This document shows positions 1-64,000 of a stretch of DNA of 64,000 nucleotides, piece by piece; position 1 is the stretch's first letter, and every line of letters starts with the position of its first letter. The DNA lies in the NCBI GenBank assembly GCA_017427265.1, contig JAFRTG010000027.1, forward strand, positions 278,076 to 342,075, read 5' to 3'. The notes under the pieces are model-generated. The model saw only the letters and a program-made list of their open reading frames with translations, was not told the origin of the DNA and searched no databases. The DNA comes from Oscillospiraceae bacterium (lineage in GTDB: Bacteria; Bacillota; Clostridia; Oscillospirales; Ruminococcaceae). Both the position numbers and the translations under genes were made by a program.

Positions 1-237
1 GTGGTCGGGCATCTGGGCCTGACGGACAGGCGGAGCAATCTTCCAAGTCAGCTTTCCGGCGGACAGCAGCAGAGAGTATCAATCGGACGCGCACTGTACA
101 GCCATCCTGCGATTCTGCTGGCAGATGAACCGACCGGTAATCTGGACCGCAGAACCGGCGAGGAAATCATTGATCTGCTGAAAGAATCCAATCAGAAGAA
201 CAAGCAGACCCTGATTCTGATTACGCATGATGTCTGA
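1..237 (+). pseudogene. ABC transporter ATPase, C-terminal part, truncated
   Basis: This is the C-terminal half of an ABC ATPase that begins before the window. The signature LSGGQQQRVSIGRAL, a Walker B with D-loop (ILLADEPTGNLD) and the switch histidine in LILITHD are visible. These match the LolD/MacB/BceA-type exporter ATPases. The frame stops two residues after the switch histidine, at 235-237, so the usual 20-30 C-terminal residues are missing. The stop comes from the abrupt join to a kinase reading frame that overlaps it at 227. The gene is probably a remnant. An assembly join is the alternative. Confidence 0.75.
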
Positions 238-886
238 TATTTCACATCAGTTCAAAACGCCGCTTACGGCTATATCCCTGATGAATGAGCCGCTCATGAA
301 CGAATCAGTCAGCGACGAGCAGCGGCTGGAATATGCCGGAAAAATTGATGCACAGATCAGCAAGATGACATGGCTTCTCAGGAGTCTCCTGACGCTTTCT
401 CAGCTGGAAGCGGGTGTTCTGGAGATGAAACCGGAGAAAGCGGAATTAAGTGTGCTGATGACGGATTTGTCTGAGCCGCTGCTGATTATGGCGGAAGTCG
501 CAGAGGTGGAATACATTTGCAGCATTCCTGACGGAATCGTACTCCGGGCAGATGTACACTGGCTGAAAGAAGCACTTTCAAATATCATCAAAAACTGCAT
601 CGAGCATACGGATGCGGGCGGATTTGTCAAGATCACCGCCAGTCAGAATAATCTGCGCACCGCAATCGTCATAGAGGATAACGGAAGGGGCATCGAAAAA
701 GAGCATCTTCCCCATATTTTTGACAGATTCTATAAGGCAGGCAACTCATCCCATGACAGTGTGGGCATCGGCCTTGCCATGGCCAGACAGATCATCCGTG
801 TTCATGACGGAAACGTCGAGGCAGAGAGTGAAGTCGGGAAAGGGACAAAGTTCACGGTCAATCTGTATCAGAATTCCTCCGTTTGA
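227..886 (+). CDS. Sensor histidine kinase catalytic core without sensor domain
   Basis: The 219-residue protein begins right at the H-box (MMSDISHQFKTPL), followed by an N-box (NIIKNCIEHT), G1 (DNGRGI), F-box (FDRFYKA) and G2 (GIGLAMA). It therefore has HisKA and HATPase_c domains but no membrane segments, sensor or HAMP region, which full-length relatives carry upstream of the H-box. There is no convincing ribosome binding site before 227. The start lies inside the end of the truncated ABC ATPase. It is most likely the 3' half of a kinase gene whose 5' half was deleted. No response regulator partner lies beside it. Confidence 0.75.
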   Translation: MMSDISHQFKTPLTAISLMNEPLMNESVSDEQRLEYAGKIDAQISKMTWLLRSLLTLSQLEAGVLEMKPEKAELSVLMTDLSEPLLIMAEVAEVEYICSIPDGIVLRADVHWLKEALSNIIKNCIEHTDAGGFVKITASQNNLRTAIVIEDNGRGIEKEHLPHIFDRFYKAGNSSHDSVGIGLAMARQIIRVHDGNVEAESEVGKGTKFTVNLYQNSSV

Positions 887-910
887 AATGATAGAAGTAA
901 CGGGAAAATC

Positions 911-952
911 ACCGCCGTCTGCATATTGGGCAGACGGCGGTTCGCCTTTTTT
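911..952 (+). terminator. Intrinsic terminator after the truncated kinase
   Basis: A 12-bp perfect stem (911-922 with 930-941, core CCGCCGTCTGC) has a 7-nt loop and is followed by TTCGCC and a run of six T. Confidence 0.85.
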
Positions 953-1065
953 CGGCCGAATGCGGCGATTTGACTGCGCAATCTTTCATGCGGCGGACGG
1001 AATGATCCTTATTATTGAATGAACGGAACAAAATGCTGAACAGTACAAAATATCTGTTTTCCCTA

Positions 1066-1094
1066 TTGATTTTTCTTTCGTAATATGTTATAAT
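1066..1094 (+). promoter_or_regulatory. Promoter of the zinc-ribbon/TPR operon
   Basis: A -35 TTGATT (1066-1071) and -10 TATAAT (1089-1094) are separated by 17 bp. The leader to the ATG at 1200 is about 100 nt. The rest of the gene-free stretch 887-1199 holds only the upstream terminator and AT-rich sequence. Confidence 0.7.
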
Positions 1095-1199
1095 ATAATT
1101 ATAACAAATTCATTCAACGTACCACATTAAATTTAGTTGTTATTGAGACGCTTTGCATGACTTGGGATTGACTGCAATGTCACCGGAAAGGAGTAGCTT

Positions 1200-3848
1200 A
1201 TGGCAAAATTCTGCACAAACTGCGGTACTCCGCTCAAAGAGGGTGCGAAATTCTGCATCCAGTGCGGAAAACCGCTTTCCGCAGCGGTATCACCGCCTGT
1301 CCCGGATCCGGCAGAGGCTCCGGAAGTACCGGCGGTGCCTGCGGCATCGGCTCCGGCCGTGTCTGCCGAAACGCCGGATGCGCCGTCGGCGCCTGTTCAG
1401 TCCGCGCCGGCCGAAACGCCGGGCGACTCCTCAGCGGAACCGCAGGCGCAGCCGTCCGCAAAGGAGAAGAAGCCGAAGCGTGACAGGAAGAAGCAGCAGA
1501 CGAAGGCAGCAGCACCGGCTCAGCCCGCGGAGAACGGCAGGCCGCAGAGCGCGGTTCTGACTGTCGGGAGCGTGATTCTCCTTGCATGCATGGCAATGGA
1601 ATGCATGCCGTATCTGCTGAAAGCAATCCTGTTTCTCGCGCACAAGGGGCCGTTTGCGAATACCGTCAGCATCCTGCTTGATATTCTGGGGTTTGTGGCT
1701 GCGGGCGTTATTTTATATTTCGGTGCGAAACGCATCTCAAAGCAGCCAAAGCTCTCCTGCGCTATTCTGTTTCCTGCGCTATGGGGCGGCGTGCGTGCAG
1801 CAGATCTCGCACTGATGAAGGGCACGCAGATCTGGGACAGCAAGCTGACCATTGCACTCATGGCAGCAGATATTCTCGTTTTTCTGCTGTTCACGGCGAT
1901 TGCGGTCAGACCGCTCTGCGACCTGTTCTCCGGCAAGGGAGAATGCCGCAGGCGCGGTGTGTTTCCCGCATGGCTTCTTACGGTTCTCGCAGGCCTGATT
2001 CCGTATTTTCTGCCCATGCTTGCAGAGCTGACGCCGGCCGGCGATGCCCATTCTTTCTTCTCTGGCATGGGACGCAGGCTGTTCACGGCATTTCTGGAAG
2101 CAGGGCTGCTGACGCTTGCGGCAAGGCTTCAGCTGAAACATCTCGGCGAAGAGAAAAAACCCGCCTCCGGCAAGGCCATGACGCCTGCCGGCATATTCGG
2201 CACGGCGGTTGCGGTCTGCGGAGCCGTGGCCTGCTTTTACGCCGAAGGGCTGTATTCAATTCCGGATACCGTGCTCAAGGATGTCGAATTCTATCTGGTA
2301 CAGGGCGAATTCAAGGCATCTGCCGGAAATATCAATCAGCTGCTCTATCACTATGAAGCGGCTGCCGAACACATCGAAGCGTGGCGTTCGGTCTCTGGCG
2401 GCGGCAGTTATTCTGTTCCCGGCAAATTTGTCGATGACAAAATGCTCAAATATCTCTCAAAGCTCAACACATCGGCGGACAATCTCCGGAATGATCTTGT
2501 CACTTCGCTGAATGATAACGACATCGACATGTGGGGGCCGCTGATGCTGACGCGCTATCGGGAGCAGGAAAAGGGCGGCACGCTGAACGAACAGGCACAG
2601 GCGCACCGCGACGAGATCATCGCAAAATGCATTGCGGAAGGCTGCTTTACCGCGGATTATCCGCTCGCTGCCGATCTGATCGAGAATAGTTCCGAAATTG
2701 ATCGGGTCCTCGATGCCGACACCCTGATTCAGGAGAAAATCGAGATCGCGTCTGCCGTTGCAAAGGCACAGCGCGGCGAGATCAACGGCGTGGAGTCCGC
2801 GAAGAATCTGCTCTCGCTTGCAGAAAAATATCCGCAAAACATGAACCTGCAGCTGGTCGCCGGTTATATCACCTCGCAGAATCCCGTGGACAACAACGGT
2901 GCGAACTATGAACGTGCCGTCAAGGCGCTCCGGCATTACATGGAAATGTGGGAAGAGGAATACGGCGAGACTTCGACTTCCGAGCAGCGCACAGATCTGA
3001 ATCTCTCTGTTGCGGGCATCATGCAGGACATGGAACAGTATGAAGCTGCGATCCCGCTTTACGAAAAGGCTCTGCCGGAAAAGGGCGATGACTGTGATCT
3101 GCTGCAGGCACTTTCCTTCTGCTACACCGAGGCAGGCGACACGGACAAGGGCTATGAAATGAGCCGGAAGCTCTTCGGTCTGCGTCCGGATGATGTGACG
3201 GTACTGTGGAGCTACTGCATCGGCGCACTCAAGCACGGCGATACAGTCGAGGCAGTGGACGCGGTCGGAAAGCTGGCCGATCTGGTGCGCACCGATCCGG
3301 GAGACAACGCCGACAGCCGCGACGAGCTGCTGTATAATCTTGTGACCTATCTCGCACTGAATGACAGTGCTTCGTGGACAGATTATCAGTACCGCGTCTA
3401 CGACGGCGACGGGAACACCGATGAGGCAGTTCTGGCGGCACTCAGGAATAACGAATTTCTCTACGACTATGTGCGCGCCGTTTATTATGAAAAGCAGAAG
3501 AACGATCAGGAGACTGCGCTGCCGTTTGCAAAGAAAGCGCTTGCAGCACAGGAAAACTCCGGACGCTTGTGGTTCCTCAACGGCATCATCTATTTCGATT
3601 CCAAGCAGTACGACGAAGCCATCAGGGCTTATGAGCAGGCCAACCGCCTTGAAGGCAATGACCCGACGCTGATGTTTGCGCTGGCCAATGCCTATGATGC
3701 GACTGAACAGTATGCGCTGGCGCTGGAATACTGCGAAAAGGTGATGGCCTGCTACCCGAACGGCGTCGATCACAGCGAGGACAATTACGGCGTGAGTGCC
3801 CATGTTTCAGGTCTTTATACTGCCGTCAAAAGACATTTGGAGGGATGA
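1200..3848 (+). CDS. Zinc-ribbon, multi-pass membrane, TPR-repeat protein
   Basis: The 882-residue protein starts with a double-CxxC zinc ribbon (Cys 5, 8, 19, 22) on the cytoplasmic side. A Pro/Ala-rich then Lys-rich linker follows (about 28-115). Five to seven membrane segments lie between about 118 and 350. From about 380 onward there is a long alpha-helical region with TPR-like repeats, clearest near the C-terminus (YDEAIRAYEQANRLEGNDP). The start at 1200 has a good ribosome binding site (GGAAAGGAG). It is the first gene of a three-gene operon, with only 3 nt before the next ORF. The architecture suggests an envelope scaffold, but no function can be assigned. Confidence 0.85.
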   Translation: MAKFCTNCGTPLKEGAKFCIQCGKPLSAAVSPPVPDPAEAPEVPAVPAASAPAVSAETPDAPSAPVQSAPAETPGDSSAEPQAQPSAKEKKPKRDRKKQQTKAAAPAQPAENGRPQSAVLTVGSVILLACMAMECMPYLLKAILFLAHKGPFANTVSILLDILGFVAAGVILYFGAKRISKQPKLSCAILFPALWGGVRAADLALMKGTQIWDSKLTIALMAADILVFLLFTAIAVRPLCDLFSGKGECRRRGVFPAWLLTVLAGLIPYFLPMLAELTPAGDAHSFFSGMGRRLFTAFLEAGLLTLAARLQLKHLGEEKKPASGKAMTPAGIFGTAVAVCGAVACFYAEGLYSIPDTVLKDVEFYLVQGEFKASAGNINQLLYHYEAAAEHIEAWRSVSGGGSYSVPGKFVDDKMLKYLSKLNTSADNLRNDLVTSLNDNDIDMWGPLMLTRYREQEKGGTLNEQAQAHRDEIIAKCIAEGCFTADYPLAADLIENSSEIDRVLDADTLIQEKIEIASAVAKAQRGEINGVESAKNLLSLAEKYPQNMNLQLVAGYITSQNPVDNNGANYERAVKALRHYMEMWEEEYGETSTSEQRTDLNLSVAGIMQDMEQYEAAIPLYEKALPEKGDDCDLLQALSFCYTEAGDTDKGYEMSRKLFGLRPDDVTVLWSYCIGALKHGDTVEAVDAVGKLADLVRTDPGDNADSRDELLYNLVTYLALNDSASWTDYQYRVYDGDGNTDEAVLAALRNNEFLYDYVRAVYYEKQKNDQETALPFAKKALAAQENSGRLWFLNGIIYFDSKQYDEAIRAYEQANRLEGNDPTLMFALANAYDATEQYALALEYCEKVMACYPNGVDHSEDNYGVSAHVSGLYTAVKRHLEG

Positions 3849-3851
3849 ACA

Positions 3852-4673
3852 ATGATCTTGATATTCAGCACCGCAGTTTTCGTGACGGCGCTGCTCGCAG
3901 TGTTCGTCTTTCACAGCGCGGTTTTGCCGAGCCTGATAATCGCCGCTGCCGCTGCGGCAACCGGCATCGGAGAATTCCTGATCTTCCGCCGTAAGCCGAA
4001 GCTGCGCGTTTTCGGTATCCTTGCGTGTTTCGTGACAGCGGGAGCAGCCGCTCTGATTCCTGCCAGAGCTGCGCCCTTCGGCTCGGAGGATTACGGCAGA
4101 CTGTATGCAGATTATGCATCGCTGATCGAGCGGGGAAAATATGACAAAGCCGCGGCCGCACGTCAGACGCTCGAAGAAAAATACGGCATGAACGATGATA
4201 TCCGTTTTCTGGAGGGTGTTGCCGCAGTGGCGCGCAAGGATGTCAACAAGGCTGAAGAATATGCGAACGGCTTCAGCGACAAATCATCTTTGTCTTATTT
4301 CTCGCTCTGCGCGGAAACAATCAAGCTGCGCTATCCTGACATAAATGACTGTCGGAAAGCGCTCCGCGAGCTCTATGAGAATGCAGTGAAATATCACCAG
4401 ACATGGAGCGAGGCGCAGAAGCAGCTCGGCATCCTGATGTTCTATGACAAGGAGTATGACGCAGCGCGCTATCATCTCATCACCGCGGCAGAGAACAAGG
4501 ATGAGCAGGACGGCGAGATTCTCTACTACATGGGCGCTTCGTTTGTGGAGCAGGGCGACAACGAAAAGGGGCTTGCGCTGCTCAGCGAGGCATATGCCTA
4601 TGAGACGGACGAAACGGTCAAAAATGCCATTGTCTGGTATGCCGATCAGGCAGGATTGGAGGGAGAGTCATGA
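3852..4673 (+). CDS. Membrane-anchored TPR protein
   Basis: A 273-residue protein. Residues 1-75 form about three hydrophobic segments around the basic stretch RRKPKLR. The rest is helical with TPR-like character and contains repeated short pairs such as YDAARYHLITAAENKDEQDGE. It begins 3 nt after the stop of the upstream zinc-ribbon/TPR gene, and its own stop overlaps the next start (ATGA at 4670). The three products are thus almost certainly co-translated and probably act in one complex at the membrane. It resembles the C-terminal part of its upstream neighbour in organisation, so an old duplication is possible. Function unknown. Confidence 0.8.
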   Translation: MILIFSTAVFVTALLAVFVFHSAVLPSLIIAAAAAATGIGEFLIFRRKPKLRVFGILACFVTAGAAALIPARAAPFGSEDYGRLYADYASLIERGKYDKAAAARQTLEEKYGMNDDIRFLEGVAAVARKDVNKAEEYANGFSDKSSLSYFSLCAETIKLRYPDINDCRKALRELYENAVKYHQTWSEAQKQLGILMFYDKEYDAARYHLITAAENKDEQDGEILYYMGASFVEQGDNEKGLALLSEAYAYETDETVKNAIVWYADQAGLEGES

Positions 4674-6100
4674 AGCCGCACAACAGACTGAAACGACTGA
4701 CTGCGCTTTTCGTGAGCCTTTTCATGCTGGTGACGTTTTCCGCCAATGCTGTGCCGGCCTCCGCGGTCGGGGATATTTTCCAGATCGGAGACATAAAATA
4801 CCGCTGGAGCGAATCGAATCTGAACCCGGTGTACAAAGATATGAACAGGGCCGTCCAAGGGCTGGAGAAGCTCCGGGCTGCACTGAAAAATCACCGGCCG
4901 GAGCCCGGTTCACCGGGAGACGATCTGCTCAAGGATCTGAAAAAGGGCAAGGAGAAGCTGGAGGAATATGAAAGAGGAAATGTCGTTACCAAACTGCTGG
5001 AGGAAATATACAAACAAACCGGCAAAATGAAGGGCGCTGCCAAAGCCTTCAACATCTTTTCCGCCATCTGGTCGTTCTACGATATGGGTGCAAACCCAAA
5101 GGTCGGCTATGAAGACCCCGCCATGGAGTTCGGTGCGAATACCGTCCGCGGTATGTCGGCCGCATCCGGTGTGGTGCTGCCCGGTGTCGGCCCGCTTGTG
5201 ATGGGCGGAATAGAGTACCTTGTCACGAGTGAAACCGGCGTGAAATTCGGCAATTATATGTACAGAAAAAGAAAGGAATTTATAAACAGCCTGCCGCCGA
5301 ACAGTCACTTGAGAGCGGAAATGGAAGGAAATGAACTGGCACTGCAATATACCGTGAAAGGCTTAAACTGGATCGGTACAAAGAGCTGGGAAATCCAGCC
5401 GCTCTGGATGCTCTGGTATGACGTGCCGAACTACTTGCAGGAACGCGAAATGGCAAAACGGCTTGCAGAGGCGAAAAAGCGGTATCAGATGATACACGGT
5501 GTACCTTATGTCAAGGGCGCAAAGGGCGCGACAGCGCCTGCAAACAATGTCGGTGTTTACAAGCCGAATATTTACCTCTATCCTGAGGAGAAGACCGGAT
5601 TCAGCGTGATCTTTGCAAGGCCGGAGCTGCTGACCGTCAGCGATCCGCTATATGAAGCAGGATGGCAGGGAACTGCGTTCCCGGACGGCACGCTCTGTGT
5701 GGACGGCGATGCACACCGCTTCCTGTTCTATGAATCCCTTACCGATGAGCGGTATTATCAGCGGGATACGGGCTTCCTGATTCCTGCTGAAAACCGCGAG
5801 GCAGTGTTCACGGAGATTCTGACGGGCTACGGCCTGAATGCACAGGAAATTGCAGACTTCAACGAATTCTGGTGCGGAAAGCTCAACGCAGGCAGCGATT
5901 ACGCCATGTATCCGCAGCTGACGGAAACGGTTGATACCGCAATGCCGGTCACTGTGATGCCTGCGCCGGATTCCGTGCTACGCATCTGGTTTGCGTTTGC
6001 AGAGAACGAAACACCCGCCGTTTCTGCAAAGCCGCAGGCATTTGCCCGCGAGGGCTCTGTCATGGTGGAATGGGGCGGATTCTTCTTCAGCGACCAATAA
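4670..6100 (+). CDS. Secreted protein with KPNIYLYPEE C-terminal domain
   Basis: A 476-residue protein with a clear signal peptide (hydrophobic core LTALFVSLFMLVTFSA, cleavage near VPASA). The N-terminal half is helical, with a Lys/Glu-rich stretch (about 50-100) and a glycine-rich hydrophobic patch (ASGVVLPGVGPLVMGG, about 160-180). From about residue 298 to the end it carries a domain opening with KPNIYLYPEE and containing AFPDGTL. I recognise this as an uncharacterised domain common in secreted clostridial proteins. It is the third gene of the operon, and its start overlaps the preceding stop (ATGA). It may be the exported effector or partner of the two membrane TPR proteins. The function is unknown. 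Confidence 0.8.
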   Translation: MKPHNRLKRLTALFVSLFMLVTFSANAVPASAVGDIFQIGDIKYRWSESNLNPVYKDMNRAVQGLEKLRAALKNHRPEPGSPGDDLLKDLKKGKEKLEEYERGNVVTKLLEEIYKQTGKMKGAAKAFNIFSAIWSFYDMGANPKVGYEDPAMEFGANTVRGMSAASGVVLPGVGPLVMGGIEYLVTSETGVKFGNYMYRKRKEFINSLPPNSHLRAEMEGNELALQYTVKGLNWIGTKSWEIQPLWMLWYDVPNYLQEREMAKRLAEAKKRYQMIHGVPYVKGAKGATAPANNVGVYKPNIYLYPEEKTGFSVIFARPELLTVSDPLYEAGWQGTAFPDGTLCVDGDAHRFLFYESLTDERYYQRDTGFLIPAENREAVFTEILTGYGLNAQEIADFNEFWCGKLNAGSDYAMYPQLTETVDTAMPVTVMPAPDSVLRIWFAFAENETPAVSAKPQAFAREGSVMVEWGGFFFSDQ

Positions 6101-6111
6101 CGCACAGCAAA

Positions 6112-6140
6112 AGACCCGCCGGAAGCACTCCGGCGGGTCT
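6112..6140. terminator. Strong hairpin downstream of the TPR operon
   Basis: A 12-bp perfect stem (AGACCCGCCGGA / TCCGGCGGGTCT) has a 5-nt loop. It lacks a T tract. It may act with the next hairpin or protect the 3' end of the mRNA. Confidence 0.55.
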
Positions 6141-6197
6141 CAGACTGATAACATTATCCGGTGAAAGCGGGAATCGTCAAAAGGCAGTTTTCAGTCA

Positions 6198-6230
6198 GGC
6201 AGCGCAGCAGCGGTTGTGCTGCCTTTTTTT
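6198..6230 (+). terminator. Intrinsic terminator, plus strand
   Basis: A 9-bp stem GGCAGCGCA / TGTGCTGCC (one G-T pair) has an 8-nt loop and is followed by seven T (6224-6230). It ends 5 nt before the stop codon of the convergent kinase gene. Confidence 0.8.
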
Positions 6231-6234
6231 ATGC

Positions 6235-7455
6235 TCACAGTTTTACGGTAAAACCGATTATCCCGTCAGCAGCCTTCACGGCCTGAATGGTTCCCTTGTG
6301 CCGCTCAGCAATGGACTGCGCAATCGAGAGCCCGATTCCGAAACCGGAACCGGCTGTTCTGGCGGTATCCTCGCGGTAAAAGCGGTCAAACAAACGGTCA
6401 AGCTGAATGCTGTCCACGTTTTTGCAGGTGTTCGTCACGGACAGTGTCGGATGCTTTTTCAGTATCAGCGACGCATGGATTTCACCGCCTTCATCGCAGT
6501 ATTTCACCGCATTGTCAAGCAGAATCGCCGTCAGCCGCCGCAGTTCAGCTTCATCGCCGCGGAAGCGGATATCCGGTTCAATCTCTGCGGTCAGCGTCTT
6601 GCCGCACATGCCGGCAAGCTCGGTAAATTCAGAAACCGTATCGCCAACTGCTGCCGACAGATCGAATTCAGCGAAATTGTCATCTTCTTTTTCCTCGTCC
6701 ATACGGGAAAGCGTAACCAGCCGGTTGACAAGCCTGCTCATGCGTTCACCCTCGGTACGGATATCGTCCAGCCATTCGTTCTGCCCGAATTCCGATTCTG
6801 CAATATCCACATTCGTCAAAATCAGTGTCAGCGGCGTTTTCAGTTCATGGTTTGCATCGGTGATAAACTGTTTCTGCTTCCGGTAGCTTTCCTCTGCCGG
6901 ACGCAGCGCAAATTTGGAAAGCAGAACAATCAGCCCCAGAACGGCAAGGCTGCCGATTCCGAAAACGCTGACAGTTGAGCGCATAAAATCCTTTGCGGTT
7001 GCCCGGTGATTTTTTCCGCTGACAAAAACAACCTGCTGCAGACCGTCGGATTCCCGGACCTTATACCGGAAATCGCCGTACCAGCCGCGTTCCTTTCCTT
7101 TTTTGCAAACGGCATCGGCACTTTGTTCCGCATCTTCTGCGGTAATATCGGAAACAAAGGAAATATCGCTGTTCTGCACGGAACCGTCCGTATTGAATGT
7201 GACGGTGTAAAATCTTGTCGTAAAGGGCGTATCATTGTTGATGAAATCCGGCAGCGGCTTGATGGAGATCGGCGCGGCCGATTTCGGCTGCGGAAAGCTC
7301 CCGCCGTTGTCTGAGATCAGGTCGGCAAGGATGTCCAGACGGTGATTCTGCCGAACAAGATTGGTGATAAAGATCGCAGCCGTCATAATCAGAAACACCG
7401 TCAGAAATGAAACGGTGCAAATCAGAATAAAGCGCCTGCGCAGATGTTTAATCAT
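6235..7455 (-). CDS. Sensor histidine kinase
   Basis: A 406-residue membrane kinase. TM1 is at about 8-30 (FILICTVSFLTVFLIMTAAIFI), then a roughly 120-residue extracytoplasmic domain, TM2 (SLAVLGLIVLLSKFAL), an H-box (FITDANHELKTPLTLI), an N-box (LLDNAVKYC), an F-box (FDRFYRED) and G2 (GFGIGLSIA). I place the start at 7455 because it overlaps the regulator stop (ATGA) and begins MIKHLRRR directly before TM1. A longer open frame upstream is only the regulator read in another frame. It pairs with the response regulator immediately upstream and is divergent from the exporter operon, which it probably controls. Confidence 0.9.
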   Translation of the reverse strand: MIKHLRRRFILICTVSFLTVFLIMTAAIFITNLVRQNHRLDILADLISDNGGSFPQPKSAAPISIKPLPDFINNDTPFTTRFYTVTFNTDGSVQNSDISFVSDITAEDAEQSADAVCKKGKERGWYGDFRYKVRESDGLQQVVFVSGKNHRATAKDFMRSTVSVFGIGSLAVLGLIVLLSKFALRPAEESYRKQKQFITDANHELKTPLTLILTNVDIAESEFGQNEWLDDIRTEGERMSRLVNRLVTLSRMDEEKEDDNFAEFDLSAAVGDTVSEFTELAGMCGKTLTAEIEPDIRFRGDEAELRRLTAILLDNAVKYCDEGGEIHASLILKKHPTLSVTNTCKNVDSIQLDRLFDRFYREDTARTAGSGFGIGLSIAQSIAERHKGTIQAVKAADGIIGFTVKL

Positions 7456-8126
7456 GTCTGTGCCTCCAGCAGATAGCCTGCATTCCGGACAAAGCGGATT
7501 TCCGCCTTTGCACCGATGGAATGCAGTTTTTTGCGCAGATTGGAGATATGTACCCACACGACACTGGAATCCACATCGGCATCCCAGCCCCAGATATGCG
7601 ACAGGAGCTGCTCGGTTGTGACGATTGTGCCGGCGCGTTCCATCAGCATTTCCGCGATCTGATATTCCTTTGCGCTCAAAGGCTGTGCAGTTTCCCCGCA
7701 GGAAAGCGCATAGGTCGATCGGTTGAGCTGCAAGCCAAAGCATTCGAGCATATCAGGGGTAAAATTATCCTTGCGGCGCAGCATCGCACGCACACGGGCA
7801 AGCAGCTCCGCTGTGGAAAACGGCTTGGGTAGATAATCGTCTGCGCCGGCATCGAGGCCTTCCACACGCTGATAGACCTCTGTGCGCGCAGATAAAAACA
7901 TTGCAGGTGTGTTGATTCCGGCGCTGCGAAGCTGCCGCAGCACATCCAGTCCGTTCATTTCCGGCATCATAATGTCCAGAATCAGACCGTCATAATGGTT
8001 GCTTTTGGCATAGGCAAGCGCATCTGCACCGTTGGTGACACCGTCTGCCTGGAAACGGTTGCGCGCAAATACATGGAGCAGCGATTTCAGCAATCTGGTA
8101 TCGTCCTCCGCAATCAGCAGTTTCAT
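7452..8126 (-). CDS. OmpR/PhoB-family response regulator
   Basis: A 224-residue regulator. Its receiver domain has the acidic pair (EDD near the N-terminus), the phosphoacceptor Asp in GLILDIMMPEMNG and the conserved Lys in YLPKPF. The C-terminal winged helix has the SAKEYQIAEMLM and VWVHISNLRKKL motifs of the OmpR group. Its stop overlaps the start of the kinase gene. The 217-bp region to the divergent adaptor gene (8127-8343) should hold its target sites. The MacAB-like operon across that region is the likely regulated transporter, as in many Gram-positive ABC exporter/two-component pairs. Confidence 0.92.
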   Translation of the reverse strand: MKLLIAEDDTRLLKSLLHVFARNRFQADGVTNGADALAYAKSNHYDGLILDIMMPEMNGLDVLRQLRSAGINTPAMFLSARTEVYQRVEGLDAGADDYLPKPFSTAELLARVRAMLRRKDNFTPDMLECFGLQLNRSTYALSCGETAQPLSAKEYQIAEMLMERAGTIVTTEQLLSHIWGWDADVDSSVVWVHISNLRKKLHSIGAKAEIRFVRNAGYLLEAQT

Positions 8127-8343
8127 AGTGTTTCCCGTCCTTTCATCTTGATGTTCAGTACTAATATATCATATCACCCTAAAATCAAACTAAAGAACAA
8201 GTGTGAAAAATATGAAAAGCAGATGGAAATTCAGCACGTTTTTTTCATTCAGACTTCACATAAAATTTAGTGCAGATTTAGCCGCGTATGGTATCATCAT
8301 AAGCGAAGCACAAAACAACCATGAACCAAAGGATGTGGAGTAC

Positions 8344-10257
8344 ATGAAAGAGCAAACAGGCAAGCAGCGAATCAAACGCATCGTCGCAGCGGTCTGTGCT
8401 GTCCTGATTGTCGGCGGCGGGACTGCCGGCGCACTGGCCTTTCGTTCCCGTGCCGGGAATCAGCCGGAAGCTGCACAGCGGAATACAAGATCGCTCAGTG
8501 CATCGGCTGCAGGCAGCGATACAATCAGTGCAGGCGGAACGGTCGAATCCGAACAGTTCGGTGATGATCTCGGTCTGGTGAATACCGGCGTGCGGCTGAC
8601 AGTCGAAGCCGTGCTGGCAGAAGCAGGTGATACGGTTACAGCTGGTACGCAGCTGTATCAGATCACTGAGGATTCGCTTGCAAAGGCGGAAAAGACACTG
8701 CGTTCGGAACTGCAGTCGGCGGAAAATGCGCTGATTGAGCAGAAGGTTTCCTATCAGGAGGAGCAGGGCAAAGCCACTGTTCTCTGTGAATCGGAACAGC
8801 AGCTCGGCAAATCCGCACAGCAGACCTATGAAAGCGGAATTACCGCGCTGGAGACCAGTCTGGAGCAGGCATACAGCGACTATATGGATGCGCTCGATAC
8901 GATCGGCAATCTGCCGTCGGAAATCGCCGCAAAGCAGTCTGAACTGGATGCCAAGCAGGCGGATGCGGAGCAGATGCAGGAAGAACAGAAGGCGGCAAAG
9001 GCTGATGCCGGACAGGCAGAGGACGGATACCGCAGCGCAGCAGCGCAGTATAACAGCACTGCAGCAGAATACAATGCCGCTGCCGGTGTTGTCCGGTATC
9101 TCGGAAACGCACTCGGCAAAGATGTATCCGGCATTTCTCTTGCAGAGAACGTCAATGCAGCGCTGCAGGCTGCACAAAGCAATGCAGAACCGGCATCCGC
9201 GCCCGACAGGGAAGCACCGGATACGGCGGCATCCGCAGACCGGCCGGATATGCAGGATTTCGGCTTTATCAGCAAATCCACCTTCCAGAGCGCAGCCGTG
9301 AACACGGCGGAATCGCTGCCGGACAAGACCGGGACGAATGACAGCCTGACACAGCTGTATGATGCTGCATACGCAGAATACGAAGCACAGAAAACACGGC
9401 TTGCGGATGCAGAGTCCGCATTCCGGAATGCGGAAAGCGAATATCAGAGATGCACCGAATCACAGAGTGCATGTGAAGCTGCACTGAAGGAAGCGCAAAG
9501 CCGGATTTCTTCTCTCGAAAAGGAAATCAGCTCGCTGAACAGCACGCTCTCCAAAGCAAAAACCAATCTCAGCAAGCTGCGTTCGGAATATAATTCGCTC
9601 AAGGCATCCTATGAGACCGACCGGCTTGATCTGAAGCATACGCTGGAAACGGACACCGCTGCCGGTGAGAATGCGGAATACCATTATGAGATCACCTGCG
9701 CAACCATCGAGGATGAACTTGCAGAGGCACAGGCGGCGTATGATACCGCGGAGGAAAATCTCCGTATCTTCGAGGAGAATCTCGCAGGCGGCTATGTATG
9801 TGCCAAGCAGGACGGCATCATTTATTCGCTGAACTGTCAGGAGGGCAGATCGGTGAATCTGAATACTTCGTATGTGTCCTATGTGGATGAGAGCAGTTAC
9901 TATACGACCGTTGAGCTTGATCAGAACGATGTCACACAGGTCAGCATCGGGGATTCCGTCCTGATTTATTCCTCGGAAACCGGCACGGCAAACGGAAAGG
10001 TCACGGCCATTGCCGCAGGAGAATCCGCGAGCCTTGCAGATGTCCGGTTCAATGTGACCGTCACAGCGGATGAAAACGCAGAGCTTTACAGCGGAGAATC
10101 GGTCAATGTCTATTTCAATGCCGGCAATCTGAAACAGAGTGATTTCAGGGATTTTGACGGCGGCGGGGACAGCGAACGCCCCGATTTCAGCGGCAGAATG
10201 CCGGAGGGCTTTGACCCGTCGAATATGCCGGATTTCGGCAGAAGAAAGGATGATTAA
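8344..10257 (+). CDS. Membrane-fusion (HlyD/MacA-like) adaptor with long coiled coil
   Basis: A 637-residue protein. A TM anchor is at about 10-32, then the first half of a lipoyl/barrel-sandwich domain (LTVEAVLAEAGDTVTAGTQLYQI). A very long Gln/Glu/Ala-rich coiled coil spans about 110-480. The second half-lipoyl (GYVCAKQDGIIYSLNCQEG) and a beta-barrel follow. The C-terminal tail is Asp/Pro/Gly-rich and contains MPEGFDPSNMP, a motif repeated in the lipoprotein downstream. The start at 8344 is chosen because it gives a membrane anchor right at the N-terminus. The second adaptor starts 1 nt after its stop. It probably links the permease to extracytoplasmic partners. Confidence 0.88.
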   Translation: MKEQTGKQRIKRIVAAVCAVLIVGGGTAGALAFRSRAGNQPEAAQRNTRSLSASAAGSDTISAGGTVESEQFGDDLGLVNTGVRLTVEAVLAEAGDTVTAGTQLYQITEDSLAKAEKTLRSELQSAENALIEQKVSYQEEQGKATVLCESEQQLGKSAQQTYESGITALETSLEQAYSDYMDALDTIGNLPSEIAAKQSELDAKQADAEQMQEEQKAAKADAGQAEDGYRSAAAQYNSTAAEYNAAAGVVRYLGNALGKDVSGISLAENVNAALQAAQSNAEPASAPDREAPDTAASADRPDMQDFGFISKSTFQSAAVNTAESLPDKTGTNDSLTQLYDAAYAEYEAQKTRLADAESAFRNAESEYQRCTESQSACEAALKEAQSRISSLEKEISSLNSTLSKAKTNLSKLRSEYNSLKASYETDRLDLKHTLETDTAAGENAEYHYEITCATIEDELAEAQAAYDTAEENLRIFEENLAGGYVCAKQDGIIYSLNCQEGRSVNLNTSYVSYVDESSYYTTVELDQNDVTQVSIGDSVLIYSSETGTANGKVTAIAAGESASLADVRFNVTVTADENAELYSGESVNVYFNAGNLKQSDFRDFDGGGDSERPDFSGRMPEGFDPSNMPDFGRRKDD

Positions 10258-10258
10258 G

Positions 10259-11710
10259 ATGAAGAAAAGAATCGTTGCGGGTGTTGCCGCACTGGTTCTG
10301 GCCGGCAGCGGCGTATTCGGATACAATGCATTTCATAAATCGACTGCGACAAGCGCAGCGGAAATCGCAAAAGAGGTAACGGTTCAGCGCGGCAATGTAA
10401 CCGCGGGCGTCACCGAAAGCGCAGCAGTCAATGTGGAATCACTTGCGCAGACCTATGATCTGACGCTGACCTCAACCAGCGTTTCCGCTTCCGTTGAAAG
10501 CAGCAGCGGCGGCTCTTCCCGCGGCGGCGGCATGAGCGGTATGCCGGGCGGCGGTATGGGCAGTATGCCGGGCGGGATGAGCAGCATCGGCTCGACCAGC
10601 GTGTCCACGCAGTCGGAATCCTCAGCAGTTGCACTGATTGTCGATGAGGTTCGCATCACCGAGGGACAGACGGTCAAAAAGGGCGATGTGCTTATGACGA
10701 TTACGCAGGAGAGCATCGACGAGGCGCGTGCCGCACTGACGGAAGCGGTTCAGGATGCGGAGCTGGCACTCAAGCAGGCGCAGATCGAGGAAAGCGAAAC
10801 CCGTCTTTCTGCGCAGTACGATTACGATACGCGCATGACGGAAGGCCGGAATGCACTGGCGGTTTATAACGCCGCGATGAATGAGATTGCACAGAACATC
10901 AGCGATCTGGAAACGCAGATTGCGGAATGCACTGACAGTCGGCAGCTCGCATCGCTGGAATCGCAGCTTGCATCGGCAAAAAGCTCGCGTACCGCAGATG
11001 AGCTTGCGGCAAAGCAGACTTATGAAGAAGCCCTGATGTATTACGAAAACGCACAGGATCTTTACGATGTCTCGGTGAACAATGTCGGCTCTGCTTCGGA
11101 AGAGGCGGAAGAAGCCGTCGAGGCGGCGCAGGCGGATCTCAATGCGTTTGAGGCGTATATCAGCGACGGGCGCATCCGCGCCGAATACAGCGGAACGGTT
11201 ACGGGCGTCGGCTATTCATCCGGCGACACGCTGAATGCAGAGACCGCGATCGCCAGCTTTGCAGATGCGGAGAGCATCACTGTGACGGTGAATGTCACCG
11301 AGGATGACATTGCGGCGGTGCATCTCGAAGATACAGTCGATGTGAGCTTTCTCTCCTATCCGGATGAGATGTTCTCCGGTTATGTTTCGGGCATCGGTTC
11401 GTCCTCGTCAAGCGGCAATTCACAGACGGTCAGCTATCCGGTTACAGTTGTCATCACCGAGGTACCGGAAACACTGCTTTCCGGCATGACCGCCAATGTG
11501 ACGTTCATCACCAAGCAGGTGCAGGATGTGCTCTATGTTTCCAATAAGGCGGTCATCACCGAGGGAGCAGACAGCTATGTGCTGCGGAAAACAGATACCG
11601 GCAGCGAGGAAAAGGTCAGAGTACAGCTCGGATTTTCCAACGGCAGCATAGCCGAGATCGAAGGCGTGTCGGAGGGCGATACCTTGCTTATCAAAGGAAA
11701 GGTGAGCTGA
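10259..11710 (+). CDS. Second membrane-fusion (HlyD/MacA-like) adaptor
   Basis: A 483-residue protein with an N-terminal anchor (IVAGVAALVLAGSGVFGYNAF). A Ser/Gly/Met-rich insertion (about 85-112, including GGGMSGMPGGGMGSMPGG) sits inside the first lipoyl half, before VRITEGQTVKKGDVLMTI. A coiled coil, a second lipoyl half (AEYSGTVTGVGYSSGDTLNAE) and a beta-barrel follow. The start at 10259 has AGAAAGGA eight nt upstream. An ATG nine nt earlier is possible. It lies between the first adaptor and the permease. Two adaptors in tandem for one permease is unusual and may mean a heteromeric adaptor ring. Confidence 0.87.
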   Translation: MKKRIVAGVAALVLAGSGVFGYNAFHKSTATSAAEIAKEVTVQRGNVTAGVTESAAVNVESLAQTYDLTLTSTSVSASVESSSGGSSRGGGMSGMPGGGMGSMPGGMSSIGSTSVSTQSESSAVALIVDEVRITEGQTVKKGDVLMTITQESIDEARAALTEAVQDAELALKQAQIEESETRLSAQYDYDTRMTEGRNALAVYNAAMNEIAQNISDLETQIAECTDSRQLASLESQLASAKSSRTADELAAKQTYEEALMYYENAQDLYDVSVNNVGSASEEAEEAVEAAQADLNAFEAYISDGRIRAEYSGTVTGVGYSSGDTLNAETAIASFADAESITVTVNVTEDDIAAVHLEDTVDVSFLSYPDEMFSGYVSGIGSSSSSGNSQTVSYPVTVVITEVPETLLSGMTANVTFITKQVQDVLYVSNKAVITEGADSYVLRKTDTGSEEKVRVQLGFSNGSIAEIEGVSEGDTLLIKGKVS

Positions 11711-11711
11711 T

Positions 11712-13130
11712 ATGCGGTTTTCAGAGATACTTAATCTTGTGAAGCTCAATCTGATCCAGAATAAATTCAAAGTGCTTCTGACATCCATCGGCATTATCGT
11801 CGGTGCAGCGACCATCGTGATCGTGATTGCGGTCGGACGCGGCGGCAAAGCCGATGTCGCAGAGCAGTTCCGGAATCTCAACGCCGGTGCGCTGGATATC
11901 AGCTATGAGCAGGCACAGGACAGCGGCGGCTTTTCGTTCCGCGGCAGCAGACCGGGCGGCAGCTCCGGCGAAAGCAGCGGCAGACCGAGTTTTCAAGGCG
12001 GAGAGGCTGCGGCATTCAGCGGAAATATACCGGATTTTTCCGGCAAAAAACCGGAAAGCAGCTCCGGCGAAAGCAGCCGCGGAGGCGGCGGATTCTTCTC
12101 CGGATTCAATAATATGTTCGGCGGCATCTTCGGCAGCAGTGATACCAAAAACACGGAGCGCATCACGCTTTCCGATGAGGATATGGAAGACATCACCTCG
12201 TATGTGCCGGGGCTGAGCGACGCAACCATTTCCTACACGACCAAGCAGAATATCTACGGCGGCAATATTGAGGAAACCGAATCCTATACCGTTGCCGGTA
12301 CGCTTTCCAATTATGCAGATCTGAGCAATCTGACGATGCTGTTCGGAGATTATCTCAGCGATGCAGACAATGAAAACAAGACAAAGGTCTGTGTGCTCGG
12401 CTACAGCGCAGCAAAGCAGATCTTTGGCAGCGCAGAGGAAGCCTACGACAGTCTGGTTTATATTGATGACCGCCCGTATACGGTCGGCGGTGTGCTCGCA
12501 GAGCAGGGGACTGTGGAGGCCGGCATCAGCGCAGATGATGCAATCTTCATCCCGTATGCAACCGGCATCAAGTATCTGACCGGCAGCGACATCAGCCCGA
12601 CGATTACCGTCATTGCGGCGGATGTGGACAACATTGAAGCCGTCAGGGAAAACGTGAAAACCGTTCTTGCCGCAAGCTATCCGAATGCAGAGTTCACGAT
12701 TTCCGATGCAGGCAGCAAGATGGAGGCTGCAAACAAATCCAACGAAACACTGACGCTCATGCTCATTGCAATGGCCTCGATTGTGTTTATCATCGGCGGC
12801 ATCGGCATCATGAACGTGCTGTTCGTATCCGTCAAGGAGCGCACCGAGGAGATCGGCATTCTGAAAGCGATCGGAGGTTCCCGCAAAGACATTCTGCTCG
12901 AATTCATCATGGAAGCCTGCTTCATCAGTCTGATCGGCGGCATCATCGGTGTGCTGGTGAGCTTTGTCATCAATCCGGTGCTGAGCGGTTTCAGCATCCG
13001 CACGGAAATGTCCGTGAGCGGCGCAGTTCTGGCGCTGGCATTCTCGATCGTGACCGGCACCGTGTTCGGTTTCTATCCGGCATGGAAGGCATCCAAGCTT
13101 GTTCCGGTCGAGGCGCTTTCCAGTGAATAA
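11712..13130 (+). CDS. MacB-like ABC transporter permease
   Basis: A 472-residue permease. TM1 is near residues 20-42 (VLLTSIGIIVGAATIVIVIAV). A large extracytoplasmic MacB periplasmic-core-type domain follows. Three further TM segments (about 345-465) contain the FtsX-type motif (VKERTEEIGILKAIGGSRKD). The extracytoplasmic domain carries a roughly 80-residue low-complexity Gly/Ser/Pro insertion (about 75-150, with IPDFSGKKPE). It starts 1 nt after the second adaptor. The cognate ATPase is encoded at 13869, after the lipoprotein gene. The substrate is unknown. Confidence 0.9.
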   Translation: MRFSEILNLVKLNLIQNKFKVLLTSIGIIVGAATIVIVIAVGRGGKADVAEQFRNLNAGALDISYEQAQDSGGFSFRGSRPGGSSGESSGRPSFQGGEAAAFSGNIPDFSGKKPESSSGESSRGGGGFFSGFNNMFGGIFGSSDTKNTERITLSDEDMEDITSYVPGLSDATISYTTKQNIYGGNIEETESYTVAGTLSNYADLSNLTMLFGDYLSDADNENKTKVCVLGYSAAKQIFGSAEEAYDSLVYIDDRPYTVGGVLAEQGTVEAGISADDAIFIPYATGIKYLTGSDISPTITVIAADVDNIEAVRENVKTVLAASYPNAEFTISDAGSKMEAANKSNETLTLMLIAMASIVFIIGGIGIMNVLFVSVKERTEEIGILKAIGGSRKDILLEFIMEACFISLIGGIIGVLVSFVINPVLSGFSIRTEMSVSGAVLALAFSIVTGTVFGFYPAWKASKLVPVEALSSE

Positions 13131-13144
13131 AAAGGAGATCAGTT

Positions 13145-13852
13145 ATGAAAAGAATTTTGACCTTGGCAATGGCAGCAGCCTTGCTTGCATCCCTGACAGG
13201 CTGCGGCACTTCCGCCGCTGCCTCCGATACGGATTATATTTACGGACAGATCGACACCATATCCGGCAATGATATCGTGCTGCTGCTGGCAGATTATAAC
13301 GAAAACGCTGACAGCGGCGATACGGATTCCGAGGAAAAAACGGATTCCGGTGATTCCAGACGCGAAAAGCCGGAAGGATTCGATAAATCGAAATTCAGCG
13401 GCGAAATGCCCGAAGGCTTTGACCCTTCCAATCTGCCGGAAGGTTTCAGCCGTCCCAAAAAGGACGGAGATTCGGACGATCAATCCGGCGAAACCAAGCG
13501 CGAAAAACCGGAAGGATTCGATAAATCGAAATTCAGCGGCGAAATGCCGGAGGGCTTTGACCCTTCCAATCTGCCGGAAGGCTTTGAGAAACCGGCAGAC
13601 GGTGAGATGTCCGAAGGCTTTGACAAATCGAAATTCGGCGGCAGCCGTTCGCGTTCCGGCGGAAACAGCCGTTATACGCTGACCGGCGAACAGGAAGAGA
13701 TCCGTGTTCCGGTCGGAACGACAGTCACGACCGCATTGGGTGTTGAAACAGATTTTGAAGTGCTGAAATCCGGCGATATGGTCAAATGCAGCATTGCAAA
13801 GGACAGCGACGGCAATGATGTCATTACGGCAATCTGGATTTTGGACAATTAA
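13145..13852 (+). CDS. Lipoprotein with two identical PEGFDPSN repeats
   Basis: A 235-residue lipoprotein (lipobox LTGC, Cys 20). A small beta-domain begins with YIYGQIDTISGNDIVLLL. It is interrupted by a Pro/Glu/Phe/Asp-rich block with two identical 29-residue repeats (starting REKPEGFDKS, containing MPEGFDPSNLPEGF) and a third partial copy. It resumes with YTLTGEQEEIRVPVGTTV to the C-terminus. It is encoded inside the transporter operon, between permease and ATPase. The same MPEGFDPSN motif ends the first adaptor, so the two proteins may contact the same partner. Its role is unknown. Confidence 0.82.
   Translation: MKRILTLAMAAALLASLTGCGTSAAASDTDYIYGQIDTISGNDIVLLLADYNENADSGDTDSEEKTDSGDSRREKPEGFDKSKFSGEMPEGFDPSNLPEGFSRPKKDGDSDDQSGETKREKPEGFDKSKFSGEMPEGFDPSNLPEGFEKPADGEMSEGFDKSKFGGSRSRSGGNSRYTLTGEQEEIRVPVGTTVTTALGVETDFEVLKSGDMVKCSIAKDSDGNDVITAIWILDN
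13361..13585 (+). repeat. Two near-identical 87-bp in-frame repeats
   Basis: Unit 1 (13361-13447) and unit 2 (13499-13585) encode the same 29 residues and differ by only a few synonymous bases. A diverged partial third copy follows near 13607-13640. The near-identity points to recent duplication or gene conversion and to possible length variation. Confidence 0.85.
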
Positions 13853-13868
13853 ACAGTGAGGAATCATT

Positions 13869-14552
13869 ATGGCTGCAGAACAGGTTATTTCCATGAAGCA
13901 GGTATGCAAGAGCTATCAGATGGGTGCAGAAAAGCTGAATGTGCTCAAAAAAATTGATTTTACAGTAAACAAGGGCGAGTTTACGGCAATTCTCGGACCG
14001 TCCGGTTCCGGCAAATCGACGCTGATGAATATTATCGGCTGCATGGATACCATGGACAGCGGTTCCTATGAACTGAACAGTATTCCGATTCATGCGGCAA
14101 AAGAAAAGGAACTGACCAAGATCCGGAATCAGGAAATCGGGTTCATTTTTCAGAACTATCATCTGATTCCGACCTATACAGTCATGCAGAATATCATCAT
14201 GCCGCTGCTGATGCGCGGCAAGGATCGGAAAACCGCGGAAAAGGAATGCGAGGAAGTCATTTCGATGCTCGGGCTTGCAGAGCGTCTGCGGCATAAGCCT
14301 TCGGAGCTTTCCGGCGGTCAGCGGCAGAGAGTTGCAATCGCAAGAGCGCTTTGCAGCAAGCCTTCGCTGCTGCTTGCCGATGAACCGACCGGCGCGCTCG
14401 ATCAGAACAGCGGCACTGAGGTTCTCAAGCTGTTTACGAAGCTGCATGAAATGGGCAACACGATTGTCATGATTACCCATGATATGAATGTGGCAAAATG
14501 GGCGCAGAGAACTGTTCGCATCGTTGACGGGGAAATGTTTGAGGAAAACTGA
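13869..14552 (+). CDS. MacB/LolD-family ABC transporter ATPase
   Basis: A 227-residue ATPase. It shows Walker A (GPSGSGKST), the Q-loop (FIFQNYHLIPTYTVMQN), the signature (LSGGQRQRVAIARAL), Walker B with D-loop (LLLADEPTGALD) and the switch His (MITHD). Its length and motifs fit the exporter group that works with MacB-type permeases. It is the last gene of the operon and ends before a bidirectional terminator. It powers the permease at 11712. Confidence 0.93.
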   Translation: MAAEQVISMKQVCKSYQMGAEKLNVLKKIDFTVNKGEFTAILGPSGSGKSTLMNIIGCMDTMDSGSYELNSIPIHAAKEKELTKIRNQEIGFIFQNYHLIPTYTVMQNIIMPLLMRGKDRKTAEKECEEVISMLGLAERLRHKPSELSGGQRQRVAIARALCSKPSLLLADEPTGALDQNSGTEVLKLFTKLHEMGNTIVMITHDMNVAKWAQRTVRIVDGEMFEEN

Positions 14553-14573
14553 GATAAAATAGAAATTGCATAT

Positions 14574-14617
14574 AAAAAACACAGACCGGAACATATTGAT
14601 ACCGGTCTGTGTTTTTT
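14574..14617. terminator. Bidirectional terminator between convergent units
   Basis: An 11-bp perfect stem (ACACAGACCGG / CCGGTCTGTGT) with a 12-nt loop is flanked by an A run on the left and a T run on the right. It can serve both the ABC operon and the convergent Rrf2 gene. Confidence 0.88.
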
Positions 14618-14621
14618 GTGA

Positions 14622-15056
14622 TTAGATTGCATAGACGCCGCGTGATTCAAATTCATCGCACTGCGCAAGCAGTTCTGCCAGTGTCAGACTGTCCATATAC
14701 TCGCGCATATTGCGGTTGATTTTGTCCCACAGACAGAATTTGAGATTCATGCGGATGCCGTCCTCTGAATCAAGCTCCGAGGAATCCGCAAGAATGCTGC
14801 TGTCCAGTGCGTTCAGCACTTCCGTGATGGTAATGCTGGAAGCAGCCTGCGAAAGAGAATAGCCGCCGTTTTTTCCTTTTGCCGCGTGAATCAGATTCGA
14901 CCGGCGAAGCTGAAGCAGGATCTGTTCCAGATATTTCTGTGATATATTCTGACGCCTTGCAATTTCAGAGGTTACGGCTTTTTTGCCCTGCTCGTGCTGA
15001 AGCGCAATGTCTGCGATCGCAGCGAGACCGTACTCTGCTTTCGTTGTAAATCTCAT
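14622..15056 (-). CDS. Rrf2-family transcriptional regulator (CymR/IscR-like)
   Basis: A 144-residue winged-helix regulator with the typical Rrf2 N-terminus (MRFTTKAEYGLAAIADIAL) and recognition region (ISQKYLEQILLQLRRSNLI, AAKGKNGGYSLS). The three clustered cysteines that bind Fe-S in IscR are absent; only two isolated Cys lie in the C-terminal half. It is therefore closer to the CymR-type cysteine-metabolism repressors than to IscR. It is the last gene of a minus-strand run that includes 2-oxoacid and sulfur-amino-acid genes, and it has a strong ribosome binding site (AAAAGGAGG). A role in sulfur control is inferred from context. Confidence 0.85.
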   Translation of the reverse strand: MRFTTKAEYGLAAIADIALQHEQGKKAVTSEIARRQNISQKYLEQILLQLRRSNLIHAAKGKNGGYSLSQAASSITITEVLNALDSSILADSSELDSEDGIRMNLKFCLWDKINRNMREYMDSLTLAELLAQCDEFESRGVYAI

Positions 15057-15100
15057 TTGCTGCCTCCTTTTAGAATCATTGATGCCGACTTCTGCTATAT

Positions 15101-16267
15101 TTATGCGCGGGGCATTTTGGCGCGGATTGCGCTCAGGCGTTCGAGCGCCTCGTTCAGTGTCTCATTTTTCTTCGCAAAATGCAGCCGGATATAGCGGTTT
15201 TCCGGCTCCTTGAAGAAGCTCGAACCCGGCACTGCGCCGACGCCGACATGCTCTGCGAGCTTTTCGCAGAAATCAAGGTCGCTGGCATAGCCGTATTCCG
15301 AAACATCAAGCAGAATATAGTATGCGCCCTCCGGCACGGTATGCGAAATGCCGATGCGATCAAGTCCCGCAAGGAACAGATCCCGCTTTTCGGTATATTC
15401 CGCCTGCAGACCGCGGTAATAGTCGTCGCCGAATTTCAGGCCGGTGACGGCAGCCTCCTGCAAGGGCGCTGCTGCACCGACTGTCAGGAAGTCGTGCACC
15501 TTTTTCACGGTGTCGATGATCTCCGGCGGCGCAATGACGTAGCCCAGACGCCAGCCTGTGATCGAATAGGTCTTGGAAAGCGACGAGCAGGAGATTGTGC
15601 GCTCCCACATGCCCGGCAGCGACGCCATATAGGTATGCGTGTGCGGCGCATAGAGGATGTGCTCATAGACCTCGTCCGTGATGACAAAGGTGTCGTATTT
15701 CTTTGCAAAATCAGCGATAATCAGCAGCTCGTCGCGGGTAAATACCTTGCCGCAGGGATTGGACGGGTTGCAGAGAATCAGGGCCTTCGGATGCTGCTTG
15801 AACGCAGCTTCGAGGACATCTGCATCAAAGGTGAAGGCCGGCGGAATCAGCGGCACATAGATCGGCTCTGCGCCGGAAAGAATCGTATCGGCACCGTAAT
15901 TCTCATAGAACGGCGAGAACACAATCACCTTGTCGCCGGGGTTCGTGACGCTCATCATGGCGGCCATCATGGCTTCCGTGCTGCCGCAGGTCACGACAAT
16001 CTCGCCGTTCGGGTCGATCGGTCTGCCCATGAAATGCGACTGCTTTTCAGCGAGTGCCTCGCGGAAATTCTGAGCGCCCCATGTGATCGAATACTGGTGA
16101 AAATCTTCCTTTGTCACTTCTGCAAGGCGGTCGAGGATCGCCTTCGGCGGATCGAAATCGGGAAAGCCCTGCGAGAGATTGACTGCGCCGAACTGATTGG
16201 AAATGCGCGTCATCCTGCGAATTACGGAGTCTGTAAAATTCGCGGTTCTGCTTGATAATGTTGGCAT
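15101..16267 (-). CDS. PLP-dependent aminotransferase, class I/II
   Basis: A 388-residue fold-type I aminotransferase. The PLP lysine lies in SSLSKTYSITGWRLGY, with NPSNPCGK and ITDEVYEHI as further cofactor motifs and NRYIRLHFAKK for substrate carboxylate binding. It resembles the methionine/kynurenine/aromatic aminotransferase group. It follows the phenylacetate-CoA-ligase-like gene and probably interconverts an aromatic or other hydrophobic amino acid with its 2-oxoacid, feeding or draining the adjacent ferredoxin oxidoreductase. It has its own promoter and an operator-like dyad inside the gap. Confidence 0.88.
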   Translation of the reverse strand: MPTLSSRTANFTDSVIRRMTRISNQFGAVNLSQGFPDFDPPKAILDRLAEVTKEDFHQYSITWGAQNFREALAEKQSHFMGRPIDPNGEIVVTCGSTEAMMAAMMSVTNPGDKVIVFSPFYENYGADTILSGAEPIYVPLIPPAFTFDADVLEAAFKQHPKALILCNPSNPCGKVFTRDELLIIADFAKKYDTFVITDEVYEHILYAPHTHTYMASLPGMWERTISCSSLSKTYSITGWRLGYVIAPPEIIDTVKKVHDFLTVGAAAPLQEAAVTGLKFGDDYYRGLQAEYTEKRDLFLAGLDRIGISHTVPEGAYYILLDVSEYGYASDLDFCEKLAEHVGVGAVPGSSFFKEPENRYIRLHFAKKNETLNEALERLSAIRAKMPRA

Positions 16268-16286
16268 GTTGCCCTCCTAAAAACAT

Positions 16287-16344
16287 GGTGTACCGGGTTT
16301 GCACCCGATACACCCATTATACAACAATCAGATCGTATAGTCAA
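16287..16344 (-). promoter_or_regulatory. Internal promoter and dyad before the aminotransferase
   Basis: On the minus strand, TTGACT (16339-16344) and TATAAT (16316-16321) are 17 bp apart. The -35 lies inside the last codons of the ligase gene. Just downstream is a 12-bp inverted repeat, GGTGTACCGGGT (16287-16298) and ACCCGATACACC (16303-16314), with one G-T mismatch and a 4-nt loop. It could be an operator or a leader hairpin. Confidence 0.7.
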
Positions 16345-17668
16345 GCTTGCGCTCGTCAATGATGCGCTTGGACTTGTGCTCGGAACGGGTATTCAGACCG
16401 CCGTCCGGATGCACGATGACACGCGCAGGCTTGACGCCGATTCTGGCCTTGAGTGCTGCGGAGATCTCAGCAGCAACCGTCTCGTCGTCCTTCGGGTTAT
16501 CTGCATTCTTTTCGATCTCGACCGCGTATTTGTTTGTGAAATCCTTTTCAAAGATGCGGATCAGATATTCGCCGGTGATATCATGCTGCTCACGGATGAC
16601 CGCTTCAATGTCGCTCGGGAACACATTGACGGCGGAGACGATGAACATATCGTCCTTTCTGCCGAGAATGTGGATTCTGCCGTGGGTTCTGCCGCACTTG
16701 CACGGTGTCTGGTCGATGCGGCCGATGTCGCCGGTGCGGAAGCGGATCAGCGGTCTTGCGTGCTTGCGCAGCGTGGTAAAGACCAGCTCACCGGTCTCGC
16801 CGGGCGGCAGGATTTCGCCGGTGTGGAGGTCAACGGTCTCGACGAGAATGTGGTTCTCAGCGATGTGCAGGCCGTCGTGGTATTCGCATTGTGCCGCGCA
16901 GGCGCCGAAGATATCGGAAAGACCGTAGAAGTCAAAGACCTCTGCGCCCCAGATGTCCTCGATGGCCTTTCTGGTTGCGTCAATCGAACCGCCGAGCTCA
17001 CCGGCCACAATGATCTTCTTGATGTTGAAATCCTTCTTCGGATCGTAGCCGGATTTCAGTGCCTTCTCACCGAGCTGCCATGCGTAGGAGGGGGAGGTCC
17101 AGATGACGGTCGGCTGATAGGTTTTCAGGATGAACAGCAGGCGTTCGCTCGGAAGCGTACCGCCCCAGATGCACAGTGCGCCGAGGTTCTGTGCGCCGAT
17201 GACGTCCGGGCCGCCGACATACAGAGAGAAGTTCAGCGCGTGCACATAGCGGTCATTCGGTCTCATGCCGATCTGCCAGAACCAGCGGGATTCCGTATCC
17301 TGGAATTCGTCGAAGTCCTTCTTGGTGAACGGGCTCATGGTCGGCACACCGGTCGAACCGGACGATGTGGAAATAAAGACCACATCCTCTTCCGGAACGG
17401 CTGCGAGCTCACCGAGGAACGAGCCGACGCCCTGCGTATCACGCTGGGTTTTCTTGTTGATGAACGGGAACTTCTGAAGATCCGAAAGCTGCTTGATATC
17501 CGACGGCTTCACGCCTGCTTCGTCAAACGAGCGCTTGTAATACGGTGCATGATCGTATGCGAACAGCACGATCTCCTGCAGGTCGGCAAGCTGCCGCTTT
17601 TCAAGCTCTTCACGGGGGAGCGTTTCGAGCTCCTCGTTCCAGTATTTGCTGTTAATATCTCTGCCCAT
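16328..17668 (-). CDS. paaK: Phenylacetate-CoA ligase-like adenylating enzyme
   Basis: A 446-residue member of the PaaK branch of the acyl-CoA synthetases. Visible motifs are the ATP loop (STSSGSTGVPT), YGLSDIFGACAAQCEYHDGLHI and the hinge region (LIRFRTGDIG). It activates an aryl or branched carboxylic acid to its CoA thioester. In anaerobes this family is often found beside indolepyruvate or 2-oxoacid:ferredoxin oxidoreductases, as here. Together with the oxidoreductase and the aminotransferase it could convert phenylacetate-type acids to amino acids by reductive carboxylation, or run the reverse. The substrate is inferred, not shown. Confidence 0.85.
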   Translation of the reverse strand: MGRDINSKYWNEELETLPREELEKRQLADLQEIVLFAYDHAPYYKRSFDEAGVKPSDIKQLSDLQKFPFINKKTQRDTQGVGSFLGELAAVPEEDVVFISTSSGSTGVPTMSPFTKKDFDEFQDTESRWFWQIGMRPNDRYVHALNFSLYVGGPDVIGAQNLGALCIWGGTLPSERLLFILKTYQPTVIWTSPSYAWQLGEKALKSGYDPKKDFNIKKIIVAGELGGSIDATRKAIEDIWGAEVFDFYGLSDIFGACAAQCEYHDGLHIAENHILVETVDLHTGEILPPGETGELVFTTLRKHARPLIRFRTGDIGRIDQTPCKCGRTHGRIHILGRKDDMFIVSAVNVFPSDIEAVIREQHDITGEYLIRIFEKDFTNKYAVEIEKNADNPKDDETVAAEISAALKARIGVKPARVIVHPDGGLNTRSEHKSKRIIDERKLDYTI

Positions 17669-17707
17669 TGTTTTTATCCTCCTAATATATCGAGTAATTC
17701 TATCGGA

Positions 17708-17753
17708 TTGGTATGCATTTATTATACACGGTTTGACGGCATTTGTCCAATAC
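17708..17753 (-). promoter_or_regulatory. Promoter of paaK with shared GTATTGGACAAA element
   Basis: On the minus strand, GTATTGGACAAA (17742-17753) contains the -35 TTGGAC. TATAAT (17721-17726) lies 18 bp downstream, then GCATACCAA (17708-17716). The same element and spacing recur before the oxidoreductase operon and the sulfonate importer. Confidence 0.75.
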
Positions 17754-17779
17754 CGGCATTTTATAATGAGCGATAGAAT

Positions 17780-18676
17780 TTATTGATAAGTAAAGTTCTT
17801 TTCAATGAATGCCCACTTCTTGTCGCGGGATTCAATGACTGTCTTGATATCGTCAAGATCGAGGTGTTTGAAGCGTCCCTGTTTTTTCAGGTATGCTTCG
17901 ACGCTGGTAAAGTCCTTCGGCTTATGATTCAGCGTAAATTCGCCGTTTTCGTATTCCGCAAGATACCAGAGGCCGCAGTCCACGACTTCCTTTGCGATCT
18001 CGACCGTTTCATCCGGCGCGATGCCCCAGCCGGTCGGACAGGGCGCGATCACATGGATATATTTTGTACCCTTGATTCTGGAAGCCTTTTCGACCTTTTT
18101 GATGAAATCCGGCAGGTAACCGACGCTTGCTGTTGCCGCATAGGGAATATCATGCGCGGCTGCAATCTCAAACATATTCTTTTTCGGGCGCAGATTGCCG
18201 TGGATATTCGCACCGGCCGGCGTGGTTGTTGTTCTTGCACCGAACGGCGTCAGGCCGCTCTTCTGGATGCCGGTGTTCATATAGGCTTCGTTGTCGTAGC
18301 AGATATAGATGATGTTGTCATTGCGGTCGATTGCGCCGGACAGTGCCTGAATGCCGATGTCCGCCGTGCCGCCGTCGCCTGCAAAGCCGACTGCTGTGAA
18401 ATCGCTGTAGCCCTTTGCACGCAGACCGGTCTCAATACCGGTCAGCATGGATGCCGTGCCGGCAAAGGTCGAAATGATCGAGTTGTTCGAGAAGCAGAGC
18501 TGCGGAAAATTGAAACCGACCGCCGACATACATCCTGCCGGCAGCACAGAAACCGCATTCTGCCCAAGCACCTTGAGTGCTGCCCGGACGGCAAGGCTGC
18601 CGCCGCATCCTGCACAGGCCTTGTGCCCGTAGAAATATTCGTCGCGGGAAAGCCGTTCAGCTGTTGGATTCGCCAT
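17780..18676 (-). CDS. 2-oxoacid:ferredoxin oxidoreductase, beta (TPP) subunit
   Basis: A 298-residue subunit. The N-terminal Cys motif is HKACAGCGGSLAVR, and the thiamine-pyrophosphate/Mg site is GDGGTADIGIQALSGAIDRND followed by YICYDNEAYMNTG. I start at 18676 (MANPTAERL) because GGAGGTG lies six nt upstream; a GTG nine nt earlier is weaker. It overlaps the alpha gene by 20 nt. With alpha, gamma and delta it makes the four-subunit POR/VOR-type enzyme that oxidatively decarboxylates a 2-oxoacid to acyl-CoA with ferredoxin, or works in reverse. Confidence 0.92.
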   Translation of the reverse strand: MANPTAERLSRDEYFYGHKACAGCGGSLAVRAALKVLGQNAVSVLPAGCMSAVGFNFPQLCFSNNSIISTFAGTASMLTGIETGLRAKGYSDFTAVGFAGDGGTADIGIQALSGAIDRNDNIIYICYDNEAYMNTGIQKSGLTPFGARTTTTPAGANIHGNLRPKKNMFEIAAAHDIPYAATASVGYLPDFIKKVEKASRIKGTKYIHVIAPCPTGWGIAPDETVEIAKEVVDCGLWYLAEYENGEFTLNHKPKDFTSVEAYLKKQGRFKHLDLDDIKTVIESRDKKWAFIEKNFTYQ

Positions 18677-19838
18677 TGCCGTCACCTCCGATTCCGATAA
18701 AGTTTACATGTTCTGTGCCGCTCCGGATATCTGCAAAAATCTGCGCGATATCGCCGGCGGAGATGTTTCTGCCGCCCAAGCCTCCGATGAAATTATAGCC
18801 CGGAAGCTGAATTCCCGCTTTTTGCAGCGCGGAATTGACATTTGTAAAGACCGTGCCCTCATTGCCGAAGGAAATATCCTTTTCCAGCACGCCGAATGCC
18901 TTTGCACTTTTAAGTGCTGCGGCGATTTCCTCATTCGGGAACGGCCGCATATAGCGGATGCGCACAACGCCCGCTTTGATGCCCTGCGCACGCAGTTTGT
19001 CGGCCGTTTCGCGGCAGAGTCCTGCAATGCTGCCGAGCGTCACGAGGATATAGTCTGCATCCTCTGCGCGGTAGCTGTCCAGCAGACCGGAATACCGTCT
19101 GCCGAAGATCTCCGCAAATGCGTCCTCGGTTTCGCGGACAGCTTCTTTTGCTGCAAGCATTCCTTCATGCGCCTTATATTTGAAAATATAGTTGGTATCC
19201 GGCCCGGCCGAGAACGCCATGTTTTTCGGGTTGTCGAAATCAATGCGGTTTTCGGTCACATAGGGCGGCAGGAATCTGTCTGCCTGCTTTTGCTCCGGAA
19301 TCTCAACTGTTTCATATGTATGCGTGAGCACAAAGCCGTCCAGATTGACCATGACCGGCGTGGAAACACGGCTGTCCTCTGCGATGCGCCAGCTCATCAG
19401 CGCAAGATCAAGCGCCTCCTGTGCGTTTTCCGCATAGACCTGAATCCAGCCGCTGTCCAGCTGCGAAAGACTGTCGCGCTGGTCGCCGTAGATGTTCCAC
19501 GGCAGCGCGGTCGAACGGTCTGCGTTCATCATGACGATCGGGAACCGTCCGCCGGATGCGTAATACAGACATTCTGCCATGTAAAGCAGTCCCTGCGAGG
19601 AGGTTGCCGTGAAGGCTCTTGCGCCGGCCGCACTTGCGCCGATCGCGCAGGAGAGTGCCGAGTGCTCCGATTCCACATGGATAAACTCCGATTTCAGGCT
19701 GCCGTCCTCGACCATCTCCGAGAGCCGTTCCACAACGATTGTCTGCGGGGTGATCGGATATGCAGAGATGACATCGGGCTTTGCAAGGCGGATGCCCTCG
19801 GCAAATGCCTCATTGCCGGATAAAAACCGTTTGCTCAT
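18657..19838 (-). CDS. 2-oxoacid:ferredoxin oxidoreductase, alpha subunit
   Basis: A 393-residue subunit with the family motifs AYPITPQTIVVERLSE, FIHVESEHSALS and ATSSQGLLYMAE, and a C-terminal FIGGLGGRNIS region. This matches the alpha chain of pyruvate/2-oxoisovalerate ferredoxin oxidoreductases of the four-subunit type. Its start overlaps the stop of the delta gene (ATGA) and its end overlaps beta, so the four genes are tightly coupled. Motifs alone do not separate pyruvate, branched-chain or aryl substrates. The adjacent PaaK and aminotransferase favour an aryl or branched substrate. Confidence 0.92.
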   Translation of the reverse strand: MSKRFLSGNEAFAEGIRLAKPDVISAYPITPQTIVVERLSEMVEDGSLKSEFIHVESEHSALSCAIGASAAGARAFTATSSQGLLYMAECLYYASGGRFPIVMMNADRSTALPWNIYGDQRDSLSQLDSGWIQVYAENAQEALDLALMSWRIAEDSRVSTPVMVNLDGFVLTHTYETVEIPEQKQADRFLPPYVTENRIDFDNPKNMAFSAGPDTNYIFKYKAHEGMLAAKEAVRETEDAFAEIFGRRYSGLLDSYRAEDADYILVTLGSIAGLCRETADKLRAQGIKAGVVRIRYMRPFPNEEIAAALKSAKAFGVLEKDISFGNEGTVFTNVNSALQKAGIQLPGYNFIGGLGGRNISAGDIAQIFADIRSGTEHVNFIGIGGDGNGESNS

Positions 19839-20128
19839 TTGTGCTCTGCCTCCGTTCCGATTGCGCCGATTTTACAGATTTTAGCGCAGATGCCGCATCC
19901 CTTGCAGAAATCATAGTCAATGACGGCCTTGCCGTTTTGAATCGCAATCACGCCGTCCGGACAGTATAAATAGCACTGCTCGCAGCCGATACATCGCCCT
20001 GTGTCAATCACCGGCCGGATACTGCGCCAGCCGCTGTTGACGGTTACCAGATAGCCCGCTTCAAATGCGGTTGCCTCCGGGATTTCCGCTGCGGAAAATG
20101 TTTTCTTTTCTCTGAGGAAGGGTTTCAT
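19835..20128 (-). CDS. 2-oxoacid:ferredoxin oxidoreductase, delta (2x 4Fe-4S) subunit
   Basis: A 97-residue ferredoxin-like chain with two cluster motifs, CIGCEQCYLYCP and CKGCGICAKICK. This is the electron-transfer subunit of the four-subunit oxidoreductases. It overlaps the gamma gene by 4 nt (ATGA) and the alpha gene by 4 nt. Confidence 0.93.
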   Translation of the reverse strand: MKPFLREKKTFSAAEIPEATAFEAGYLVTVNSGWRSIRPVIDTGRCIGCEQCYLYCPDGVIAIQNGKAVIDYDFCKGCGICAKICKIGAIGTEAEHK

Positions 20129-20640
20129 TTCTGCACCGCCTCTCTGGCCAGCTTCACAGCGCCGATGTTGCGCGCCTGAATTTTCTGCGGCATATAGCCC
20201 TCGATTGCGCTGACCGCCTGTTCTTCCGTGATGTAACCCGACAGCGCCGACACGATGCCGAGCATGACGGTGTTGACCGTCGGCAGCCGGAATTCCGCTG
20301 CAATGGCTTCGCCGTCAAAGGGGAAGGCACCGGGAATCGGCAGCTTCGAGTTGACGATGATTCTGCCGCCGGGCTTCAGCTGTGCCGAAAGGTCTGGCGT
20401 GTACAGCGTATCATCGAGCACGACGATAAAATCTGCCTGCTCGGTCTGACTGCGGTCAAGCACCGGCTTTTCATCGAGCTTTGTAAATGCCCTGACCGGT
20501 GCACCGCGCCGTTCCGGACCGAAGGACGGGAATGCCAGCGCATACTGTGCATCATTGTCTGCGGTGTAGGCCGCGCCGAACAGCTTTGCTGCCGTAAAGG
20601 CGCCCTGGCCGCCGCGTCCGAGCCAAAGAATTTCTTTCAT
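20125..20640 (-). CDS. 2-oxoacid:ferredoxin oxidoreductase, gamma subunit
   Basis: A 171-residue subunit with the typical N-terminus (WLGRGGQGAFTAAKLFG) and the GPERRGAPVRAF and NTVMLGI motifs. It is the first gene of the gamma-delta-alpha-beta order. The leader is short (about 30 nt from the -10), with AGGAG nine nt before the ATG. The promoter is one of three with the GTATTGGACAAA element. Confidence 0.92.
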   Translation of the reverse strand: MKEILWLGRGGQGAFTAAKLFGAAYTADNDAQYALAFPSFGPERRGAPVRAFTKLDEKPVLDRSQTEQADFIVVLDDTLYTPDLSAQLKPGGRIIVNSKLPIPGAFPFDGEAIAAEFRLPTVNTVMLGIVSALSGYITEEQAVSAIEGYMPQKIQARNIGAVKLAREAVQK

Positions 20641-20660
20641 AATCTCATTCTCCTACCTGT

Positions 20661-20706
20661 TTGGTATGCTATTATGATACACCGTTTTCCGGTTTTTGTC
20701 CAATAC
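20661..20706 (-). promoter_or_regulatory. Promoter of the oxidoreductase operon with shared element
   Basis: On the minus strand, GTATTGGACAAA (20695-20706) includes the -35 TTGGAC. An 18-bp spacer is followed by TATCAT (20674-20679) and GCATACCAA (20661-20669). It aligns closely with the paaK promoter, including the CGGTGTAT/CCGTGTAT stretch before the -10. Confidence 0.75.
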
Positions 20707-20719
20707 GAAAGAATAATTG

Positions 20720-21643
20720 TCAGTTATCAGTTTTTTCGATACCGAGATACCGTTTCAGCTCCTCAATGTAGATCGTTCCGGCCTTGCTGCGCAGTGTCTT
20801 TTTCAGCGTGACATAGCCGATCTCCATTGCGTCCTCGTCCTCGGTTTCAAACGGCACGGCGATATAGTCGCTGCCGTTGAGCTCCTCGCAGATGATGCCG
20901 GAGCACAGCGTATAGCCGTTCAGACCGATCATCAGATTGAGCATCGTAGCGCGGTCGTTCGCCTTGATCGTGCGCGGATATTCCGCTGTGCTCAGAATCT
21001 CCTCTGCATAGTAGAACGAGCTGTTTGCGCCCTGCTCAAAGGAAAGGCAGGGGTAATCCGCAAGATCGGCCAGGGTGATATTTTTCTGCGCTGCGAGCGG
21101 ATGCCCCTTCCAGAGATACACAAACGGGCGGCATTTTGTCTGCGGCGTGAATTCCAGATTGTTTGTGTGGAGCAGCTTGGTGATCGCCTTGCGGTTGAAG
21201 TCGTTGAGATACAGAATGCCGATCTCGCTGCGAAGATTCGCCACATCGCTGATGATCTCGGCTGTTTTGGTCTCGCGGATTGCAAACTCATATTTTGCCG
21301 TATCAAACCGCTTGACCATCTCCACGAACGCCTTGACCGCAAAGGAATAGTGCTGCGTCGAGACACCGAATTTCTTTTTGATATTGCCCCTGGCGTTGTA
21401 TTTTTCCGTCAGGATATCAAACTGTCCGACAACCTGATGCGCATACTGCAAAAACTCCGCGCCGTCATTTGTGACGGTGACACCGCGGCCGCTGCGGTTG
21501 AAAATCAGGATGCCGGTTTCCTTTTCCAACTCCTGCACAGAAGCCGTCAGGGAAGGCTGCGAGACATAAAGCTGTTCCGCCGCCTTGTTCATGGAGCCGG
21601 TTTCTGCAATAATCAGTGCATATTTCAGCTGCTGCAAAGTCAT
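20720..21643 (-). CDS. LysR-family transcriptional regulator (paralogue 1)
   Basis: A 307-residue LysR regulator. The N-terminal HTH is MTLQQLKYALIIAETGSMNKAAEQLYVSQPSLTASVQELE, followed by a substrate-binding domain. It lies 15 nt after the cysteine synthase gene in the same direction and just upstream of the oxidoreductase promoter. It is clearly paralogous to the regulator at 36593 beside metE, with near-identical HTH and shared stretches such as SQHY and KTAEII. It probably senses a sulfur metabolite such as O-acetylserine and controls these operons. That role is inferred from context. Confidence 0.88.
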   Translation of the reverse strand: MTLQQLKYALIIAETGSMNKAAEQLYVSQPSLTASVQELEKETGILIFNRSGRGVTVTNDGAEFLQYAHQVVGQFDILTEKYNARGNIKKKFGVSTQHYSFAVKAFVEMVKRFDTAKYEFAIRETKTAEIISDVANLRSEIGILYLNDFNRKAITKLLHTNNLEFTPQTKCRPFVYLWKGHPLAAQKNITLADLADYPCLSFEQGANSSFYYAEEILSTAEYPRTIKANDRATMLNLMIGLNGYTLCSGIICEELNGSDYIAVPFETEDEDAMEIGYVTLKKTLRSKAGTIYIEELKRYLGIEKTDN

Positions 21644-21658
21644 GCTCTCACCTCATTA

Positions 21659-22567
21659 TCAGAATAATCCGGTACTGAAATAACGGTCGCCGCGGTCGGG
21701 GAATACCGTCACGATATTGCCGCTTTGGACGCGCTCAGTCAGTTTCAGAACCGCAGCCATCGCCGCACCCGACGATGAACCTGCAAAAATGCCCTCTGTT
21801 TTCGCAAGCAGACGGGCGGTTTCAAAGGCTTCCCCGTCGTTCACCTTGATGACATCATCAACCAGTGACATATCCATTGTATCTGCGATGAAATCATTGC
21901 CGATGCCCTCGATGTTGTAGTCGCTGTGTTCGCCGCCGCCCATGGTCGAGCCGACCGGATCGGCAAGGATGCCGCGGATCGCCGGGTTCTGCTCCTTCAG
22001 ATAGCGCAGAATGCCGGAGTAGGTTCCGCCGCTGCCCGCGCCTGCGACAACGTAGTCGATTTTGCCGTCCAGATCTTTGTAGATCTCCCTGCCGGTTGTT
22101 TCGTAGTGGGCGAGGGGATTGCTCCGGTTTTTGAACTGCTCCAGCGAGATTGAGCCGGGGATTTCCGCCTTGATCTGCTCTGCCTTTTCGACGGCGCCGA
22201 GCATGCCCTTTTCACGCGGCGTATTGATGACCTCTGCACCGAGCGCGCGCATCAAAGCCTGCTTTTCTGCTGAAAACTTTGTCGGTACGACAAAAATGAT
22301 GCGGTAGCCGCGGTTCAGCGCCGCGAATGCAATGCCGAGCCCCGTATTGCCTGCGGTCGCTTCGACAATCGTGCCGCCGGCTTTGAGCAGGCCGCGCTGT
22401 TCGGCGTCGTTGACCATATAAAGTCCGGTTCTGTCCTTGACACTGCCGGACGGGTTCCAGAGCTCCAGCTTTGCAAAGACATTCACGCCCTTATTTTTCA
22501 CGATGTTTCCGAGCCTGACCAGCGGCGTATGACCGATCAGCGCCTGCATCGAATCATAATACTGCAT
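21659..22567 (-). CDS. cysK: Cysteine synthase / cystathionine beta-synthase-type enzyme
   Basis: A 302-residue fold-type II PLP enzyme. The PLP lysine is in NPSGSVKDRTG, the substrate loop is EATAGNTGLGIAFAA and the phosphate loop is GAGSGGTYSG. The start at 22567 (MQYYDSMQALIGHTPL) has GGAGGGG upstream and overlaps the end of the hydrolase gene by 14 nt. Placed after S-adenosylhomocysteine hydrolase and beside a cystathionine gamma-lyase-type gene, it may act as MccA. In that role it would condense homocysteine with O-acetylserine to cystathionine, in addition to or instead of making cysteine from sulfide. Confidence 0.88.
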   Translation of the reverse strand: MQYYDSMQALIGHTPLVRLGNIVKNKGVNVFAKLELWNPSGSVKDRTGLYMVNDAEQRGLLKAGGTIVEATAGNTGLGIAFAALNRGYRIIFVVPTKFSAEKQALMRALGAEVINTPREKGMLGAVEKAEQIKAEIPGSISLEQFKNRSNPLAHYETTGREIYKDLDGKIDYVVAGAGSGGTYSGILRYLKEQNPAIRGILADPVGSTMGGGEHSDYNIEGIGNDFIADTMDMSLVDDVIKVNDGEAFETARLLAKTEGIFAGSSSGAAMAAVLKLTERVQSGNIVTVFPDRGDRYFSTGLF

Positions 22568-23810
22568 GTGATTCCCCTCCATAGAGGTATGCACGCTGTT
22601 CATCCGTCAGCGTATCAATTTCAATCTGCATACTTGCGAGCTTCTGCCGTGCGACGGCTTCGTCCACTTCGCGCGGCACATTGTTCAGCACGGATGTAAC
22701 CGCATCGCGGTGTGCAATCAGCCATTCGGCACTCCGCGCCTGAATGGCAAAGCTCATATCCATGATCTCCGCCGGGTGACCGTCACCGGCCGCCAGATTG
22801 ACCAGTCTGCCCTCTGCAATGACGTAGACCGTCACGCCATTCGGCAGCGTGTACCCGGTGATATTGTTCCTTGCTTCAAACGATTTCACCGCGAGCCTTC
22901 TGAGCCCTGCCATATCAACTTCGACATCGAAATGGCCTGCATTGCTGAGAATCGCGCCCTCATGCATTCTGAGGAAGCTCTTTTCGGTGATGACATGGCT
23001 GCATCCCGTTACTGTGACGAAGAAGTCACCGAGCGGTGCGGCATCCTCCATTTTCATGACCGTGAAGCCGTCCATGACCGCCTCGATTGCCTTGACCGGG
23101 TCAACCTCGGTGACGATGACCTTTGCACCCAGCCCCTTTGCGCGCATCGCCGCGCCTTTTCCGCACCAGCCGTAGCCCGCAATGACAACGGTCTTGCCTG
23201 CGACAATCAGATTTGTCGTGCGGTTGATGCCGTCCCAGACGGACTGGCCTGTGCCGTAGCGGTTGTCAAACAGATGCTTGGAGTCTGCATCATTGACCAG
23301 CATCATCGGGAATTTCAGTTCATTGGCCGCTGCCATTGCCTTGAGCCGCAGAATGCCGGTCGTGGTTTCTTCGCAGCCTCCGATGACATTTGCAAGATAC
23401 TGCGGGTATTCCTTGTGAATCAGCGTGACAAGGTCGCTGCCGTCGTCAATGATAAAGTGCGGCTTTGCCTCGATCACACGGCGCGTATGCGCTTCGTATT
23501 CTTCCGGCGTAACGCCGTGCCATGCATAGACATTCAGGCTGCTGTGCACAAGCGCTGCTGCAATATCGTCCTGCGTCGAAAGGGGATTGGAGCCGGTGAT
23601 ATACATCTCCGCGCCGCCTGCCGCAAGAACACGGCAGAGATATGCGGTCTTTGCTTCCAGATGAATGGACAGCGCAATGCGCTTGCCTGCGAACGGCTTT
23701 GTCTTTGCAAATTCAGCTTCGATGCCGCGCAGCAGCGGCATATTTCCTTTTACCCACTGTATTTTCCGTTCGCCGCTTTCCCAGAGCGCAATATCCCTGA
23801 TTTCAGACAT
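22554..23810 (-). CDS. ahcY: S-adenosylhomocysteine hydrolase
   Basis: A 418-residue enzyme splitting S-adenosylhomocysteine to homocysteine and adenosine. The substrate region LSIHLEAKTAYLCRVLAAGG and the NAD site (VVIAGYGWCGKGAAMRAKGLGA) with TEVDP are clear. The C-terminus ends after EQRAYLYGG and lacks the PDHYRY tail of the longer bacterial and eukaryotic forms, so it is the shorter Thermotoga/archaeal-like type. The start at 23810 (MSEIRDIALWESG) overlaps the upstream lyase gene by 8 nt. It supplies homocysteine to the adjacent transsulfuration enzymes. Confidence 0.93.
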   Translation of the reverse strand: MSEIRDIALWESGERKIQWVKGNMPLLRGIEAEFAKTKPFAGKRIALSIHLEAKTAYLCRVLAAGGAEMYITGSNPLSTQDDIAAALVHSSLNVYAWHGVTPEEYEAHTRRVIEAKPHFIIDDGSDLVTLIHKEYPQYLANVIGGCEETTTGILRLKAMAAANELKFPMMLVNDADSKHLFDNRYGTGQSVWDGINRTTNLIVAGKTVVIAGYGWCGKGAAMRAKGLGAKVIVTEVDPVKAIEAVMDGFTVMKMEDAAPLGDFFVTVTGCSHVITEKSFLRMHEGAILSNAGHFDVEVDMAGLRRLAVKSFEARNNITGYTLPNGVTVYVIAEGRLVNLAAGDGHPAEIMDMSFAIQARSAEWLIAHRDAVTSVLNNVPREVDEAVARQKLASMQIEIDTLTDEQRAYLYGGESHAVL

Positions 23811-24966
23811 TCGGCGCCGCCTTTCCGATGGCCTGCTCCAGATCGGCAAGAATATCCGCAATGTTTTCAATGCCGGTTGACAGGCGGATCAGTCCGTCCG
23901 TGATGCCGACCTTTTTGCGGATATCGGCCGGAATCGAAGCGTGCGTCATCGTCGCGGGGTGGCAGACCAGCGACTCCACGCCGCCGAGACTTTCCGCAAG
24001 CATAATGAGCTGCAGACTCTCGAAAAATCTGTTGATATCATAGCCCTCGTGCAGTTCAAAGGAGATCATGACGCCGCCGTTTTTCGCCTGCTTTTTGTTG
24101 ATCTCATAGCCCTGTGCATCCGGCAGACCGGGATAATAAACCGTTTTGACAGCCGGATGGTTTTTGAGATATTCCGCGGCCTTCTGCGCGTTTTCCACAT
24201 GTCTGTCCATGCGGACGGCCAGCGTCTTGATGCCGCGAATCAGCAGGAACGAGTCAAACGGGCCGAGCACGCCGCCGGTCGAATTCTGGATAAACGCGAT
24301 TTTCTGTGCGAGCTCTTTGCTGTTCACAACGGCAAGTCCCGCGACGACATCGCTGTGGCCGCCGAGGTATTTTGTTGCGCTGTGCACGACGATATCTGCG
24401 CCGAGTTCGAGCGGCTTCTGCAGATACGGCGTCATGAAGGTGTTGTCCACGATGACGAGCAGTCCGTGCTTATGCGAAATCTCTGCAACGCCTGCAATAT
24501 CCGTGACCGTCATCAGCGGGTTGGCCGGGCTTTCGATGATGACCGCCTTCACATCATCGGTGATCTGCGTTTCATATTTTGCAAGGTTTGCGGTATCCGC
24601 GATGGTATATGTGATGCCGAAATGGTTGAATACCTTATCGAGCACGCGGAAGGTTCCGCCGTAGACATTGCTGGAAATCAGTACGCGGTCGCCGCTGTTC
24701 AGCAGACTAAGAACCGCCGTAATTGCAGCCATGCCGGAGCCGAATGCAAAGCCTGCATAGCCGCCCTCCAGTTCTGCGATCAGCTTTTCAAGAGCCTCAC
24801 GGGTCGGGTTGCCGGTGCGGGAATATTCGTATCCGCGCATTTTTCCGAGTCCGTCCTGCTGATAGGTCGATGTCTGATAGATCGGCACATTGACTGCGCC
24901 GGTGTGGATATCGCTGGAAATGCCGCCGTGAATGAGTGCGGTCTCTGTATGTTCAAATCTGCTCAT
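23803..24966 (-). CDS. Cystathionine gamma-lyase/synthase family PLP enzyme
   Basis: A 387-residue Cys/Met-metabolism PLP enzyme. The PLP lysine lies in VHSATKYLGGHSDVVAG, with YEYSRTGNPTREALE and FGSGMAAITAVL as cofactor motifs. Sequence alone does not separate MetB, MetC and MccB. The neighbouring S-adenosylhomocysteine hydrolase and cystathionine-synthase-type enzyme suggest gamma-lyase (MccB) activity, releasing cysteine from cystathionine. It sits between the methyltransferase and hydrolase genes in one operon. Confidence 0.9.
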   Translation of the reverse strand: MSRFEHTETALIHGGISSDIHTGAVNVPIYQTSTYQQDGLGKMRGYEYSRTGNPTREALEKLIAELEGGYAGFAFGSGMAAITAVLSLLNSGDRVLISSNVYGGTFRVLDKVFNHFGITYTIADTANLAKYETQITDDVKAVIIESPANPLMTVTDIAGVAEISHKHGLLVIVDNTFMTPYLQKPLELGADIVVHSATKYLGGHSDVVAGLAVVNSKELAQKIAFIQNSTGGVLGPFDSFLLIRGIKTLAVRMDRHVENAQKAAEYLKNHPAVKTVYYPGLPDAQGYEINKKQAKNGGVMISFELHEGYDINRFFESLQLIMLAESLGGVESLVCHPATMTHASIPADIRKKVGITDGLIRLSTGIENIADILADLEQAIGKAAPNV

Positions 24967-24977
24967 GATGATTCTCC

Positions 24978-25877
24978 TTATTCAAAGTTATAGCCTGCGG
25001 TATAGGTCGCCGAAAGCAGGCTGACATTTTCAAATGCTTTCATCCGGTCGGCGCGTCCGGCAAAATATTCTGCCTGTACCTTTTCCGGCGGCAGATAGGT
25101 GTCGATCTGGAAGCCCAGCGCATAGAGTGCGCGGGATACCTCATTGTAATCATAGCCGCCGCGCATGTGCTCGCCGAGCGAAGCGGTAATCTGTTCAAGC
25201 CGGTATACGCGCTCCGGAAAGTTTCCGGTTTTCATCGGATAGTCAAATACCACGGCACTGCCCGGCACGGACAGCTCCGCGATCTGTCTGAGCGTATCCG
25301 AGAACACATCCAGCGTGAGGTAATAGGTCACGCCGAGCATGCTGAAAAACGTCGGCTTCTGCGGATCGAATCCTGCTTTCAGCAGCTGATCTGTCATGCG
25401 CTGCTTTTCAAAATCGACCGGCACAAAATGCACATTCTGCGGAATATTCCATTCCAGCTGCCGGATGCGTTCCAGCTTATAGCGCTGCGTGTCCGGGTGG
25501 TCGATCTCGTAGATTTCAATCTCCGGATTGTCATTGCGGAACAGGAATGTATCCGATCCGGCGCCGCAGATCACATATTGGATTCTGCCGTGTTTTGCAG
25601 CAAATTCATGCAGCCGTTTTTCCGCAAAATGAATGCGGGAAAGCGGGATCGGCGCGAGATATTCGCGGATGATCTGTTCCGTATCCTCCCGCGAATACGG
25701 CTTTGCGAGTCCCGTCAGTCCGCGGCTCACAATATCGTACATTTCGTCATATTCCGCTTTGCCTATGATGTCAAAAGCAAGGTCGTCGTCAAATATTTTG
25801 TCTCTGTTATGTATCGCGTGCCACGCTCTTGCAAAGGCACAGAGCTTTGCGGTCACGCTTTCTCTCTCATCAACCAT
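24978..25877 (-). CDS. Leucine-carboxyl-methyltransferase-type SAM-dependent methyltransferase
   Basis: A 299-residue protein. The SAM-binding motif is YVICGAGSDTFLFRN, followed by YEIDHPDTQRYK and VPVDFEKQ, as in the LCMT/PPM family. It is the first structural gene of the transsulfuration operon and is preceded by a cysteine-codon leader ORF and an intrinsic terminator. Such a methyltransferase generates S-adenosylhomocysteine, the substrate of the hydrolase encoded two genes later. Its acceptor is unknown. The start at 25877 has GGAGG upstream. Confidence 0.82.
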   Translation of the reverse strand: MVDERESVTAKLCAFARAWHAIHNRDKIFDDDLAFDIIGKAEYDEMYDIVSRGLTGLAKPYSREDTEQIIREYLAPIPLSRIHFAEKRLHEFAAKHGRIQYVICGAGSDTFLFRNDNPEIEIYEIDHPDTQRYKLERIRQLEWNIPQNVHFVPVDFEKQRMTDQLLKAGFDPQKPTFFSMLGVTYYLTLDVFSDTLRQIAELSVPGSAVVFDYPMKTGNFPERVYRLEQITASLGEHMRGGYDYNEVSRALYALGFQIDTYLPPEKVQAEYFAGRADRMKAFENVSLLSATYTAGYNFE

Positions 25878-25893
25878 AGATCCTCCAGGGCAT

Positions 25894-25926
25894 AAAAAAG
25901 CGCAGAATGCTCAACCGCACTCTGCG
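25894..25926 (-). terminator. Attenuator-like terminator before the transsulfuration operon
   Basis: On the minus strand, a 10-bp stem CGCAGAGTGC / GCATTCTGCG (one G-T) with a 6-nt loop is followed by C and six T. It lies between the Cys-rich leader ORF and the first gene, ending about 17 nt before its start codon, so reading into the operon requires readthrough. Confidence 0.8.
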
Positions 25927-25952
25927 TATCCATACATGTGAACGACTAGCGT

Positions 25953-25990
25953 CATGGGTGTTTTCGCTTTCGGAGCGGATCACACTCATG
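25953..25990 (-). promoter_or_regulatory. Leader hairpin between Cys-leader ORF and terminator
   Basis: On the minus strand, CATGAGTGT pairs with ACACCCATG (one A/C mismatch), with an inner CGCT/AGCG stem. Its 5' edge overlaps the leader stop codon. It could be the pause or alternative structure of an attenuator. No clear antiterminator could be drawn by eye. Confidence 0.45.
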
Positions 25991-26096
25991 ATGTCTGAGA
26001 GAGAAGCCGACATCGCCGTTCTGCCGCGTGTGTTTGAGACATTCGTATATGATTGTTCCGGTAACAGCAACACTGCAGACAGCGCATCATATTCAT
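25986..26096 (-). CDS. Cysteine-rich leader peptide (36 aa)
   Basis: A short ORF with a good ribosome binding site (AAGGAG, about 8 nt before the ATG). It encodes a peptide that starts MNMMRCLQCCCYRNN, with Cys at positions 6, 9, 10, 11 and 29. It lies in the leader of the methyltransferase-transsulfuration operon, followed by a hairpin and an intrinsic terminator. A run of Cys codons in a translated leader before sulfur genes is the expected form of an amino-acid-responsive attenuator. The peptide itself need not have a function. Whether it is translated is inferred. Confidence 0.7.
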   Translation of the reverse strand: MNMMRCLQCCCYRNNHIRMSQTHAAERRCRLLSQTS

Positions 26097-26134
26097 GGTG
26101 ATTTCTCCTTATTCTTATTTTGCCTATCGGATAT

Positions 26135-26169
26135 GTATGCATTATAGCACAGGGGATTATAAATGTCAA
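26135..26169 (-). promoter_or_regulatory. Promoter of the transsulfuration operon
   Basis: On the minus strand, TTGACA (26164-26169) and TATAAT (26141-26146) are exactly 17 bp apart, followed directly by GCATAC (26135-26140) and ATATCCGATAG. The paaK promoter has GCATACCAATCCGATAG at the same place, so a shared operator is likely. Confidence 0.8.
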
Positions 26170-26283
26170 TAGTCATGGCCTATATTCGGAAATCTGTACA
26201 AAACAAACCTAGCAAGCATATATGATAATAGGCACAAGAGAGGCGAATGTGCTGATCTGCACAGCAGTCAAGGCATTTGCTGC

Positions 26284-26328
26284 AAAAAGCAAGGGCACTG
26301 ATGATTTCATCAGCGCCCTGTTGCTTTT
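26284..26328 (-). terminator. Terminator of the sulfonate-type importer operon
   Basis: An 11-bp stem, GGGCACTGATG / CATCAGCGCCC (one G-T) with a 4-nt loop, is extended by AGCAA/TTGCT. A/T runs flank it on both sides. It lies about 60 nt after the permease stop on the minus strand. Confidence 0.82.
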
Positions 26329-26387
26329 CAGATATGGATCATGACGGTTGATTGCGTCTGAAGGGAAATGCCGGCTGGAGTTCTCCG

Positions 26388-27308
26388 TTATTTTTTCCAT
26401 TTCAGCATCCGCTTCTGAAGCGCGTTGAACAGGAATGTCACGGCGATGACCACGATGCCGATGACCAGCAGTCCGGCGATCGTGCGTGTATAGTCGCCGA
26501 AATCAGAGTAATATTTCACGTAGTAGCCCATGCCGTCGCGTGCGCCGATCATCTCCGCAGAGGTCAGCAGGATGAACGAGACGCTTAGTCCCTGATTGCA
26601 GCCGAGGAAGATCTGCGGGAGTGCGGCCGGCAGAATCACCGTGAACAGCATTTCCAGCTTCGGCACATTCAGAACCTTCGCGGAATCAATGATGCGTTGA
26701 TCGACATGCATCACGCCGCTCATTGTTCCGGCAAACACCGGCCAGAAGGTCGCCAGAAAAATGACGAACACGGAAACCGACTGGAATGTCGGCAGCAGCG
26801 CGATGCCGTAGGGGATGTAGACGATCGGCGGAATCGAGCTGAAAAACTTGGAAATATAGGTCGCAGCACCGCCGAGACGGGCGTTCCAGCCGAGGAACAG
26901 TCCGAGCGGAATTGCCACGACGGATGCAAGCACAAAACCTTTGACGGTGATGCCGAGCGAGCTTTTAATGTTGATGAATATTTTCTCTCTGTCCTCTGCA
27001 AACTGGTGCAGTACCTTGCCGGGCGCCGGGAACAGCAGGTCGTTCAGTACATTGAATTTTGCCGTTGCCAGCGACCAGAGCGTCAGCAGCACGAAAATGA
27101 AGCCGACGATATCCAGCAGCAGTGTGAGGCTTTCCTTCTTCTTTATGAGAAAGCTCAGTCCGAGCGTAATTGCTTCCAGTCCGACTGCAAAGGCAATCAG
27201 CGCACCGGTGAATACATCCTTGGTCGATCTGTCAGGCAAAAGCTGCACAAGCAGCAAAATCACGAACAAAAGATGCGTCACGCGGAGCAGGCGGTTTTTC
27301 AGTGTCAC
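26388..27308 (-). CDS. ABC importer permease, SsuC/TauC-like
   Basis: A 306-residue membrane permease with the EAA-type coupling loop (DSAKVLNVPKLEMLFTVILPAALPQ) and the MIGARDGMGYYV region typical of nitrate/sulfonate/taurine importers. It carries about 85 extra N-terminal residues with two to three added TM segments compared with standard SsuC. It overlaps the ATPase gene by 4 nt. With the binding protein and ATPase upstream it forms a complete importer, probably for organosulfonates or another sulfur source, given the context. Confidence 0.87.
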   Translation of the reverse strand: MTLKNRLLRVTHLLFVILLLVQLLPDRSTKDVFTGALIAFAVGLEAITLGLSFLIKKKESLTLLLDIVGFIFVLLTLWSLATAKFNVLNDLLFPAPGKVLHQFAEDREKIFINIKSSLGITVKGFVLASVVAIPLGLFLGWNARLGGAATYISKFFSSIPPIVYIPYGIALLPTFQSVSVFVIFLATFWPVFAGTMSGVMHVDQRIIDSAKVLNVPKLEMLFTVILPAALPQIFLGCNQGLSVSFILLTSAEMIGARDGMGYYVKYYSDFGDYTRTIAGLLVIGIVVIAVTFLFNALQKRMLKWKK

Positions 27309-28123
27309 AGGACGACCTCCTCTCCGCCGATGCGGTCAGCCACATCCTGATACAGCAAAGAGAGCAGACGGTTCCGGAATTTGCCGTACTCGTCAGTCTT
27401 GACCAGCTCTGCACGGTTACGCGGGCGTGCAAACGGCACCTGCACGATCTCGTTGACCGTGCCAGGATGTGCCGTCAGCACCACGATCTTATCCGAGAGC
27501 AGGATTGCCTCGTCAATATCGTGTGTAACGAACACGACCGTTTTGCGCTTGTCCTTGTGGTCACCCTCCCAGAGAGAGAGCAGCAGTTCCTGCAGTGTTA
27601 CGCGGTTTTTCGCGTCAATTGCGCTGAACGGCTCGTCCATCAGCAGGATTTCGGTATTCATCGCAAGCGCCCTGGCAATCGCAGCGCGCTGCTGCATACC
27701 GCCCGAAAGCTGCGAGGGATATTTTTTGCCGAATTCCGCAAGGCCGACCTTGCCGAGAAACTCATCCGCAATCTGAAAACGCTCTTTGCGGCTGAGTTCA
27801 TGCCGTGCCTGCTTGATACCGAACGCAATGTTGCTGCGCGTGGTCATCCACGGGAACAGCGAATAATGCTGAAATACAACGCCGCGTTCCCGGCCGGTTC
27901 CGTGCAGCGGCGCACCGTCGATTTCAACGCTGCCGCCTGCCGCCTGATACAGTCCTTCCAGAACGCTCAGCAGTGTGGATTTTCCGCATCCGCTCGCGCC
28001 GATCACGCTGACAAATTCACCGGCACCGACCCCGAAGGATACATCGTGCAGTGCGTTGAATTTTTTGCCGCGCTCGGTATAATCAACCGTGAGATGCTTG
28101 ATCTCGATCTTATTCGTAGGCAT
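27305..28123 (-). CDS. ABC importer ATPase, SsuB/TauB-like
   Basis: A 272-residue ATPase with Walker A (GASGCGKST), signature (LSGGMQQRAAIARAL), Walker B (ILLMDEPFSAID) and switch His (FVTHDIDEAI). The FSAID variant is typical of the nitrate/sulfonate/taurine group. The start at 28123 (MPTNKIEIKHLTVDY) has GGAGGAGC upstream and overlaps the binding-protein gene by 14 nt. Confidence 0.9.
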   Translation of the reverse strand: MPTNKIEIKHLTVDYTERGKKFNALHDVSFGVGAGEFVSVIGASGCGKSTLLSVLEGLYQAAGGSVEIDGAPLHGTGRERGVVFQHYSLFPWMTTRSNIAFGIKQARHELSRKERFQIADEFLGKVGLAEFGKKYPSQLSGGMQQRAAIARALAMNTEILLMDEPFSAIDAKNRVTLQELLLSLWEGDHKDKRKTVVFVTHDIDEAILLSDKIVVLTAHPGTVNEIVQVPFARPRNRAELVKTDEYGKFRNRLLSLLYQDVADRIGGEEVVL

Positions 28124-29252
28124 TGAAATGCTCCTCCAATGATTTGTAGATATCATCGGAGCCTTCGGCGAGAATGCTGTCCAGGGCAGTCTTGTAGATT
28201 TCGGTATTGTACAGCGGTTCGATGTCGTAATCTTCTGTATAGCCAAGCTCTACAATGGTATCCTTCAGCGTCAGCGTACCCTTTTTGTCCGGATCGGGAC
28301 TGGACACGCTGTAACCGCCGTAAACCTCCGTTTCGATGAATTCGTCATCAATGTCGATGTACTTTTTCACATCGGCGATCGTCTTTTCGTGATCCTCTTG
28401 CGTCAGGTGATATGCCTTGATAAAGGCGCGTTCCAGTGCGGTGAAGGTGTTCGGATTTGCCTTGACTGCCGCTGTGGACGCGACCTGCCGGCAGCAGGGC
28501 TGGTTTTCCAGCGCCTTTTCATGTGCGCAGTAGTAGACGACCTTGTAGCCCTGTGATTTTGCAAGCGATGCATACGGCGAATAGACCGATGCAGCGTCAA
28601 TGGTCTGATTGGAGAGTGCCGCGTAGGCATCCTTCTGGCTGTCGAAGTAGACGATGTTGACTTTGTCCTCGCCCTCGCCGATCTCGATATGGGCATTTTT
28701 CAGCAGAATCTGCAGCTCGGCATCCTGAACAGAATTCTTGACGGATGCAACATTTCTGCCCTTGAGGATTTCGACGCCTTCCTCATCCTTTTCGGCATAT
28801 TCGGATTTGATGACATAGCCGTGACCGTTTGTCATCGCGCCGCCGACGACCGTGACATCATGTCCCTGACTCTGGAAGGTCAGCGTCGGCACGGAGCCGA
28901 TGAATGCGAGGTCGAGCTTGCCGGATTCCAGACCGTTGACGAGCTCGCCTGCGCTGGAAAACTGCGTCAGTGTGACGTTCAGCCCTTCTTCCGTGAAGTA
29001 GCCTTCTTCTGCGGCGACAAACGCAAGCAGATGCGCGGTCGAGTTGAGATAGCCGAGATTGATGTCAGCTTTTTCCGGGACGGCTGTATCGGTGCTGTTG
29101 TTTTCAGCCGAATCAGCCGCGAGTGTTTCGGGTGCCTCTGTCTGCACAGCGCTGTATTCTGCGGACTGTTCAGACGGATTATTCAGTGCGCCGCAGCTTG
29201 TCAGAAGTGCAAGCGATACGAGAACTGCGGTCAGTCTTATATACTTTTTCAT
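28110..29252 (-). CDS. Sulfonate-type ABC substrate-binding lipoprotein (SsuA-like)
   Basis: A 380-residue lipoprotein (lipobox LTSC, Cys 20). A Ser/Glu-rich spacer to about residue 60 precedes an NMT1/SsuA-type fold (INLGYLNSTAHLLAFVAAEEGYFTEEGLNVTL, AGELVNGLESGKLDLAFIGSVP). This group binds alkylsulfonates, taurine or thiamine precursors. It is the first gene of the importer operon. A Cys-Cys leader ORF and the shared GTATTGGACAAA promoter upstream favour a sulfur substrate. Confidence 0.88.
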   Translation of the reverse strand: MKKYIRLTAVLVSLALLTSCGALNNPSEQSAEYSAVQTEAPETLAADSAENNSTDTAVPEKADINLGYLNSTAHLLAFVAAEEGYFTEEGLNVTLTQFSSAGELVNGLESGKLDLAFIGSVPTLTFQSQGHDVTVVGGAMTNGHGYVIKSEYAEKDEEGVEILKGRNVASVKNSVQDAELQILLKNAHIEIGEGEDKVNIVYFDSQKDAYAALSNQTIDAASVYSPYASLAKSQGYKVVYYCAHEKALENQPCCRQVASTAAVKANPNTFTALERAFIKAYHLTQEDHEKTIADVKKYIDIDDEFIETEVYGGYSVSSPDPDKKGTLTLKDTIVELGYTEDYDIEPLYNTEIYKTALDSILAEGSDDIYKSLEEHFNAYE

Positions 29253-29260
29253 AAATCAAA

Positions 29261-29340
29261 TTCACCTTTCCATTTTTCTAAACTCATAATGCGGACGGCT
29301 CAGAGGCAACATCGCATTCGCTCCGAAAAAGAAAGATAAA
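29261..29340 (-). promoter_or_regulatory. Leader pairing that can hide the SsuA-like gene's Shine-Dalgarno
   Basis: On the minus strand, TTTATCTTTCT inside the leader ORF (29330-29340) can form 11 contiguous pairs (three G-T) with GGAAAGGTGAA (29261-29271), which is the ribosome binding site of the SsuA-like gene. This would allow translation of the leader ORF to control initiation. Confidence 0.45.
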
Positions 29341-29356
29341 CGGGATTTCGGTTCAT
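29300..29356 (-). CDS. Cys-Cys leader peptide (18 aa)
   Basis: A short ORF encoding MNRNPVYLSFSERMRCCL, with GGGAGTG about nine nt before the ATG. It ends 47 nt before the SsuA-like start codon. The two Cys codons sit just before the stop. Ribosome stalling there under cysteine shortage could open the downstream ribosome binding site. It is the second Cys-codon leader in this window, again before sulfur genes. Confidence 0.65.
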   Translation of the reverse strand: MNRNPVYLSFSERMRCCL

Positions 29357-29387
29357 TGGATTCACTCCCTGTCGTTGTGATGTCTAT

Positions 29388-29420
29388 ATCATAGCACACC
29401 TATAGGAATTTGTCCAATAC
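29388..29420 (-). promoter_or_regulatory. Promoter of the importer operon with shared element
   Basis: On the minus strand, GTATTGGACAAA (29409-29420), an 18-bp spacer and TATGAT (29388-29393). It is the third copy of this promoter type. Unlike the other two it lacks the GCATACC downstream box. Confidence 0.72.
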
Positions 29421-29646
29421 AGAATGATGATAAGCGGTTATCGGAAAAAGCTATTGATACAGCCGCTGCCCCGATCTGTCCGTTTGAAACGGGTTCCGCA
29501 TTCTCAACGGCCGCCTTTATCATAATTCCGACACGTTATTCCCGGATAATTCCACAATCACCTCATAATCAGCTCATATTGGTTCTGTATAATAAAGCCA
29601 TAGAAACAAACCGAATCCGAAACACGATATGAAAGGATGTATGAAT

Positions 29647-31065
29647 ATGAAAAAGATGAATATGATTTCGGCCGCACTGGCAGCCATTCTCGCAGTTACA
29701 ATGACAGGGTGCAGCATGACGCAGAACACCGGCAGCACCGTCGCAGATCTCACCGTGCAGAGCAGCGATACAGCTGATACAGAGGAAGCTGCTTCTGTGA
29801 ATCCAGAAGCAGACGACACGGTCACGGCAATGGAGCTTTCTCAAAAGACAGAACCCGCAGAACAGGACAGCGAACTGTTCTCAAAGCGCGATCTTGCGCA
29901 GTCTGCCGATCTGAGCGATGCGCAGAGCATCACGGTCGCTGACGGCGAGACGATCGACATTACAGACGAGGGCGTTTATGTAATCCGCGGCAGCGCGAAG
30001 AACTGCACGCTCCGTATTAATGCAGACGACACGGCAAAGATTCAGCTCGTGCTGGACGGCGTCAGCATTGAAAACAGCGATTTTCCTGCAATCTATGTGG
30101 TTTCCGCAGATAAGGTGTTCATCACGACAACAGACAGTGAAAACACGCTGACCGTCAGCGGACAGTTCAGAGCGGACAGCGATACGAACACCGATGCGGT
30201 TATCTTCTCGAAGGACGATCTGGTTCTGAACGGAACCGGCACGCTGAATGTCACTTCCGATTCCGGAAACGGCATCACCTGCAAGGATGATCTGAAAATT
30301 ACCGGCGGTACTTACAATGTCACGACCGCACTGGACAGCTTTGAAGCAAATGACAGCATCTCCGTATACGACGGCACATTCAATATCCGGGCTGAAAAGG
30401 ACGGCTTCCACTGCGAAAACGACGAAGCGGAGGGAACAATCACGATTCTCGGCGGAACGTATACAATCAGCGGCGGAAGCGACGGCATGCAGGCCTGTGC
30501 ACTGCTGCAGATCGACGGCGGCACAATGGAAATCACGGCTTCTGAGGGTCTGGAAGCAACCTACGTGCAGATTAACGACGGCAATATCACAATCTCTGCA
30601 AGCGATGACGGCATCAATGCCTCTGCATCGACAAATGCATATGAAACCGCGATCGAGATCAACGGCGGCAATCTGAATGTGACGGTCGGACAGGGCGACA
30701 CGGATGCGATCGACTCGAACGGCTCGATCTATGTCAACGGCGGCACGATCAGCATTACCGCACAGATGTCCTCGTTCGATTATGACATAACAGCCGAATT
30801 CAACGGCGGCACAATCATCATCAACGGGGAGGAGGTCTCTGAGATTCCGCAGAGCATGATGGGCGGCAGAGGCGGCATGAACGGATTTGGCGGCAGATTC
30901 GGAATGCAGGGCGGCAGCGAAGGCGAACCTGACGGCATGCAGGGCAGTATGCGCGGATTCGGCGGGAAACACCGGATGCAGTCCGGCACCGAAGGCGAAA
31001 CGAATGAATTGCCCGGCAACATGAAAGGCAACACCGGATCCGATGATGCACAGAACGTATTATAA
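29647..31065 (+). CDS. Secreted beta-helix-like carbohydrate-binding-domain lipoprotein
   Basis: A 472-residue lipoprotein (lipobox MTGC). After an Asp/Glu-rich spacer it has a long region of short repeated strands (INADDTAKIQLVLDGVSI, INGGNLNVTVGQGDTDAID, VNGGTISITA). These fit the DUF4353 'carbohydrate-binding domain' proteins, which are predicted to form a parallel beta-helix. The C-terminus is Gly/Met-rich (MGGRGGMNGFGGRFGMQGG). The start at 29647 has AAAGGA nine nt upstream. It lies upstream of, but is separated by a terminator from, a two-component system. Ligand unknown. Confidence 0.8.
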   Translation: MKKMNMISAALAAILAVTMTGCSMTQNTGSTVADLTVQSSDTADTEEAASVNPEADDTVTAMELSQKTEPAEQDSELFSKRDLAQSADLSDAQSITVADGETIDITDEGVYVIRGSAKNCTLRINADDTAKIQLVLDGVSIENSDFPAIYVVSADKVFITTTDSENTLTVSGQFRADSDTNTDAVIFSKDDLVLNGTGTLNVTSDSGNGITCKDDLKITGGTYNVTTALDSFEANDSISVYDGTFNIRAEKDGFHCENDEAEGTITILGGTYTISGGSDGMQACALLQIDGGTMEITASEGLEATYVQINDGNITISASDDGINASASTNAYETAIEINGGNLNVTVGQGDTDAIDSNGSIYVNGGTISITAQMSSFDYDITAEFNGGTIIINGEEVSEIPQSMMGGRGGMNGFGGRFGMQGGSEGEPDGMQGSMRGFGGKHRMQSGTEGETNELPGNMKGNTGSDDAQNVL

Positions 31066-31080
31066 CAGCTGAAAATGCGA

Positions 31081-31117
31081 AAAAACGCCCGCAGTGTCTT
31101 TACAAGCGGGCGTTTTT
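31081..31117 (+). terminator. Intrinsic terminator
   Basis: Stem AACGCCCGC / GCGGGCGTT with a 13-nt loop, ending in five T. Flanking A and T runs make it potentially bidirectional. A TATAAT for the next regulator gene follows at once near 31122. Confidence 0.85.
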
Positions 31118-31157
31118 CGTGTATAATAAACATATATTACCGATGCGGAGGTGCACG

Positions 31158-31832
31158 ATGGCGAAAATTCTGATTGCTGATGACGAACCGAATATTGTGA
31201 CGCTCATCCGCCGTTACGCGGAACGCGAGGGCTATGAAGTAACCGGTGTTTCCGACGGCAGACAGGCAATCCGCGCCTGTCAGGCAGATGTGTTCGATGT
31301 CATTATTCTGGATGTGATGATGCCGGATACCGACGGTTTTACCGCCTGCAGAAAGATCCGGGAGTTTACGGAAACGCCGGTCATTATGCTTTCTGCCCGC
31401 GGAACAGAATTCGATAAGCTGCACGGCTTTGAGGTCGGTGTGGATGATTATGTCACAAAGCCGTTCTCCCCGATGGAGCTGATGGCACGCATCCGGGTCG
31501 CTCTCAAGCGCGGAACGCAGAAGGTATCGGAAAAAAAGGAGGAAATCCTGACAGCCGGCGGCATCGTGATCGACACGCCCGGCATGACAGTTACGGTGGA
31601 CGGCGACAGGCTGGAGCTGACGGCCAAGGAGTATGCACTGCTGCTTTATCTTGCGGAGAATCAGGGCGTTGTGCTGTCACGCGAGCAGATTCTGAATGCC
31701 GTGTGGGGGTATGAGGATTCTGCTCCCGACCGGACGGTTGACTGGCAGATCAAGCTGCTGCGCGGCAAGCTCGGTGCATACCGTGATTGTATCAGAACAG
31801 TCCGGGGGGTGGGGTACAAATTTGAAACGTAA
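31158..31832 (+). CDS. OmpR/PhoB-family response regulator
   Basis: A 224-residue regulator. The receiver domain has the phosphoacceptor in VIILDVMMPDTDG and the Lys in YVTKPF. The winged helix has LTAKEYALLLYLAENQ and the C-terminal CIRTVRGVGYKF. The start at 31158 (MAKILIADDEPN) has CGGAGG upstream. The downstream kinase gene overlaps its end. Its regulon may include the beta-helix lipoprotein gene upstream; this is inference from position only. Confidence 0.92.
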   Translation: MAKILIADDEPNIVTLIRRYAEREGYEVTGVSDGRQAIRACQADVFDVIILDVMMPDTDGFTACRKIREFTETPVIMLSARGTEFDKLHGFEVGVDDYVTKPFSPMELMARIRVALKRGTQKVSEKKEEILTAGGIVIDTPGMTVTVDGDRLELTAKEYALLLYLAENQGVVLSREQILNAVWGYEDSAPDRTVDWQIKLLRGKLGAYRDCIRTVRGVGYKFET

Positions 31833-33264
31833 GGTTTTCACATTTCAAAAGAAGCTCCTCAGTTTTTTTCTGTTTTTCACCGCAGTGATTTTTACTGTGC
31901 TGTGGCTGCTGCAAACGGTCTTTCTGCAGCGGTTCTATGACGGTATGATTATCAAAAACACAGTTTCCGCAGCGGAGAGTATCGTGTCACAAAACGGGAA
32001 TACCCGCATTGCAGATTATATTGATGAGGTTTCCAGAGAAAACTCAATCGTTGTATATGTGACAGATACGGAGGGGAAACTGCTGTACAGCTCAGATGAA
32101 TTCCGGAAGATGGAGAAAAAACCGAACGGACGGGACGGCCGCCCTCCACAAGGGGATAAAGGCGAACGCCGGCAATACAGGGAACTGCCGGAAAACTTCG
32201 GTAAATTCCTGCATACCATCCGGGGTTCGGAGGACGGCACCACCGAGCTGCGCTCTGATGAGCTGTATGTTTACGGCAGATATATCACGTTCAACGGCGA
32301 GGACGCTCTGCTGTATCTCGGTGCAACGCTCGGTGCAGTCGGTTCTGCAGCCCGGATCATCCGGACGCAGCTTCTTTGGGTGACGCTGCTTTCTGTGGCA
32401 GTCGGAATGGTACTGGCGTGGTTCCTGTCCCGCAGCTTTGCAAAGCCGATCGCGCAGCTGAATGAAAAAGCGCATGTGCTTGGTGAAAATCAGCCGGATA
32501 TTCCGTTTGCAGAGGGGTTCCGCTCAGAGCTGGACGATCTGAACGGCACGCTGGACAGAACTGCTGAAAAGCTGAAACAGAACAGAGAGTTTCAGAATGA
32601 ATTTCTTGCCAATGTTTCGCACGATCTGCGCACGCCGCTGACCATGATCAAGGGCTATGCGGAGATGATCCGGGATATTTCCCGCGAGGACGAACAGCAG
32701 TGCGCCGCAGATGTTGCCGTTATTGTCGAGGAATCCGACCGGCTGACCGCGCTGGTCAATGAGATTCTGGAATATTCCGAGCTGCAGATGACCGACAAGG
32801 AACCGGTCACGGAACAGGTCGAGCTCAGTGAGATTGTCATTTCCGCCGCGGACAGCTTTGAAAAGCTCTATTCAAAGGACGGATTCACCTTTGCGCGGGA
32901 CATTGCTGCGGATATTCAGATTACCGGCAACGCTTCCCGGCTGCAGAGAGCAGTCTACAATCTGCTCGACAATGCCGTGCGCCATGCCGGTGATGACAAA
33001 TGGATCGGTGTGGTGCTCAGACTGGAAGGACAGTTTGCAGCTGTGGAAATCTCCGATCACGGCAGCGGGATTGCACCGGATGATCTGGAACGCATCTGGG
33101 AGAAATATTATACAAACCGCCAGCGGCGCGGCAAGGGTGTTTCCGGCCTCGGCCTTGCGATTGTCCGGCAGACTGTTGCGATGCACAACGGCAGATGCGA
33201 AGTGCGCTCCGTGCAGGGCGAGGGCAGTACGTTTCGGATTCTGTTCCCGCTCAGCGCGGAATGA
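31822..33264 (+). CDS. Sensor histidine kinase
   Basis: A 480-residue kinase. TM1 is at about 10-35, then an extracytoplasmic sensor, TM2 (VTLLSVAVGMVLAWFLS), HAMP, an H-box (LANVSHDLRTPLTMIKGYAEMI), an N-box (LLDNAVRHA), G1 (DHGSGI) and G2 (GVSGLGLAIV). No ATG or GTG suits the N-terminus. The most likely start is TTG at 31822 behind a G-rich ribosome binding site, overlapping the regulator gene by 11 nt. It is the partner of the regulator at 31158. Confidence 0.88.
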   Translation: MKRKVFTFQKKLLSFFLFFTAVIFTVLWLLQTVFLQRFYDGMIIKNTVSAAESIVSQNGNTRIADYIDEVSRENSIVVYVTDTEGKLLYSSDEFRKMEKKPNGRDGRPPQGDKGERRQYRELPENFGKFLHTIRGSEDGTTELRSDELYVYGRYITFNGEDALLYLGATLGAVGSAARIIRTQLLWVTLLSVAVGMVLAWFLSRSFAKPIAQLNEKAHVLGENQPDIPFAEGFRSELDDLNGTLDRTAEKLKQNREFQNEFLANVSHDLRTPLTMIKGYAEMIRDISREDEQQCAADVAVIVEESDRLTALVNEILEYSELQMTDKEPVTEQVELSEIVISAADSFEKLYSKDGFTFARDIAADIQITGNASRLQRAVYNLLDNAVRHAGDDKWIGVVLRLEGQFAAVEISDHGSGIAPDDLERIWEKYYTNRQRRGKGVSGLGLAIVRQTVAMHNGRCEVRSVQGEGSTFRILFPLSAE

Positions 33265-33283
33265 CCCGAAGCTCCATAGCACA

Positions 33284-33322
33284 ACAAACCCGCAGTTCTG
33301 AATCACAGAGCTGCGGGTTTGT
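33284..33322. terminator. Bidirectional terminator between kinase and metF
   Basis: A 17-bp stem (ACAAACCCGCAG paired with CTGCGGGTTTGT plus inner pairs) with a 5-nt loop lies between convergent genes. Confidence 0.8.
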
Positions 33323-33348
33323 TCAATTATCGGTTCCGGATTCCGGAA

Positions 33349-34230
33349 TCAGCTGCATACGCGGTTTGCCACAGAGATCTGACTCTGCACTGCGTCAAAG
33401 ATTCTGTGTGCGATATAGGAATTGTTCATTGTATAAAGGTGGATGCCGTCTGCGCCCTCTGCAATCAGATCGGTGATCTGGTCGATCGCATACGCGATGC
33501 CCGCATCGCGCAGTGCGGTTTCGTTGTGCTCATATTTTTCGAGCACGCGCACGAATTTTTTCGGGAGCTCGACACCGCAGAGCTTCACCATGCGTTCAAT
33601 CTGCCGTTTGTTTGTAACCGGCATAATGCCCGCTTCGATTGGTGCACTGATTCCTGCAATGCGCGCTTTTTCCTGAAAATCAAAGAAATATCCGTTGTCA
33701 AGAAACAGCTGTGTAATCAGATGGTCGGCGCCGCAGTCTACCTTGTATTTCAGCCATTTCAGATCCTCGACGGCGCCGGTGCTTTCCGGATGCACCTCCG
33801 GATAACATGCTGCAATAATATTGAAATCATAGTGCGCTTTGATGAAGGCAATCAGGTCGCTTGCATGGCGGAAATCGCCGGGAACTTCTGTATCGCCGGT
33901 GCGGTCGCCGCGCAGTGCCAGGATATTTTCGATACCTGCTTCCTGCATTTTGTCCAGGATTTCACGCGCCTGAGCTTTTGTCAGGTTGATGCACGGCAGA
34001 TGCGCGACGCTTTCGACACCGTATTTCTTCTGGATATCCGATGCAATCTGAATCGTTTTGCAGCCGTTTTTTCCGCCGCCGGCGCCGTAGGTCACACTGA
34101 TGAAATCCGGCTGAATGTCCGAAAGCTGTCCGAGTGTTTCATAGATGACGCTTTCATCTGCATCCGGCTTCGGCGGGAACACTTCCAGTGAAAAAACGGT
34201 TTTCTGATCAAATAACTCAGCTGTTTTCAT
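33349..34230 (-). CDS. metF: 5,10-methylenetetrahydrofolate reductase
   Basis: A 293-residue FAD enzyme making 5-methyl-THF for methionine synthesis. The motifs FSLEVFPPKPDAD, FISVTYGAGG, ILALRGDRTGD and QLFLDNGYFFDF are visible. The start at 34230 overlaps the end of metE by 14 nt, so the two are co-transcribed and 5-methyl-THF is made beside its consumer. Confidence 0.95.
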   Translation of the reverse strand: MKTAELFDQKTVFSLEVFPPKPDADESVIYETLGQLSDIQPDFISVTYGAGGGKNGCKTIQIASDIQKKYGVESVAHLPCINLTKAQAREILDKMQEAGIENILALRGDRTGDTEVPGDFRHASDLIAFIKAHYDFNIIAACYPEVHPESTGAVEDLKWLKYKVDCGADHLITQLFLDNGYFFDFQEKARIAGISAPIEAGIMPVTNKRQIERMVKLCGVELPKKFVRVLEKYEHNETALRDAGIAYAIDQITDLIAEGADGIHLYTMNNSYIAHRIFDAVQSQISVANRVCS

Positions 34231-36490
34231 TCCGTACCTCAATCGCCGCATTCACGAGATTCTGCAGGCTCGGAACGGTCTCGGCGTTTCCTCGTGTTTT
34301 CAGTCCGCAGTCGGGGTTGACCCAGAGCTTTTCTGCAGGAATCCGCGCTTTCATTTTTGCGATGGCTGCCTTGATTTCTTCCTTGGACGGCACGCGCGGA
34401 GAATGGATATCATAGACGCCCGGTCCGACCTCTGTACGGAAATTGTTCTCCTTCAGTACATCGAGAATTGTCAGGTCAGAGCGTGATGCTTCAAATGTGA
34501 TGACGTCCGCGTCCATATCGTCGATATCGCGGATAATGTCGGCAAATTCGCTGTAGCACATATGCGTATGAATCTGCGTTTCCGGTCTGACGCCGCTGTG
34601 TACATACCGGAATGCCGGAATCGCCCAGTCAAGGTAATCCTTGCGCCAGTCGGACTTGCGGAGCGGCAGCTTTTCGCGGAGGGCAGCCTCATCAACCTGA
34701 ATGATCCGGATGCCGTTTGCTTCGAGATCAAGCACCTCCTCGCGGATGGCCAGTGCAATCTGCAGCGCGCTTTCCTTGAGGGAGATGTCCTCGCGCGGGA
34801 ACGACCAGTTCAGAATCGTGACAGGACCGGTCAGCATACCCTTCATCGGCTTCTCTGTCAGGCTCTGTGCATATACGGACCAGCGCACGGTCATCGGCTT
34901 TGCACGGGAAATATCGCCCCAGACGACCGGCGGCTTGACGCAGCGCGTGCCGTAGGACTGTACCCATGCCTTTTCCGTGAAGAGGTAGCCGTCCAGGCAT
35001 TCACCGAAATATTCGACCATGTCATTGCGCTCGAACTCGCCGTGCACCAGTACATCCAGACCGATTTCCTCCTGCAATGCGACGCATTCCGCAATCTTGC
35101 GTTCGATCAGCTTCTCATAGTCTGCCGCAGACAGCTCGCCCTTGCGCAGTGCGGTACGTGCAGACTTGACATCGGCAGTCTGCGGGAAGGAACCGATCGT
35201 TGTCGTCGGGAACAGCGGCAGGCGGAAGCGCTCCTTCTGGATTTTTTCGCGCTCTGCAAATGCGGGCAGGCGGACAAAATCCTGTGCGGTCAGACCTGCG
35301 ACCTTTTCGCGGACGGCATCGTTCCGGCCGGAGCGCGGCTCGCTGTGCAGTGCGGCATTGCTGCGGAAGATTTCCGTTTCACGCGGCTGTGCTGCGTCCG
35401 CAATCTGTCTGATTTCAGCCAGCTCTGCGAGCTTTTCCTCTGCATAGGCAAAATGCTTTTTATAGCTTGCATCGAGCTTGGTTTCATTGCTGAGCGTGCA
35501 CGGCACATGCAGCAGCGAGCAGGATGTATTCAGGACAATATTGCCGGTGTGCCTTTTCAGCGTATCCAGAATGTCCAGAGTTGCCGCATAGTTGTTGCGC
35601 CAGATGTTTTTGCCGTTGACAACGCCTGCAAACAGCACCTTTTCCTTCGGGAAGCCGTTTGCACTTACCAGAGCGAGCGACTGCTTTCCCTCGATGAAAT
35701 CCAGTCCGATGCCGTCAAAGTCAAGTGCGCAAAGCTCTTTGTAGCAGTCGCGGACATCACCGAAATAGGTCTGTGCGAGCACCTTGACGCTGCCCTTGCC
35801 CGGCAGGATTTTTTCATACAGTGCCTTGAAAAGCGCAATGTCATCCGCGGTCAGATCCTTGACCAGCGACGGCTCATCAAACTGCACCCATTCTGCACCG
35901 AGCGCGCTGAATTTCTGCAGCAGGGCAGAATATGCAGCAGCGGTCTGTGCAATATAATCCGATGCGGTTTTCTGTCCCTTGTACCGCGCAAGCTTCAGGA
36001 ACGTATATGCACCGACGATAACAGGCTTTGTTTTCACGCCGTTTTCCAGTGCCTCTGCAAACAGATCGAACGGCTTTGTTCCGGTAAGGGAAATCTCCGT
36101 GTCATCGTCGATTTCCGGTACCATATAATGATAATTGGTGTTGTACCATTTTTTCATTGCAAGCGCTTTGACGTCGCCCTTTTCACCCTGATAGCCGCGT
36201 GCTGCTGCAAAGTAGGTATCCAGCGGCGAGAGACCGAGTGCGGTGTATCTTGCGGGAACGGCATTGAGCAGGAAGGCTGTGTCAAGCACGCCGTCATAGA
36301 ACGAAAAATCGTTTGAAGGGATGAGATCAAGGCCGCTGTCTTTCTGAAGATTCAGGTTGTACAGGCGGATTTCCTTTGCAGTCTGTTCCAGCTCTGCCGC
36401 AGTGATTTCGCCGCGGAAATACTTTTCGCTTGCAAATTTCAGTTCACGAAGATTGCCGATTCTGGGGTAGCCGATAATTGTAGATTTCAT
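34217..36490 (-). CDS. metE: Cobalamin-independent methionine synthase
   Basis: A 757-residue two-barrel enzyme that transfers the methyl group of 5-methyl-THF (polyglutamate) to homocysteine. The C-terminal barrel carries the zinc-binding residues (IHTHMCYSEF and WVNPDCGLKTRG) and the homocysteine region (FPTTTIGSFPQT). Full length. It is the first gene of metE-metF, with a strong ribosome binding site (GGAGG) and a perfect dyad over its -10. Confidence 0.96.
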   Translation of the reverse strand: MKSTIIGYPRIGNLRELKFASEKYFRGEITAAELEQTAKEIRLYNLNLQKDSGLDLIPSNDFSFYDGVLDTAFLLNAVPARYTALGLSPLDTYFAAARGYQGEKGDVKALAMKKWYNTNYHYMVPEIDDDTEISLTGTKPFDLFAEALENGVKTKPVIVGAYTFLKLARYKGQKTASDYIAQTAAAYSALLQKFSALGAEWVQFDEPSLVKDLTADDIALFKALYEKILPGKGSVKVLAQTYFGDVRDCYKELCALDFDGIGLDFIEGKQSLALVSANGFPKEKVLFAGVVNGKNIWRNNYAATLDILDTLKRHTGNIVLNTSCSLLHVPCTLSNETKLDASYKKHFAYAEEKLAELAEIRQIADAAQPRETEIFRSNAALHSEPRSGRNDAVREKVAGLTAQDFVRLPAFAEREKIQKERFRLPLFPTTTIGSFPQTADVKSARTALRKGELSAADYEKLIERKIAECVALQEEIGLDVLVHGEFERNDMVEYFGECLDGYLFTEKAWVQSYGTRCVKPPVVWGDISRAKPMTVRWSVYAQSLTEKPMKGMLTGPVTILNWSFPREDISLKESALQIALAIREEVLDLEANGIRIIQVDEAALREKLPLRKSDWRKDYLDWAIPAFRYVHSGVRPETQIHTHMCYSEFADIIRDIDDMDADVITFEASRSDLTILDVLKENNFRTEVGPGVYDIHSPRVPSKEEIKAAIAKMKARIPAEKLWVNPDCGLKTRGNAETVPSLQNLVNAAIEVRNENS

Positions 36491-36513
36491 TTCCTATTCC
36501 TCCGATATGAATT

Positions 36514-36534
36514 GTGGTATGCTTATTATACCAC
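36514..36534 (-). promoter_or_regulatory. metE promoter -10 inside a perfect dyad
   Basis: The arms GTGGTAT (36514-36520) and ATACCAC (36528-36534) form a perfect 7-bp inverted repeat with a 7-nt centre. The minus-strand extended -10 (TGGTATAAT) lies within it. One arm, GCATACCA, matches the box downstream of the -10 of the paaK and oxidoreductase promoters. The -35 is weak. Confidence 0.65.
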
Positions 36535-36592
36535 ATCGGTCGGAAATGTGTTAATATCAAAAATGAATGCGGCACCATAGCGAAAAGCTATA

Positions 36593-37504
36593 TCAGGATG
36601 CACGGTTTGCAATATAGCTCTGCAGATGCTCCAGATACCGGCGGGTGATATCGTTCATGGGGCGGTCAGTCGTTACAATATAGCCGATTTCCATGACCTC
36701 ATCGCTGACAAGCGGAATGGAAACAATATTGCTGCCGTTCAGGTCTTCGCTGAGGATGCCTGACGAGATCGTGTAGCCGTCCAGACCGATCAGCAGATTG
36801 AACAGCGTTGCGCGGTCGGATACCACAATGTTCTTCGGACTTTCCGCGGTGATATGCAGCTCCTCGGCAAAGTAGAACGAATTCTTCACACCCTGATCGT
36901 AGGTCAGGCGGGGGAATGCTTTCAGGTCGTCAAGCGTTACGGTTTTTCTGCCGACAAGCGGGTTGCTGCGGCTGACAAAAACATGCGGCCTGGCTGTGAA
37001 CAGCGATTCAAATTTCAGCTCCTCATTTTGCAGGATATGCCGGATGACCTCGCGGTTGAAGCGGCTCAGATACAGCACGCCGATGTCGCTGCGGTGCGTG
37101 CGGACATCTTCAATGATTTCTGCCGTTTTCAGCTCGCGGAGTGTGAATTCATATTTGTCGCGGCCGTATTCGCGTACCAGCTCGACAAAGGCATTGACCA
37201 CAAATGCATAGTGCTGCGAGGAAACCGCAAACGCACGGTTCGGCGGCGGTGCAGATTTATATTCGCGTTCGAGGAGCGCTGCCTGCTCGACAACCTGCCG
37301 CGCATATGACAGAAATTTTGTGCCCTCCTCGGAAAGATAAACGCCGCGGTTGCTGCGGTTGAAGATCGTGATGCCCATTTCCTTTTCGAGCTCTGCAACG
37401 GATTTGGAAAGGCTCGGCTGTGCGATGAAAAGCCGCTCCGCCGCCATTGTGATGGAACCGGTCTCCGCAATCGTGATTACATATTTTAATTGCTGTAATG
37501 TCAT
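36593..37504 (-). CDS. LysR-family transcriptional regulator (paralogue 2)
   Basis: A 303-residue LysR regulator. The HTH is MTLQQLKYVITIAETGSITMAAERLFIAQPSLSKSVAELE. It is closely related to the regulator at 20720, sharing the HTH and stretches such as AFVELV and KTAEII. It lies upstream of metE in the same direction, with its own promoter (TTGTGA-17-TATAAT, 37529-37557). It probably controls methionine or cysteine genes. The ligand is unknown. The start at 37504 follows GGAGGC. Confidence 0.87.
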   Translation of the reverse strand: MTLQQLKYVITIAETGSITMAAERLFIAQPSLSKSVAELEKEMGITIFNRSNRGVYLSEEGTKFLSYARQVVEQAALLEREYKSAPPPNRAFAVSSQHYAFVVNAFVELVREYGRDKYEFTLRELKTAEIIEDVRTHRSDIGVLYLSRFNREVIRHILQNEELKFESLFTARPHVFVSRSNPLVGRKTVTLDDLKAFPRLTYDQGVKNSFYFAEELHITAESPKNIVVSDRATLFNLLIGLDGYTISSGILSEDLNGSNIVSIPLVSDEVMEIGYIVTTDRPMNDITRRYLEHLQSYIANRAS

Positions 37505-37620
37505 AAGCTGCCTCCTTCGGTTGCTTACATTATACCACAGGTGCCGCAAAATCACAAGTGCCTCAGCCGGGAGGAGGCCGCCGGAAAGCACCGGTACAGG
37601 TCGGGCGAATAGGAACCGGC

Positions 37621-37644
37621 AGATTTGTCAAGCCGGACAAATCT
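37621..37644. promoter_or_regulatory. Perfect 9-bp inverted repeat upstream of a regulator promoter
   Basis: AGATTTGTC (37621-37629) and GACAAATCT (37636-37644) are separated by 6 nt. It lies just upstream of the -35 of the next operon. It may be an operator or an untidy terminator. Confidence 0.55.
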
Positions 37645-37666
37645 GTATTTTCAATCTGCCTTTTCG

Positions 37667-37695
37667 TTGCATTTTCGCATCTGATATGCTATAAT
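37667..37695 (+). promoter_or_regulatory. Promoter of the third two-component system
   Basis: TTGCAT (37667-37672), a 17-bp spacer and TATAAT (37690-37695). The leader to the ATG at 37783 is about 80 nt. Confidence 0.7.
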
Positions 37696-37782
37696 AAGGG
37701 CGAAAGCCCTGAAAAGTCAACCAAAGGACATACGGAGTACACACGGTTCCGGTATGATACAGATACGGAGGAGGTGAGGCAA

Positions 37783-38466
37783 ATGACATACAGGATTCTG
37801 CTGGTGGAGGATCATGTGCAGATCTGTGAGATGATCTGTGATTATTTTTCTGCACAGCATGCATGCATCTGTGTGATTGACACGGTGCAGAACGGCACAG
37901 ACGGTCTGGCTGCTGCACAGAGCGGGGCGTATGACCTGATTCTGCTGGATGTCATGCTGCCTGATCTGGACGGCTTTTCCGTCTGCCGGAGCATCCGTGC
38001 AGTATCGGACGTACCGCTGGTTTTTCTGACGGCGCGTGCCCGTGAGGAGGATGTGCTTTACGGTTATACGCTCGGCTGCGACGACTATGTCGTCAAACCG
38101 TTCTCGCTTGCAACGCTCTATGCAAAGGTGCAGGCGCTGCTCAAACGTGCAAAGGGAACTGTTCTGCGCCGGGAGCTTGTCTGCGGCAAAATTACGCTCA
38201 ATCCGCTGACGCTGGCGGTCACCGCTGACGGCCAGCCCGTAACGCTGCCTGCCAAGGAATTTGCGCTGCTGCAGTATCTGATGGAGCACCGGGAATGGGT
38301 GGTCTCGCGCGATCAGCTGCTCGACCGTATCTGGGGCAGCGATTTCTTCGGCAGCGACCGCGTCGTCGATACGCATATCAAAAAGCTGCGGAAGGCGCTC
38401 GGCAGTGCAGGCAGGCAGATTCACACCGTCATCTCCAGGGGATATCAGCTGAAAGACCATGTCTGA
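37783..38466 (+). CDS. OmpR/PhoB-family response regulator
   Basis: A 227-residue regulator. The acidic pocket is in LLVEDHVQ, the phosphoacceptor in LILLDVMLPDLDG and the Lys in VVKPF. The winged helix has LPAKEFALLQYLMEHREWVVSRDQLL and VDTHIKKLRKAL. The start at 37783 follows a strong GGAGGAGGTGAGG site. It is 12 nt before its kinase gene. Confidence 0.93.
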   Translation: MTYRILLVEDHVQICEMICDYFSAQHACICVIDTVQNGTDGLAAAQSGAYDLILLDVMLPDLDGFSVCRSIRAVSDVPLVFLTARAREEDVLYGYTLGCDDYVVKPFSLATLYAKVQALLKRAKGTVLRRELVCGKITLNPLTLAVTADGQPVTLPAKEFALLQYLMEHREWVVSRDQLLDRIWGSDFFGSDRVVDTHIKKLRKALGSAGRQIHTVISRGYQLKDHV

Positions 38467-38478
38467 GGGGTGACTGAA

Positions 38479-40443
38479 ATGAAAAAAAAGAAGAAGCAGG
38501 GGAAAAAGAAATTCGGCAGATTTTTCCGCAGACGGTTCTGCCTTGTACTGCTGGCCGCCGTCGGCATTCTCGGCAGGTTTTATTATCGCGGATGGAAGAA
38601 TTGCACGAATCTGCATCCTGAAAGCTATCTGGATTACGCGCTGGAATATCAGGATGAGGATGATACCGAGAAGAGAATTGAAAAGGCACTGAAAAGGACT
38701 GATGAGCATGACATTCTGATTTTTCCCGGCATTTCGGAAATGCTGGCTTGTTGTTCCGAATCCGGAGATATGACTGATTATTGTGCGAGTGAACGTGCGC
38801 TGATGCTTTATCAGCCGGAGACCGGTGAGGTCATAACCAGTGAGCCCTATGCAGTTGCGGTTGTCATGCAGAATGAAGAAAAAAAGTATTATTTTCTGCA
38901 TGACCGGAAAGCGCTGAAGCTGCTGTCAGAATCTCAGAATAAATATGAACCTTATTATCCGGCGAAGTACCATATTCATAATGTTTACAGTATTTATGTG
39001 AAGGATGATCAGTTTATCCTCGGCGAGGTTTTCTTTGAGGATCATTCTGTCAGGCTGCCGCACGCATTCAGGAAGGCGGGCCGGCAGCGCAAAGGAAAAT
39101 GGGTCGATCTCTCACCTGCGGATCTGACCGGCTGGACAAAGGTCTGTAATGACAGCAGCAAGGAATCTCTGTGGGTTTATGATGAATATGCTGACAATCA
39201 GGAGACCGCAGATGAAAGTGAACTGAGCAGGGAAGGAAAACCGTATCTTGCAAATCTGGAGAGCTATGAGTCACTCGATGCACCGCGTGCAGACGCTCTG
39301 ATGAAGCTGATGCGCACGGAGATTCCGGAAAGGAATGCGAGGATACGTGAGTCGGCCAGGAATTCTATTCACGAAGCGATCTATGGCGATTATCAGACAA
39401 TGTTTGATTTGGAATCGCTGGGTGCAGAGACCCGTGAGGAGCTTGTGCTCAAGATCAGGAAAAACTGCGATGAGAGCTGCCGTGAATTGCCGATGAAACT
39501 TTTCGAGCAGTTCAGGATGCTGTCACCGTATGAAGATCCGTGTAATGTTGTCTTACCCGGCACGGATGAAACACTGTACGTAGCACCTGCAAATTATGAA
39601 GCCGGCATTGATACTGTTCAGTTCCGCGGAAAAGAGTGGGAGCTGTTTCATTTTCAGTATGTGAATCCGAAAATAAAATATCGTCGTGATTATTTGTCTT
39701 ATTTGCCGTTGCTGATCCTTCCCGCTCTGATCCTGTCTTTCGCTGCAGCGCTGTTTTGGTCTGTAATCGCATATCTGATTTACAGCAGGCGCTATGATCT
39801 GGAAGCCTATCGCAGAAACTTGACCGGCGCACTGGCACATGATCTGAAAACGCCGCTTGCCGTAATCTACGGGAATGCAGAGAATCTGCGCGCGCATACG
39901 CACCCGGAGCAGGCGGATGACTACGCGGACCGCATCATGGAAAATGTCACGCATATAGATGAAATGATCGCAGGCGTGCTCGGACTTGCGCAGCTCGAAA
40001 ACGGCGTCATGCCGGAGAGAAAGGAAACGGTCGATCTGACGGCATTGCTGCATACGGCATTTCAGCGCAGTGCGGATCAGATGGCGCAGCGCGGTCTGAC
40101 GCTGACGGAATCCGGAAAAATGGAAATCAGGGGCAATACAGAAATGCTGACGCAGCTTGCGGAGAACCTCGCATCCAATGCGGTGCAGCATGCGGCAGAG
40201 GGCGGAACAATCACCGTGACCGCCGAGAAAAAAGTGCTGCGCATCTGCAATCCGTATACGGGAGAGCTTGACGAAAAAGCGATCTGTGAACCGTTCCGGC
40301 GCGGGGACGCTGCGCGCGGAATGCATTCCGGCAGTGGACTGGGGCTCAGCATCGTGCAGCAGATTGCAGCGCTGCAGAAGCTCCGGCTGCGCGTGACGGC
40401 AAGAGACGGCGTCTTTACGGCTGAACTGAAGCGACGCAGATGA
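38479..40443 (+). CDS. Sensor histidine kinase with large extracytoplasmic domain
   Basis: A 654-residue kinase. A very basic N-terminus (KKKKKQGKKK) is followed by TM1 (CLVLLAAVGILGRFYY). An unusually large extracytoplasmic region of about 370 residues comes next, with no domain I recognise. TM2 (LLILPALILSFAAALFWSVIAYLIY), an H-box (LTGALAHDLKTPLAVIYG), an N-box (ENLASNAVQHA) and G2 (GSGLGLSIV) follow. The start at 38479 has GAGGGG eight nt upstream; a GTG nine nt earlier is less likely. The signal sensed is unknown. Confidence 0.9.
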   Translation: MKKKKKQGKKKFGRFFRRRFCLVLLAAVGILGRFYYRGWKNCTNLHPESYLDYALEYQDEDDTEKRIEKALKRTDEHDILIFPGISEMLACCSESGDMTDYCASERALMLYQPETGEVITSEPYAVAVVMQNEEKKYYFLHDRKALKLLSESQNKYEPYYPAKYHIHNVYSIYVKDDQFILGEVFFEDHSVRLPHAFRKAGRQRKGKWVDLSPADLTGWTKVCNDSSKESLWVYDEYADNQETADESELSREGKPYLANLESYESLDAPRADALMKLMRTEIPERNARIRESARNSIHEAIYGDYQTMFDLESLGAETREELVLKIRKNCDESCRELPMKLFEQFRMLSPYEDPCNVVLPGTDETLYVAPANYEAGIDTVQFRGKEWELFHFQYVNPKIKYRRDYLSYLPLLILPALILSFAAALFWSVIAYLIYSRRYDLEAYRRNLTGALAHDLKTPLAVIYGNAENLRAHTHPEQADDYADRIMENVTHIDEMIAGVLGLAQLENGVMPERKETVDLTALLHTAFQRSADQMAQRGLTLTESGKMEIRGNTEMLTQLAENLASNAVQHAAEGGTITVTAEKKVLRICNPYTGELDEKAICEPFRRGDAARGMHSGSGLGLSIVQQIAALQKLRLRVTARDGVFTAELKRRR

Positions 40444-40448
40444 TAAAA

Positions 40449-40487
40449 GCGCCGCCGGCGTCTGAATCAATCAGATGCCGGCGGCGC
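40449..40487. terminator. Hairpin between convergent kinase and CotH gene
   Basis: A 17-bp GC-rich stem (starting GCGCCGCCGGC) with a 5-nt loop. No T tract, but its position between convergent genes suggests a bidirectional end. Confidence 0.65.
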
Positions 40488-40504
40488 AATTCATTGCAGA
40501 TATG

Positions 40505-43123
40505 TCATTTTAACAGGATTTGCTTCAGCAGGGTCAGGTCTGTTGCACTGAGCTGCCCGTCTGCGTTCAGATCAGCTGCTTTCCGGTCAGCGATCTGTGC
40601 GTCCGGTTTTGCAAGGAGCCAGTTCCGCAGCAGAACCGCATCTGCGGCGTCGCATTTGCCGTCCGCATTGATGTCTCCGCGCACGCCTTCCTGAAATGCA
40701 GCCGTCAGACTGACGTCGCCGCTGAGCGTGATGCTGACCGTTTTTTCAGTTTCTGCGGATGCGCCGGACCAGCCTGCAAAGCCGGCGCCGTCGTCCGGTA
40801 CTGCTGTGACCGTGACCGTCGTTCCCGCCGGATACTGACAGGCGATGCCGCTGCCTTCATCCTGTACCGGGAGCCCGTTGACCAGCAGCGAACCGGAGCC
40901 GGATGTATGCAGCGTCACCGTGCACATGTCCGCCGTGATGTTTGCATACTGCATCATATACCGGAGCGCAGGCGCGGGGCGCTTCTCGAAAAATGTTTCA
41001 AATACGCCGATTTCACGCTTCCATGTGCTCCGATACTGACTTGCCAGTGTTTCGGAATCCGATCGGCCGCTGCTTGACCAGCGCACGCGGCTTTCTGTCA
41101 TGCAGTCCAGATATTTCTCCTGCATTTCCGCGATCAGCTTCTGCATCCGATCCGGGCGGTAGACGATGTTTGCAAAATCACAGTAGCGCGTCACGAACAG
41201 TTCGCGGAAGGAGTCGTTTTTCATCAGGCTGTCCAGCACGGGCTGCATGAAGGATTTTTTCAGGCGGTTGAAGCTGTCATAGTCATAGCCCTGCCCGCCG
41301 TTGAAGGCATTCATCTCATAGGAAAGACCGCTGGTGTAGTCAAAATCAAAGGTTCCGAACCGCCATCTGCCGTCGGAATACGGGTTGCCGTCAATCGGGT
41401 CGCCGCTGTACCGCCAGACCGTAAAATTATGATCCGGCCAGTCCACCATGCCGGTATACAGGCAGACGGCATAATGGTCAATCAGCGACAGAACGTCAAG
41501 CTGCTCTGTCACCCTGCGGTACTGCGCGGGGTCGGACATATCATTTTCTGTGATGAAGCCGAGCAATGCATCATAGGCATCATAATCATCCTGCGTACCG
41601 GCTTTGACCTCGTCGTCCTTGAAATAAACGATCTGCTCTGCCGGAATGCCGTAATTGCTCTGGTAATAAAATTCGGAAAACTTTTCGGAGAGATCGTAGG
41701 TGCCCCAGTATTCGCCGTCCAGAAAGACCACGCAGCGTTCCTGGTCGAGCGTTGCCATTTCCGGCAGATCGGAAAGCGGCGTCTGCACGGTCAGATCGCG
41801 CATTTTGTCGCAGTAATTGATCGGACGGAGCGAGAAGGAATCATACGTTTTGATTGCCTTGCCGTTATCTGCTGCGTCGTTGTCTGCAATCAGTTTGAAA
41901 TTCAGCTTGGTATCGCCGTATTCGCCGCGTGCATAGAGATTGAAGCCCTTCTGTGCAGCAACACAGGTTGATGCACCCTTGATGCGGATGCCGAGCTTTT
42001 GCGATACGGCAGGCGTATTTCCGGTAAACAGCGTGAATTCCACTGGACGTTCCCATTCTCTGCCGTTGCTGAAAAAGTTTGCTTTGTTGATCGAATCATA
42101 TTCACTGCGGCGCGGGTCATACGGATCATCCGGGAATTTGTTTGCCTTCCAGTCCAGATACTGCTGGCCGCAGACGTAGATGCCGCGTTCGGGATCGTTG
42201 AGATTCTCCGGCGGCGTGACAAGCGAAATCACCTTGAAATTCTGATAGAACGCGCAGCGCTCTGACGGCAGCACGAAATATGTCTGCGTAACGGTCCGGC
42301 TCCAGCTGTCCCCGGATTTTGCAGCAGCACGGATGACATTGGCCTTTTCAACCGGATAACCCGGTGCGCGGTATTTTGTTTTCAGCATGATCGACTGCGT
42401 GCTGTTGTCCTCATACTGCATGGCTGCGAGCTGATTCGGCTCAGAGGAACGGTCATGCAGCGTGATCGGTTCCTGATAGCGTACCGCAGTTTCAGAAGCG
42501 GACGGATCGGATCCGTCGGTTGTGTAGTAGATGTCGGCGGATGCGGACAGCGTCAGCCTGTGTGTCTGCGATGCGTCATAGAAGCCCGAAGTCATGGAGA
42601 ATTCCGGCGCGGATACAGCCTTGAAATTTGCTTTTCCGGGAGAAGGCTGCATGACGGCCCATTCACCGGTATCCGGTACCATGCCGAAGGTTTCGTCCTC
42701 CGAAAGCGGCGGCACCGCGATCTCCTGCACAACACGGCCGGCTGCATCCTTCAGCGTCAGCGTTTCACCGTTTTTGCTCAGTGCAAAGCCTGTATGCAAC
42801 TCATTGCCTGCAGAATTCTGTTTGCTGGCAAAGATCACCGTACAGGAGCCGGCAGCAAGCGAATAGCCCTGCGGAAATGTGAAAACCGTTTTGCTGTCGG
42901 AAAGTGTCCAGCCGGAAAGGTCAGCCGCACCGCTGCCGGCATGATACAGCTCGATCCAGTCGGATGCCTTGCCGTAGCTGTCCAGCAGGGATGCGCGGTT
43001 CTGCGTACAGATTTCGTTGATCCGCACGCCCGTGTCTGCGTCTGCCGCCGATACAGGCAGACTTGCTGTAAGCATCGCCAGTGCAACGGCGAGTGCCGCA
43101 GCGCGATTTGTTTTTTTCATCAT
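40505..43123 (-). CDS. Dockerin-bearing CotH-family protein with lamin-tail domain
   Basis: An 872-residue secreted protein. In order: a signal peptide (ALAVALAMLTASLPVSA); a lamin-tail-like domain (VRINEICTQNRASLLDSYG, DWIELYHAGSG, LSGWTLSD); a chitobiase/FN3-like segment (YYTTDGSDPSASETA); the CotH kinase-like domain (GIRIKGAST, CVVFLDGEYWGTYDLSEKF, WRFGTFDFDYTSGL); an InlB-B/bacterial repeat segment (PAGTTVTVTAVPDDGAGFAGWSG); and a type I dockerin with two Ca-binding repeats (DINADGKCDAADAVLLRNWL, DLNADGQLSATDLTLLKQIL). The dockerin should attach it to a cellulosome scaffoldin. CotH proteins phosphorylate proteins in spores; the substrate here is unknown. Confidence 0.88.
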   Translation of the reverse strand: MMKKTNRAAALAVALAMLTASLPVSAADADTGVRINEICTQNRASLLDSYGKASDWIELYHAGSGAADLSGWTLSDSKTVFTFPQGYSLAAGSCTVIFASKQNSAGNELHTGFALSKNGETLTLKDAAGRVVQEIAVPPLSEDETFGMVPDTGEWAVMQPSPGKANFKAVSAPEFSMTSGFYDASQTHRLTLSASADIYYTTDGSDPSASETAVRYQEPITLHDRSSEPNQLAAMQYEDNSTQSIMLKTKYRAPGYPVEKANVIRAAAKSGDSWSRTVTQTYFVLPSERCAFYQNFKVISLVTPPENLNDPERGIYVCGQQYLDWKANKFPDDPYDPRRSEYDSINKANFFSNGREWERPVEFTLFTGNTPAVSQKLGIRIKGASTCVAAQKGFNLYARGEYGDTKLNFKLIADNDAADNGKAIKTYDSFSLRPINYCDKMRDLTVQTPLSDLPEMATLDQERCVVFLDGEYWGTYDLSEKFSEFYYQSNYGIPAEQIVYFKDDEVKAGTQDDYDAYDALLGFITENDMSDPAQYRRVTEQLDVLSLIDHYAVCLYTGMVDWPDHNFTVWRYSGDPIDGNPYSDGRWRFGTFDFDYTSGLSYEMNAFNGGQGYDYDSFNRLKKSFMQPVLDSLMKNDSFRELFVTRYCDFANIVYRPDRMQKLIAEMQEKYLDCMTESRVRWSSSGRSDSETLASQYRSTWKREIGVFETFFEKRPAPALRYMMQYANITADMCTVTLHTSGSGSLLVNGLPVQDEGSGIACQYPAGTTVTVTAVPDDGAGFAGWSGASAETEKTVSITLSGDVSLTAAFQEGVRGDINADGKCDAADAVLLRNWLLAKPDAQIADRKAADLNADGQLSATDLTLLKQILLK

Positions 43124-43501
43124 CGTATTCCCTCTCAATTCATGTTTGCATGAAACCCGTTTTCCTGCCGGTCCGGCGCCCGTTCCTCCATCATACAGGC
43201 AGCAGACCGGTACACTTTTAGTATACCACAGGCAGCCGCGGAATGGAAGAGCATAATTGTAAGTTTTTTATGAATAATGCCGGCCGTTTGGTGCTGTGAG
43301 ACGTTTTTGCAGAAAGAAACGGTTTGCTCTGACCATATGATTTGTTAAACCGGTCTGCGCTGCACGGCGGACATCCTTTCAATGCTCTGTTTGATTCAGC
43401 AGCAAAACCGCCGTCTGTCAGGCGCAACAGACGGCGGTTCTCATTTTGCAGAAGAAAGCGGAAAAAATCGCTCCTGCTTTCAGCTGTTTGGCATCGGCTC
43501 T
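43124..43501. other. Gene-free stretch between the two dockerin genes
   Basis: It holds a minus-strand extended -10 (TGTGGTATACT) near 43222-43232 for the CotH gene and the terminator of the upstream esterase gene. I see no further gene. Confidence 0.6.
43404..43439 (-). terminator. Terminator of the glucuronoyl-esterase-like gene
   Basis: A 13-bp perfect stem AACCGCCGTCTGT / ACAGACGGCGGTT with an 8-nt loop, followed on the minus strand by a short T run. Confidence 0.8.
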
Positions 43502-45073
43502 TTAATGAATCCAGTTTGCAGTGAATTTGTCTGCAAAGGAATCCTTGTTCTGCGGCAGTGCAAACGGAGAGGTCTTGAGCGCGTCGAGGTTTTTCTTCGG
43601 TTCAATGCCGTAAACCATCTTGTCAAAGTAAGCGACCATATACTCCACATCCTCTTTGATGACCGCGTGACCGGAGAGATGCACGTTGATTGCAATATGA
43701 TCGTCCAGTCCGAGATAATCAAACACACGCTTTGCACCAAGATAGGTCATCCACTGTGCGGGTGCATTGACCCAGTTTTCGCCCTCGCAGGAGCAGATGA
43801 TGAACAGATACCGGTTTGGATCCGCGACCATGGATGCAAGCATGTGCTGATCGACAGGCAACTGGTTCTCTGCACGGAATTCAAGGAATCTGCCGTTGAA
43901 CCAGCCCTGCTCGCCGCTCGACTGCAGATTGCTGAGCGGCTCATTCTGGTCGTAGGTATATCTGGCGGAACCGCCCTTGCTCGAAAAGTCATAGGTCTTG
44001 CCCGCTGATTTGTAGCGGTAAAGCGCAAGCCCGCCCGCGCCGGAACAGGACGGCGCACACATCTTGATGCGTTTTTCAAAAGCACCGCAGACTGCTGCTG
44101 CCTTGCCGTATCTTGAAACACCGGTCACAATGGAGCTGTCGGGATTGATGTTCAGCTCTTTGGCAGCACCTGCATAGAGCGCATCGAGGATTTTGCTGAT
44201 GCCCCATGACCATGCAAGCAGATCACCGGTCTGCTCTTCCCAGCTTCTTCCATAGGGATACAGGTCGTAGAATGCACCGATATGCTGATTGTTATCCTGT
44301 GCCGTTCCGGGCGGCGTGAACATACCGTCGCTGTCGTAGGTGATGACTGCATAGCCGTTTTCCGTGGCTGTTTTTTCTTCAATATTCTTGTGCATACCGA
44401 GAATGACCGGTGCGCCGCCCTCATGGCGCACTTTCTTCGGCAGGCTGATGAGTGCCTTGAAGGAAGCCGTCTTTCCCGTGCTCTTGCGCTTGACGGTGAC
44501 TGTCATGGAACTGCCGCTGATCTTGTAGCTGACCTCATCGTCCGAGCCGTCACGCCAGACACCGTACATATAGTATTCGTACATGCAGCTGATTTCGGCC
44601 TGACGCTTCCACCAGTCATCCGGTGATTCGACCTTGCTGCCGTCCGCAAAAATGAACGGATCCGGGACGTCGTTGCTCGAACGGAGCTGATTGACTGCCG
44701 GGAAGTTATAGCTCTTGGGATAGACGACCGGCTCACTCGGACCGGACGGGCCGTCCCATTCACCTTTTTCAAATTTGCTGATCTTTCCGGTCAGGAAGTC
44801 GCGCAGCATGTTCGCATCGAGTTCATTGACCGCGCCGCTCTCGTTGACATCGGCAGATTTTATCAAGTCCTGCTGACTTCTGGCGGTGAGAATGCCCTGC
44901 TTCAGGCATGATAAATCCGCTGCATTGACAGTTCCGTCCTGATTGACATCGCCGGGCACTGTCTGTCCGGCGGGGCTGTCAGCTGCTGAAGCACTGCCGG
45001 AGCCTGCCGGCAGCATGGCGGCAGCGAGCATGACTGCGGATGCCGCTGAAATAAATCTCTTATGCAATTTCAT
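43502..45073 (-). CDS. CE15-like glucuronoyl esterase with N-terminal dockerin
   Basis: A 523-residue secreted enzyme with a signal peptide (AASAVMLAAAMLPAGSGSASA). A type I dockerin comes directly after it (about 40-98: GDVNQDGTVNAADLSCLKQGIL, DVNESGAVNELDANMLRDFL). A catalytic alpha/beta-hydrolase domain has the nucleophile serine in TGVSRYGKAAAVCGAFEKRI, as in the glucuronoyl esterase family CE15. A C-terminal His lies in LSGHAVIKED. CE15 enzymes cut ester links between glucuronoxylan and lignin. An N-terminal rather than C-terminal dockerin is less common. Expected to be a cellulosome component. Confidence 0.87.
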   Translation of the reverse strand: MKLHKRFISAASAVMLAAAMLPAGSGSASAADSPAGQTVPGDVNQDGTVNAADLSCLKQGILTARSQQDLIKSADVNESGAVNELDANMLRDFLTGKISKFEKGEWDGPSGPSEPVVYPKSYNFPAVNQLRSSNDVPDPFIFADGSKVESPDDWWKRQAEISCMYEYYMYGVWRDGSDDEVSYKISGSSMTVTVKRKSTGKTASFKALISLPKKVRHEGGAPVILGMHKNIEEKTATENGYAVITYDSDGMFTPPGTAQDNNQHIGAFYDLYPYGRSWEEQTGDLLAWSWGISKILDALYAGAAKELNINPDSSIVTGVSRYGKAAAVCGAFEKRIKMCAPSCSGAGGLALYRYKSAGKTYDFSSKGGSARYTYDQNEPLSNLQSSGEQGWFNGRFLEFRAENQLPVDQHMLASMVADPNRYLFIICSCEGENWVNAPAQWMTYLGAKRVFDYLGLDDHIAINVHLSGHAVIKEDVEYMVAYFDKMVYGIEPKKNLDALKTSPFALPQNKDSFADKFTANWIH

Positions 45074-45383
45074 TTTTACCTCCCAGATTATATCATTTTA
45101 AAATGATGGGCGGGATTCTGTCTCTGCTCCCGTTTTTTCTGTTCCCCCTGAAAAATGAAACAATCTGTTTTTGTTTTTTCTTGCTTACGATCAACCTCCG
45201 TTTTATCTGTTTGTGTGCCGGTGTCCGGCCCTGTCCGCATCCGCCGCAGAGGGGGAGACCGCTTTCGGTATGAAGCGGTACGGCTGAATGCGGAAAAGCC
45301 GGAGCGCAGACACATGTGCCTTCATTTGCAGCGAATCTGCAGAAATGAAAGTTTTACATAAAAAAACGCCGGAAGCGAAAAAA

Positions 45384-45415
45384 CGCCGCACAATTTTCTG
45401 TGCGGCGCGTTTTTC
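45384..45415. terminator. Bidirectional terminator
   Basis: CGCCGCACA (45384-45392) and TGTGCGGCG (45399-45407) form a 9-bp stem with a 6-nt loop, an A run before it and a T run after it. Confidence 0.75.
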
Positions 45416-45854
45416 TGAAAGGCATAACAATGCTCTTTGCTGCTGAACCAGAAACACCGCAGAATCATACGCTTTTGCGCGTTTCCCCTTAACAAAAATC
45501 ATGATGCCTTTGCTTTTATACTTTCCGGATATTTTCTATGTGATATTAGTATAACACGTCAAAATGCGTTTGTCAAGTACAGAATTCCTTGTTTGACAAA
45601 TTTTTCTGTGAATAGTGCTTATTTTCTATAGATAATGAAGCGAAGAAAATGCTAAATGGCTGTTCGGCAGGAAAGGCTGCGGAAACCCCTGTTTCCTGCA
45701 GTTTTGTGCCTGATATTCAGATGCCGCTGCATACAATTTGACAAATTTCCCTATTTGACAAAAATAAAACGTATTATTATATCAAATATCTTATTGGCAG
45801 CACGCGGAAACAGCGACTTGAACAAAAATTGAAAGAAAAAATTTTCTGAAGCTA

Positions 45855-45884
45855 TTGACATTTACATATATGAGATGTTATAAT
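45855..45884 (+). promoter_or_regulatory. Promoter upstream of the GGDEF gene
   Basis: TTGACA (45855-45860), an 18-bp spacer and TATAAT (45879-45884). It produces a leader of about 260 nt containing a small ORF and a hairpin. Confidence 0.78.
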
Positions 45885-45949
45885 ATACTTGGAGAAAATG
45901 GCCAATAGTGTTCAACGAAAAAATAGATTATTTTAGCATAATAGAGGTG

Positions 45950-46030
45950 ATGCGATATGATTTTTGTTCCGGTACGATGCTTTTGTTCTGCGGGATCATC
46001 GTATATCTGAACAGAAAAGTATTTGATTAG
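45950..46030 (+). CDS. Possible small membrane peptide (26 aa)
   Basis: The ORF reads MRYDFCSGTMLLFCGIIVYL and six further residues. It is one hydrophobic segment with polar ends, as in small membrane peptides. GAGGTG touches its ATG, which is too close. The same site is better spaced for an ATG at 45957 in another frame (17 aa, MIFVPVRCFC...). One of the two may be a leader peptide of the GGDEF gene. Uncertain. Confidence 0.3.
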   Translation: MRYDFCSGTMLLFCGIIVYLNRKVFD

Positions 46031-46061
46031 ATACGGCGTTTATGATTGTATTCTGCCGTAT
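46031..46061 (+). promoter_or_regulatory. Leader hairpin before the GGDEF gene
   Basis: ATACGGC (46031-46037) pairs with GCCGTAT (about 46055-46061), followed by ACATTTTTG. It begins right after the stop of the 26-aa ORF. It could be a weak attenuator. Confidence 0.4.
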
Positions 46062-46152
46062 ACATTTTTGTTTGCAGACGGCATCAGAAGATAACAATTC
46101 AATATCCGGCTTCTCATGAATCACACATTGTAAACGGACGGAGGGAACTATC

Positions 46153-47373
46153 ATGAAAAAGAAAGAGCAAGAAAACATTCAGAATCAGGTAATGGAAGGC
46201 TTTAACCCCAGAGTGTACCGATCGCTTTCCTTCCTGTTTACCGTTCTGACCATTTTGAATGTCATTGTTATTGTGTATGCCTTTGCCAGAACCGGATACG
46301 GGCTCTGGCATGCAGAGGACGCGCTGAGCTACATTGCCAAAATCGACAGCAACTTCGGCGATATCAATCAGAGCGTTCTGAAAATCCAGATTTATTCTGA
46401 TGATAAGACGGTTGTTGCAAATAATATTGACCGCATCAACGACTACCATCAGGGGATTCTCGTCAATTCACAGGCGTTCAGCGAGATTAATCTGAGCAAT
46501 ATCGACAAGAGCCTTCCCGTTGATTTTACTGCGGCGATGAATAAAATCGAGCAGTATTACAATTCGATTTCCGGACAGCTGAACGAAATCAAAAAGGGCA
46601 GCGTGGATCCGGCCGTTCTGCAGGATGCGGAATCGGAGCTTCTGCGGGAAAACGCTAAGGTTGCCATTGACCAGATGTTTGAAAAGCAGGATAAAGCCAC
46701 GTACCTGTTTTTCTGCCGTGTCGGACAGAGCTTCCTGTTTGTGCTGCTGTTCCTGGTGCTCACCCTGTCTGCCGGACTGTATGCAATCTTCAGAATCAAA
46801 AAGCACGACTATGATTTTGCGATGAAGCTGCAGAGCAGTAAGGAAAAAACCGCAAATATCCGCCAGAAGGCCGTAGAAATTGCTTATACCAATGTCGTTA
46901 CCGGTCTGCGGAACCGGTATGCACTCGATGATATGCTCGATGAGCGCCTGAAAAAAGAAGATGTTACGGTTGCACTGTATGACTTCAGCAATTTCAAAGG
47001 CCTCAACGAACAGTACGGGCGCGATTTTGGAGATGAATTCATTTCGGTCGTTTCTCAGAAGATCGTGGAGTCATTCGGGAATCAGTCGGAGATCTTCAGT
47101 ACAGAAGTTGACGAGTTCTTTGTTGTATTCGACAAGAACCTGCCGAAGAGCAGAGTCAACAGCATTTCGCACAGGATTCTGCACATTCTTTCTGAGCAGT
47201 ATCTGATCCGCGGGGCAACAATCCAGATGAATGTTGCCGGCTGCCTCTGTTTCTGCAAAGCCAATACTTATCCTTCAGCCGATCTTCTCTTCAAAGCAAT
47301 GGATCAAAGCATGAATCATACCAAATCGCAGTGCATGCAGCAAAACCGCAGCCTGCTTCTGCCGCTTCAGTAA
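46153..47373 (+). CDS. Membrane protein with degenerate GGDEF domain
   Basis: A 406-residue protein. TM1 (SFLFTVLTILNVIVIVYAFA) and TM2 (SFLFVLLFLVLTLSAGLYAIF) flank a roughly 150-residue helical extracytoplasmic domain. A GGDEF-type domain follows (VVTGLRNRYALDDML, YDFSNFKGLNEQYG). The signature position reads EVDEF, so both glycines are lost. Diguanylate cyclase activity is therefore unlikely. It may bind GTP or c-di-GMP or act as a scaffold. It lies alone between its own promoter and a terminator. Confidence 0.82.
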   Translation: MKKKEQENIQNQVMEGFNPRVYRSLSFLFTVLTILNVIVIVYAFARTGYGLWHAEDALSYIAKIDSNFGDINQSVLKIQIYSDDKTVVANNIDRINDYHQGILVNSQAFSEINLSNIDKSLPVDFTAAMNKIEQYYNSISGQLNEIKKGSVDPAVLQDAESELLRENAKVAIDQMFEKQDKATYLFFCRVGQSFLFVLLFLVLTLSAGLYAIFRIKKHDYDFAMKLQSSKEKTANIRQKAVEIAYTNVVTGLRNRYALDDMLDERLKKEDVTVALYDFSNFKGLNEQYGRDFGDEFISVVSQKIVESFGNQSEIFSTEVDEFFVVFDKNLPKSRVNSISHRILHILSEQYLIRGATIQMNVAGCLCFCKANTYPSADLLFKAMDQSMNHTKSQCMQQNRSLLLPLQ

Positions 47374-47406
47374 TCTGCACAGTAAGACCGGGTATCATTG
47401 TTTCAC

Positions 47407-47441
47407 GCAGACGAGTCCATTGTGGCTCGTCTGCATTTTTT
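47407..47441 (+). terminator. Intrinsic terminator of the GGDEF gene
   Basis: GCAGACGAG pairs with CTCGTCTGC, with an inner CCA/TGG, followed by A and six T. Confidence 0.88.
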
Positions 47442-47544
47442 AACAAATAATCAAGAATAATTGTGGAAATTGCACAAATAGCGATAGAAAAACTATCAAC
47501 CTATACAAACTTTCCAAATTGACCATTTTTTTGCTCGTGAGATG

Positions 47545-47573
47545 TTGACAATTAACAAAAAATGTGCTATCAT
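47545..47573 (+). promoter_or_regulatory. Promoter of the Asn-rich secreted protein gene
   Basis: TTGACA (47545-47550), a 17-bp spacer and TATCAT (47568-47573). Confidence 0.75.
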
Positions 47574-47625
47574 GTGAACAGTGATCGAGCAGATCGCTAA
47601 ATAACATTGTAAAGGGGTTTTGAAA

Positions 47626-49077
47626 ATGAAAACGCAGAGTATGAAAAAGGCAACAGCCGCCATTACCGCAGCGGTAACGGCTTTGACAGCATCCAGTGTA
47701 TGCTCTGTCATGATGGGTGTATATGCAGCAGGTGATACTGCCTTCCCCTATACAATGTTCGCCGCCTCGGATGCGGACGGCGCACTGACAATCAACGCAA
47801 AGAATTTTTGCCTGAACGGAAATATTGCATCCAACGGTACGATCGTAACCGGCAGAAAAGCCAATCTCAACGGCCGGAAAACCGAACATGCAGCAGTGGA
47901 TATGCCGTATGTCAGCGGCCGGATCGGCAGCCGTTATTTTGCGAATGCTGAGTCATTCGACGAACTGGAAGTGTCTGCTCACAATGTCAACCTGAACAGA
48001 ACCATGGACGTTGCAGGAGAAGCCTCTGTCAACGGCAATGTGAATATGAACGCCTCACTCAGGGCAGACTCCGATATCCGCATCAGCGGCAATGTCAGCA
48101 ACTTCAACAATTCCGTGCTTTATTCGGAATTCGGTGACATTGTCATTGACTGCAACAACGTCAGCCTGACCGGCCTGATCTACGCGCCGCTCGGCAATGT
48201 AACCATCACTGCAAACAACATCAACCTGAACAATGTTATGATTATCGCAGATACCATTACACTCAATGCGAACAATGTCAATGCCAATTACGGCAGATCC
48301 TATGCCGATACAATGGGCTCCGAATCCGAGACAAAGGCTTCTTATATCACGAAGTTCAACAGCTACATGATGGACAAGGAAGCAGAAACCGTGCTGAATC
48401 TGCTTTCGCAGTATTACACCGTAACCCCGCTGGATGCAGGTGAATTCTCTGCCATCAGCGTGACCGCACCGCTGGCACCCGGAATGATGGTGACAATGGA
48501 CTTTGACGTCAAGCAGTATGAGGTCGAAGGCTACGGCAATCTCTCCATTATGAAGACGGACGGCGTGCAGCAGATGAGCACCATCGTTCTGACACCGTTC
48601 AACAAGGATCTTCCGCTGATTTCCACGGACTACATGTTCATGGGCGAGAGCAGAATCTCCTACATTGAATTCTACGGCCTCGGCATCAACGGCGACGAGA
48701 ATATCCCGGCGTTCAATGCACTCAGACCGCTGACCGAGAAATATGCACAGTTCCCGGATCAGCCGCCGACACCGGGCTGGTTTGATGCAGTACGCACGAT
48801 GGGTCTGTTTAAGGTTTCGAGCTACAAGGACGATGACGCCATCAGCCAGATGCTCTATGAGAGCTTCGGCATCACCATGGATGCGTCCCTGAGCGCACCG
48901 GATCTGAACGCAGAAGAGCGCGTGATGCGCTATGAGAAGACGCAGGAATATGTCGATAATCTGATCAGCAATCCGGGCGTTTCGACCGCGATCTTCAACA
49001 TGTGCCTCGGACAGGAGCGCACCAGCCAGTTCTTCAACAACGTGTTCTTCGGAACCGGTCTCTGGCAGCCGCAATGA
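47626..49077 (+). CDS. Secreted Asn-rich beta-helix-like protein
   Basis: A 483-residue protein with a signal peptide (TAAITAAVTALTASSVCSV, cleavage near VYAAG). Residues about 50-230 repeat short strands rich in N-[VI]-[NT]-[LM]-N (NVNLNRTMDVAG, GDIVIDCNNVSLTGLIYAP, NVTITANNINLNNVMIIAD), which should stack as a parallel beta-helix. Similar stretches with YAP(F/L)G occur in very large Ruminococcus surface proteins I know. The C-terminal 250 residues have no domain I recognise. The start at 47626 has AAAGGGG eight nt upstream. Role unknown; possibly adhesin-like. Confidence 0.78.
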   Translation: MKTQSMKKATAAITAAVTALTASSVCSVMMGVYAAGDTAFPYTMFAASDADGALTINAKNFCLNGNIASNGTIVTGRKANLNGRKTEHAAVDMPYVSGRIGSRYFANAESFDELEVSAHNVNLNRTMDVAGEASVNGNVNMNASLRADSDIRISGNVSNFNNSVLYSEFGDIVIDCNNVSLTGLIYAPLGNVTITANNINLNNVMIIADTITLNANNVNANYGRSYADTMGSESETKASYITKFNSYMMDKEAETVLNLLSQYYTVTPLDAGEFSAISVTAPLAPGMMVTMDFDVKQYEVEGYGNLSIMKTDGVQQMSTIVLTPFNKDLPLISTDYMFMGESRISYIEFYGLGINGDENIPAFNALRPLTEKYAQFPDQPPTPGWFDAVRTMGLFKVSSYKDDDAISQMLYESFGITMDASLSAPDLNAEERVMRYEKTQEYVDNLISNPGVSTAIFNMCLGQERTSQFFNNVFFGTGLWQPQ

Positions 49078-49091
49078 ATATTCTGCTTTGA

Positions 49092-49703
49092 TTACGGGGA
49101 TTTGTGGCGATCAAAGGGTTCAGAAAAGAAAATACAGCAAGAGGCGCACCGGTTGATTCCGGTGCGTCTCCTGCTGTATACGATGAGTCCGAAACAAAAC
49201 TGCATCAGTCCGTTATACTCGTTAAAGTCCGATCCCTGCAAAGCAGCGCCGTCCAGATCAAAGTCATAATCCAGAATGCCGTCATGGTTTGAATCCGAAT
49301 ACGATTCTGTGCAGCAGAGAGCCAGAGCAACGATTTGGTCTCTGGTACCGGTATACTGATTGAGCAGCTCGTGGAGTTCGCAGAGATAGGTGTCGAATGT
49401 TAAATCCTTATACCTATTGTCGTGCAGACTCACCATTTCTGCATGACTCTTGAGAAAGTGCGTATAATCAGTCGAGTACGGTGTGTCGTAGGTCTTTGTG
49501 ATCCAGTTCCAGTTGATATCATGGACTCTCGGATCATCCCACGTCACATCGGTCTGGTAGTACTTTTCACCGATCTTTACCAGGTTCCAGCTGTGTCCCG
49601 GAGCGCTGATCACATAGGATTCAATATTTGCTGCCGCAAGCAGCATTGTATAGGCTTGTGCATAGCCGTCGCAAGGGGAGCTGTTCTGTCCGTCATGATA
49701 CAA
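49092..49703 (-). pseudogene. Transglutaminase-like protein, N-terminally truncated remnant
   Basis: The frame holds the core of a transglutaminase-like peptidase. The catalytic Cys is in SSPCDGYAQAYTMLLAAANI, the His in SAPGHSWNLVKI and the Asp in TDVTWDD. A Ca-binding-like DSNHDGILDYDFDLDG follows. An in-frame stop lies directly upstream of the TTG at 49703, and no signal peptide or N-terminal domain remains. The 3' end reads through a strong hairpin. Both facts indicate a decayed gene. The next feature to the right is the end of the mobile element. Confidence 0.65.
49141..49170. terminator. Hairpin downstream of the Asn-rich protein gene
   Basis: A 12-bp stem GAGGCGCACCGG / CCGGTGCGTCTC (one G-T) with a 6-nt loop, extended by flanking complementary GCAAG/CTGC-type sequence. 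It probably ends transcription from both sides. Confidence 0.7.
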
Positions 49704-49809
49704 TCATCTTGCACAGGAAGTCAACAGAATTTCAGTAAGCTGCAAAATAGGGCGGGTAAGTTGTATTTTTTAGAGGGTAAGTTGCGTTTCCATCGAAGTA
49801 TGAAGGAAC

Positions 49810-49840
49810 AAAAAATGCCCTCAGAAAACTCTGAGGGCAT
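49810..49840 (-). terminator. Second terminator behind the displaced tRNA end
   Basis: An 11-bp stem ATGCCCTCAGA / TCTGAGGGCAT with a 4-nt loop and a T run on the minus strand. The only minus-strand feature upstream of it is the tRNA fragment. Confidence 0.75.
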
Positions 49841-49868
49841 CGCTTACCGGAATCCGTTTCAGGAGAAA

Positions 49869-49907
49869 AGAAAAACTCTCAAATGACGGGATGTCGTCAT
49901 TTGAGAG
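49869..49907 (-). terminator. Terminator directly behind the displaced tRNA end
   Basis: A 13-bp perfect stem CTCTCAAATGACG / CGTCATTTGAGAG with a 6-nt loop, followed on the minus strand by five T. It lies 9 nt after the CCA end of the tRNA fragment, where a tRNA terminator is expected. Confidence 0.85.
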
Positions 49908-49916
49908 CCTTACGCT

Positions 49917-49939
49917 TGGTGACCCGTACGGGAATTGAA
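49917..49939 (-). other. tRNA 3'-end fragment: left attachment site of the mobile element
   Basis: On the minus strand this 23-bp stretch reads TTCAATTCCCGT, then ACGGGTCACCA. This is the T-loop, the 3' half of the T-stem, the 3' acceptor strand, the discriminator A and an encoded CCA. The bases before it do not complete the T-stem (ACGGG would be needed), so no tRNA is present here. Displaced tRNA 3' ends of this kind mark integrase attachment sites. The restored tRNA gene should lie at the other end, right of the window. Confidence 0.75.
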
Positions 49940-50205
49940 AATCTCGGCGCTCTTTTCGTGACTTATCGAGATATGCAGAAAAGCCCGAAAATACGGCATT
50001 TTAGAACAATACGCAAAAATTCGTTTACGCTGTTTTTTGCTAAGTTTTTGCACCCTTAGCGGACAAATAGCGGACAAAAAACATTCGACATACCCTTGTA
50101 CTTATTCGTTTTTAACCGATGTGCAGATCATATCAGCGGACAAAATGAGCCTATTTTTATTACCGCTCGCTGATACATCTGAGCGATAAGTAGGAGGATA
50201 TTTTT
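49940..50205. other. Left terminal region of the mobile element
   Basis: No gene is seen. It carries three direct repeats of AGCGGACAAA (50058-50067, 50069-50078, 50135-50144) and GACATACCCTTGTAC (50087-50101), whose exact inverse occurs just before the integrase gene. These may be integrase or excisionase arm sites. Confidence 0.6.
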
Positions 50206-50622
50206 ATGAGCAGATACACAAGTGAACAGAACGCATACAGCTCCCTGAAAAAGAAATACGTTCCGCTGTGGAGACTGGATACCAACACTATGACCGTTAC
50301 ACACTTCAATACCGATACGCAGACCGAGGAGAGCAAGACCTACCACGCCGACTTCATCAGGTATCATCTTCATTTCTCTGACAGCCATTGCCCCAACAGG
50401 CTTCGTAGGCTCGTCAACGAGGGCAGGATCGTGCAGTACCTCGATGATATTGAACGGAAAGTCAGCGAAGCTATCTCCCGTCAGGTGAAACTTTGGAAGC
50501 AGATCGACAGTTGCTATCAGAAAGCTGTCCTCAGCGGTGACACTGAGAAGATGCTCGGTCTGGAAAACTGCTTCGTCTATATGGCAAGAGAAGCTGTGTT
50601 TGAGTGTATGGTTTATATTTGA
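50206..50622 (+). CDS. Small element protein, TnpV-like
   Basis: A 138-residue protein of charged, helical character. Its C-terminal half (NRLRRLVNEGRIVQYLDDIERKVSEAI ... AREAVFECMVY, shown in parts) resembles the pattern of TnpV proteins of clostridial mobilizable elements, which end in a similar ARE-hydrophobic stretch. A good ribosome binding site (GTAGGAGG) precedes the ATG. It is the first gene inside the element's left end and the only plus-strand gene there. The assignment is tentative. Confidence 0.55.
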   Translation: MSRYTSEQNAYSSLKKKYVPLWRLDTNTMTVTHFNTDTQTEESKTYHADFIRYHLHFSDSHCPNRLRRLVNEGRIVQYLDDIERKVSEAISRQVKLWKQIDSCYQKAVLSGDTEKMLGLENCFVYMAREAVFECMVYI

Positions 50623-50669
50623 GAATCAGCGGCTGTGCCTTCGGGTGCAGCCGTTTGTTCGTTTAGCGA

Positions 50670-51164
50670 TTACGAGAATTCAGCTATAAAAGATTCTTTG
50701 GTGTACTTTTCAATTCCAGGGTATTTCCAGAACGAAAGGTGCTTAAAAACTTCTTCGATATTTGCTGCTCTTAACTGTATACAAGAAAGTAGATAGTGTT
50801 TTTTCTTAAAATCATCGAATGAATCAATGGCATTAGGTACTAATGTAACACGTTGGTTAGGGTAGCATTCTGCCTTTAAGATACCGTTTTTATGAATGCG
50901 GCTCATAAAATGTCTATTACGATATTCAGGAAAGATAGTTATCTGTATATCATAATCTCCATAAAAAAGAACGCCGCCAACAATTTTAGTTCCTTTATCT
51001 GTTACGATAAGAAACTTATCTAATGTTACCAAATCATTTCTTTGTTTATCAGTAAGATGAATAAAATCATTTGCTGTCACTCGATATGTACTTCCATCAG
51101 GCAACAATTCGCCAAATGGTAGATGAATACTTCTTAGCAGGTTTTCAAATGCCGATTCAGTCAT
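50670..51164 (-). CDS. GNAT-like acetyltransferase fold protein
   Basis: A 164-residue protein. The central strands IVTDKGTKIVGGVLFYGDYD, ITIFPEYRNRHFMSRIHKNGIL and YPNQRVTLVPNA follow the GNAT pattern, with PEYRNRHFM at the acetyl-CoA pyrophosphate loop. The Q/R-x-x-G-x-G motif is imperfect, so activity is uncertain. The start at 51164 (MTESAFENLL) has AAAGGAG upstream. It is the third gene of a unit with the Mrr-like nuclease and the AAA ATPase (75-nt gap). Its role there is unknown; a GNAT could modify tRNA or protein. Confidence 0.55.
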   Translation of the reverse strand: MTESAFENLLRSIHLPFGELLPDGSTYRVTANDFIHLTDKQRNDLVTLDKFLIVTDKGTKIVGGVLFYGDYDIQITIFPEYRNRHFMSRIHKNGILKAECYPNQRVTLVPNAIDSFDDFKKKHYLLSCIQLRAANIEEVFKHLSFWKYPGIEKYTKESFIAEFS

Positions 51165-51238
51165 TCTTTTCTCCTTTTTTAGCAACGTTTGATATGTTCT
51201 TAACCATTTCAAAAGTAGTCATCAGAAATAGCGGCACT

Positions 51239-52231
51239 TCATTCTATTGCATTTATTACAGGTATATAAACCATCTTCAACGGTATCATCTTCCTGTACT
51301 TCTCGCTGAGACTGTCGTAATATTTCAATATCAGATCAACCAGCTCTTTACCATTGATGCCACGGATAATAGGTGTATTGTCGAGGTATTTCTGAGCCTT
51401 CTTAGTGTAGTTTGAGAGCGTCACGAACAGACCATAATCACCCTCACGCATAGCACCTTTCAGCGACTGTATAGTGGTCTCCTTAATATCACCGTCCTGG
51501 CTCTTGACCTGAACAAGTATCCTTGGTGGAAGCTCGTCTTTATAGGCGGTAATATCAATACCGCTGTCACCGCCATGTGGGGAAATGGTTGTCCTATATC
51601 CCATAGCACTCAAAAGATCAGCCACAAATTCTTCAAGGTCATAGCCTTTAAGATTTCGGCTCAGTTCTTTAAGAATGTAATCTCTTGTATTTTCAATTAT
51701 CTCGTCTGCGGTTGCAGCAACAGTTTCATCATCGGCGGTATCTGCTGAAACAGTACCCTTGAAGTTCTTGTCTAAAGCTGCAAGAAACTCGTCGGCGTAG
51801 TTTCTGACTGAAAAGAAAGACATAGCCGAACCGATCTCATACAAAGCACCCTGCGAAAAAGCTGTCCTCGGAAGATGCTTCAACCATTTGACTTTACGCT
51901 GCTGAACATAACTTTCCGTATCAGGTTCGTATATGTAGTTGCTCTCAACAGTTCCGATGTTGATCTCTCTGTTGTTCTTTGACGGGAATACAATATAGTC
52001 ACCGATCTGGACTTCATGGGCAAATCGGTATAGCATACCTGCACTGGTTGCAACTTTCATCTTCTTATCATCGGGATATGTCTCGATGTATTTTTTCTTG
52101 AATGCATCACGGTCCGGAGCAATCTTGCTGAGGTTACCAATTTCATTCCAACCGATAGCTATAACATCTTCTTTTAAGAACAGGTTATCGTCAAGGGTAT
52201 GGATTCCCCATACTCGTTTTTCTTCTGACAT
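51239..52231 (-). CDS. Mrr-like restriction endonuclease with sensor-type N-terminus
   Basis: A 330-residue protein. The N-terminal half (VWGIHTLDDNLF, IAIGWNEIGNLS, AHEVQIGDYIVFPSKNNREINIG, FSQGALYEIGSA) is a domain found at the front of many Mrr-family proteins. It is probably an EVE/PUA-like reader of modified bases. The C-terminal half is a PD-(D/E)xK Mrr nuclease: LEEFVADLLSAMGY, GGDSGIDITA (Asp) and ILVQVKSQDG (Q-x-K). Such proteins cut modified foreign DNA (type IV restriction). It starts 11 nt after the AAA ATPase stop, so both are in one operon. Confidence 0.82.
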   Translation of the reverse strand: MSEEKRVWGIHTLDDNLFLKEDVIAIGWNEIGNLSKIAPDRDAFKKKYIETYPDDKKMKVATSAGMLYRFAHEVQIGDYIVFPSKNNREINIGTVESNYIYEPDTESYVQQRKVKWLKHLPRTAFSQGALYEIGSAMSFFSVRNYADEFLAALDKNFKGTVSADTADDETVAATADEIIENTRDYILKELSRNLKGYDLEEFVADLLSAMGYRTTISPHGGDSGIDITAYKDELPPRILVQVKSQDGDIKETTIQSLKGAMREGDYGLFVTLSNYTKKAQKYLDNTPIIRGINGKELVDLILKYYDSLSEKYRKMIPLKMVYIPVINAIE

Positions 52232-52242
52232 GGTTTAGCACC

Positions 52243-54471
52243 TCATTCTTTATTTTTCTTTTCATCGTCTATACTCATCATCATATTATAGTGGGCGATG
52301 TGACCTGAAATATCAAACACTTCTTTAAATACTGCTTTGTATTTTTCAATTGAATCTGAATAACTATCAATATACAAATCATCAGGAATTGAATGTGAAC
52401 CATCGTTTATCCAATAGAACAATGATTCACAGATCTGCTGTTCTTCGATAGTCTGAAACTTCTTTTTTATATGGTCGTATTTCCGATTTCCAAGCATACC
52501 AAAATAGTTTTCAATAATACGCCGCATTGTATTTTGAATTGTAATAAAAGATGAAGTGTTAGTATCTATTAATTCACGCCAAAGAAGTTCATACGAAGTG
52601 TGAATGGGATTGTTATGCTTATACGTAATTATTCTTGAAACGGACTCGTCTTTATGCAAAATCCAATAACTTACATCGTTTGAGTTATCAATTTTACCAT
52701 CAACAAAAGAAGCTTCTTTATGAAAGAACACATTATGCGTAAAAATGAATATCTGTTTTATATTTGAGTCGCCTTTTTTGACATCACATACTAATGATTT
52801 CACCAAGCAACTGACGATATATAGAATTGTACTATCCAAGCTACAAATAGGATCGTCTATTATCAATATTTTTTCAGTAGAAACTCTTGATATGTCCGTA
52901 GCACCTTTAGTAAGTTGTAAAAAATACAAAAAGGATATGAATGTTTCTTCGCCTTCACTCAGTGTGTTACTTGCCAATGATCCGTCAGGACGTTGAATCT
53001 GATAACAATTATCTTTTGTAGGCGAAGGAACAATCTTGAAATTATTAAAGCCATATGCCTTAAGCAATCTATTTATCTCATCAACTGTAGGCTGAACACT
53101 TGATATGTTCTTGTTTTTTTCTATTATTTGTGTCTCGATTTCAATGATTTCTTTTTCAAAACTGTCGATCGAACTACTTATCCCTGTTATTGCTTTATCG
53201 AAGTTTTTACAGTCTTTTAAGTATCCTGAAATAAGAGCCTCTTGCTCATCAAGGAGAAAAGTCCATATTTCTGCTATAAGGTTATTCTTTTCAGTCGCAA
53301 AGTTATCAACCATAGTGTTATGATTCTGAATTGTTTCGTTTCCTACACTAATCAGTTTTAGAATAGACTCAATATCGGTACGATTTAGCGTCACACTACG
53401 GCTTGGTTCTTTTATTTTTTTCTCTATTTCACTCTTATTAGCGCTGATATTTGCTTGCACAGCATCAATAAGTGCTTTTATTCTTCCAATATCAACCTTT
53501 GATATTGAAAAGAATGAATCGTTTGTGAGTATATCTGTCAGTAGTTTAATCATTCTCTGACCGCACTCTTCATAACTGGTTTGAAAAATCGATAAAGCCT
53601 GCAAATGCGTTTCATATTCTCTGTTGAAGAATTGTTCTAATTGTGATTTTAATGCATCAGTTATTGTATCTTGCTGACAGAAAGGACATTTACAATCATC
53701 GCCTAAATATTTCATACCATTTTGCACCCAGTCTGAGTTCCCTAAATGAGAAATCAATGCTGCTATCGGAACATCTTGGTTTCCAACAATATGCTTAGCC
53801 CATATATCGTTTACCTCTACAGATTGTAATTCAGCAAGTAAATCTTCATAATCTAAATATAGCTGATCGAATTTTTGCGGTTTTTTAGCAAATAGAGTTG
53901 TTGCTTTTTTTAGTAATTCTTCTCGTGTGTGCGGAGAAGAATGATCTTCATTATAACGTTTAATTACCTGATCGAAGAAAGTTTTCTTGCTTGCTCTAAA
54001 ACCAGTAAATGCCTCTTGGAAATCTGCTTCATTTTGCTTTAGTATGACATTCCATATCGTATCTTGAAAATCCTGTGTATGTTTCTCTAATTCTTCTTTC
54101 TTTTGTTGTAATAAAGTCTTTTTCTTTTTAACTTCATCTGATAATCCCTTTTTTCTCGCTTTCAAAGCATCTATAGCTGTCATATCATCAATTACATCTT
54201 TGCCAAGTGTGAAAATACCGTCTATATCACCAGAGAAATTTGTCTCCTTGAAATGTCTGTTGTAAACCAACACTTCTAACGGTTGATTAAACTCCCATTC
54301 CACAATACAATCTGCATATTTTGTTCCCGTCATATCTTGAAAATAATTGCTGATGGTTGATTTTCCGCTTCCGTTAGGTCCGTAAATAAAATTAACCTTT
54401 GAACACTCAGATAATTCTATGCCACTTTCATCGTATGTGGCACAATTACGCATTGCTATTTTCTTAATCAT
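52243..54471 (-). CDS. RloC/AAA_13-like ATPase with possible anticodon-nuclease motif
   Basis: A 742-residue SMC-like ATPase. Walker A is FIYGPNGSGKST, then long coiled coils with a zinc-hook-like CKCPFCQQ near residue 270. The ABC signature is in SNTLSEGEETFISFLYFL, Walker B in KILIIDDPICSLDS and the switch His in FTHN. The C-terminal part has RRIIE about 40 residues before NDGSHS. This fits the Arg-x3-Glu...His layout of PrrC/RloC anticodon nucleases. It may cleave tRNA when phage or DNA damage is sensed. The gene is clearly AT-richer than its neighbours. Start at 54471 (MIKKIAMRNC); a GTG lies nine nt upstream. Confidence 0.8.
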   Translation of the reverse strand: MIKKIAMRNCATYDESGIELSECSKVNFIYGPNGSGKSTISNYFQDMTGTKYADCIVEWEFNQPLEVLVYNRHFKETNFSGDIDGIFTLGKDVIDDMTAIDALKARKKGLSDEVKKKKTLLQQKKEELEKHTQDFQDTIWNVILKQNEADFQEAFTGFRASKKTFFDQVIKRYNEDHSSPHTREELLKKATTLFAKKPQKFDQLYLDYEDLLAELQSVEVNDIWAKHIVGNQDVPIAALISHLGNSDWVQNGMKYLGDDCKCPFCQQDTITDALKSQLEQFFNREYETHLQALSIFQTSYEECGQRMIKLLTDILTNDSFFSISKVDIGRIKALIDAVQANISANKSEIEKKIKEPSRSVTLNRTDIESILKLISVGNETIQNHNTMVDNFATEKNNLIAEIWTFLLDEQEALISGYLKDCKNFDKAITGISSSIDSFEKEIIEIETQIIEKNKNISSVQPTVDEINRLLKAYGFNNFKIVPSPTKDNCYQIQRPDGSLASNTLSEGEETFISFLYFLQLTKGATDISRVSTEKILIIDDPICSLDSTILYIVSCLVKSLVCDVKKGDSNIKQIFIFTHNVFFHKEASFVDGKIDNSNDVSYWILHKDESVSRIITYKHNNPIHTSYELLWRELIDTNTSSFITIQNTMRRIIENYFGMLGNRKYDHIKKKFQTIEEQQICESLFYWINDGSHSIPDDLYIDSYSDSIEKYKAVFKEVFDISGHIAHYNMMMSIDDEKKNKE

Positions 54472-54580
54472 AGTTCTCACCTATTAAGACAAACATCGGT
54501 TTACAACGTTTTTTCATCATGTTAATGGATACACCTGCGGGAACTGCATGAGAAGTGTTGTGCACATTCTTCAAGACGCT

Positions 54581-55183
54581 CTAATCCCCTACAACGCACG
54601 CCACGATCACATCACAGAACGCCCTACCATCTACCACCGACCTTACCGCCGCATCGAGCATCGTATCCCGATCCACACGGCTCCAGTCCAGCGTAAATCC
54701 ATAGCGCATCGCCATACACCGTATCAGCTCACGGATGCTTCTGCCGTTGCCTTCACGGAACGGATGAATGATATTCAGCTCGGACATGATATAGGACAAA
54801 TGCTCGATCTGGCGTTTCCTGTCCGTTTCTTGCAGCATTTTCTCGCTATGCAGCTTGGCAAACACCTTGTCAAGCTCCTGACCGATCAGATGCGGCGGAT
54901 AGAACATGGTATCGCCCTTGCTGATCTGCTCACGGCGGATAAGCCCTGCAAACGGGTAGATATCCTCGAACAGAAAACGATGAATATTCATAAGTTGCGT
55001 CTTGGAAAATCGCCCCTTGATCGGCGATTCCATCAGCATATACTGTTTAAGGGCGGTGATCTCCTCCTCCGCCCTTTTCAGCTCGTCCCTGTCGCGGATA
55101 TTCAGCTTATTTTTCAGCACATCAGAATCCGGATAGCAGTAGAGCGACTGCACCGTGGTGTACACATCATATTTTGAAAACAT
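54581..55183 (-). CDS. fic: Fic-domain toxin
   Basis: A 200-residue Fic protein with the complete catalytic motif HPFREGNGRS (HPFx[D/E]GNGR), so AMP transfer to a target protein is likely. The N-terminal segment YPDSDVLKNKLNIRD and IYPFAGLIRREQISKG are typical of short Fic/VbhT-like toxins. No inhibitory helix is built in. The partner at 55183 provides it. Its start shares one base with the antitoxin stop (TAATG). Confidence 0.92.
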   Translation of the reverse strand: MFSKYDVYTTVQSLYCYPDSDVLKNKLNIRDRDELKRAEEEITALKQYMLMESPIKGRFSKTQLMNIHRFLFEDIYPFAGLIRREQISKGDTMFYPPHLIGQELDKVFAKLHSEKMLQETDRKRQIEHLSYIMSELNIIHPFREGNGRSIRELIRCMAMRYGFTLDWSRVDRDTMLDAAVRSVVDGRAFCDVIVACVVGD

Positions 55184-55383
55184 TACTCCGCCCTCTGATA
55201 CTTTGCTTTCAGCTCTGCCATGATCTGCTGAAAATTTGCCTGACCGCTGGCATATCGGTCAAGGTTGCGTCTGCTCGCTTCACTCATTGTGAGCCCCTCG
55301 ATCGCCATTGTTCCGGCAACGCTCCGGATCATCTTCTGATGCTCCTCAGCACTGACCGGCTTTTTCTGTACTTGCGGTTTCAT
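55183..55383 (-). CDS. Class I Fic antitoxin (VbhA/FicA-like)
   Basis: A 66-residue protein. The inhibitory helix carries TMAIEG, matching the [S/T]xxxE[G/N] motif that blocks ATP binding in Fic enzymes, within MIRSVAGTMAIEGLTMSE. The start at 55383 (MKPQVQKKP) has AAAGGAGG upstream. The antitoxin gene precedes and overlaps the toxin gene, the usual order for this type. Confidence 0.88.
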   Translation of the reverse strand: MKPQVQKKPVSAEEHQKMIRSVAGTMAIEGLTMSEASRRNLDRYASGQANFQQIMAELKAKYQRAE

Positions 55384-55513
55384 ACGTCTGCCTCCTTTGA
55401 GAGTTCCTGATCCATCTTCTATTAGCTTGGATGCCACGGGCTCTCGTTGTTAATCTTGCTTCATAAGCTGTAAGTTTCGGTTTCAAAAATTTTCTACTTC
55501 TGTAGATTGTGAA

Positions 55514-57655
55514 TCATATTTCTTCCAATCCTAAAGACATTAAGTAAGCATATGTCCCATCATAATATTCCGGAATTCTTGTAGTATCTTCCCAGAATCC
55601 GCCAACTGTTTTATTTGCATTTCCTTCGGGAACGCAGATCACAAGACCTTTTCTTGCTCGGGTAAGCAGAACACGGTAGGCGTTAAGCATATATTTTCTA
55701 CGCTCCTGCATACTTTCGCTGTCACCGTTCTGTTCATTCCATTTCGTCTGCCCGTTGAATTTATAAAAATGCCATTCACCATTTTCATACCGCATATCTG
55801 CATCCCACAGCAGACAGGCATAATCAAGCTCCAGTCCCTGAACCTGAATCTCTGTTGCAGCATCTTCCAGATAGTTGGAAGAACGTGTATCCGTCTTATC
55901 TTCAAGGAACCAATGCACAGCATTTTCATCGCCGGAAGGCAGAATATGTACAGCCAATGGCTTAAAGCGTGCAGCTTCTTTTGTGACAAGTATACCTGTT
56001 CTTTCAGTTCCCATTGCCCTGTCCCTGAGCCATTTTCTTGCCGTATTCATATTTCTTGTCAATACAATGGGGTATTTATCACAGAACTCTCGATACACGT
56101 TATTAGCCTGTTCGTCAAAGGATAACAGCATATGAACAAAGGTGGAGAGCTTTTCAGCCCGGAAGGAACGCAGATTAACGCTGAGATGCAAGTCAGCTGA
56201 GAATGTGACATTCTTGTTTTCTCTCAGCAGTTCATTTACCCTGCCTTCCGCATATTCAGACTCTGTAAGCTTTGGTGATATATATACTTTCCAATCAGGG
56301 AAATCGTTATTCAGTGCATTGATCCACTCGGATATGCCTGCTTCGCCTGTATTGATCTCCTGACCGCCTCCGACCAAGCAAACGATGGTTGCCCAGTCCT
56401 CTCTCTGATCCAGCGACCAGATCAGGAAACCGGCTTCCGACATCGGGAAATTCGGAACTTTCAGTTTGTTTCCGTAGGTTCCGCCACGCTTTAGGTACTC
56501 TGCAAGACGTTTATGTGTCCATGAGCGCTGTGCCTCATCAAATATCGCTACGTGTTCGACTTCACCATAACCGGATTCAGCCATTTTAACAGCTTTCTCA
56601 GGATCAATTTCAAGCACTCCGTTCTCCACGGGATTTTTGATCTTGGCAAGCATATTGTCACGATAGCGATGGATCATATTGATGAACTTACCGACTTCAC
56701 GGCGTGAATCAGTTATTTTTTTGCTTTCTTTTCTTGCCTTGCATTTTTCATAGTTATCCTTAGCAAGTGCTTCTGTTAAAACAGCAACCAAAGGACCGTT
56801 ACCTGATAAATAAACAGCGCCTTCATCATCAACCGGTTTATCGTGTCCCTGATATGTCTGCCTTACAGCAACTTCCAGTCCGACAAGTGTTTTTCCCGCA
56901 CCCGGCACACCTGTCACAAAACAGATGCTCTTTTCACCGTTACGCTTGCTTTTTTCTATCACATCAAGGATACATGAGATCGTCGCGTCTGTGGAGACCT
57001 TATCGGCTTCATGCCTTGTAATATCCTCAACAGAATGACTTTCATACAGCGTTCGGGCAGCTTCGATAATAGTCGGTGTTGGTGCATACGGGCTTATGAT
57101 CCAGTTTTCTTCAAGCGGCGGAAGGTCGGGGTATTTCTCTATTACTTTATGTATGAGCTCCTGCAATCCTTTTTCACCCGATATCAAGGGATTAAGTACA
57201 TTATCATCATATACAGATTTCTGTATAACAGTGGAACTCCTTTGATACTTTGATACTATCAGAATGGGTACGATCAGGCGATTCTCGCTGAATTTATGAA
57301 AGTTCGTCAGATCAAGAGCATAGTCAAGAACCTGATCTACATCAGCTTCTGCCAGTGCATCTTTATTACCGGTTTTGAACTCTATGCAGAAAATAAGACC
57401 TTTCAGGAGTAGAACCACATCAATTCGTTTTCCAAGACGTGGGATATCGTATTCAAATATGATCTTTCCGCTTTCATTTTTAAATGATGGTAGAACGTTC
57501 TTCATTAATGCTATTTCACTTTTCCATGCCTCCATCTGAGTGCTCTGAACAGCACCGTGATAGCCGTCACAAAGAATACCGAGTATCGATTGTTCGGCAT
57601 CGGACAAAAATGCTGAAAAACGATTATGATACAAGCAGCGGGTACTCTTTTTCAT
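55514..57655 (-). CDS. Nuclease-DUF2075 helicase fusion
   Basis: A 713-residue protein. The N-terminal ~200 residues look like a PD-(D/E)xK nuclease fold (IPRLGKRIDVVLLLKGLIFCIEFKTG, with Asp and E-x-K). The rest is a DUF2075/superfamily 1 helicase-like ATPase: Walker A GVPGAGKT, Walker B VAIFDEAQRSW, motif V-like QVQGLELDYACLLW and motif VI NAYRVLLTRARKG. It has its own minus-strand promoter (TTGAAT-17-TATAAT near 57703-57731). Proteins of this design are common in defence islands. A DNA-targeting antiviral role is inferred. Confidence 0.8.
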   Translation of the reverse strand: MKKSTRCLYHNRFSAFLSDAEQSILGILCDGYHGAVQSTQMEAWKSEIALMKNVLPSFKNESGKIIFEYDIPRLGKRIDVVLLLKGLIFCIEFKTGNKDALAEADVDQVLDYALDLTNFHKFSENRLIVPILIVSKYQRSSTVIQKSVYDDNVLNPLISGEKGLQELIHKVIEKYPDLPPLEENWIISPYAPTPTIIEAARTLYESHSVEDITRHEADKVSTDATISCILDVIEKSKRNGEKSICFVTGVPGAGKTLVGLEVAVRQTYQGHDKPVDDEGAVYLSGNGPLVAVLTEALAKDNYEKCKARKESKKITDSRREVGKFINMIHRYRDNMLAKIKNPVENGVLEIDPEKAVKMAESGYGEVEHVAIFDEAQRSWTHKRLAEYLKRGGTYGNKLKVPNFPMSEAGFLIWSLDQREDWATIVCLVGGGQEINTGEAGISEWINALNNDFPDWKVYISPKLTESEYAEGRVNELLRENKNVTFSADLHLSVNLRSFRAEKLSTFVHMLLSFDEQANNVYREFCDKYPIVLTRNMNTARKWLRDRAMGTERTGILVTKEAARFKPLAVHILPSGDENAVHWFLEDKTDTRSSNYLEDAATEIQVQGLELDYACLLWDADMRYENGEWHFYKFNGQTKWNEQNGDSESMQERRKYMLNAYRVLLTRARKGLVICVPEGNANKTVGGFWEDTTRIPEYYDGTYAYLMSLGLEEI

Positions 57656-57798
57656 GATATCCCTCCTGTCCTATAAGGTGAAAATTTATATATAATTATA
57701 CCACATTTTGACGAATTATTCAATAGCTTTTCTATAAAAAATGACGGCTGATGCTAAAAATCAAAGCTGAATAATTAGTAAAACCGACCAATGAATCC

Positions 57799-57825
57799 AA
57801 CTTTGACGCCAGTGGAGTCAAAGTT
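57799..57825 (-). terminator. Hairpin after the zinc-finger protein gene
   Basis: AACTTTGAC / GTCAAAGTT with an inner CC/GG, just downstream of the stop at 57830 on the minus strand. No T tract. It could also be a binding site. Confidence 0.4.
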
Positions 57826-57829
57826 TCTC

Positions 57830-58837
57830 TCACTCCGCCTCAGCTTCCAGACCATACACAAAGCTCATAACGTCCTGCTTCATCTTCTCATAGAAAGCAC
57901 TCAGCTCCTCATCGGGCAGGCGATTCTCGGCTTCATACTCATCGAGCTTGTCCTGCATCTGCTTCGTGAACACCTTGCGCTGCTGGTCATACTTCTCCAC
58001 AAGTGCAGGATCATCAAGCACCTCGGCAGACAGTTTTGTTTTCTGCTGACCGATATAGTTACTGAGCCTTGTGCTGTATACCTTATAAGTACCGTTCTCT
58101 CTTTTGCGCCTTTTGGCATTCTTGACTTCACGCTGATAGGTTGCCTGACAGTTCTCTGATTCGCAGGCGACTGCATTTTTCTTTCCGAGGAATACCTTAC
58201 CGCAATACTTACACTTGCAAACATATAGCTTCATCTTATGAATCGCAAAACTGAAATCATAGAAGAAGTTCACAAGGGCTGTATCTGCTACGGTGTAAAT
58301 ATCGTTACGGTCATTTCCCCGTATGATTATCTTATCAAAACTGAGCCGAAACACTTTCATATCGCTCTCAGAGTTGAAGTCGAAGTTCCAGTCATCACGC
58401 ATAACTTCACGGATATGATTGAAAACATCATTCACATACTCGGTGGACTTCTTCAAGGCACGGGTATTGAAGAAAGCTCCTGCCTTGTCTATATCTGCTC
58501 TCGCTTCGGTGAACACATCACGGAGCGTGTCGGAATAATAACGTGTAAAGAAGTTGAAGCTGTTCAGGCGGTTATCGTCAAACCGTTCCAATATCTCACG
58601 GAACACAGCACCCCTGCCGTTGATAGCTCCTATAAGTTCATCTGTGAGCTGCTCATAGTCAAGGAAGTTGCTCCTGAACTCCGTTATGTCCCTGAATACA
58701 TCATCAAAGCTGATAACGGTGTATGCGTCCTCGGAGATATTTCCCCAAACTTTTTCATTGTCCTCTGTGACTACAAATATCACGCTTTTAGCCTGCTCGT
58801 CGATGCGATAGAGCAGGATTTTTTTATCTTTGCCCAT
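57830..58837 (-). CDS. Zinc-ribbon element protein (DUF6076-like)
   Basis: A 335-residue protein. The central-to-C-terminal part has a CxCxxC...CxxxxC metal site (CKCKYCGKVFLGKKNAVACESENC). A basic stretch (EVKNAKRRKRENGTYKVYSTRLSNYIG) follows, suggesting nucleic-acid binding. The N-terminal 200 residues are helical. I associate this with the DUF6076 proteins of Ruminococcus elements, at moderate certainty. The start at 58837 (MGKDKKILLYRID) follows AAAAGGAGC. It is transcribed away from an array of ATAACGT sites, which it may bind to control itself and the divergent DUF3987 gene. Confidence 0.68.
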   Translation of the reverse strand: MGKDKKILLYRIDEQAKSVIFVVTEDNEKVWGNISEDAYTVISFDDVFRDITEFRSNFLDYEQLTDELIGAINGRGAVFREILERFDDNRLNSFNFFTRYYSDTLRDVFTEARADIDKAGAFFNTRALKKSTEYVNDVFNHIREVMRDDWNFDFNSESDMKVFRLSFDKIIIRGNDRNDIYTVADTALVNFFYDFSFAIHKMKLYVCKCKYCGKVFLGKKNAVACESENCQATYQREVKNAKRRKRENGTYKVYSTRLSNYIGQQKTKLSAEVLDDPALVEKYDQQRKVFTKQMQDKLDEYEAENRLPDEELSAFYEKMKQDVMSFVYGLEAEAE

Positions 58838-58853
58838 ATTTTGCTCCTTTTCT

Positions 58854-58986
58854 ATAACGTTCAAGATAGAATACGTTATGATAATTATATCATTACAGCT
58901 TGAAAAAGTCAAGATAATAACGTACAAATTATGATACGTTATAATAAGAACAAGGTAATTAACGTAATTTGCATAGATTATAACGT
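58854..58986. promoter_or_regulatory. Array of six ATAACGT half-sites between divergent genes
   Basis: Two inverted pairs ATAACGT-N12-ACGTTAT occur at 58854-58879 and 58917-58942, 63 bp apart. Two further half-sites are at 58959-58965 (TTAACGT) and 58980-58986 (ATAACGT), 21 bp apart. The regular spacing fits a dimeric regulator or a replication/plasmid-type iteron set. Confidence 0.7.
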
Positions 58987-59132
58987 GATATTATGGATTT
59001 GGTAAGTGCCGTTATGGTAAAATTGGATTGTCAGGAGAGAACAATACCTGACAGCGGAGCAGCATAGCCTATGTTGACCGCCACGAATATAAAGCGCTTT
59101 ATATAATAATAGAAGAAAGGCGATGATCTATA

Positions 59133-60590
59133 TTGTCCAACAACCAGTGGGCGCAGCCCACACCCCTCCGTCCTGACGGGACAAACCTCCTGCCGTTCCC
59201 TGTGAACGCTCTCCCACCTATTATAGGTGATATGGCACAGGCGATAGCAACAACCACCTCAACGGACGTTGCTATGGCAGGCACATCTATACTCTCAGCA
59301 GTGAGCTACTGCTTTTCGGGAGTATACCGTATGTCGGCAAAGCGTGACCACACCGAGCCGCTTGTGCTTGACACCCTGACCATAGCAGAACCGAGCTTCA
59401 AGAAATCGCCTGTTATGTCGCTGATTAAGCGTCCGTACATTCAGTTTGCACACGACTGGAACGAAAACAACAAGCAGGACATCTTCACTTCTCAGGCTGA
59501 ACGCAAGCTGTTACAAAGCAAGCTGGAAGCTCTTGAAAAGAAGAAAGACGTTACTGCTGAGGAGATTGCCAAACTCCAGACCGAACTGAGCAACATTCCG
59601 CCCAGCAACTTCCGCAGGATAGCGGTGGACGATGTTACTCCCGAATCCCTTGTGAACCTGCTTGAAGAAAACGGCACTCTGCTGATGATCTCGGACGAAG
59701 CCGGAATGCTCGGTAATTTCAGCGGACGTTACAGCAACAATGTCCCGAATCTCGACCTCCTGCTGAAATCGTGGAACGGCGAGACCTACATCAGCGACAG
59801 AGCGACCAGGGCGAGCATCGTGCTGAAAAAGCCATACATGAGCATCTGCCTTGCCTGTCAGCCGTATGTGTTCGATGGAATGATAAACAATCCCGTGTTC
59901 AGGGGCAGCGGTCTGATAGCGAGGTTCATGTACTGTTTTCCTGTGAGCAATATCGGCTCACGTAAGTACGATACGCAGGCTGTGCCTGAACAGGTCGCTG
60001 AGAGCTACAAGAGCCTTGTGTACAAGCTCCTCGGAGCGAAGTTCAACTACCACGATGAAAAGGAGCTGTATCTGCATTTCGATGCCAAGGCATACGGGGA
60101 GTTTGTTGACTACTACAACAACTTCATCGAGCCGCACCTTGTCACGGATATGGCTTTCTGCAAGGATTGGGGCGGCAAGTATCACGGAGAGCTGCTCCGC
60201 CTGTGCGGTATCATTCACTGCATCAAGTGTGCGCTGAATGATGTGAACCCTGTGGAGAACCGTGTCACACTGGATACGTTCTGCAACGCTATCGAGATTG
60301 GTGAGTATTTCCGTGAACAGGCTATCTACGCTTACAGTCTCGGAGACGTTGACCTCGGAACTATCAAGGCTGAACGTGTGCTGAACAAGATACGCTCCAA
60401 GCACATCACACTGATAAGACAGAATGACCTGTACAAGCTGTGCCGATGCACTCTGTTCAAGAACGCCGCTGACTTCGCTGAGACAATGGAGATGATGGAG
60501 GAGTACAACTATCTCCGCCGTGAGACCATTCAGGGAGCGAACGGCAACAACAAGAGTGGGATCATGGTTTTTATCAATCCCCATATCTGA
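59133..60590 (+). CDS. DUF3987 (YfjI-like) replication-type protein
   Basis: A 485-residue protein of the DUF3987 family: PFPVNALPPIIGDMAQAIA at the N-terminus, TIAEPSFKKSPVMSLI at the P-loop-like position, LLMISDEAGMLGNFSGRYS (Walker B-like) and RGSGLIARFMYCFP. Such proteins sit beside or replace primase-helicases in phages and mobile elements. The likely start is TTG at 59133, behind AAAGG at a rather long distance, so the start is uncertain. It is the first of the plus-strand core genes of the element. Confidence 0.8.
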   Translation: MSNNQWAQPTPLRPDGTNLLPFPVNALPPIIGDMAQAIATTTSTDVAMAGTSILSAVSYCFSGVYRMSAKRDHTEPLVLDTLTIAEPSFKKSPVMSLIKRPYIQFAHDWNENNKQDIFTSQAERKLLQSKLEALEKKKDVTAEEIAKLQTELSNIPPSNFRRIAVDDVTPESLVNLLEENGTLLMISDEAGMLGNFSGRYSNNVPNLDLLLKSWNGETYISDRATRASIVLKKPYMSICLACQPYVFDGMINNPVFRGSGLIARFMYCFPVSNIGSRKYDTQAVPEQVAESYKSLVYKLLGAKFNYHDEKELYLHFDAKAYGEFVDYYNNFIEPHLVTDMAFCKDWGGKYHGELLRLCGIIHCIKCALNDVNPVENRVTLDTFCNAIEIGEYFREQAIYAYSLGDVDLGTIKAERVLNKIRSKHITLIRQNDLYKLCRCTLFKNAADFAETMEMMEEYNYLRRETIQGANGNNKSGIMVFINPHI

Positions 60591-60692
60591 ACAATCGACA
60601 TTATCGACATTTTCGGACTTTGATTGTGCTGAAAATGCTGATAGTTCATAAGACCACAACCATAAAACCGAGAAAGAGAGAGGTTTATTACT

Positions 60693-60989
60693 ATGAATAC
60701 AACAGAAAAGAAAGCAATCGTAGACAACATTCTGGAGCTGCTCATTCAGCTCACCGAGGACGGAGATAATTCTGCTCCGCAGACCACTACCGCACCGACC
60801 GCCGACAAGGTCGAGATGCTGACTATCAAGGAGAGCGCCGCCCTCATCAGCGGTCTCTCCGAACACACTGTCCGTCAGCTTGTGAAGCAGGGCAAGGTGA
60901 AGTCCGTAAGAACAGGTGCAGGCAGGAACGGAAAAATCCTTGTCAACAAGGCTGACCTGATCGCCTATTTCAACGGGAAGGGGGTGTGA
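60693..60989 (+). CDS. Excisionase-family helix-turn-helix protein
   Basis: A 98-residue protein. The C-terminal half is a MerR-like HTH of the excisionase group (MLTIKESAALISGLSEHTVRQLVKQGKVKSVRTG, shown in part, ending NKADLIAYFNG). AGAGAGAGG precedes the ATG. With the integrase at 63081 it probably directs excision of the element or regulates its promoters. Confidence 0.78.
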   Translation: MNTTEKKAIVDNILELLIQLTEDGDNSAPQTTTAPTADKVEMLTIKESAALISGLSEHTVRQLVKQGKVKSVRTGAGRNGKILVNKADLIAYFNGKGV

Positions 60990-60992
60990 GAT

Positions 60993-61175
60993 ATGCCCGA
61001 TATGGAAAAGGTAAAAGCGCTGACTTCTCTGCTTGAAGAAAGAAGCGGTCTTGATATTCGTGAAGCTGTTGCTCGCAGCATTCACTACCTCAACGGTTAT
61101 GAGAGCTATCTCTATGAAAAAGAGATAGAATACCTGCTCGAAACTCTCGATGTTGAGGAGGAGCCGCCGTTCTGA
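60993..61175 (+). CDS. Small acidic element protein
   Basis: A 60-residue helical, acidic protein (RSGLDIREAVARSIHYLNG) directly downstream of the excisionase-like gene (3-nt gap). GGGGGTG lies upstream of its ATG. I do not recognise it. It is probably co-translated with the HTH protein. Confidence 0.6.
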   Translation: MPDMEKVKALTSLLEERSGLDIREAVARSIHYLNGYESYLYEKEIEYLLETLDVEEEPPF

Positions 61176-61273
61176 TTCAGTAGAGTGAACTTTCTCAAAT
61201 TTGAGCAAGTTCAGTTCATCATGATTCGCATAGACTTTAACTCAAATCTGAGCGAAAGTTTATGAGCTGAATC
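61174..61273. repeat. Long imperfect inverted repeat upstream of oriT
   Basis: The left arm 61174-61205 (GATTCAG...AACTTTC...TTTGAG) is mirrored by the right arm 61241-61273 (CTCAAAT...GAAAGTT...CTGAATC) over about 32 bp with a few gaps. A smaller inverted repeat lies at its centre. It could end the upstream operon or belong to the transfer origin. Confidence 0.55.
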
Positions 61274-61436
61274 ATCATCTTGGAGCGAGTGTTTTTACAA
61301 AATCCGAGCTGAGATTTTTGCAGAAAAATATCATTTCCGATATGATGTTTTTCAAAAAATGTAATGCGGATTTTTGAATAAATGCGCCCACATTTTCGGC
61401 TGTGACCTCAACCGTTCAGCCTCGCAGAGCCACATT

Positions 61437-61487
61437 AGCATTTTTGATAGTCCGAGTAGGCTGTCAAAAGTGCTATGGGGTTACTGG
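61437..61487 (+). other. Candidate origin of transfer (oriT) for the MobV-type relaxase
   Basis: AGCATTTTTGATAG (61437-61450) and CTGTCAAAAGTGCT (61461-61474) form a 14-bp inverted repeat (two G-T-type mismatches). The 10-nt loop is TCCGAGTAGG, followed by ATGGGGTTACTGG. It lies upstream of the relaxase gene in a 480-bp gene-free stretch, the expected place and form for a MobV/Pre oriT. Confidence 0.6.
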
Positions 61488-61655
61488 TGGCGCACCGCAA
61501 GTAAATCCGGCTCTACGAGCCGTTTGGTTTGCCGATATCCTTATCGTTGCAAGCCAATTCGCCCGTCAGGGCTTTGCATAGCACATAGCTGTGTCTTGTG
61601 CAAGCAATCTCCCTCATCAGAGGGTACAACTATAATTATAAAGGAGATTATTAAC

Positions 61656-62948
61656 ATGATCACAAAGACTATTTCAATGTGTCAGGGCAAAGGCAGCCTG
61701 TCGCATAACAACAGAGAGTTCACTGCCAAGAACATTGACCCGTCCAGAACTGCGGATAACATCGTGTTCGTTCAGCAGGATCTGGGTGATGCTTACCACC
61801 AGTTTTTCGATGAAGCAGTAGAGAGATACAACGCTCATCAGAAAAGAAAGGATCGCATGATCGACGACTACTTTCAGCACCTGTTCAACCGTGAGCCGAG
61901 CAAGAGCGTTATCACCGGAGCGAACAAGCAGAAGAGCTTCTATGAAGACTTGGTGCAGATCGGCACGAAGGACGATACAGGTGTCGGCACTCCCGATGCG
62001 GAAGTTGCTGTCGCTTGCTTGAAAGAATACATGGAGGGTTTCCAGAAAAGAAATCCGAATCTCTATGTGTTCAATGCGGTGATGCACCTCGATGAAGCAA
62101 CGCCGCACCTGCATATCAACTACATTCCTGTTGGTCACTATGACAGAGGTCTTGATACCAGGAATGCTATGGCGAAAGCTCTTGAGGAAATGAACTTCGG
62201 TCATGATGCAAGAGCGATCAACCGTTGGAGGCTAAAGGAGTGGGCTGTTCTCAGCAATATTTGTGCTGAACACGGTATTGAGATCAGTGAACCGCAAAAG
62301 TCCAGAGGTTACAGCTACACGGTCGAGGAGTACGGCAAGCATCAGGATGAGATAAAAGCTCTCAATGCTGAAATGGCTCAGGTCGAAAGTAAGCTTGCTG
62401 AGAAGCAGGCAAAGCGTGAAGATCTCGACCAGCAGATCAAGCAGAAAACAGCACAGGTCAATGCAATTATCAACTACATTCCCGACTATGAAAAGGAGTT
62501 CAAGATCGAGGATGAGTGCGATCAGCTTCGCAGAGAGCTTGTCGGTCTGCTTGACGGTAAGCTGTCTATCATGAAGCACAAGGATGCTATCATCGCCAAG
62601 GTGCAGAGGCTCTGCAAGCTTGTCAAGAAGGTCAATGATAACGCTTACAAGTCCGGCAATACGATCTACTCTCTCCATGAAAAGCTCGATGCTGCGATGA
62701 AAGAGTATGATGATGTGTGTCAGCGCTGGAAATGTGCAGCAGAAGAACGCACGGAGCTTCGCCGTGATAACGCTGAACTGTCAGCTGAGGTCGATGACCT
62801 GACGGAGTTCGTGAGCCTGCTGAAACGCTTAGAGCCGCAGAAGTATGCTGAGGTCAAGCAGGCACAGGAGTATTTTCACAGTCAGCGCGAACAGGAAGTA
62901 CAGCAGCAGTCCGCCGCCAAAAAGAAAAAGTCGTGGGGACTGGAATAA
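61656..62948 (+). CDS. MobV/Pre-family relaxase (plasmid mobilization protein)
   Basis: A 430-residue protein. The N-terminal relaxase domain has NNREFTAKNIDPSRTADNI and the metal-binding motif HLDEATPHLHINYIPV, characteristic of the Mob/Pre (MobV) family. The second half is a long coiled coil (about 240-410), common in these proteins for multimerisation. The start at 61656 (MITKTISMCQGKG) has AAGGAG upstream. It would nick the oriT just upstream and allow mobilization by a helper conjugative element. No conjugation (type IV secretion) genes are seen in the window. Confidence 0.92.
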   Translation: MITKTISMCQGKGSLSHNNREFTAKNIDPSRTADNIVFVQQDLGDAYHQFFDEAVERYNAHQKRKDRMIDDYFQHLFNREPSKSVITGANKQKSFYEDLVQIGTKDDTGVGTPDAEVAVACLKEYMEGFQKRNPNLYVFNAVMHLDEATPHLHINYIPVGHYDRGLDTRNAMAKALEEMNFGHDARAINRWRLKEWAVLSNICAEHGIEISEPQKSRGYSYTVEEYGKHQDEIKALNAEMAQVESKLAEKQAKREDLDQQIKQKTAQVNAIINYIPDYEKEFKIEDECDQLRRELVGLLDGKLSIMKHKDAIIAKVQRLCKLVKKVNDNAYKSGNTIYSLHEKLDAAMKEYDDVCQRWKCAAEERTELRRDNAELSAEVDDLTEFVSLLKRLEPQKYAEVKQAQEYFHSQREQEVQQQSAAKKKKSWGLE

Positions 62949-62973
62949 TATAAAACAGAACAAAAGATGAAAC

Positions 62974-63060
62974 TTTATGACATACCCGAAAAAAGTACGT
63001 CAAACCCCTTGACAACGGCGGTTTATTGCGCTACAATCATAGATGTACAAGGGTATGTCA
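62974..63060 (+). promoter_or_regulatory. Integrase promoter flanked by inverted GACATACCC boxes
   Basis: TTGACA, 17 bp and TACAAT lie at about 63009-63037. ATGACATACCC upstream (near 62976-62986) and GTACAAGGGTATGTC downstream (63045-63059) are inverted relative to each other. The second is the exact inverse of a site at the element's left end. Confidence 0.65.
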
Positions 63061-63080
63061 TAGATCTTAGGAGGTAATCT

Positions 63081-64000
63081 ATGGCAACAATAAAGAAGCG
63101 TGGCGACAGCTATCTCATCAGGGTGAGCTGTGGCTACGATGTAAACGGCAAACACAAGGAACAGTCCATGACGTGGCGCCCCGATGAGGGTATGACCAAG
63201 AAGCAGATCGAAAAGGAGCTGAACCGACAGGCGGTGATGTTTGAGGAGTCGGTCAATCACGGCTTCAAGACTTCTGCTATGAAGTTTCAGGAGCTTGCGG
63301 AGGAGTGGTTCGAGAACTATGCTAAGAACGCCCTCAGAAGCACTACATACGAGCGTATGCTCCAGCTTACCCACCGTGTCTATCCTGCTATCGGTCACTT
63401 GCGTATCGACAAGATAACCGCAAGGCACTTGCAGGGCTTTGTGAACTCTCTCGCCAAAGAGGGAGCGAACGAAAAGACGGGCAAGCCCCTCGCACCGAAA
63501 ACGATACGTCACAATCTCAGCTTTATCTCGGACGTGTTCAGCTACGCTGTTCGTATGGACTTGGTATCGGACAATCCGTGCAGGAAAGTGACTATTCCGA
63601 AAGGCGAGGTCAAGGAGAAGCCTATCTACTCTCAGGAGGAGATCGCACGGCTCCTGACAGCTATCAATGGGGAGGACACAAAGTACCGTGCTTTTTTCTA
63701 TCTGATCGCTTACAGCGGTTTCCGCAGGAGCGAAATGCTCGGTCTTGAATGGAAGGACATCGACTTCGAGAATAATATCATCAGCATCAAGAGAACGAGC
63801 AACTACACGGCAGAGCGTGGCATCTACACCGATACCACAAAGACCAAACGCTCGAAGCGTGTGCTGAAGATCAGTCCGTACATCATGGGTATTCTCAAAG
63901 AGCTGAAAGACGAGCAGGACGAGGAAGCACTCCGCCTGGGCGACAAGTGGGTAGAGAGTGACAGACTCTTTGTCAAGTGGAACGGCGAACCCATGAACAA
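63081..64000 (+). CDS. Tyrosine integrase (partial, cut by window end)
   Basis: The frame is open from the ATG at 63081 (GGAGG eight nt upstream) to the window end, 306 codons. An arm-binding-type N-terminus (MATIKKRGDSYLIRVSCGYD) is followed by a SAM-like core-binding domain (FQELAEEWFENYAKNALRSTTYERML) and the start of the catalytic domain. The first catalytic Arg is in YSGFRRSEMLGLEW. The HxxR and Tyr motifs lie beyond the edge. It resembles Tn916-type and related element integrases. It reads toward the expected intact tRNA attachment site. Confidence 0.92.
   Translation, partial: MATIKKRGDSYLIRVSCGYDVNGKHKEQSMTWRPDEGMTKKQIEKELNRQAVMFEESVNHGFKTSAMKFQELAEEWFENYAKNALRSTTYERMLQLTHRVYPAIGHLRIDKITARHLQGFVNSLAKEGANEKTGKPLAPKTIRHNLSFISDVFSYAVRMDLVSDNPCRKVTIPKGEVKEKPIYSQEEIARLLTAINGEDTKYRAFFYLIAYSGFRRSEMLGLEWKDIDFENNIISIKRTSNYTAERGIYTDTTKTKRSKRVLKISPYIMGILKELKDEQDEEALRLGDKWVESDRLFVKWNGEPMN

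Follow-up and report, generated by a model that had tools for sequence, protein, structure and literature searches.

The window, a 64,000-nt stretch of an Oscillospiraceae bacterium contig, carried three minus-strand open reading frames (ORFs) running in one direction, namely an ATPase, a nuclease and a small ORF, at coordinates that agreed with those of the first-pass annotation, together with a group of upstream genes. The features at the locus were as follows:

50670..51164, minus strand: orphan ORF of 164 aa, earlier called GNAT-like; no supported family match, outside the conserved unit
51239..52231, minus strand: Mrr-type nuclease of 330 aa with a putative N-terminal modified-base reader domain (Mrr_cat, E 3.4e-24; PADLOC PDC-S02, E 1.9e-139; 16-row alignment)
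51329..51658, minus strand: Mrr_cat domain of the nuclease, residues 192-301 (Pfam match)
51752..52231, minus strand: N-terminal domain of the nuclease, approximately residues 1-160 (no Pfam family)
52243..54471, minus strand: RloC-family ATPase/anticodon nuclease of 742 aa (AAA_13, E 4.3e-176; PADLOC PDC-S06, E 1.2e-247; PrrC, E 4.6e-11; motifs)
52393..52395, minus strand: H693 (GSH) of the anticodon-nuclease triad
52510..52524, minus strand: R650-X3-E654 of the anticodon-nuclease triad
53677..53688, minus strand: zinc-hook motif CPFC of the ATPase, residues 262-265
54355..54381, minus strand: Walker A motif GPNGSGKST of the ATPase, residues 31-39
54485..54508, minus strand: 24-nt methyltransferase remnant before RloC
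54581..55183, minus strand: Fic/Doc-family gene of a neighbouring module (Fic, E 8.2e-16; PADLOC PDC-S04)
55183..55437, minus strand: VbhA-like antitoxin gene (Pfam VbhA, E 8.1e-05, 23 bits, under the curated cut-off of 25.9)
55514..57655, minus strand: Schlafen-group-3 helicase gene of a neighbouring module (SLFN-g3_helicase, E 3.2e-66; PADLOC PDC-S41, E 5.1e-241)

Exactly 11 nt separated the stop codon of the ATPase gene from the start of the nuclease gene, as first counted. The Fic gene lay upstream of RloC on the same strand, with 109 nt between its end and the start codon of the ATPase, ATG 54471, for which GTG 54480 would be an alternative yielding 745 aa. Promoters and terminators at the locus were no more numerous than in shuffled sequence, and a search for repeats around it gave nothing telling. 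The Fic, VbhA-like and Schlafen-group-3 helicase genes were absent from the first-pass annotation. An association of RloC-like genes with Doc/Fic genes has been published, with a subset of RloC genes lying with restriction-modification (R-M) and Doc genes (PMC3710099, in the portion available to us). The defence setting proposed for the locus was supported.

Judged by its sequence, the ATPase is a member of the RloC anticodon-nuclease family, as had been suggested. Alignment showed an ABC-ATPase head (Walker A, LSEGE signature and Walker B), and CPFC provided the CXXC of a zinc hook, the coiled-coil insert being covered only through the AAA_13 match. The C-terminal layout, R650-X3-E654-X38-H693, fitted the published RloC motif Arg-X3-Glu-X36-52-His, and the length of 742 aa fell inside the published range of 658-897 aa, as given in the accessible part of PMC2610378. 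The zinc-hook-like CPFC and the RxxxE...GSH layout, both pointed out previously, were also conserved. In a 25-row alignment of the window protein and 24 others hand-chosen from 35 genome loci, C262, C265, R650, E654 and H693 were all invariant; in a wider RloC-like set of 41 rows, both cysteines and E654 were present throughout, R650 in 40 and H693 in 37, the aligned triad histidine being missing in the other four. Against solved structures, the single sequence returned one irrelevant match only, and the ATPase profile only coiled-coil-like chance matches.

The nuclease had been described as an Mrr-like enzyme with a probable modified-base reader domain. The Mrr core was upheld, as Mrr_cat matched all 16 aligned members, with D226 and K243 in every row and Q241 in 14 (E in the other two). 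The N-terminal region probably forms a separate binding domain. At an E cut-off of 0.01, the winged-helix Mrr_N (PF14338) matched none of the 16 members; the Mrr protein at locus L080 did match it (E 2.6e-28). The N-terminal domain of the nuclease was found on AAA_5 proteins at L111 and L074, with McrC following in L074. The domain is probably a reader of modified DNA, and because it is common to a McrB-like protein, we infer that the nuclease cuts in a modification-dependent manner. A comparison of the nuclease with solved structures, at E up to 1, brought up nothing relevant.

The third gene followed the nuclease on the same strand, as first reported, and its start was corrected to ATG 51164, the most likely start, which lies behind AAGGAG and 74 nt past the nuclease stop. 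Its designation as GNAT-like was not supported. At E up to 1, the sole Pfam match was Ribosomal_L21p (0.14), with no GNAT profile, and neither PADLOC nor NCBIfam gave any match; a single PHROG match, to an acetyltransferase family (E 0.18), offered a hint only. Among solved structures, a TRAP-transporter receptor matched (E 0.0013 with the whole sequence, 0.008 with a stretch of it) and was judged unrelated. The genome-contig collection was scanned with RloC as the query, and the small gene was sought in the order, genus and class as well as in plasmids, phages and viral contigs. Among 394 genomes of the order and 30 of the genus it occurred only in the window's genome. Among 391 class genomes, four gave matches at E up to 0.01, namely the window's genome and three others (E 7.7e-4, 0.0024 and 0.0099), and these three were judged chance on inspection by eye. 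One presumably falls within a radical-SAM-like protein, another lies at what we take to be a ribosomal-protein-L21-like gene, and the remaining one contained two stop codons and no matching ORF. Plasmids, phages and, by peptide patterns, viral contigs contained no match. The proposal that all three genes form one system with a conserved three-gene set was therefore rejected, as the small gene, the three chance matches aside, was found in these collections only in the window's genome and is not linked to the pair at L061, where a kinase gene stands in its place.

L061 is a MAG locus at the same chromosomal site as the window. Its RloC and nuclease genes are those of the window, with 91% DNA identity, set between different neighbours. 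Upstream of the pair, L061 carried two Eco57I-type methyltransferases, whereas the window carried the helicase, VbhA-like and Fic genes; downstream, L061 carried the protein kinase gene and the window the orphan small gene. The two loci were collinear over window positions 60737-58026 (78% identity), 54514-51253 (91%) and 50655-50205 (84%), with different genes between these blocks. The 24-nt remnant before the window's RloC matched the last 8 codons, including the stop, of the 615-aa methyltransferase gene of L061 at 20 of 24 nt, and identity just upstream fell to 8 of 24. The 20/24 level was reached by only 1 of the 127,952 24-mers of the window (both strands, the remnant itself counted). 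An insertion that re-used existing sequence could in principle have left the same remnant. The RloC-nuclease pair appears to be the core that survives from a larger R-M-RloC-Mrr operon in a module-swapping hotspot, and we infer the direction of the swap. In this comparison, a defence operon has its R-M module exchanged and keeps its core of RloC and nuclease. In L061, RloC was intact and the nuclease frame was interrupted, which suggested that the nuclease may be dispensable there; as L061 comes from a MAG, a sequence error may also lie behind the interruption. The dN/dS ratios between window and L061, which average over the whole time since the loci parted, were 0.14 for RloC and 0.12 and 0.07 for two pieces of the nuclease.

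Pairing of RloC with an Mrr-type nuclease was rare, being found at a single homologous locus, shared by the window and L061, and, as a PrrC analogue, at L139, where a nuclease relative lay within a type I-PrrC operon (one of 37 relatives' loci). Among the scanned RloC loci, the nuclease profile matched only at the window, L061, L080, L074 (N-terminal domain only) and L069 (weakly), and none of the 13 nuclease relatives with at least 60% identity, L061 aside, adjoined RloC. Of 35 genome loci, 14 had an R-M gene no more than three called genes away from RloC, and the other 21, some of them truncated by contig ends, had none that close. The corresponding figure for viral contigs was 2 of 33 loci examined out of 77 found, many of them near-copies. 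RloC matched 190 plasmid records; in the six plasmid loci examined, type I genes stood beside RloC at L096 and L099, an Eco57I-type methylase lay near it at L101, and L097, L098 and L100 had no labelled R-M gene beside it. Partner type did not follow the RloC tree, requiring 13 changes against a shuffled mean of 14.1, with values as low in 45 of 200 shuffles; a generic sensor of DNA ends would permit such a pattern. This tree had 38 rows and left out RloC fragments, L054 (apparently the same contig as L067) and the divergent L057 and L060. A type I partner encoded at another place in the window's genome was considered and rejected: HsdS had no match in that genome, and N6-methylase had two, one in a frame of 4195 aa and one in a frame of 276 aa; the scanned neighbours included no hsd genes. 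We found no description of an RloC-Mrr pair in the literature searched, which lay outside bioRxiv and included few subscription papers, so that absence is not proven; PMC3710099, PMC12707154 and PMC12447246 name both RloC and Mrr, and the parts of them available to us yielded no such pair.

On balance, we favour, with some confidence, the reading that RloC and the reader-Mrr enzyme are a two-gene unit retained as the core of an older R-M-RloC-Mrr operon, with RloC self-contained and any cooperation running through DNA ends. Cleavage of tRNA, with excision of the wobble nucleotide, and switching by linear DNA are taken from published RloC work, which describes an internal switch answering to linear DNA (PMC3874168, accessible sections), and would apply to the window protein by analogy. 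RloC would most likely act on its own, its Rad50-like head with the zinc hook sensing DNA ends, upon which the C-terminal RNase would be released, tRNA anticodons cut and translation stopped. The Mrr-type enzyme would probably use its N-terminal domain to bind modified phage DNA, which it would then cut. Cooperation, if there is any, would most likely proceed through DNA ends cut by the nuclease, an R-M enzyme or the phage, and the linear DNA so supplied would switch RloC on.

The most serious alternative, which we nonetheless consider rather unlikely, is that two independent defence genes share one hotspot and perhaps one transcript, and that RloC and the Mrr-type enzyme never interact. Modules are swapped at this site, the nuclease relatives noted above stand apart from RloC, RloC partners vary irrespective of its tree, and the L061 nuclease frame is interrupted, all of which independence would accommodate. 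It would account less readily for the 11-nt spacing, for RloC and the nuclease remaining paired between flanking modules that differ on either side, and for the nuclease relative at L139, albeit a single locus.

The first-pass annotation had RloC normally guarding type I systems and the ATPase sensing failure of the nuclease. Neither idea agreed with the published findings: 8 of 72 RloC genes belonged to type I or type III R-M loci (PMC2610378, in the text available), and Acinetobacter baylyi strains that lacked R-M genes showed no release of RloC, which a DNA-break inducer could still activate, according to the available text of PMC3874168. Since published RloC is switched on by linear DNA and not by the loss of R-M genes, the trigger is more likely to be cutting by the nuclease than nuclease failure. 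A closer cooperation within the two-gene unit is a speculative possibility: in such a two-stage defence, the reader-Mrr enzyme would cut modified phage DNA, and the resulting ends would switch on RloC, which would then stop translation. If this were true, RloC would serve as a general second stage that fits behind any DNA cutter (type I, type III, Eco57I-type, McrBC or Mrr), and such a pluggable stage would explain why linked partners change without regard to the RloC tree. The RloC-nuclease unit makes it directly testable whether the nuclease's cut turns RloC on during phage infection.

It is improbable that the locus is a decaying leftover whose RloC and Mrr genes ceased to work once the R-M genes were lost. 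The methyltransferase remnant and the interrupted frame in the sister locus are in keeping with decay, but both window ORFs were intact with their motifs present, and the dN/dS values, although averages, also argue against it. Slightly less probable still is that the Mrr-type protein holds RloC silent until phage inhibition frees the tRNase, since the adjacency of the genes and the precedent of PrrC, which its type IC enzyme holds silent until phage inhibition releases it (PMC2610378 and PMC3874165, in the parts available), are outweighed by the A. baylyi mutants, by the poor fit of an intact L061 RloC beside an interrupted nuclease frame, and by the few scanned RloC loci with nuclease-profile matches.

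Compared with known systems, the window ATPase resembled RloC of Geobacillus kaustophilus and A. baylyi ADP1 in its ABC head, CXXC hook, triad and length, and differed in its neighbours, with an Mrr-type nuclease downstream and Fic and VbhA-like genes upstream. Its ATPase motifs and triad were homologous to those of PrrC with EcoprrI (type IC). PrrC, however, is about half the size (341-416 aa against 742 aa), is without the hook insert that CPFC marks in the window protein, and is tied to a type IC R-M system (PMC2610378, as far as accessible), whereas no hsd linkage or HsdS accompanied the window's RloC. The window nuclease shared the Mrr_cat core with Mrr and type IV modification-dependent nucleases, including the D and QxK residues. 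It differed from the E. coli type of Mrr in its N-terminal domain, which is not the winged-helix Mrr_N and instead occurs on AAA_5 proteins. The arrangement of the immigration control region in E. coli K-12 is not known to include an anticodon nuclease, whereas in the window RloC belongs to the core. The E. coli region is otherwise alike, with a type I R-M system near McrBC and Mrr and with alternative DNA segments (PMC3874165, in the sections available to us).

The first-pass annotation had grouped an RloC-like ATPase, an Mrr-like nuclease and a GNAT-like gene into one candidate defence system, and the three open reading frames were found in place, co-directional on the minus strand.

52243-54471, minus strand: ATPase ORF, 742 aa
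51239-52231, minus strand: nuclease ORF, 330 aa
50670-51164, minus strand: small ORF, 164 aa, likely start ATG at 51164 with AAGGAG in front

The ATPase and nuclease were separated by 11 nt, as had been claimed, and the nuclease and small ORF by 74 nt; upstream, 109 nt separated the end of a Fic gene from the start of the ATPase. The site held another defence module, consisting of a VbhA-like/Fic pair and a Schlafen-group-3 (SLFN) helicase gene (54581-57655). A GGDEF-domain protein (46153-47373, E 8e-18) was unrelated to the RloC/nuclease finding.

Profiles and motifs identified the ATPase as RloC, bearing out the earlier reading of its CPFC and RxxxE...GSH layout. Residues 9-720 matched AAA_13 (E 4.3e-176) and the protein matched the PADLOC profile PDC-S06 (E 1.2e-247), while the match to the anticodon-nuclease family PrrC was weak (E 4.6e-11). 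Walker A, signature and Walker B motifs were found along with the CPFC hook and RxxxE...GSH, and every sequence feature of the published RloC definition was present: the Arg-X3-Glu-X36-52-His triad, a CX2C hook and a length of 658-897 aa (PMC2610378). C262, C265, R650, E654 and H693 were invariant in a hand-chosen 25-row alignment (the window and 24 of 35 RloC genome loci). In a wider, 41-row alignment, C262, C265 and E654 were conserved in 41/41 rows, R650 in 40 and H693 in 37; the histidine was missing from four distant relatives (L055, L056, L057, L060).

The nuclease carried Mrr_cat at residues 192-301 (E 3.4e-24), with D226 and K243 in all 16 aligned rows and position 241 occupied by Q in 14 and E in 2. 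No Pfam family was matched by its first 160 residues, nor did any of the 16 members match the winged-helix Mrr_N. This N-domain also occurred on AAA_5 proteins in Rhodococcus (L111) and Capnocytophaga (L074); in the latter, McrC was the next gene, with RloC three genes on and a Fic gene five genes on. The N-domain may reasonably be regarded as a putative reader of modified DNA.

The proposed GNAT identity of the small gene was not upheld, as profile searches returned no family match worth the name. The gene was confined to this genome in searches of its order (394 genomes) and genus (30); in the class (391 genomes) the matches were this genome and three others judged to be chance; plasmids and phages held no match, nor did viral contigs in a pattern search. 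A scan of the genome_contigs collection for RloC yielded 35 loci, including a sister locus in a MAG (L061) whose RloC was 91% identical to that of the window. The isolate name of this MAG includes the word Lapin, which may point to the rabbit gut. The two loci were collinear in three blocks, 60737-58026 (78%), 54514-51253 (91%) and 50655-50205 (84%), the middle one comprising RloC and the nuclease as far as its last few codons. In the sister locus, the position of the window's SLFN helicase, VbhA-like and Fic genes was taken by two Eco57I/N6-methyltransferase-type proteins (1022 and 615 aa), and that of the small gene by a protein kinase. Because the genes between the blocks differed, the pair was the shared unit and the small gene part of a swapped module, which spoke against the trio as a system. 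The nuclease frame of the sister locus was broken into two ORFs (135 and 127 aa), possibly through a MAG error.

Aligned ungapped from the RloC start codon, the window matched the last 8 codons of the sister's 615-aa methyltransferase gene at 20/24 nt, and identity just upstream fell to 8/24. A score of 20/24 was reached by 1 of 127,952 window 24-mers, namely this stretch itself. On the simplest reading, an ancestor of the window would once have had methyltransferase genes that were later lost. Synonymous divergence between the loci was 0.34 for RloC, 0.35 and 0.60 for the C- and N-terminal pieces of the nuclease, and 0.85 (left) and 0.59 (right) for the flank genes; the N-terminal piece was as diverged as the right flank gene, which blurs the timing of the pair against the flanks. 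With dN/dS of 0.07-0.14, the coding sequences indicated that the pair is kept under selection.

Restriction-modification (R-M) labels came from profiles built from annotated plasmid genes and proteins named by eye, so that distant R-M genes may escape; Pfam confirmed the labels where scanned (L045, L048, L051, L061, L067, L070, L080, L088, L118, L119, L139). An R-M gene lay within three called genes of RloC in 14 of the 35 genome loci, which include near-copies (L062/L070, L063/L064, L072/L074) and some loci cut by contig ends. The same held for only 2/33 viral-contig loci (L143-L175; 33 of 77 found), which weighed against a regular tie. Partner type did not track the RloC tree: it needed 13 changes, against a mean of 14.1 after shuffling, and 45/200 shuffles were as low. 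RloC directly followed Eco57I-type methyltransferase genes in L061, L067, L070 and L080 (Pfam-confirmed) and in L059 and L062 (script profile match only); in L080 an Eco57I/MmeI-type enzyme and RloC were followed by a classical Mrr two genes on. At L069:2407-6683, RloC stood close after PglZ-like and BrxL-like proteins, in what we take to be perhaps a BREX-like locus.

Among nuclease relatives of at least 60% identity, the sister locus aside, 12/13 had an R-M match within three genes; in two of these (L047, L049) the match was to short fragments (139 and 137 aa) that fit a type III profile and no Pfam family, leaving 10 firm. In this group L125 had a flank of only ~1.5 kb. The sole exception, L046, was surrounded by metabolic genes. 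R-M genes accompanied 5/8 more distant relatives, 4/6 further viral contigs and 2/10 class loci with short flanks. RloC was absent from all 37 nuclease-relative loci examined. These counts indicated that the nuclease type is a habitual R-M companion and RloC a frequent one in genomes, and that the two sometimes meet. An independent meeting of the nuclease family with an anticodon-nuclease family was found at L139:

7944-16056, viral-collection contig: nuclease relative (33% identical), HsdM, HsdS, PrrC (376 aa, E 1.1e-146) and HsdR, in that order, the HsdR C-terminus being EcoR124-type

PMC3874168 describes an internal switch by which RloC responds to linear DNA, and reports that in A. baylyi RloC was neither released nor blocked by R-M gene loss. 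For E. coli Mrr, DNA damage was inferred from the SOS response that it induces (PMC12707154). Taken together, these findings make an Mrr cut a plausible trigger of RloC: the cut would produce linear DNA, which would switch RloC on. The earlier proposal that the ATPase senses nuclease failure appeared less likely than this trigger, given the linear-DNA switch and the A. baylyi mutants.

RloC, also alongside R-M and Doc genes, has already been published (PMC3710099), and recent surveys list it as a defence system (PMC12322248, PMC12447246), one of them correlating it with susceptibility, not resistance, to its test phages. PDC-S02, the PADLOC profile matching the nuclease, was abundant in rumen genomes (PMC13356809). 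The Eco57I-type partner differs from the type I/III R-M partners discussed for RloC in 2008 (PMC2610378). No description of RloC paired with an Mrr-type nuclease was found in the literature searched.
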